From a virus: a DNA stretch of 25,586 nucleotides. A program made the position numbers and the translations under genes. Under the pieces are notes generated by a model. The model made no database searches and was not told where the DNA came from. It saw only the letters and a list, made by a program, of their open reading frames with translations. Of the stretch, positions 1 to 25,586 are shown in pieces; the stretch's first letter is position 1, and every line of letters starts with the position of its first letter. The stretch is taken from positions 1 to 25,586 of the IMG/VR virus record IMGVR_UViG_3300033064_000191; one strand, written 5' to 3'.

Positions 1-482
1 AATCCTGGAAGACCAGTCTTGATACCCATAGCCCCGGCTGCCTGTTGCTTCTGGACATTCTCATAGTAAGAAATGGCAGACTCTAAGTCTGTAGCATCAA
101 TGTCACGGATTACAGCAGTGTCTTTTTTAAGCTCAGATGTTTGAGAGATTAGAGACTCAAGTGCCTCAGACCCCTTTCCACTCTGAACATCAGAAGCAGC
201 ATTGCGAAGAATGTCCTTAAGGTTATCACTAAGGTATTCCCCCTGTAGCTCTTCTAGATGATGCTTGGTAGACCCTACCCCCGCTACTGGCTGAAAGTCA
301 CGAAACTTATCCTCCACAAGTGATTGTGGTGGGATTGCTGCATTCTGTTCAAAGTATCCACGAATAAATAGCCAGATATCGTTATGCGTTCTAAGAAGCT
401 TATCAGCATTAGCTTGCAAAAGAACATGCATCTGCTTGTCCTGCAACACTGCTGAGATTAGTTTTGATTCTGTGTTATTCAT
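1..482 (-). CDS. dnaB-like: DnaB-like replicative DNA helicase, N-terminal part (runs off the window)
   Basis: My translation of the complement from the ATG at 482-480 stays open to the window edge (160 codons). Residues 1-95 resemble the helical N-terminal domain of DnaB family helicases: ESKLISAVLQD near the start and HNDIWLFIRGYFEQN at about residues 33-47. A charged helical linker follows, and the last residues read GIKTGLPGF, the usual entry to the RecA-like ATPase domain just before Walker A. DnaB unwinds the replication fork as a hexamer. The Walker motifs lie outside the window, so activity cannot be judged. The start overlaps the stop of the preceding gene by 8 nt (ATGAATAA), which implies translational coupling. 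A RadA or Cas4-like ATPase is less likely given the N-terminal domain. Confidence 0.8.
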   Translation of the reverse strand, partial: MNNTESKLISAVLQDKQMHVLLQANADKLLRTHNDIWLFIRGYFEQNAAIPPQSLVEDKFRDFQPVAGVGSTKHHLEELQGEYLSDNLKDILRNAASDVQSGKGSEALESLISQTSELKKDTAVIRDIDATDLESAISYYENVQKQQAAGAMGIKTGLPG

Positions 483-783
483 TTAACCATGCCTTTGCTT
501 GCTTTCTGCGCTCCAAGCGCTCCGCTGTATCTCGTTCTAATCTTTTTCTGGCTTCGACAAGCTTCTCTGCATAGTTAGCAAAAAACTTCCATGTTGGAAG
601 CTCACTTACATCAAAGTAGTAGTCTAGCAGGTCGTAGCATTCCATTCTGCCATACGACTCAATCAGGCCGTCAGCAGCCCACTGTTCTACGTTGATGTTG
701 TAACTAGGACGTTCTCCATACTTTAGGGTATGAAGCTTAGAGTATCGACTGAGCAAAGCCATTCGGTCTTTGCGCTCTGCCAT
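475..783 (-). CDS. Conserved small phage protein of unknown function, upstream of DnaB
   Basis: This 102-residue soluble protein is charged and mostly helical. It is rich in W, Y and F in its middle part (NVEQWAADGLIESYG, LLDYYFDVSELPTWKFF), and its C-terminal third is an Arg/Lys/Glu-rich helix ending in KAWLNE. No catalytic motif is visible. The ATG at 783-781 overlaps the stop of the 68-residue gene (TAATG), and its own stop overlaps the start of the DnaB-like gene. This strict coupling suggests a replication-associated role such as a helicase accessory or loader. That is inference from context only; I do not recognise the family with certainty. Confidence 0.7.
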   Translation of the reverse strand: MAERKDRMALLSRYSKLHTLKYGERPSYNINVEQWAADGLIESYGRMECYDLLDYYFDVSELPTWKFFANYAEKLVEARKRLERDTAERLERRKQAKAWLNE

Positions 784-989
784 TAGCCGTCCAGACCATC
801 CTTTGATTCCTTGACCTTCTCAATTAACTTAGCTTCTACAAATCCATATACCCGATTAAAAGCATCCGTAATGGATTCTCCCTCAAGCCTAGAGTCTGTA
901 ACTCCAATATCAATTCTTAGAGACTGAAAGTTTCCAAGATTAAGCGTATAGCCAAGTGTTGCTGTGACTTTTGTTGGGTCGTTGTCCAA
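783..989 (-). CDS. Conserved 68-residue phage protein of unknown function
   Basis: The protein begins with a beta-strand-rich stretch (KVTATLGYTLNLGNFQSLRI) followed by DIGVTDSR and a C-terminal amphipathic helix (DAFNRVYGFVEAKLIEKVKES). The NLGNFxS pattern recurs in small phage proteins near replication genes, but I know of no established function. The start is TTG at 989-987. A GAGAG purine stretch 6 nt upstream supports it, and no in-frame ATG lies nearby. The stop overlaps the next ATG. The gene lies 18 nt after the HTH gene and is presumably co-transcribed with the DnaB-like gene. Confidence 0.7.
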   Translation of the reverse strand: MDNDPTKVTATLGYTLNLGNFQSLRIDIGVTDSRLEGESITDAFNRVYGFVEAKLIEKVKESKDGLDG

Positions 990-1007
990 TTAGTTCTCTC
1001 TTTCGCT

Positions 1008-1538
1008 TCATAGTGTTTCGGCCCAGATCGGAATATAGGCTCCGTCTGAATTCTTTGTATATGTAAGAATACCATTTCCTAGCCTCCGAGTCAACTCCTG
1101 ATGGGTAGGTGTTACATTATTATTTATGAGACCGTCTTTTCGAGGACGACCCATACTGTGTGTTGCAAGTATATCACGGATCTCGTATACCTGGGATTCT
1201 GAGTAATAAGCTCTAATCTGCCAGCCACGTTGCTTGTTGAGTCCTCCACCAACAGGGTAGGGTATCTTTCCACTTTTCATTAGGGTAGGCAGATACTTTC
1301 TATGACGATTCACTAACAGAGAGGTCTCCACTACAGAGTACGCCTTTTCTCTATGCTTCTTAAAGTCAGAGTATAGGCAGCTTTCTATGTTGCCTGTGTT
1401 CATGTTGTAGACGGACATAATTCCATTAGCCCTACTTATGTGGTATACCCGCACTAGGTCGCCGTTAAGAAACCATACAGATTTCTTTCCAACTATGACA
1501 GGGGCATCGTTATACCCCTCAAAGTTACTCATTGACAT
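1008..1538 (-). CDS. Predicted HTH (MerR/excisionase-like) DNA-binding protein with basic GRPRK motif
   Basis: This 176-residue protein has no tail-protein character. Residues about 75-126 show a typical small winged-HTH pattern: a hydrophobic helix (RHRKYLPTLMKSGKIPYP), a Gly-rich wing, then RAYYSESQVYEIRDIL, in which an aromatic-Tyr-Ser-x-x-Gln stretch starts the second helix. A basic GRPRKDG segment at 130-136 resembles an AT-hook core. The frame can be extended upstream to a TTG at 1568. I prefer the ATG at 1538 because it sits one base after the stop of the preceding gene (TAGCATG); a second ATG lies at 1532. It could be a regulator, an origin-associated factor or a homing-type accessory protein. 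The fold assignment is by pattern, not by search. Confidence 0.65.
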   Translation of the reverse strand: MSMSNFEGYNDAPVIVGKKSVWFLNGDLVRVYHISRANGIMSVYNMNTGNIESCLYSDFKKHREKAYSVVETSLLVNRHRKYLPTLMKSGKIPYPVGGGLNKQRGWQIRAYYSESQVYEIRDILATHSMGRPRKDGLINNNVTPTHQELTRRLGNGILTYTKNSDGAYIPIWAETL

Positions 1539-1539
1539 G

Positions 1540-1989
1540 CTAGGTGCTTGACGGTAGCCCAACAGCAATCATATTTACGCCAATGGCTGTCACCCCAGAG
1601 GTTCCATATTTTGCTGATAGGACAACATCTGTCGTTGTTACATTCTTAATGAGAATTCTTACGTCTGCCCCAGCAATTGTTTCTGCCACGTTAACGGCTG
1701 TAGCTGTAACGATTGGAGGTGTGGCAAATGGCTGAACAAAGGTAATTGTTGCCGTATACTCACTGTTCGTATTTTGAGAAGCACCAGAGATTGTGGTGTA
1801 TCCACCAATCACTTGTGACTTTAGAAGCTTTGAAGACTTGTTGCCTCCTACTTGCCCCTGCAAGACAAAGTTGTTTCCTTGAGTAAGGGCTGAGCCTTCA
1901 CCTGCAAGATCATTAATGGCTGTTGCCATTGAGTAGATGTACGATAAGTCTAGAGGTTGTCCTCGTTCGGGTAGTGGAATTTTTGCCAT
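1540..1989 (-). CDS. Small tail-tip/fibre protein with H-type-lectin-like C-terminal domain
   Basis: This 149-residue protein has a short N-terminal anchor (LPERGQPLDLSYIYSMATAINDL) of the type seen in small phage fibre proteins. A beta-rich C-terminal domain from about residue 75 contains TITFVQPFATPPIVTATAVN and later KNVTTTDVVL and GVNMIAVG. This order (aromatic strand, PF-x(2)-PP-x-V, NVTTT, terminal xIAxG strand) resembles the H-type lectin / agglutinin fold, which binds glycans as trimers. It is the last recognisable tail gene, where receptor-binding proteins are often found. No Shine-Dalgarno sequence precedes the ATG at 1989; instead an extended -10 box lies 5 nt upstream. The lectin assignment is tentative. 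Confidence 0.7.
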   Translation of the reverse strand: MAKIPLPERGQPLDLSYIYSMATAINDLAGEGSALTQGNNFVLQGQVGGNKSSKLLKSQVIGGYTTISGASQNTNSEYTATITFVQPFATPPIVTATAVNVAETIAGADVRILIKNVTTTDVVLSAKYGTSGVTAIGVNMIAVGLPSST

Positions 1990-1993
1990 ACTA

Positions 1994-2003
1994 CATTATA
2001 TCA
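1994..2003 (-). promoter_or_regulatory. Extended -10 promoter (TGATATAAT), leaderless type
   Basis: On the minus strand TGATATAAT ends 5 nt before the ATG at 1989. By standard spacing, transcription would start on or next to the A of that ATG. No ribosome binding site is present and no good -35 box is seen. A nearly identical arrangement precedes the gene starting at 20565. Confidence 0.5.
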
Positions 2004-2024
2004 CGATAAGAGCTACAGCTGTCG

Positions 2025-2402
2025 CTACTTGTTCGTGTTAGTGATGTAGACAAAGGGGGACCAGTGCGATACCTGCCCTACGTCATCCGTTATTCTGTAT
2101 CTAACCAATAGCTTTTCTATGATTGTGGTATTGGTATATCCACCAGACGCATAGTATGTACTTGCAGCAATGGTCTTAGTAATTGAAAACTGTGTAGCTG
2201 AGGCTGTTAAGATTGTTCCGTCAATGGCATCAAAGTCAATCGGGGACGATCCTGAAATTGTTACAAGATCGTCAACAACGTAGCCGTGAGGACTATCTGT
2301 TGTATAGACTACTGTTGATCCGACTACCGTAGCACTAGCAATATTAACTCTAGATACTACTGGAAGATCTTTCTTTAATACCCTGGCTTTTCTAACAGCC
2401 AT
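2025..2402 (-). CDS. Small tail-tip protein carrying a nested HG-x(3)-GD beta module
   Basis: This is a 125-residue protein. Residues 1-18 (basic, MAVRKARVLKKDLPVV) and 95-119 (LLVRYRITDDVGQVSHWSPF) look like one small beta domain. Residues 19-90 look like a module inserted between them: TTDSPHGYVVDDLVTISG followed by IDGTILTASATQFSI. The same module type occurs in the three preceding genes. The frame extends upstream to a TTG at 2426, but the ATG at 2402 is one base past the stop of the 476-residue gene and has GAGG upstream, so I use it. Function is unknown; a baseplate or tail-tip connector role is inferred from position. Confidence 0.7.
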   Translation of the reverse strand: MAVRKARVLKKDLPVVSRVNIASATVVGSTVVYTTDSPHGYVVDDLVTISGSSPIDFDAIDGTILTASATQFSITKTIAASTYYASGGYTNTTIIEKLLVRYRITDDVGQVSHWSPFVYITNTNK

Positions 2403-2403
2403 A

Positions 2404-3834
2404 CTATACCTCGTTTCCAAACCCAAATCTAAACTCTACAAAGTTAGTTGTGTTTTTTTGCTTAACTACTGTAGAAGCATCATTGTTTTTGAGGATTGTG
2501 TATCCAGTCAAACCATAAAGGGGATTAATAGATGTCTCATTCTCTAGACGAATTCCGTCAAGTGCTATGAAGTACTGATCAGCCTTGGAGATACCTAGAT
2601 CTGGATTTGGATTTTCTGTAGCACCGTTGTACACACAAGCAGAAATCTTTGTTGTCTGAACACCCGCCCAAGTAAAGCCATTACTCTTATGAATGTTTCC
2701 TAGCTCTTCCTCTATGACAAAATATCTATTTGCCGAAAAATCTACACCATTTTCACCATCAATAAGATCTACCTCCAGGTTTGCAAACTCTGCCCCACCA
2801 GATGTCTTCTCTGATGATACAAACTCTACTAGAACTCTTACGTGTGTTGGCTTTTCAACGGCGGAGGCGTAGTTGGATGACGGGGTTGCTCCCTGCCTCG
2901 TGACAACCGAAAAGGCAAGTTTAACCTTATCGGTTGATGCGTTGCCGTCTAGATTAAAGTTAATTCCATTAAGATGAACATGGTTTCCACTATTCAAGAA
3001 CAAATTGCTGTCGGCATCCTTTGACAAGATGGCATTATCTCCACGTATAAAAATACTATTGTTGATAAATCTACCCTTTTCTTTTCTTGATACCCTGTCT
3101 GGACTCAAGAAGATAGCGTTGTCGGCATTAGCTTGAAAGACCTGTAGGTTGTCATCAGCAATGTAGTTAGTTCCATTGTCCAAAGACCTTGTGACTACTG
3201 GGATTGCGTTAGATGATTGTGCAGAGTGATACTCCCACTTTTCCTGAGTGGAAAAAGAGTTTAGAATCTTACTATCATAAACAGTTGCTGATGGATTAGC
3301 ACTTGCCGAATATATTCCAATTTCGCTAATCTCGTATCTGTCATCTGTTGGAAGCTCTGCCGTGAGAACAACCTGTGCTACACCATTCTCAACAACGTAT
3401 CCACGAGAGATAATGGGGACTCTAAACATTTCAAAGTCTAGAGATTTTTTGTATGAAAAGTCTAAGTGAATAGTCCCTGTGGAGGATTGTTCTGCTACAG
3501 TTGTAGACGTTCTAGCTAATGAATACTCTATCTTGTTTGCCGCTGGTGTAGACGTTACAACCTGGTATCCATCTAGAGAAATTGCTGGGTTTCCAATTAC
3601 TCCTACCCCAGATATCATTACGGTATCTCCCACAGACATTCCGTGAGCAGTGCTTGTTGTCAAGGTCACTGTGCCCGAAACCTCTGGAATATACTCCCAA
3701 GCCTTTGCAATTACCGTTGACCCCAAAGAGAATCTAGGCTTTGCTCCACAACCAATGGCTATGTACGATGCATAGCTGCTTGTCTGACCAATAAGATATT
3801 TGGCAAGAATTCCTTTTCCAGTATTTGTAATCAA
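2404..3834 (-). CDS. Tail fibre / minor tail protein with DUF3751-like N terminus
   Basis: This 476-residue protein opens with MITNTGKGILAKYLIGQ and YIAIGCGAKP, the pattern of tail-fibre N-terminal domains (tail-collar/DUF3751 style) that attach fibres to the tail tip. ELPTDDRYEISEIGIYSAS near residue 160 fits the same domain. Residues 46-122 interrupt it with an HG-x(3)-GD module (STAHGMSVGDTVMISGVG). The rest is beta-rich with an Asn-rich stretch around 235-290, then EVDLIDGENGVDFS and a C terminus ending FRFGFGNEV. The start is TTG at 3834, supported by AAGGAG 5 nt upstream. It lies 9 nt after the 253-residue gene and probably contributes to adsorption. Confidence 0.75.
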   Translation of the reverse strand: MITNTGKGILAKYLIGQTSSYASYIAIGCGAKPRFSLGSTVIAKAWEYIPEVSGTVTLTTSTAHGMSVGDTVMISGVGVIGNPAISLDGYQVVTSTPAANKIEYSLARTSTTVAEQSSTGTIHLDFSYKKSLDFEMFRVPIISRGYVVENGVAQVVLTAELPTDDRYEISEIGIYSASANPSATVYDSKILNSFSTQEKWEYHSAQSSNAIPVVTRSLDNGTNYIADDNLQVFQANADNAIFLSPDRVSRKEKGRFINNSIFIRGDNAILSKDADSNLFLNSGNHVHLNGINFNLDGNASTDKVKLAFSVVTRQGATPSSNYASAVEKPTHVRVLVEFVSSEKTSGGAEFANLEVDLIDGENGVDFSANRYFVIEEELGNIHKSNGFTWAGVQTTKISACVYNGATENPNPDLGISKADQYFIALDGIRLENETSINPLYGLTGYTILKNNDASTVVKQKNTTNFVEFRFGFGNEV

Positions 3835-3843
3835 CTTTTCTCC

Positions 3844-4605
3844 TTAATACATTGTATCATTAAACACATTGGTAGAACTGGTGATTTCAATTTCTACAAA
3901 TTCGTTTTCTTGCATGTTGTCAACTTCAATAACCAAGTCTCCAGTATCCTTGTCTAGATAGATACTGTTTATGGAGCTTGAGTGCTCTCCCGTTTCTGAG
4001 TTTGCAACAGAAAAGGAGTAGTTGTCTGATGAAGCTATTGCAACATTTGTAACGTTGTACCCGCTCGGGGCAACCCCAACAACAGATATTGTGTCCCCCA
4101 CTCTAAGGCCATGTGGAGAGCTAGTTGTATAGGTTGCAGATGTTCCATTGCCAACAACTGTCACAATCTCAACATATCTCTTTTGGATAACGCTGACACC
4201 AGAGACCACTACGGTTGTTTCTTTGATAACGAAGTCATCATTAAGATCAATGTAGCTTGTTGGGAGGTGTCCATAAAGGTCTATACCTTGGCTTTTAAAG
4301 AAGAAGTCTGACTGCCCTGGCATAGGAATTAGGTTTTTTGAGTTGTATCCATTCTTTAGCTGTAGGCTATCTGACACAATCTGGTAGCTATTGTTTACGC
4401 CACTAATCAAGTCTGTTCTTGATAGATTGATAATCTCTTGCCCACCAATGTCATCAAAGATAAGATCTGCAATTGTATCGACGGGAAGACTATTATTGGT
4501 CACTAGCAAGAGGTCTGTGCTGGCTACCTTGACTGACTCCTGTGGCTTTGTTATCTTTACTGCTGTTGGGGAATTGCTCGTTGCCGATACCTCAAAATCT
4601 GACAC
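3844..4605 (-). CDS. Minor tail / tail-tip protein with nested beta module
   Basis: This 253-residue acidic, beta-rich protein has no signal peptide. Residues 35-65 contain DTIADLIFDDIGGQEIINLSR, a conserved-looking core. Residues 148-214 form a module (YTTSSPHGLRVGDTISVVG, then NYSFSV) that recurs in neighbouring genes. After it the host domain appears to resume with IYLDKDTGDLVIEV and end with NVFNDTMY. The start is GTG at 4605, overlapping the stop of the giant hub gene (TAGTG), with a GAGGTGGGG purine run just upstream. Position directly after the hub protein argues for a tail-tip structural role. I recognise the style of phage minor tail proteins but no specific function. Confidence 0.75.
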   Translation of the reverse strand: MSDFEVSATSNSPTAVKITKPQESVKVASTDLLLVTNNSLPVDTIADLIFDDIGGQEIINLSRTDLISGVNNSYQIVSDSLQLKNGYNSKNLIPMPGQSDFFFKSQGIDLYGHLPTSYIDLNDDFVIKETTVVVSGVSVIQKRYVEIVTVVGNGTSATYTTSSPHGLRVGDTISVVGVAPSGYNVTNVAIASSDNYSFSVANSETGEHSSSINSIYLDKDTGDLVIEVDNMQENEFVEIEITSSTNVFNDTMY

Positions 4606-7600
4606 TACCCCACCTCACTTACATAAACTGTCATGTTTGGACCCGATCCGTCTCTCTGGTAATCAATATTGTAAACCACAAACCTAGAGCCTTCTACGGC
4701 TACCTGATCAATACTTCCGTCATTTGTTTTGTAGTCAATCTCAATGATATCACCTAGCTGCAAGGTCGGGATTCCAAAGACGCTCAACCCTACAGATTTT
4801 CTTGGCTTTAGAATTTTAGAGATCATCCAAGACATCATCCCCTGTGCGGTATCTCTATCTTGAATGTACGGAGCATTAAGGCTAAACTGCTGTTTACCAT
4901 GTAGCATTCTGCTATTTTTTATGTCTTGGTATTCTTTTTTGTTCTTGTCGTATGAAGACACTCCCGTACCTTGACCAATTTCGATATTAGAAAAGTCTCC
5001 AACCTGAGAGAAGTATTCATCTACAGAGTATTCATGGCTTGATTGTTGTGTAAAGGTTACTCCCTGAATTCTTAGGTAGTTTCCAGTTGTGTCATCTAGG
5101 TTTAGAACACTGTCTGTATTGTTAAAGATTAAGAATTCTGCTCCGTAGGAACCTGCCATAAAACCAGATACCGTGTAGCCTTTTAGACCGTTGAATGTGG
5201 GAGACAGCTTTGCATATAGCGCTGGGTAGGCTTTGTCGTATCGAATTTTGAAGTAAGAAGCCTCCCTCATGATTGTTCCAAATTCTTCAAAGTACATGTT
5301 ATATTTTGGTGGTGACGAAGGATTGATTCCTGAAAGATAAGTTGACTGAACCAGGCCGCTCATAGCATATTTTCTAAATGAGTCATTAAGACTTATCTCC
5401 GAGTCTCCAAATACTGATGAGATTCCTGGTGTCTCCAATAGCTGAGAAGTGTTCTCGCTATAGTTTCCACCAATAGCATAGACATTTTCAAACATGCATC
5501 GACTAGAGCCTCTAACAAAGACCGCCATATTGTTATATTCGGGTAGAGGGTCGTGGTCATCAACAGTGGCTACGATCTTTCCATTAATATAAAGAAAGAA
5601 CCTTCTTGACCCGTTCAAATCCTGATACTCAACAGCTAAGTCATAGACCGATGGATTCTCTTCGGCAAACATTCTTGCTTGACCAGTAAAGCTTCCATCG
5701 TCGGTTAAAATGCTAGTTGTTCCTCCCCAAAGCTTTGTTGGTATTGCATTTTCTTGTACATACGCTGTAGCTATCGAGTTAGAGTTATAGGTCCCATTGG
5801 TTGCCGATACGTTATAGGAAAATACTGCTGCGTCGGATGTACTAGACGTTATAACAAAAGATCCATCTAGGCCATACCCAAAATTCTTTATGGTTACAAC
5901 GTCTCCATTGACCAACTCATGAGGGTCTTGACTTGTTACGGTTGCCACGTTTGCAGAAACTGTAATAGAGATAGGGACAATTGTTTTGGTATTCTTTTTA
6001 GTAGTCTTGTAGAATACTACATTGTCTAGTTGCTCATTCTCAAAATAGCTTGACGTATTGTTTTGAGTTAGAGCTATTATTTCAAAGTGGTATCCATTAT
6101 TGGTTTCTGGATTAAGAAGAACAGATATCCCACCAGAGCCACCAGAGACTGTTATGGCATTATCTGTAGAGATTGCTTGAGACACATCGTAGTAGACACT
6201 ACTTCCGACTGGTGTCTGTCTGTCCTGTGTACCATCTATTCTTCCAATGATTCTCATTCGAGTTCCAAAGTGTGAGAACTTTTTGGACGCTACCCCCTCA
6301 ACATCTGAGGCTAGGGGCTTGTATACGTAAGAGAGAAAGTCTATTGGGTTAACAGCTTCCGCATTGTCATCTCCTGTAGGAAACGATCCACTAGCGGGGC
6401 CAGTGAAGATTAGTGCTGACGACTGAATAGTTCCAGATTGAGTAGACAGCATAGCATTTGCATCTGTCTCTGTAACTGTAGAACTTGTCATAAAGTTTTT
6501 AAGAACACCCGTTCTGGAAGCTGCAAGAGCTAGCTTGTTGTTATTAGAACTTACCCCAGCCTTTCCTATTGTAGATGAGGGTGACGATGGTGCCTTGTCA
6601 AAGATACGAATAGAGTTTGTTACATAGTCTTGGGTTTCTGGGTCAATGTATCCGTCTAAGATTGGAGCAATCAATGGCTGCGTTATCGTTATGACATCCT
6701 CACCAATAGTGTTGTCTATTGTGGACAAGACTCTAGTATTTCCTGATCCAGTGTTTCCCGTACCCTGAAAAATCTCAACAATATAGTTAATCTGAACACG
6801 ACTAATATCTGGAACTACAATTCTTGAATTTAAGAAATCTGAGGTTACGGCACCATTGTTAACATCTTCTACGCTAGACGAGACATCCAGAAGCAGTGAG
6901 AATGTTCCCACAAGTGGCTCTGATGATGAGTGATGAGATCCCCCAAGCCTTGAAGATATTAAAAAGTTTTTATTATTTAAGGTTTCTTTTACATAATACT
7001 TTGACTGGCTACCGATACCGTAAGGAAGGTATGTTGGTGACTCAAAGTAGATCCTGTTACCAGATTCTAGCCTATGATTCTTTACTGTTGAGACAACTAG
7101 AGGGTCAGAGACCATGAACAATCCGTAAGTCCCCGTCCCGTCTGTTCCTGGGGTTGGCCTGACAATAGAGCCTCCGTTTCTTGTTTCTGATAGCTGAAAG
7201 ATTCCAGAAGAGTTATTAGCATAGGACACGTAGTAAATTTTATTTGCAAGGATTCCCTGGGGCAAGGTGCTTCCAGACGGAGTAGTTAAGAACACCTTGT
7301 CGTTCACCTGTAAACTACCCATTGTCTGGGTAAACTTTATGGCCTGCCCAGCTGTAGTTGTTGTGTACGTTGCCGACGGAACGTTTATGTTTGCATTCTT
7401 AGTCACAAAGTTTTTGTCATTTACTGTACCAGACACCCTTACGACTGAATTGTCTAGGTTACAAATTGAAAACTCAGAAGTACTAACGACAGTCTTTACC
7501 TTATAGCTCTTTGATACGTCTATTCCTGTTGGCAGCTTTCCATTAGTAGAAAAAGAGATTACGTCATCCACTACAAATCCGTGCCCAGGTTTTTCAATTG

Positions 7601-10600
7601 CTTGTGGATTACTGTCAAAGTTTATACCAAGAATTTCTGACTTTACGTTATTAAGGATTATCTGGCAAAGGGAGTGGACTCCCGCCCCTGCTCCTGTAAA
7701 GGAAACGTTAGCCCCACCTCTTGAAGAGGAAAAAGATAGTTCATCCAGACTTGACACGTCACTGACATAGTAAACGCTATTTGCGGATATGCCAGCTGGT
7801 AGCGTTCCTGTTGTAACAAAGTATATGGGATCTCCAACCTCAAACCTGTGGTTTGGAATAGAAACAGTACCGCTCACAAAGTTAACAATCACTGTGTCTA
7901 TGTTAGTTAGTACTTTTTGGTTTACGGTATATTTTGTTGGCTCTGGACTGTCTGTAAAATTAATCTCAGTTCCATTTGGAGTCTCTGAAACCTTAAAGCT
8001 GTTTGCTGTAGACTCAATAACATAGTAGACCTTACCCTTAGATATTTCAGTTGGGAGAGATGTATAAGAGTCAAAACTTACCAAGTCGCCATTTTCAAAT
8101 CCATGATCTGTAGAAGCTATAACGTTGCTTCCAATATTAATGTTGGCGTTTACCAATCTCATCACAACGTCTGAGGCAGTTTCATCTGCAATAATTGGCA
8201 AAAGGTTTTCTGGGTTCTGAACCGAGAACGTGCTGTTGGACAAAATCTCTTTTACGGTATAGACTGTGCCAGCCACAAAGGGTGCGACGTTTTCTGTTAT
8301 ATAGAAAGCATCACCGATAGATAACAAGTGGTCAAAGGATGCCTGGATTGTGCTTGAATACTGTGTAGTGCTGATGCTTAGAGATGTAAGGTCTACTTCT
8401 TTAAAGTTGAAGTCACCCTTATTTGCAGTGTCGGTGTAGATGCCAGAAATAGTAAAGTCATCACTTTTTCCAAACAAGTACTTGGACTCCATCTTGACAC
8501 CACGTACTGGTGCAGTATCAGGATTCTTGTTTGTCCAATAATTGTTAACACCAGCTTCGTGCTGAGTTATTTCTGTTCCAAACTGTGCTCGACCATGCTT
8601 TGCTACATCTCCAAGCTTAAGGACCGTTGTGTCCTCGAACACTCTATAGTTTGGCTCGGAGAATATTCGAACAAGCCCTGTTGGATAGATCTTTCCATTA
8701 AACGGTAGCTTAGAGAAGTAGTAGGAGTATTCTTGAGTATCTGTAATCCAGACATCTCCAATGCCAGCAATGTTAAACTGTACAGCGTCATACTTTATGA
8801 TTTCTCCATTGGCAAAGAAGTATCCGTTGTACCTGCTAATCCAGTAAATGCCCTCTCCAAAATTCATAGTGTTATTGGTTATCTGTAGGGTTCCATCAAC
8901 AACTGCTACAAAGGGAATCGTATTGCTTAATGTTGAGTTTAGAGGCATGGCAGAAAGAGAGTATGCCGACTGAGTGCTTGACTCGTCGTTCTGTGTTTTT
9001 GTAACTTCGCTCCCAGACACCTCCCATAGTAGCACTGGCTTATAGATCCATGTTTTGTCTTGGTCAATTAGGCTTGCTTGTCTAATTGATCCATAAGTCT
9101 TTTGAATGTACCGCGAGTTGTAGGCAATAATTCCATCATTATATATATTGCTATCTGTAGAGCTTACAGATATAATATTTGATAGCTCTCCGTTTACTGC
9201 AATGTTCTTGTTTTTTAGAACAGTGTCTGTGCCACCAACCTTTGAGGATGAGCGACTATAGTCTTTTGTTCCTCTCAAAACCATAGCTGTTGCTCTTTCG
9301 TCTGCGCTATTTGGCAACATGTATTCTTTGTTCATGAGAACAAAGTTATTGTATTCGTCAAAGAACATAGCCGTTTGAGTTGACAGCGCTAGATCTTGCA
9401 ATACCTCTGCTACAGATCTATCTGGTGCTATAAAGAAATATGGGATGATAGGCTCTACTTCACCAGGAATCTTTTTAAAGGTGTAGTTTGAGAATCCTAC
9501 CGCATCAAATAGCAGAGACAGTGCGTAGCTTAGGGATACGTTGGATGCCAAGATCTGTGGAGCAGTCTCAGACTCAAAGTAAAAGAAGAAGTCTCGTAGG
9601 GTTACGGACACTGCCCTAGTTTCCTTATCAACTTCTGGGAACTTGTCAACATACATTGTTTTGATTGGTATGTAAAAATTTGGTCTTGCAACGATAACGT
9701 CATTCTCATATGTGGGAACATCTTTAATAATTTCGTAAAACTTAAACTGTATGTTTTTTGAAACAAGGTAGTTTGCAATAATGCTGTTTGAGTTATTACT
9801 ATTAAAAGCATTTTCATTATCAAACATTGACAAGTTACCTGTTGCAGCTAGTAGCTGGCCTACGGGCATCCCGCTTGTCCCTAGGTCAGAAGACATCTTG
9901 GTAATCCCATAATTTGTTACTAGGTCAGATACGTTAACCGCTAGTCTGGGGGATAGCTCTATAAGATCTAGAGAGGCATCTGCGCTAGCCATTGTGTCTA
10001 CTACAAGCCTTAGTCCTGATATATACTGAAACTCACGAAATGATTCTGCTTGAGTAATAGGGTCTAGGTATTGTGGAGTGTTTACTAGCTCTGTTACCAT
10101 TCCAATGTCGCTAGACAATGTTTGGCTATACTTTGACCATCCGTATACGGGAACAAAAGATTGGTACCCTGCCCCAGTATAGATGTAGTACTCTCCAATG
10201 GACGTTAAAACATTTCTGACTAGATAGGCATCTCCCACCTCTGCTATGGCTGGTAGCTGAGCAGGAACTTGGTACTCTCCAAGATATTTAAAGATACTTC
10301 GGTACTGCTCAGTAAGAACCAAGCCATAAGCCAATTCCAAAAACCCATCTGATCCAAAAGACTCATCGGTGTCTAAGAAGGATACAGCATCCACCCAAGC
10401 GTTGTTATGAAGGGTCTGAACCTTCCATGTGCTAGGCGTGGTCTGATTGGACAATCCATAGAATGGATCTGGGTAAGACTCGGTAGAGTTTGTGAATGGT
10501 CCAAGATCTACATTACCAACATTTGTTTGTACCTTTATGGTAATTCTGTTTGTAGGCACAGTATTCTTATATACCACGAATGGTGCCGCGTCATCGATGG

Positions 10601-11135
10601 GGTACTCTCCCAGTAGCGGAGAAGAGATACCTCTTTCTATGCCAGTTTCTGTACGGTAAGAAGTCCAATACTTAAAGGAGTCATCCTTGTGCCCCATGTA
10701 GTATCGTGGTCTAGCTCCCATGTCTATGTTGCTAAAGTGTGAATACTTGTTGTCAAAGTATCGTAGCTTATTGATTCCAGATCTTGGTCTAAACTTTCCA
10801 AAACAATCCTCTAAAGAGTAGAGCAGCTTTTCTCTTACCTTTTTGGATACAAAGGTTAGGGGTGTCTCATCGTCATCTTCCAATCCACCGTTGATAACAA
10901 CGTCAGCTGTAGTTGCGTCTGTGTATGCTACAGCTGTATCTAGCTCGTCAAAGGTGTTCTGGATTATTCCAAAATTATCTAGCGTTGGAGAGGTCTCTCT
11001 TGTTCTATACCGATAGTTTCCAATTTTTGAAATATTTTCTGGTGTGTTCATGTTCCACTCTGCAATAATAGCAGCACCAATATTTAAACTAGAAGACTTT
11101 TCAAGATGAGTCTTAAGGTCTAAGTTTTCAAACAC
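4605..11135 (-). CDS. Giant tail hub/spike (Tal-like) minor tail protein with beta repeats and LamG-like domain
   Basis: This is a 2176-residue protein. Residues about 530-610 (LSYALSLLFDAVGF, AMFFDEYNNFVLMNKEYMLP) match the hub portion of Tal/gp27-like tail-tip proteins. Residues about 2077-2140 (RDTAQGMMSWMISKIL, IPTLQLGDIIEIDYK) look like the closing part of the same hub. Between them lie five or six related beta repeats (about 920-1415), a linker, and a LamG/jelly-roll-like region split as about 1617-1690 and 1800-1890 (FFLYINGKIVATVDDHDP, NNMAVFVRGSSRCMFENVYA) around one HG-x(3)-GD module. The start is GTG at 11135, abutting the stop of the previous gene (TAGGTG), with GGAAGAGG upstream. 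It probably forms the tail-tip hub and presents carbohydrate-binding domains. No endopeptidase motif was recognised. Confidence 0.85.
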   Translation of the reverse strand: MFENLDLKTHLEKSSSLNIGAAIIAEWNMNTPENISKIGNYRYRTRETSPTLDNFGIIQNTFDELDTAVAYTDATTADVVINGGLEDDDETPLTFVSKKVREKLLYSLEDCFGKFRPRSGINKLRYFDNKYSHFSNIDMGARPRYYMGHKDDSFKYWTSYRTETGIERGISSPLLGEYPIDDAAPFVVYKNTVPTNRITIKVQTNVGNVDLGPFTNSTESYPDPFYGLSNQTTPSTWKVQTLHNNAWVDAVSFLDTDESFGSDGFLELAYGLVLTEQYRSIFKYLGEYQVPAQLPAIAEVGDAYLVRNVLTSIGEYYIYTGAGYQSFVPVYGWSKYSQTLSSDIGMVTELVNTPQYLDPITQAESFREFQYISGLRLVVDTMASADASLDLIELSPRLAVNVSDLVTNYGITKMSSDLGTSGMPVGQLLAATGNLSMFDNENAFNSNNSNSIIANYLVSKNIQFKFYEIIKDVPTYENDVIVARPNFYIPIKTMYVDKFPEVDKETRAVSVTLRDFFFYFESETAPQILASNVSLSYALSLLFDAVGFSNYTFKKIPGEVEPIIPYFFIAPDRSVAEVLQDLALSTQTAMFFDEYNNFVLMNKEYMLPNSADERATAMVLRGTKDYSRSSSKVGGTDTVLKNKNIAVNGELSNIISVSSTDSNIYNDGIIAYNSRYIQKTYGSIRQASLIDQDKTWIYKPVLLWEVSGSEVTKTQNDESSTQSAYSLSAMPLNSTLSNTIPFVAVVDGTLQITNNTMNFGEGIYWISRYNGYFFANGEIIKYDAVQFNIAGIGDVWITDTQEYSYYFSKLPFNGKIYPTGLVRIFSEPNYRVFEDTTVLKLGDVAKHGRAQFGTEITQHEAGVNNYWTNKNPDTAPVRGVKMESKYLFGKSDDFTISGIYTDTANKGDFNFKEVDLTSLSISTTQYSSTIQASFDHLLSIGDAFYITENVAPFVAGTVYTVKEILSNSTFSVQNPENLLPIIADETASDVVMRLVNANINIGSNVIASTDHGFENGDLVSFDSYTSLPTEISKGKVYYVIESTANSFKVSETPNGTEINFTDSPEPTKYTVNQKVLTNIDTVIVNFVSGTVSIPNHRFEVGDPIYFVTTGTLPAGISANSVYYVSDVSSLDELSFSSSRGGANVSFTGAGAGVHSLCQIILNNVKSEILGINFDSNPQAIEKPGHGFVVDDVISFSTNGKLPTGIDVSKSYKVKTVVSTSEFSICNLDNSVVRVSGTVNDKNFVTKNANINVPSATYTTTTAGQAIKFTQTMGSLQVNDKVFLTTPSGSTLPQGILANKIYYVSYANNSSGIFQLSETRNGGSIVRPTPGTDGTGTYGLFMVSDPLVVSTVKNHRLESGNRIYFESPTYLPYGIGSQSKYYVKETLNNKNFLISSRLGGSHHSSSEPLVGTFSLLLDVSSSVEDVNNGAVTSDFLNSRIVVPDISRVQINYIVEIFQGTGNTGSGNTRVLSTIDNTIGEDVITITQPLIAPILDGYIDPETQDYVTNSIRIFDKAPSSPSSTIGKAGVSSNNNKLALAASRTGVLKNFMTSSTVTETDANAMLSTQSGTIQSSALIFTGPASGSFPTGDDNAEAVNPIDFLSYVYKPLASDVEGVASKKFSHFGTRMRIIGRIDGTQDRQTPVGSSVYYDVSQAISTDNAITVSGGSGGISVLLNPETNNGYHFEIIALTQNNTSSYFENEQLDNVVFYKTTKKNTKTIVPISITVSANVATVTSQDPHELVNGDVVTIKNFGYGLDGSFVITSSTSDAAVFSYNVSATNGTYNSNSIATAYVQENAIPTKLWGGTTSILTDDGSFTGQARMFAEENPSVYDLAVEYQDLNGSRRFFLYINGKIVATVDDHDPLPEYNNMAVFVRGSSRCMFENVYAIGGNYSENTSQLLETPGISSVFGDSEISLNDSFRKYAMSGLVQSTYLSGINPSSPPKYNMYFEEFGTIMREASYFKIRYDKAYPALYAKLSPTFNGLKGYTVSGFMAGSYGAEFLIFNNTDSVLNLDDTTGNYLRIQGVTFTQQSSHEYSVDEYFSQVGDFSNIEIGQGTGVSSYDKNKKEYQDIKNSRMLHGKQQFSLNAPYIQDRDTAQGMMSWMISKILKPRKSVGLSVFGIPTLQLGDIIEIDYKTNDGSIDQVAVEGSRFVVYNIDYQRDGSGPNMTVYVSEVG
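6894..8400 (-). repeat. Tandem protein-level beta-repeat array inside the hub gene
   Basis: At least five units of about 75-95 codons share the pattern H-G/R-[FL]-x(2)-G/D-D-x-[IV]-x-F, then LP-x-GI-x(5)-YYV and a strand near F-x-[IVL]-S with a following GG or G-x-x-[IV]. Unit boundaries by eye (residues): about 920-990, 994-1070, 1072-1156, 1157-1244, 1245-1341 and 1341-1415. The first is the most diverged. The units are not close at DNA level, so this is an old array and not a recent slippage product. Confidence 0.75.
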
Positions 11136-11768
11136 CTAAACCTCTTCCATAGAGATATTAACATCCCAGTAGTCAAAGTTATTTGATCCACGCTTCTGTA
11201 TGGAATGTGAAAAATCAGAGAAGAAGACCTCTACAACGTCATTGTATTTCTGTAGGTTATTGTACTCATCTGTTGCCTTAAAATTTGAGTGCTTGTCGTA
11301 TGCAAGATATAGCCAGAATGATCCTGTATACCTTTCATACCAGTCTAGAAGATCTACCCCGCCAGCACCACCATCTGAGGTGTAGCTATATGACTCCACA
11401 GACGCTTGCCCACTGTCATTAAAGGCTGGGTCAATGTCAAAAGATCTTGAGGGTAGCATTTGCCAAGCTGTCGATATGGAAAGCTTATCTGCAATATGGT
11501 AAGAACGCATTCTTCCATTTACAGTTCTTTCACGTTTTTCAATTCTTGTAGTCTTTAAGTCTAGGGCTTGTCTGTTGTCATCTGATAGAATGATAAACTC
11601 ATTTCCACCAAAAGCAAATCCAGCAGAGTCTACCTCTTGTCCTAGTGGAATGTAGTATGGCTTTTCGTCAATAGTTTCTACTGTACCTGGATTGTTCGCT
11701 AAGAGTAGCGCCTGTGGTCGTCCATATTTTTTACGACCCGCCATGTAGTCTACTGTTGCAACAACCAT
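11136..11768 (-). CDS. Minor tail protein in distal-tail (Dit) position
   Basis: This 210-residue soluble beta-rich protein contains FAFGGNEFIILSDDNRQAL, the basic segment KTTRIEKRERTVNGRMRSYHI, and a second half with aromatic strands (LLDWYERYTGSFWLYLAYDK; FDYWDVNISMEEV). It lies between the tape measure and hub genes, where siphophages encode the distal tail protein that joins the tube to the hub. Sequence alone does not prove the Dit fold. The ATG at 11768 overlaps the tape-measure stop codon (TAATG), so it is translationally coupled to it. Confidence 0.7.
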   Translation of the reverse strand: MVVATVDYMAGRKKYGRPQALLLANNPGTVETIDEKPYYIPLGQEVDSAGFAFGGNEFIILSDDNRQALDLKTTRIEKRERTVNGRMRSYHIADKLSISTAWQMLPSRSFDIDPAFNDSGQASVESYSYTSDGGAGGVDLLDWYERYTGSFWLYLAYDKHSNFKATDEYNNLQKYNDVVEVFFSDFSHSIQKRGSNNFDYWDVNISMEEV

Positions 11769-14700
11769 TAGAACCTATTACTCCGAATTCTTTGTGAATC
11801 AATATTGCTAATTTGTTCTCTAACGGCCCTCGCAATTCTGGTTGGGTCTGCATCGGTAGCAACATTAACACTTACACTATAATTATACACTGATCCGTCT
11901 TTGTATGTGCCGTCATTTATCTTGCTAAGGTTCTTTGCTCCGAACTGGTCTGTTGCAGATTTGGTCATTACAAACTCACCAGCCTCAAGCATAGAAGGAA
12001 TCTTGTCGTTGCCCCTAGCAAATGCCTTGGCAATGCTTCCTCCTTGGCTAGCGTAGACCATTCCACCCTTAGCGTAGTACTTAAGGTCGAAAAGCTTTTT
12101 CCATGTATTGGGACCAGAGATACCATCTCTTGCTAGACCATTCTTAGCTTGGAATGATGCCACAGCGTTGTATGTCTTCTGCCCAAAGATACCGTCAACG
12201 GCAAGCCCTGCTCCACCCTTGTTTAGTGCTCTTTGTAGTAGAGATACTGTTGATCCACGAGAACCCCAGCGAACTTGCTGCTGTGCCGTGAAAACTCGTG
12301 ATGGTGCTGCTGATGGAGCAGAACCTGGTGCTTCTGGGTCTGCTGGTGATTCGGAACTGCCAGATGATCCGTAGGCGGCTGTCAAAAGGTTTACAGCATC
12401 GAGGGCATCCATAATTGCTTTACGGTATGCCTCAGTGCTAGTTCTGGCAACATCAATCTGTGTTTGAATAGATGCCCACTGTTCTTGAGTTTTACCTAGT
12501 ACGGTCAGTGCATCTATTTGCTTTTGCTGTTCCTGATCTAGAAGGTCTAGTCTGTACTTCGCTGGTGCAATCTGGTTGTTTTCAATTTCAGAAATTTGCT
12601 GCTTAAGATCTAGAACTCTTTGTTCTATCTCTTCTCTTGTCATTCCGTTGTTACCAGTTAGTGCATTCACCTCTGCAAGTCTAGCTGCTTCCAATGCCGC
12701 CTTTTGGTCTGCCATGTTATTCGTGGCATTCTGAGCTTGCATGTCTTGAGCAGCAGCAGCAGCAGCGGCAATGTCTCCACGACTTAGAGCCTCGGCAAGA
12801 CTCATTTGAGCTTTTTGCTGGCTGATTAGTCTGTCGTTGATTGCTGCAACCTTATCTAGAGCGGCTGCTTTTTTGTCGTAAGACTTATTGATTGCAGCTT
12901 CTTTGTAGGCTATTCTGTCAAGCTCTGCGCCAAGGTCCGTTAGTCCACCAGGAGCATTTTGAATGTCGTCGATGATCTTCTGAGCAGCCTTCATGGAATC
13001 TTCCAGTGGAGACTTCTTGCCTAGAAAACTTTCGTTTATCACCGATGTCTGTGATGAGAACAGTCCTGATACATTTGACATACCCGCTGATACGATACCC
13101 TCAAGACCAGAGACTGTTGTCCTTGCAAAGTCCTCGGCTGAGGCAGCAAGCGCTCTTTGGTTGGCTATGAGTTCACGAAGCTCTTTTGAGTTTGCCGCTG
13201 TCGCAATAGCCGAAGCTACTTGTGCATCGGCAACCATCTGCTCTGCTTCTGCTGCGCTCATTCCAGCCGCACGAAGCTTGTTGTATGCTACTACTTGATC
13301 TCTTGTTGCTGCTAGAGTTTGCTGTTGCTTGACTGCAAGCTCTCCTAGAGTGATAGCTGCGAGAGCATCAGTAATAGACTTAGCTAGATCCTTGAGTCCC
13401 GTAATCATACCCGAAGAATTAAACGTAAAGAGTGTCTTCTTTTTCTTTTCCCATTCTTCGGGGGGCATTCCAAGAACCATAGAGATAAGTCCTTCGCTAG
13501 CACCCGCTGCACGAAGAGATTGAGACATGCCACCAAAACCAGCAATGGCTTTTGATCCACCAAATAGATTTGACAAAGATTTTGCTGAGGCATCCCACCC
13601 CTCTGTTAGTGATAGAGTTGCTTTACGAACTTCTTTTAGCTTGGCAATTATAGAGTCCATAGATGATGTTTCTTTAGCTGCGGCTTGTGCTCCGCCACCG
13701 CCACCACCGCTATCAGGAGAGCTTGGGATTACGACTGGAGCAACGGGAGCATTTACGGCAGAGTTTGCGGCGTTTAGTCTTGCTTGGTCTCCTGCTAGCA
13801 TTTGTGCGGCTTTGGTGTATGCCGATTGCCCCCCTGCTCTTAGAGAGTTAGAAGCTCCTGGCCGATACTTTGCGTCATACATTTCTCTAATTCTTGCACG
13901 ACCATCCTCTGTACCAGCATCAATGCTTTCTGAAATAGTTAGATATGTTGCAGCGTAAACCTTTTGCTGGTCTGGTGGAAGGCTATCGTAATATGCCAGT
14001 TGAGCAGAAGTCATTTCAAATCCTTGAGACTTGAAGTATGTGTTTACCTCAATAGATGTTTTAACTCCTGTTGCCAAAAAGTCGGCAAAGTCACTAATAG
14101 ATTTTTTAATTTCTTCTAGCTGCTCCTTGGCATTGCCATCATTAATATCAATAATGACACCTTGAGATTTTAGGTCATTGGCAAGACTTATAAGGGTGTT
14201 CAGATCTTCTACGTAGACTGCTGGGTCATCACTTCCTGAGGCCATTCTTAGCTGTGTCTGAATTGTAAGCTCTGTTGCTCCTGCATTAGTAAGAGAAGAG
14301 ACTAGGTTTATGGTTGCCTGATCTCCAGCAGTTTCTAGTAGTGCTGTATATTTTGCTTGAAGCTCTGTATCTCCAGACAGGGCGTTTACCAACATCGTCG
14401 CCGCCGCTGGGTCAATTTCTCCAGAGCTTATTTGTAGCTGTAAAGCTACCTGGGCAGACTCATTTGCAATGGCTGGAGCTACCGCATCATAAGCTTTTGT
14501 AGCCATAGCTGCGCCAGTTTTGTCATCTTTGTATGTTACATCTGTGATCTGTGCCTTGTTTGCATCATCATAAACGTTGTCATTTGTAGAGTCCCCACGA
14601 ATGGCAAGCTTTGTTGCCATAGCACTTTCGACTGTTTGAGCATTAAGAGTATTCTGTTCTTTTAATGCGTCAGATTTTGCCTGTTCTAGAGTTACAATAT

Positions 14701-17700
14701 CCTCAAGAATTCTTTTTCTGTCTTTCTCATTTGTTGTCTGATCTAGCAAGGCTTTTTTAGACTTAATTTGTGCATCATACTGCTGGTTGATAACATCAAC
14801 CATACCAAGACCCTGACTGTATAGGTTTGAATAAATGTCTGTCGCCAATGTTGCAGTCTCAACATTCTTTTTTTGTTGTTCTACAAAAGATATTGTTGAA
14901 ACTGTTGCTGCGGCGATACCTATACCAACAAGAGCAATCCCACCAGCTACCGCTCCAACTCCAGTAGCCGTAACACCTGTTGCGACGGTGGCGGCACCCG
15001 CTAGTCCAGCCAATGCCCCTGTTCCAGCAGCGATTGTGGGGGCCAGGAGTGCTGCCCCCCCCACTAGCGCAGTCATAGAAACGGCGGCACCAACCAGAGG
15101 TCTACCTCCATCTGCGAATAGGGGGTTTAACTGTCCATCAGCGGCCAGCTGTCCTACACCTTTAGCTTGTTTCTGAGACCTATTTGTTATTTCTGATGTT
15201 ATTCTTAATGGATCTGTAGATAGGTCTTCTCCATTAGGACCAAGAATTTTGTTTAGCTCTGCATTGATGCCAATGGTAAGGTTTCTATTTTTTAGAGATG
15301 CCCCAAGAGCCGAAGAAATGTTATCTGCCTGTTCCTTGGACATGACTCCCTGAGCAACAGCTGTTGAAAGTTGTGTTGCTACGTTTTGAGCAATCTCAGC
15401 AGTGCCCCTACCAGCAGAAAGCTGCTTATTTACATCAGCAACAAAAGCTTTTCCTGGATCTGTAGCCAAGAACGATTGTCCCTCTGCAAGTTTTTCGTCT
15501 TGTCCTGGCTTTAGGTTTGCAGCGGCAAGCTCTTTTTCTTTTTTACGTATTTCTGTAGCCGAAGCCTTGCCTGTTACTTCTGAGAACCCCTTAAGCTTGT
15601 CCGTTGTCATTGACATGGCGTTAGCCATTTCTTGACCACTCTTCTTGGCATCGTCAAACGACTTAACCGCAAAGAATATTCCAGCCGCAAGAAGTCCTAG
15701 TACAGCTATTACAGCAGCTATTGGTGCTGGCATCATGGTAAATAGTGACGCTACCGCCGAGATACCCATGATTGGCCCCATTAGACCTTGAGCCGTTTCT
15801 CCAACCTTTCCAGGAATCATTGATCCAGCCATGACTAGTCCAGAAGCAGCCATTCCTGCTCCACCAATTTTAGACTTTAGGCCACCACCCATTCTATTTC
15901 CAGCGGAATCTGTTGGACCAAGAAGCATATTCTTTGACTTAGCTGCTACCTGACTGGCTACCCGACTAACAGCATTACCAAAAGTCTTAGTAGCATTAGT
16001 CATAGCATTAAGAGCTTTTGGAACAGTGTTCCTAGCCTTGATAGCAAAGCCAGTGATTGCTGGGCCTACCCCGAGAGCAAAAGTCTTTACGCTTTGTGCA
16101 GCCTTTATTGTTGCTGTCTTTGTTGTATTCATGGAATCAATAAGTAGCTGTGTAGGTCTTCTAGCATTGGTTAATGTTCTTGCCATGTTCTTTATATCTA
16201 CCTCGATTAGTTTAATAGGGGCAAAGCCCTTTACTAAGCTGTTTCTTACCGAGTCCATATTTATTCCGCCTGGCAACATTTTTCGTACCCGCTCGCCTAC
16301 GAACTGCTGTTGTCCAGCATTAGCAGCGCGAACAACTGGAGCAGCCACCATTCCAAAGGCAGGATTATTGTTCTTTTTAGCAGAAGCAATTGCTTCACGT
16401 TTTTCAGCAATAAGGGTTTTGTTTGTCTGACGCTCAAGAGCAATCTCGTCAGCAGCAGCCTTTTCAGCTAAAGCTTTTACCTCTGTTTTTCCACTCTTGA
16501 TTCCTTCAATAGCCCCATCAGCAATATTCTTTCCTGCTTGCTTTGCTTCTTTGGAGGGAGATGCAGATTTTGAAGCTTCGTTCATTCCTTTTGCAAATTC
16601 TTCGTCTACAACTTGTCCAAGTTTTACACCTTGTCCACGAGACAACCTGGCCGCAAGCTGTTGTTCTGCTAAGGTGTTGCCTCTTCCTGTTTTTGGCTCT
16701 ACATAATTATCTGTTAGCTGACTTGCCGTTAAGTGAGCAAATGTTTCCTTGCTGGATAGTGGAGAGTTGTTACGCTTAGCTGCTTCATAGGTTGTCGCTG
16801 CTCGAACCTGTGCTTTTTTGCTTCCGCGTCTTTCATTTGAAATTCTTTTAATAACAGAATTTCCACCTCCAATTTGTCCTATTTCTGTTCTAGGAACTCC
16901 AACACTGGTTAGGTCTGCTGATTCTGCATTAACAAGCTTTCTAACAGAAGTAGTTAGATTTTGAGAGGCTTCCGCAGAAAGCTTTCCTTCCTGCTCTAGT
17001 TTTTTAATGTGTTGAACCATTTTAGGATAGGTCTTTTTACCTATTTCTGCAACATCAGTAATTTCATCAGTAATTCCTGATCTATAAATTTTAAGAAGAT
17101 CATCGTTGGCACTAGAAAGCATGTCTGATGTTGAGGCTAGCCTAGACTTTGTTTGTGCCCCTACTCCAGATGCAGATATAGATCCTGCGTTTATTGCTCC
17201 AGCCCACCTTGAAGCAACATCTGGAGAATTCTTGAGCCAGTCTAAGTCTGCTCCAGGGCCACTTTGAGTGTTTCCTGGGGCATACATTGCCTGTGGAGAA
17301 AAGTTTTGTGCATACCCACCACCAGTTACTCGACCAACAGTTGCCAGCTTTCCAGTAACAAATCCAGGAATATTACCAGCAATGATTCCATTGATAAGTC
17401 CACCATACTTCTTGGACTGCTTTGCAGGAATAACTGTTTCGCCATTGGAAAGCATAGCGGGAATAGAATCAGACGTACCCGTTCCTGGGCCTCTAACCAC
17501 ACCACCTGTAGCCATTTTCTTTGCACCTCTGGCAACGGCTGTCGCTGGATTAAAGCCTCCCTGTACAGCTATGGCTCTTGTGTATGCAGCAGTTAGGGCG
17601 TTGATTGCCCCAGCCTCAGAAGTAAAGGTCTGTGTAAGTCTCATGTGTGTCTGGTCTAGTGAAGCCGCAACGCCAGCTGCTGTTAGCTGCTCTTGAGAAA

Positions 17701-19498
17701 GATAAGATGTTTGCTCACCTAGAATTTTTGAGCTTGTTCCCGTTCCTCTAAAGATGTTTCCTATCAGGAGGAACATTTTGATTAAGTTGGCGGCACCGTT
17801 AGCTATGAGTCCAAATGTCATTAGGATGATTGGACCAATACCCGCAAGAGCCGTTACCGCAATAATCGTAAACTGCTTGGCTCCGTCACCCCAGCTATTG
17901 AATCCATCAATGATTGTCTTTCCCCATTCGATTACAGGGGTAATAGCCTTTAAGAACTCTTCACCAATTGGTGCAAGAGAAGCTTTGAATTTTTCCATTG
18001 ATGCCTGGAACTTGTACATTGGGGAATCCGCAATGTTTCCAAGCTCCTTTTCTGATAGAAGAGCTAGCTCAGCAGTAGTCTTATTAGAAAGCTCTAGAAC
18101 TCTCTGTGCTTGTGTTCCATCTTTAATTACGTTCTGGAAAAGAGTTGAGATTCTTGCAAACTGGAACTTTCCAAACATAGTCTCAATGGCTTGTGCTCTA
18201 TTGAGTGGGTCTAGTCCGTCTAGCGCTGTGGCTAGATCCATGACCATGCCCTTAGCGTTTCCAGCATTCTTTGTTACTAGATCGTTAATGTTGATGTTGA
18301 ATCCAGCAAGCATCTTGGTTGCTTCTGATGTGGGGTTAATGATTGAAGCCATACCAGACTTTAGAGCGTTAGCTCCTTCCGATGCGTTAATCCCACCTTC
18401 TTTCATAGCTGTAAGGAAGAATGCTAGATCTTCTACGTTTCCACCGAGCTGCTTAATAACTGGACCAGCTTTTGGAATAGCAATCGTTAGGTCATCAATA
18501 CTTGTTACAGTTTGGTTTTCCACTGCGTTAAGGAAGTCAATCTTGGAGGCTAGCTCTTCTGTAGCTGTACCAAAAGCAGAGGTCAGAGATGTTGTAGTCT
18601 CTAGAGCCTGTTGGTGCTCTACTCCACCAAGAACAGCTAGTCTAGATGCCTGGGTTACTTGTGCTAGTAGTTCTACACCTGTTCTACCCATTGCTGCTGC
18701 ATCGGCTGCAAGTCCTAGTGTCTCTTCTACGGATACCCCGTATTTTGCAAACTGAAGAGCTAGCTCTTTTACCTGCTCAACCATAGCGTCTGCTTCTGAG
18801 GTAGGAGTAAAGGTGTCTCCATAGACTCGCTTAAATCTAATAGCTTGCTCTTCAAGCTTCATGAACTCTCTACCCGCTGCTGCTGCCGCAATTCCTAGAG
18901 GAATAGAAAAACCAACCATAAGCTGACGACCAGCCCATTGAGTGTTCTTACCAAAGTTTAGAAGGTTGGTTGAGCCTTGCTTAGCTAGCTGATTAAAGAT
19001 CTGTGTCTTTTGTGCAGCAATAGCTGTCTGGGTTCCCAGATTTTTCATATCTAGGGTCAGAGGTCGTACAGCCATAGACTGTAGAGCACCGTTGGCATCT
19101 CTGCCCATCTTGATATACTGAGTCTGTAGAGTCTTTACTCTTTCTCTTGCAACCTTATCAATGGTGCTAAATTCACTCTTGAAGAGCTTACCGAATGTCT
19201 TAGTAGATGCCCCCGCATAGCGAAAGTACTCTCCCATTGAGAGCTTGTTCTTTTCCAAAGAAGTCGTAAACGACTCTGAGGTTGTTTGAATCCTCTGCAT
19301 AGAAGCCGAGAACTTGCCAGATGTATTGATCTGATTCATCAAGTTCGACTGCATAGAAGCAGACGTAGCAGCGCTGGCAGCGCCACTTTTTTGCATTGTG
19401 GAATGGAATGTTGATATTTGTCTCTGTAGTCCCTTAAGAGACGCTAGAGCACCAGTTGTATCAATATTTACATGAATATTGGATTCAATATCAGTCAT
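11768..19498 (-). CDS. Tape measure protein with C-terminal peptidoglycan-binding domain
   Basis: This is a 2576-residue, mainly helical, Ala/Gln/Lys-rich protein. The N-terminal part is coiled-coil-like. Residues about 185-457 match the phage tail tape measure (TP901 core) pattern, for example GREFMKLEEQAIRFKRVYGD and AAAMGRTGVELLAQVTQASR. Hydrophobic segments occur near 540-582, 1215-1280 and 1460-1540. SPSKEAKQAGKNIADGAIEG (about 1000) is a common tape-measure motif. A Gly run sits near 1930. Residues 2404-2472 form a PG_binding_1-like domain (VRWGSRGSTVSLLQRAL, VDGIFGQKTYNAVASFQ). GG-x-V...IPxMLxxGE motifs occur at about 660-690 and 2475-2515. It sets tail length and probably leads DNA entry through the envelope. 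The upstream SD is weak (GGGTGGTG). Confidence 0.95.
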   Translation of the reverse strand: MTDIESNIHVNIDTTGALASLKGLQRQISTFHSTMQKSGAASAATSASMQSNLMNQINTSGKFSASMQRIQTTSESFTTSLEKNKLSMGEYFRYAGASTKTFGKLFKSEFSTIDKVARERVKTLQTQYIKMGRDANGALQSMAVRPLTLDMKNLGTQTAIAAQKTQIFNQLAKQGSTNLLNFGKNTQWAGRQLMVGFSIPLGIAAAAAGREFMKLEEQAIRFKRVYGDTFTPTSEADAMVEQVKELALQFAKYGVSVEETLGLAADAAAMGRTGVELLAQVTQASRLAVLGGVEHQQALETTTSLTSAFGTATEELASKIDFLNAVENQTVTSIDDLTIAIPKAGPVIKQLGGNVEDLAFFLTAMKEGGINASEGANALKSGMASIINPTSEATKMLAGFNININDLVTKNAGNAKGMVMDLATALDGLDPLNRAQAIETMFGKFQFARISTLFQNVIKDGTQAQRVLELSNKTTAELALLSEKELGNIADSPMYKFQASMEKFKASLAPIGEEFLKAITPVIEWGKTIIDGFNSWGDGAKQFTIIAVTALAGIGPIILMTFGLIANGAANLIKMFLLIGNIFRGTGTSSKILGEQTSYLSQEQLTAAGVAASLDQTHMRLTQTFTSEAGAINALTAAYTRAIAVQGGFNPATAVARGAKKMATGGVVRGPGTGTSDSIPAMLSNGETVIPAKQSKKYGGLINGIIAGNIPGFVTGKLATVGRVTGGGYAQNFSPQAMYAPGNTQSGPGADLDWLKNSPDVASRWAGAINAGSISASGVGAQTKSRLASTSDMLSSANDDLLKIYRSGITDEITDVAEIGKKTYPKMVQHIKKLEQEGKLSAEASQNLTTSVRKLVNAESADLTSVGVPRTEIGQIGGGNSVIKRISNERRGSKKAQVRAATTYEAAKRNNSPLSSKETFAHLTASQLTDNYVEPKTGRGNTLAEQQLAARLSRGQGVKLGQVVDEEFAKGMNEASKSASPSKEAKQAGKNIADGAIEGIKSGKTEVKALAEKAAADEIALERQTNKTLIAEKREAIASAKKNNNPAFGMVAAPVVRAANAGQQQFVGERVRKMLPGGINMDSVRNSLVKGFAPIKLIEVDIKNMARTLTNARRPTQLLIDSMNTTKTATIKAAQSVKTFALGVGPAITGFAIKARNTVPKALNAMTNATKTFGNAVSRVASQVAAKSKNMLLGPTDSAGNRMGGGLKSKIGGAGMAASGLVMAGSMIPGKVGETAQGLMGPIMGISAVASLFTMMPAPIAAVIAVLGLLAAGIFFAVKSFDDAKKSGQEMANAMSMTTDKLKGFSEVTGKASATEIRKKEKELAAANLKPGQDEKLAEGQSFLATDPGKAFVADVNKQLSAGRGTAEIAQNVATQLSTAVAQGVMSKEQADNISSALGASLKNRNLTIGINAELNKILGPNGEDLSTDPLRITSEITNRSQKQAKGVGQLAADGQLNPLFADGGRPLVGAAVSMTALVGGAALLAPTIAAGTGALAGLAGAATVATGVTATGVGAVAGGIALVGIGIAAATVSTISFVEQQKKNVETATLATDIYSNLYSQGLGMVDVINQQYDAQIKSKKALLDQTTNEKDRKRILEDIVTLEQAKSDALKEQNTLNAQTVESAMATKLAIRGDSTNDNVYDDANKAQITDVTYKDDKTGAAMATKAYDAVAPAIANESAQVALQLQISSGEIDPAAATMLVNALSGDTELQAKYTALLETAGDQATINLVSSLTNAGATELTIQTQLRMASGSDDPAVYVEDLNTLISLANDLKSQGVIIDINDGNAKEQLEEIKKSISDFADFLATGVKTSIEVNTYFKSQGFEMTSAQLAYYDSLPPDQQKVYAATYLTISESIDAGTEDGRARIREMYDAKYRPGASNSLRAGGQSAYTKAAQMLAGDQARLNAANSAVNAPVAPVVIPSSPDSGGGGGGAQAAAKETSSMDSIIAKLKEVRKATLSLTEGWDASAKSLSNLFGGSKAIAGFGGMSQSLRAAGASEGLISMVLGMPPEEWEKKKKTLFTFNSSGMITGLKDLAKSITDALAAITLGELAVKQQQTLAATRDQVVAYNKLRAAGMSAAEAEQMVADAQVASAIATAANSKELRELIANQRALAASAEDFARTTVSGLEGIVSAGMSNVSGLFSSQTSVINESFLGKKSPLEDSMKAAQKIIDDIQNAPGGLTDLGAELDRIAYKEAAINKSYDKKAAALDKVAAINDRLISQQKAQMSLAEALSRGDIAAAAAAAQDMQAQNATNNMADQKAALEAARLAEVNALTGNNGMTREEIEQRVLDLKQQISEIENNQIAPAKYRLDLLDQEQQKQIDALTVLGKTQEQWASIQTQIDVARTSTEAYRKAIMDALDAVNLLTAAYGSSGSSESPADPEAPGSAPSAAPSRVFTAQQQVRWGSRGSTVSLLQRALNKGGAGLAVDGIFGQKTYNAVASFQAKNGLARDGISGPNTWKKLFDLKYYAKGGMVYASQGGSIAKAFARGNDKIPSMLEAGEFVMTKSATDQFGAKNLSKINDGTYKDGSVYNYSVSVNVATDADPTRIARAVREQISNIDSQRIRSNRF

Positions 19499-19516
19499 TC
19501 ATTCGCACCACCCTTA

Positions 19517-19828
19517 CTAACCTATGGAAGGCATATCCGTAAGCTTAACTCCAGAAGCAGCCTCCACAATTTCATAAACTGTAGGTAGGTCGAGAAGATC
19601 CTCTAGCGCTGCTAGGTCTTCGGAAAGTTCAGGCTTGTACTGCTTCATAGCAATCTGGACACACTCCATGAGGATTGTCATAGACATATCATTGTCTGCT
19701 GCAACATCCGCGATGTCTTCAAACTTTTTCATAAAAGGACGAAGAAGAGAAATTCTTAGGGGTCGTACAGAAATTACGCTATTGTCTACAAGGGTAATTT
19801 TCTTATCTTCATTTACAGTTGTTGTCAT
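19517..19828 (-). CDS. Tail assembly chaperone, stand-alone G-like paralogue
   Basis: This 103-residue acidic helical protein aligns along its whole length with residues 1-98 of the preceding chaperone. Shared features are LLRPFMKKFEDI against YLREFMLYFENV, the identical MKQYKPE, and [LI]EDL-x-D-[LI]-x-T-[VI]Y-x-I-[VI]E. It lacks a T-like domain and ends 18 nt before the tape measure gene, so there is no room for a frameshifted extension. It probably coats the tape measure during tail assembly. It has its own extended -10 box and a near-consensus AAGGAGG 6 nt before the ATG, so strong expression is expected. Confidence 0.85.
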   Translation of the reverse strand: MTTTVNEDKKITLVDNSVISVRPLRISLLRPFMKKFEDIADVAADNDMSMTILMECVQIAMKQYKPELSEDLAALEDLLDLPTVYEIVEAASGVKLTDMPSIG

Positions 19829-19834
19829 TGTGTT

Positions 19835-19841
19835 CCTCCTT
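19835..19841 (-). promoter_or_regulatory. Near-consensus Shine-Dalgarno (AAGGAGG)
   Basis: AAGGAGG lies 6 nt before the ATG at 19828. It is among the strongest ribosome binding sites in the window and contrasts with the paralogue at 20565, which has none. Confidence 0.8.
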
Positions 19842-19854
19842 AAGGGTACTATTA

Positions 19855-19863
19855 ATTATAACA
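19855..19863 (-). promoter_or_regulatory. Extended -10 promoter (TGTTATAAT)
   Basis: TGTTATAAT on the minus strand would start transcription near 19848. This gives a leader of about 20 nt containing the AAGGAGG. No clear -35 box is present. It sits in the 50-nt gap between the two chaperone genes. Confidence 0.5.
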
Positions 19864-19868
19864 TAGAA

Positions 19869-19886
19869 GGGATTTTTATTAATCCC
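19869..19886 (-). other. Small hairpin over the stop of the fused chaperone
   Basis: GGGATT and AATCCC form a 6-bp stem with a 6-nt loop that includes the TAA stop codon. The following tract (TTCTATG) is a poor U-run, so it is at best a weak terminator or processing signal. Confidence 0.3.
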
Positions 19887-20565
19887 ACTTTTCATATGAG
19901 ATACCGTTGCCAAGACCAAGACCTGCCTGAGCACCCTTAGTTCCCTGGAATGTTAGAATATCATTAGGGTCAGAGGTAGCTCCACCGCTGAACACTCTGG
20001 CCTTCATCTCTTCCCACTCGTTATTCTTTCCACTATTCTCATCTAGGTCTACACCCTGAATAGCAGCAGCAAATTTTTTGTCTTGGTAGTCGTTGTCACG
20101 CTTAGCTTCTAGTGTTGCTGTTATCTCTGGTATAGATAGAGATAGCTCAAGCTCGTCATAGTCTTTCCAGATGCCCAGCAAAAATAGCTCAGACTCTAGC
20201 TTAGCTAAGTCAAACTCGTCCCAGCCACCACCTTCGGCTGCTTGCTTTGCTACTGGCTTCTCGTCTTCTTCTGGTGCCTGCCTCATCTTAATGTCGGCAG
20301 CGATCTCGATTATGGCATAGATTGTTTCTATGTCACACAAATCTTCTATCTGTTCTAACGTTGCAATCTCTGGCTTGTACTGCTTCATGGATACCGCCAC
20401 ACATTGTGCGAGTGCTCCCATTGCCTCGTCATCATCTTCGGCAGTCTTTACATTTTCAAAGTACAACATAAACTCTCTTAGATACTTTACCTTTAGTGGC
20501 ATTAAGAGTATCTTTTGTCCATCGAGTAGCTGTACAGTATGCGTATTATAAATCTTAGTTGCCAT
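19879..20565 (-). CDS. Tail assembly chaperone, fused G-T type in one frame
   Basis: This is a 228-residue protein. Residues 1-95 are the G-like domain shared with the next gene. Residues 96-114 are a charged/Gly linker (EEDEKPVAKQ, EGGGW). Residues 115-175 look like a T-domain (KLESELFLLGIWKDYDELEL, SIPEITATLEAKRDNDY), followed by an acidic tail to residue 228. In lambda-like phages this two-domain protein arises by a -1 frameshift; here both parts are continuous and no slippery heptamer is needed. It is expected to recruit the tape measure to the tube protein. The ATG at 20565 has no Shine-Dalgarno sequence; an extended -10 box lies 5 nt upstream. Confidence 0.85.
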   Translation of the reverse strand: MATKIYNTHTVQLLDGQKILLMPLKVKYLREFMLYFENVKTAEDDDEAMGALAQCVAVSMKQYKPEIATLEQIEDLCDIETIYAIIEIAADIKMRQAPEEDEKPVAKQAAEGGGWDEFDLAKLESELFLLGIWKDYDELELSLSIPEITATLEAKRDNDYQDKKFAAAIQGVDLDENSGKNNEWEEMKARVFSGGATSDPNDILTFQGTKGAQAGLGLGNGISYEKWD

Positions 20566-20569
20566 ACTT

Positions 20570-20579
20570 CATTATACCA
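20570..20579 (-). promoter_or_regulatory. Extended -10 promoter (TGGTATAAT), leaderless type
   Basis: TGGTATAAT ends 5 nt before the ATG at 20565, so the expected start of transcription is at the start codon. It directly follows the terminator of the major tail gene, which makes a fresh start of transcription plausible. No -35 box is evident. Confidence 0.55.
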
Positions 20580-20611
20580 AAACAAAACCGCCTAGGTATT
20601 ACCCTAGACGG
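20579..20611 (-). terminator. Rho-independent terminator after major tail protein gene
   Basis: On the minus strand CCGTCTAGG - GTAATA - CCTAGGCGG forms a 9-bp stem with one G-U wobble and a 6-nt loop, followed at once by TTTTGTTTT. It lies 24 nt after the tail protein stop. Confidence 0.88.
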
Positions 20612-20634
20612 CTTCGTGATATATTAAGTTATGC

Positions 20635-21318
20635 TTAGCTGGGGAAACCAAACTTGTTGGCATCACTTAGCGTTCTGTCAACAATCTTTCCATATCCACC
20701 GCTGTTGTTCGGCAGAAGACGGAACGAGACCTCAAACATGGTGGCCGCGTCGCGCTTTGCTGAGACAGTAACGTTCTCAATGGAGAGGGCACGATAAGCA
20801 ACATAAATGCGCTCAATCGAAGATCCCGCAGCGCAATCACCTGTACCAGGGCCAATTGCAATGAGGCCACGCTCAACGGGGCACTCACCTAGCTCACCTG
20901 ATGCAAGATTGAGGATATCCTCACCTGCGAATGCTTTGCTATATGCGGCATCAGTGGTTACACTGGTTCCGACAAAAGCGTCTGACTGTGGTCGTGCAAG
21001 CGAAACGAGAAGGTTTTCAAGGGTGGACTCAACGAAAGTTGTGTTGAGGTTTACCTTCATACCTTGCTTGTAAAGCTTTGCTACGTCGAGAATCTGGTCA
21101 ACAGTAACTTCACCAAAGTCTGGTTGGAACTGTAGCTCTAGTCCGTTCATCGTGTAACCAACGTTTCTGAATCCCTCAGAAGTCGATAGTGTCTCTCGAT
21201 AAGCAACGTCTCCTACGGAAACTGGAAGTAGAGCATCAGTCAATTCACCAGCTTCATACGTGAAGAGTGCCGCTGCTCCAACAATAATGTTGGCGTTTGA
21301 ACCTCTTGTATATGCCAT
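20635..21318 (-). CDS. Major tail (tube) protein
   Basis: This 227-residue protein lies between the tail terminator candidate and the chaperones, which is the standard place for the tube subunit. It is beta-rich: MAYTRGSNANIIVGAAALFT at the start, LELQFQPDFGEVTVDQILDVA in the middle, AYRALSIENVTVSAKRDAATM and EVSFRLLPN near the end, ending KFGFPS. Its size suits a phage tail tube monomer. An in-frame GTG exists at 21327, but I choose the ATG at 21318 because GAGGTG sits at proper distance upstream and overlaps that GTG. A strong terminator follows, as expected for a highly expressed gene. GC is visibly higher here and in the capsid gene than in neighbours, consistent with codon optimisation. 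Confidence 0.88.
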   Translation of the reverse strand: MAYTRGSNANIIVGAAALFTYEAGELTDALLPVSVGDVAYRETLSTSEGFRNVGYTMNGLELQFQPDFGEVTVDQILDVAKLYKQGMKVNLNTTFVESTLENLLVSLARPQSDAFVGTSVTTDAAYSKAFAGEDILNLASGELGECPVERGLIAIGPGTGDCAAGSSIERIYVAYRALSIENVTVSAKRDAATMFEVSFRLLPNNSGGYGKIVDRTLSDANKFGFPS

Positions 21319-21388
21319 TTCCTTCACCTCTTTCTATGTAATAATGGAAATTGTGGGCGTGTTTCCTCATTACTAGTATATAGGCTTT

Positions 21389-21934
21389 TTAAGAATAATC
21401 CTTGGTGTGGAACTGGTACTCAATAATTATCTTATTTCCCGAGTACGTTCTCACAGTTGCAGGATTCATGATGTCCCGAGTTTCTTGTAGCTGATAGATC
21501 TTTATACTGTGAAAGAAGATTGGCTTAAACTGTCTAGCCAAAGATCCTGTCCCAAAGGTAACAAGACCATCCTGAACCTTAGAGGCTATCCAAGAATTGA
21601 TCTCTTGGGCTGACTCGTCTTCTCGATCTAGCAAGTCTTGAACAATCTGAGAAGTTTCAATTAAAGCCTCTGGATCACTATTAATCTTATAAAAGTAGTA
21701 GAGCAACTGCTCATTCTTTATATGTGGAAATGGTGATCTTCTAATCTTCATCATTCTATCATAGATTGCAAAAACATCATTAGCTTCTTCTGGAAATCCC
21801 TCTGTCAGGGAGTTAATGTCTGTAGGTAGAGTTGGAAAGAATCTAAACGTTCCTGCAAACTGATGAGGAATTCTTTCCACTACCTTTTCTGCAAGGTACT
21901 CATTAATAAATACTGGTGGGTATGATATAGCCAT
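21389..21934 (-). CDS. Probable tail terminator / tail completion protein
   Basis: This 181-residue mixed alpha/beta protein starts with SYPPVFINEYLAEKVVERIP and FRFFPTLPTDINSL. A central helical part (EQLLYYFYKINSDPEALIET, SQIVQDLLDREDESAQEIN) is followed by FHSIKIYQLQETRDI and a last strand, KIIIEYQFHTK. The position immediately before the major tail protein and after the neck genes fits the tail terminator that caps the tube and joins the head. The fold is not provable by eye. The ATG at 21934 is 3 nt after the preceding stop, with GAGG about 12 nt upstream. It is followed by a 70-nt gap before the major tail gene. Confidence 0.65.
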   Translation of the reverse strand: MAISYPPVFINEYLAEKVVERIPHQFAGTFRFFPTLPTDINSLTEGFPEEANDVFAIYDRMMKIRRSPFPHIKNEQLLYYFYKINSDPEALIETSQIVQDLLDREDESAQEINSWIASKVQDGLVTFGTGSLARQFKPIFFHSIKIYQLQETRDIMNPATVRTYSGNKIIIEYQFHTKDYS

Positions 21935-21937
21935 GTT

Positions 21938-22603
21938 TTATACTTTCCTCGTTGTCCATTGAGCACCCGCAGAAAACCCAGCAGCATGACCTCTAGCTTT
22001 GCCAGCAGCAAAGTTACGATCAAAGTCAATGGGATTTTTCATGTTTCTCATAACACCAATGGTTTCCATCATTGCCTGAGAGAGGTAGCTTGAAAAAAAC
22101 TGTGTAATGGTAGACGAGAGGTTGCCAGCTACATCTCCACCAGGATTAGCAATGGTAACAGGAGTAGACGTAAAGATCTGCTCTCCATCTATTTCAAATG
22201 CTAGAACGCTACCGTTTTTCGGAGCAATGGTAACTGGGATTCCCTCTTCCATAATTCTAGCCTTATCTGAAAAGGCAACGTTTGACCCATCCTTGATTGA
22301 CGTTGATTGGTTAAAGCTTGAGCTTATCCTGATTCCTGTACCAGAAATTGAATAGTCTATAGAGAATAGTCTGGCATCTGCGTTACCTGATTGATACCAC
22401 TCGTAAACATGCTGTAAGAATGTTGGGTCTACCCTCGCCATTGAGTCTATGTACCCCTCTACCATTGCCGTAACCTCTATTCCTAGGTTGGTTAGCAGTA
22501 CTGGTTTGCTTTGCTTTACACCATCAATAAAACCTATACCATAATTAGCAATGTTTGAGATGTCTTTAAACATTTTTAAGTCATCGAACCTGATAGTTAT
22601 CAT
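21938..22603 (-). CDS. HK97 gp10-like neck / minor tail component
   Basis: This 221-residue protein has an N-terminal helical part (VDPTFLQHVYEWYQSGNADA) followed by a beta-rich middle in which DKARIMEEGIPVTIAPKNGS, LAFEIDGEQIFTSTPVTIAN and PGGDVAG stand out. This matches the style of HK97 gp10-like neck/tail components. The C terminus is basic with GKARGHAAGFSAGAQWTTRKV. The ATG at 22603 overlaps the preceding stop (ATGA), so translation is coupled. It is presumed to act in head-tail joining. Confidence 0.65.
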   Translation of the reverse strand: MITIRFDDLKMFKDISNIANYGIGFIDGVKQSKPVLLTNLGIEVTAMVEGYIDSMARVDPTFLQHVYEWYQSGNADARLFSIDYSISGTGIRISSSFNQSTSIKDGSNVAFSDKARIMEEGIPVTIAPKNGSVLAFEIDGEQIFTSTPVTIANPGGDVAGNLSSTITQFFSSYLSQAMMETIGVMRNMKNPIDFDRNFAAGKARGHAAGFSAGAQWTTRKV

Positions 22604-23052
22604 ACATCTACCGCTTGATTTTCTGACCTACGAATGAGCAACCTGTAATATTCTACTTTTCCAAATGCACCGACTACTGGCTCACTTGTTGCAATTTCAA
22701 AAATAGTAGGCTTTCCCCTTCTTGGTCCAGATGTTTCTAGATATACGATATTAGAATACTTGTCTCGAATATTTGTTACGACAATATTTGTTATAGCATT
22801 TTCAGCTTCTACGCTTGAGATTCTTATATCGTGTCTTGTTCTTCCAATCAGATGCACAGAGAGCACAACGTTTGGCTCTGTTCCAACCTGCATCTTTCTC
22901 TTGCTAGTTGCGGGGTCAAATGCACAAGCAATAGTTGCATCCAACACCCAGCTTTTGGATACATTGCCGTATGCCCCCTGATCAACTATGGGGTAGTATA
23001 CGTCTGCCAGCAATGGATAAAAGACACTCGTCTTTTCACAAACTATGGGCAT
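22600..23052 (-). CDS. Head closure / head-tail stopper-like protein
   Basis: This 150-residue beta-rich protein contains VFYPLLADVYYPIVDQGAYG at the N terminus, then CAFDP, LIGRTRHDIRISS, TNIVVTNIRDKYSNIVYLET and SGPRRGKPTIFEIATSEPVV. Size, beta content and position between the connector-like gene and the gp10-like gene fit a head-completion protein that plugs the portal exit after packaging. Identity is inferred mainly from gene order. The ATG at 23052 overlaps the previous stop by one base (TAATG). Confidence 0.65.
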   Translation of the reverse strand: MPIVCEKTSVFYPLLADVYYPIVDQGAYGNVSKSWVLDATIACAFDPATSKRKMQVGTEPNVVLSVHLIGRTRHDIRISSVEAENAITNIVVTNIRDKYSNIVYLETSGPRRGKPTIFEIATSEPVVGAFGKVEYYRLLIRRSENQAVDV

Positions 23053-23990
23053 TAAAAAATCCCTGGTTTTATCTGATTGTTCTTGTAGTTGCTTAGGATC
23101 TTATCTACGATAATGTTTCCCGTTCCTTGCAAAAATTCTGGAGCAAATCTAACATCAAATTGGTCAGTACTATACTGAGTAATTAATCTTTTCCAGTAGT
23201 CGTTGTTTCCACATTTGATATCTTCAATGAGATACTTTGAAGCTATTTCTACGTCTGTAGGCACAGTCTTGTATCCAGCATCTAGAATAACGATGTAATC
23301 ATACCCCTTTGGAAAGGCTACACCAGAGCCAGAGCGACCGTAGGAACCAAGGTCTCCAACGGCCCCAGGAATTCTTGTGGGATTATACTCCAACCTGTTA
23401 TACTCAACATTTGGAACATCTGCTGTTACATATCTATAAATGCTTGAGTTATCTAAAGTAACCTTATAGGTGTACATCCAGTCTATGGTCGTATCTTCTG
23501 CATCGTAAACTAATACGCTATTTTCATATACTTTTATAACCTTATTTGCGTAATGCCAAATAGGTAGGTAGTCCGTTCCTTGTCCCACATGCTGAATAAC
23601 TAGCTTTTGATTATAGAATCCACCACCAGTAACTCCGAGATAGGCATCAATGATTGATCTTGCTACAATCTCTAACTCTTTGTATTCTGCAATCTCTGAT
23701 GCTGTTGTCCCCAAGGTGTTAGGGTCTACGTATGGTCTAGACACTGTTAAGTTTTCATCTATGACTATTTCTCCTGGAATGTCGTATACCCGAAAAAGAA
23801 AATCTCTGTCAAACTGTAGTTTTGCTCTTGGTAGTTGATAGGTAATAACAGAGCTTCCATCAGACGTGACATCTATATTTTCAAACGAATGATCTACAAG
23901 ATCTTCTATGTAGATGACGTAGTTAGTATCAGCGTCTGGCACACCCCATGTTGTTGTGATTGGGTATGGCGGAACTCTCAAAATGTCCAT
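23052..23990 (-). CDS. Head-tail connector (adaptor)-like protein
   Basis: This 312-residue protein has an N-terminal beta domain of about 95 residues (MDILRVPPYPITTTWGVPD ... DRDFLFRVYD), a helical segment at about 125-150 (IAEYKELEIVARSIIDAYLG) and a connector-like part with GGGFYNQKLVIQ and GQGTDYLPIWHYANKVIKV. The E-x(2)-AR-x-IID and G-x-GTDYLP features are typical of gp6/gp15-like adaptors that bind the portal. The extra N-terminal beta domain makes it longer than many adaptors. The frame extends to a TTG at 24014, but I prefer the ATG at 23990, which follows the previous stop by one base (TAATATG). AAGGAG lies about 13 nt upstream, which is rather far. Confidence 0.65.
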   Translation of the reverse strand: MDILRVPPYPITTTWGVPDADTNYVIYIEDLVDHSFENIDVTSDGSSVITYQLPRAKLQFDRDFLFRVYDIPGEIVIDENLTVSRPYVDPNTLGTTASEIAEYKELEIVARSIIDAYLGVTGGGFYNQKLVIQHVGQGTDYLPIWHYANKVIKVYENSVLVYDAEDTTIDWMYTYKVTLDNSSIYRYVTADVPNVEYNRLEYNPTRIPGAVGDLGSYGRSGSGVAFPKGYDYIVILDAGYKTVPTDVEIASKYLIEDIKCGNNDYWKRLITQYSTDQFDVRFAPEFLQGTGNIIVDKILSNYKNNQIKPGIF

Positions 23991-23991
23991 A

Positions 23992-24309
23992 TTACAGGTC
24001 AAACTCCTTAGCAACTTCTTCTGGTGTTGCTAGGTATGTATGCATTCTAGTCAACCACTTTTCAGCTTTAGTCTTTGTCATTATGTTATACCCTCGCTTG
24101 ATCGTGCCAACACCATCCCAAGAAACGTTACGGCTTGAATAAACGGCAACCTTTTCCTGCTCTGGATCGTTAGATTGAACAGCTACTTCTGGTCTTGGTT
24201 TTGCTGTGTTGACTTTGGTACTACCGATAGTTCCGTCACCAACCATTGCCATGCCTGGACCTTGCTTCTTTGGTTTGGCGATTGAGATAATCTCTGGCTC
24301 ATTTGTCAT
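23992..24309 (-). CDS. Small conserved head/neck-region protein of unknown function
   Basis: This is a 105-residue protein. The N-terminal half is low-complexity and charged (IAKPKKQGPGMAMVGDGTIG), probably disordered. The C-terminal half (residues 50-105) appears folded: EKVAVYSSRNVSWDGVGTIK, then RGYNIMTKTKAEKWLTR and ATPEEVAKEFDL. Proteins with this ending occur between capsid and connector genes in related phages, but I know of no function. The ATG at 24309 has GGAG 6 nt upstream and is the first gene after the capsid terminator. Confidence 0.75.
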   Translation of the reverse strand: MTNEPEIISIAKPKKQGPGMAMVGDGTIGSTKVNTAKPRPEVAVQSNDPEQEKVAVYSSRNVSWDGVGTIKRGYNIMTKTKAEKWLTRMHTYLATPEEVAKEFDL

Positions 24310-24335
24310 AGTAGTCTCCTATAGTCTATATCACT

Positions 24336-24341
24336 ATTATA
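24336..24341 (-). promoter_or_regulatory. Possible -10 box (TATAAT) after capsid terminator
   Basis: A perfect TATAAT lies 26 nt upstream of the ATG at 24309. The surrounding DNA is very AT-rich. There is no TTGACA-like box and no properly spaced TG, so it is weaker than the other three sites. Its position between terminator and next gene supports it. Confidence 0.4.
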
Positions 24342-24349
24342 CAGTATAT

Positions 24350-24384
24350 ATAAAGAAGGGGTAGAGACCTTAGCCTCTACCCCT
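24350..24384 (-). terminator. Rho-independent terminator after major capsid gene
   Basis: On the minus strand AGGGGTAGAG - GCTAAGGT - CTCTACCCCT gives a perfect 10-bp stem with an 8-nt loop, followed by TCTTTAT. It starts 23 nt after the capsid stop codon. Confidence 0.9.
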
Positions 24385-24406
24385 AAATTATGTACTAGCT
24401 ACTTGA

Positions 24407-25507
24407 TTAAGAAGCTGTCGGCTTGGTTGCCCAAGAGATAGCGTCTTGCTCTTCCCAGTTGATTCCGAAACGAACGAATACGGTGTACTCAATCGTGTCC
24501 TTCTTCGGGACGTAGAAGCGGTTTACAGTAATGTCTCGCTGGAATCCCCAGATACGGTTTGCAGGGAATGTAAGATCTACATAGTTTGCAGGGTAGTAGG
24601 GTACTTCGAGAACGGGGATACCGAGAACTCGTGTCTGACGTGCTCCACCGAGAGTCTGGTCAACACCACCGAGGTAGCTACCACGAGCAGCCTCAGTTGA
24701 ACCGATAGAGTCAAAGACTGTACCGTTGTTCTTTACGATGTTTGCAAACGTGTCAGTACCAGCATAGAACTTAAGTCCAGTCTGGAGTGCGCGGTAGCGA
24801 CGGGGCATTGCGAGAACAAGCTTCTGCATGTCATGTACAGACCAGTTAGCATCGGCCTGATCGACAACAGCTTCATTTGCGAAACCATCACCCTGAACGC
24901 GGCTAACAAAGCCCTCCATGATGTTAAGGAAGCTATCGGCACCTGAACCTACACCATTAATGGCGAGGTCTTCGATGTCATTTCCGAATGCTGTAGTCAT
25001 AAGACGAACGAGGTGATCTTCAAGAGCACCACCTTCAATATTATCTTCTAGAGCTTCGGCTGATACTTCCCAGTCGAGACGGAGCTTTTTGGTTGTAAGT
25101 TCAACCTTGGTGAACGTTGCACCCGCGTTTGTAAATGAGGAGTCTCCCTGATTTGCAGCGCGAACAACACGTTCTCCGACATTGACCTTCTCAAGTTCCA
25201 TAGTGTTCGCACGCATAGTTACGCGGCGACCATCGTTGGCGAGAGTAGTTGCATCCCAAATGTAGTCGATAAATCGACGTGCCTGCTCAGGACGCAGGAT
25301 ACCAGCACCTGGATAATGAGGGTCTGGAGTGTAAGACGGGTTAACAGCATTTGCACCGCTAAGGATTCCGTCATTCGTAGTCCCTGCTTCGTTTCCTAGG
25401 AAAGCGAAGGCTGGGTCTGTGACACCACCAATACCACCTGCAAGTGAGCTTCCCTCCGAGTTGGGGTAGGACGCTCCAGGTATATTTTTAGTAATTTCTT
25501 CCGACAT
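24407..25507 (-). CDS. Major capsid protein (HK97 fold)
   Basis: This 366-residue protein has an acidic, Gly/Asn-rich N-terminal arm (1-70), then ILRPEQARRFIDYIWDATTL at about 70-89 and the E-loop region (MRANTMELEKVNVGERVVRA). Next come LRLDWEVSAEALEDNIEGG at about 143-160 and GNDIEDLAINGVG. In the second half are LVLAMPRRYRALQTGLKFYA, RVLGIPVLEVPYYP, and the terminal strand FVRFGINWEEQDAISWATK. These elements in this order are characteristic of HK97-type capsid subunits. No scaffold-size delta domain is fused, so a separate scaffold is expected upstream. An in-frame GTG at 25516 overlaps the ribosome binding site; the ATG at 25507 with GGGAGGTG upstream is the better start. A strong terminator follows. 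Confidence 0.93.
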   Translation of the reverse strand: MSEEITKNIPGASYPNSEGSSLAGGIGGVTDPAFAFLGNEAGTTNDGILSGANAVNPSYTPDPHYPGAGILRPEQARRFIDYIWDATTLANDGRRVTMRANTMELEKVNVGERVVRAANQGDSSFTNAGATFTKVELTTKKLRLDWEVSAEALEDNIEGGALEDHLVRLMTTAFGNDIEDLAINGVGSGADSFLNIMEGFVSRVQGDGFANEAVVDQADANWSVHDMQKLVLAMPRRYRALQTGLKFYAGTDTFANIVKNNGTVFDSIGSTEAARGSYLGGVDQTLGGARQTRVLGIPVLEVPYYPANYVDLTFPANRIWGFQRDITVNRFYVPKKDTIEYTVFVRFGINWEEQDAISWATKPTAS

Positions 25508-25532
25508 ATTTTTCACCTCCCAGTGATTTTGT

Positions 25533-25586
25533 TTATTTTAGTAGATCGGCAGTTGTGAGGAAACGACCGCCCCATACTGATTTTTC
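25533..25586 (-). CDS. C-terminal end of an upstream gene (partial)
   Basis: The frame in phase with the window edge reads EKSVWGGRFLTTADLLK and stops with TAA at 25535-25533, 25 nt before the capsid start. It looks like a natural protein C terminus. In this position a scaffold, protease or decoration protein is usual, but 17 residues cannot decide. Other frames are also open over so short a stretch. Confidence 0.5.
   Translation of the reverse strand, partial: EKSVWGGRFLTTADLLK

Follow-up and report, generated by a model that had tools for sequence, protein, structure and literature searches.

Here, we describe a small protein module that, in a family of environmental phages, has very probably entered surface loops encoded by adjacent tail genes on repeated, separate occasions. 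The stretch of DNA analysed (the window), an IMG/VR virus contig of 25.6 kb, carries a structural operon of siphophage-like type on its minus strand. It is likely that all of these modules have one small beta-barrel fold, common to the barrel of phage endosialidases, the I-domain of the P22 coat protein and the FCCH domain of UBA1. The comparison of filled and empty insertion sites suggests that phages add and swap this module to change the contacts of the virus particle.

The operon and its relatives

The order of genes on the minus strand is major capsid, gp105, gp320, gp150, gp221, gp181, the tail protein gp230, gp228 and gp103, followed by the tape measure (2576 aa), gp210, the hub (2176 aa), gp253, gp476, gp125 and gp149. 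The arrangement of tape measure, gp210, hub and two small or medium proteins is common to Streptomyces phages of Stanwilliamsviridae, and the module is absent from members of this family with matching gene order, which served as an outgroup. Megablast of the module region against known phages gave no match. The comparisons below rest on aligned orthologues from 80 hub loci and from three collections of gp476 relatives; one relative, L032, has a capsid protein 85% identical to that of the window.

Several other features of the operon were observed. Next to the module-bearing genes, gp149 (1540-1989) is similar to an H-type lectin domain, with a Pfam H_lectin match (2e-4) that falls slightly short of the cut-off, and is a plausible candidate receptor-binding protein. 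The gp103 and gp228 proteins (19517-20565) are mutually related (35-43% identity via their L032 homologues); on sequence grounds the pair is a tandem duplication, sited where tail assembly chaperones usually are. At the C-terminal end, the tape measure has PG_binding_1 in the window (11768-19498) and a CW_7 cell-wall repeat near the end in L032 (240-9341), so that cell-wall-binding domains appear to have been swapped between the two; the L032 tape measure also has a HAD acid-phosphatase-like domain (aa 1014-1152).

Modules detected in the window

A preliminary description of this DNA had reported the module in four consecutive tail-tip proteins. We built an HMM from 28 modules, all of other phages, and this window-free profile recovered all four, in gp476 (aa 45-125, E-value 1e-11), gp125 (aa 26-104, 9e-10), gp253 (aa 144-217, 8e-10) and the hub (aa 1720-1794, 5e-8), with no match in the tape measure, gp210, gp149, gp320, gp221, gp230 or the major capsid. 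The 11 window proteins contain the strict motif [TS]xHGx3[GD]Dx[VI] four times, where residue shuffling predicts 0.002 (about 2000-fold excess), and a looser motif eight times against 0.06. The count of four modules stands as far as it goes, but a tandem array in the hub (aa 894-1517) had been overlooked; the window total is about eight, because this array adds four modules as well as two diverged candidates. Two of the inserts have different bounds from those first proposed, that of gp253 being larger (aa ~119-211, nt 3973-4251) and that of gp476 covering aa ~38-120. The features are as follows.

2115..2351, minus strand: gp125 module (125/133-aa protein, aa 26-104), between the N-terminal '..KKDLP' segment and '..LLVRYRI..SHWSP'
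3475..3723, minus strand: gp476 insert (aa 38-120; module aa 45-125), HMM 1e-11, AlphaFold2 pLDDT 81
3973..4251, minus strand: gp253 insert (aa 119-211; module aa 144-217), HMM 8e-10
5331..6338, minus strand: modelled part of the hub host region (aa 1600-1935), predicted fold LamG/ConA-like (AlphaFold2 pTM 0.71, Foldseek)
5757..5987, minus strand: hub site C module (aa 1717-1793) in the LamG/ConA-like domain, HMM 5e-8
6585..8456, minus strand: hub site B, occupied by 624 aa (aa 894-1517) that comprise the tandem module array and a ~98-aa non-module domain
6885..7121, minus strand: array module, hub aa 1339-1417, no significant match to the window-free profile (0.7)
7137..7397, minus strand: diverged candidate module, hub aa 1247-1333, weak (E 0.05)
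7398..7643, minus strand: array module, hub aa 1165-1246, a less strong match to the window-free profile (E 0.02)
7659..7913, minus strand: array module, hub aa 1075-1159, by profile
7917..8171, minus strand: array module, hub aa 989-1073, by profile
8199..8438, minus strand: diverged candidate module, hub aa 900-979, weak (E 0.16; 0.07 with the window-free profile)
9198..9206, minus strand: empty hub slot A (aa 644-646), where L032 has an 82-aa module
23463..23507, minus strand: empty gp320 slot (YDAEDTTIDWMYTYK), where L032 has a module

The E1 FCCH-like label given earlier is detectable in Pfam (E1_FCCH, PF16190), but below threshold, with 22.8 bits at best in the hub, 15.6 in gp125 and 14.8 in gp476 against a curated cut-off of 29.5, and no match in gp253. 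The Pfam scan of the window's tail-tip proteins returned no endosialidase family. As described before, DNA identity among the window copies is low: none of them matches another at E<1e-4.

Filled and empty slots among relatives

The preliminary description had read each flanking sequence as one domain interrupted by the module and had suggested aligning homologues to look for versions lacking these segments. Such versions turned out to be the majority: about 98 relatives of gp476 and about 95 of gp253 lack exactly the inserted segments, rather than all carrying them as an integral domain, and about 100 of the hub have neither the array nor the module at the LamG site. In the gp476 relatives the flanks close up across the gap, with GCGAKPL, 6-12 aa and DYSxK running straight into LDFEMFRVP and the 83-residue insert absent; in those of gp253 the flanks close up around the missing aa 119-211, and the host loop varies from 16 to 42 aa across module-free relatives. 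For gp125, the relative L084 (67 aa) is module-free with both flanks joined directly.

Among 195 gp476 orthologues, about 90% of which have no module, all 21 internal insertions of at least 35 aa are the module, and they occupy four slots, at core positions ~40, 72, 141 and 324. These slots coincide with length-variable loops of the module-free orthologues (permutation p=0.009). A tree of the gp476 host columns (75 rows) requires 4+4+1+1 gain/loss changes over the four slots, seven presence/absence changes being forced by well-supported branches, a count that by itself leaves the direction unfixed. The gp125 family (188 rows) gave a similar picture, in which every internal insert of at least 35 aa is the module, at two sites, the N-terminal linker (core position 21, the slot of the window) and a later loop (core 79); the one exception among large inserts is a C-terminal extension of L301. 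The gp125-family protein itself reads as FN3-like, which is our own reading rather than a database match.

Aligned with 103 relatives, the hub shows three main sites of insertion, A, B and C. Site A holds a module in L032 only. Site B holds 624 aa in the window, 345 aa in L084 and 98 aa in L032, and is empty in about 100 relatives; the L032 segment consists of the ~98-aa non-module domain alone. This domain (IVEIFQGTG..., window 6585-6878, hub aa ~1420-1517) is found at site B with or without the array, and L037 has a 90-aa insert that looks related to it. Site C, the LamG slot, has a module in the window and L032, and about 100 relatives lack it. In this slot, at core position 1058 of the hub, L043, L061, L064, L117 and L119 have an unrelated module of ~69 aa (..VGDRxLLSxQ..ENGYYKVT..) with weak PHROGs links to other virion proteins (phrog_30390, phrog_24595), and thus one slot takes two module families.

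Modules were found in L032 in the hub (A and C), gp253, gp476, gp125 (two), gp320, the tail-collar fibre and one further ORF, and four filled slots are common to this genome and the window. The gp320 protein of the window is a precise empty allele of the module-bearing gp320 of L032, a connector-region protein. The tail-tip placement proposed earlier therefore fits the four window proteins but not L032, where connector-region gp320 and the collar fibre have modules as well. In a separate case, L322 (Actinomycetia phage DSL-LC01, a lake actinomycete phage), three modules lie in two consecutive genes after the tape measure, annotated just as minor tail proteins and without a match to those of the window outside the modules.

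Predicted fold of the module

AlphaFold2 was run on the gp476 module together with 35 other modules and gave a five-stranded model (pLDDT 81, pTM 0.71). Its best Foldseek matches among solved structures were the phi92 endosialidase (4hiz; prob 1.00, TMq 0.60), the P22 coat protein, EndoNF and UBA1 (prob 0.84, TMq 0.50, E 0.34). Separately, a sequence-profile search of the PDB found 4hiz (6.7e-5), the P22 I-domain, EndoNF (1v0e, 0.013) and the FCCH domain of UBA1 (2lzj, E 0.005). Foldseek E-values are weak (0.019 at best for the module and 0.002 for the hub segment), but the fold matches carry weight because two methods and two modules agree. Among viral structures, the module matched baseplate J-like proteins, tail sheath, fibres, baseplate wedge and tip J proteins, and the fold is therefore in wide use among phage virions. 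Matches to TAL effectors in the profile search were discarded as an artefact of many 19-residue repeats of 1-5 bits each, and single-module phmmer searches of the PDB gave nothing reliable.

The hub segment was modelled without module rows in the alignment, because adding them to the LamG alignment misaligned them (pLDDT 73.5, which is moderate; pTM 0.71). It matched endosialidases and UBA6 (prob 0.99)/UBA1, and also galectins (TMt 0.46-0.58), a thrombospondin C-terminal domain and the VvEG16 glucanase; we take the former group to represent the insert and the latter the host domain. The galectins align over the hub host region across a module-sized gap, and the LamG-like nature of this host domain, as first proposed, appears to hold by predicted fold. 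With respect to the structural comparison of all four proteins, the gp476 and hub models find the same solved structures, whereas the gp253 and gp125 modules are assigned by sequence profile only.

Recency and probable route of insertion

The closest comparison is between L238 and L164, whose flanking DNA is 91-100% identical and of which only L238 has a module in slot 40 of gp476, a difference compatible with either gain or loss. About ten loop codons were replaced at this junction and none duplicated. In L165 and L166 the same slot contains a different module, with 38% aa identity to that of L238, between flanks that are ~88-90% identical, and in L059 slots 40 and 324 are both empty. Neither target-site duplication nor terminal repeats were found at the L238/L164 and L059 junctions. 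In L032, the gp125-like gene and the collar fibre match over 270 nt at 78% DNA identity, with nothing similar outside the module; judged by sequence, this common copy may reflect either duplication inside the L032 genome or two acquisitions from a single source. When lineages are compared, two modules that occupy one slot are roughly as dissimilar as modules of different slots, and the GC content of modules does not depart from that of host genes.

We also considered the module as the recombination breakpoint between L238 and L164 and rejected it. Within gp253, some 300 nt upstream of the module in slot 40, their identity steps from ~70-85% to at least 95%, and the breakpoint is thus near the module, not at it; by this sequence criterion it is a mosaic breakpoint inside the module-bearing operon, at the gp253-gp476 boundary. 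Ordering donors by a module tree was abandoned, as the tree had too few columns and low sequence identity and was poorly resolved. The earlier proposal that the insertions are old or came from different donors suits the window copies but not the family as a whole: 'old' is unfit there because some module differences (L238/L164, L032) are recent.

Since neither target duplication nor terminal repeats were evident, we infer that insertion occurs by ordinary (illegitimate or short-homology) recombination, with a few loop residues replaced. The ends of the barrel would lie close together, and a loop insertion would therefore be possible without breaking the host fold. One barrel domain has very probably entered virion-protein loops of the hub, gp253, gp476 and gp125 repeatedly and independently, and in L032 those of the connector-region protein and the collar fibre too.

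Possible functions and alternative explanations

What the modules do is less certain than how they are distributed. One tentative proposal, with somewhat less than an even chance of being right, is that they act as accessory adhesion patches, which would contact host-surface glycans and tune binding. In K1F (EndoNF), the endosialidase barrel provides one of three binding sites for polysialic acid and is a hotspot of host discrimination (PMC12632334), and inserts in Dit promote adsorption to exopolysaccharide-bearing hosts (PMC10688798). Against this role, one L032 insert lies in a connector-region protein, which is unlikely to touch the host. The same fold also serves capsid assembly in P22 and ubiquitin transfer in E1. 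The same insertions could instead have a structural role, stabilising the tail tip or spacing subunits without host binding, as inserted coat I-domains stabilise some capsids (PMC7602432). We regard this as rather unlikely: the profile and fold match to the P22 I-domain, the connector-region module of L032 and the fact that most relatives do without any module all speak for it, but different modules occupy one slot between genes 88-90% identical, and modules cluster in the genes for the distal tail, which follow the tape measure, so that changing outside contacts fits better than a fixed assembly role. On balance we would favour glycan contact over the structural role, and the contact-altering decoration function suggested earlier seems plausible.

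It is improbable that the modules are neutral passengers in permissive loops; their sites are length-variable loops and most relatives lack them, as such passengers would predict, but nearly every large insert is one fold, not random sequence, and both reading frame and core motif are kept. We give very little credence to an ancestral integral domain lost many times. The four slots common to the window and L032 and a gain/loss count compatible with either direction would agree with it, but the module is absent from ~90% of gp476 relatives and from the Stanwilliamsviridae outgroup, its same-slot copies across lineages are about as unlike as those of different slots, and six sites are in use within two genes. 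Dedicated movement of the kind seen in mobile elements (homing, retro-copying or site-specific insertion) appears the least probable of all: the L032 copy common to two genes and limited to the module, the hub array and the recurrence of insertion are in its favour, but the L238/L164 junctions show neither target-site duplication nor terminal repeats, and loop residues there were replaced, not duplicated.

Relation to known systems

Domain shuffling in phage tails is already known and is ongoing in tail proteins (Smug et al. 2023, PMC10684548, which makes no mention of FCCH); what appears new here, within the literature searched, is one fold as a slot-based, recurrent insert, a concrete and slot-resolved case of general phage protein mosaicism. 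The nearest parallel is the 'evolved Dit' of lactococcal skunaviruses and others, likewise a domain inside a siphophage baseplate protein that is absent in 'classical' homologues; its inserts are of several types, sometimes doubled, carbohydrate-binding and promote adsorption (PMC10688798). That system concerns one gene and BppA-like CBMs, whereas the module has another fold and, as we read it, several genes, about ten slots and tandem arrays; its hosts are the hub, proteins encoded after the hub, gp320 and the collar fibre, and not the distal tail protein (Dit).

The endosialidase beta-barrel (EndoNF/K1F, phi92), the best fold and profile match, is a fixed part of a tailspike enzyme, while the module proteins lack the catalytic beta-propeller. 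The P22 I-domain is likewise a six-stranded beta-barrel that was inserted genetically into a structural protein of a phage, and the module shares with it a loop location and the existence of insert-free homologues; however, the I-domain sits at one position in the capsid with a role in assembly and stability, and the module in several tail genes and slots. The host proteins of most relatives have no module, which speaks against a general need for it in their folding, assembly or stability. The relation to E1 FCCH (PF16190) consists of sub-threshold profile matches and tentative fold matches to UBA1/UBA6, with no E1 context or function. Ig-like domains are also promiscuous beta-domains, and many phages have them on several kinds of tail and head protein (survey PMC7602432), but their fold is different. 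In the open-access literature searched, which left subscription journals outside, we found no description of PF16190/FCCH in phage tail proteins, nor any account of a tail operon in which this fold recurs as an accessory inserted slot by slot.

Claims of domain shuffling in phage tails come mostly from comparisons between distant proteins. Here, one slot is seen empty or filled between flanks 91-100% identical, or filled with dissimilar members of the same fold, and one copy in two genes of one genome adds to this evidence. Such close-range comparisons bring within reach of experiment the question of whether tailed phages adjust their host contacts by installing a generic binding fold in several tip proteins. 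They also come with a structural identity for modules that databases leave unnamed or place below threshold as 'E1 FCCH'. A bolder version, which we consider unlikely, is that this phage family draws on a common stock of one barrel fold, which fills exchangeable slots of the tail operon (empty, module a, module b or tandem) and passes between genes and genomes within short times, the loaded set fixing host-surface specificity. If true, slot loading would be a combinatorial surface-contact system spread over several proteins.
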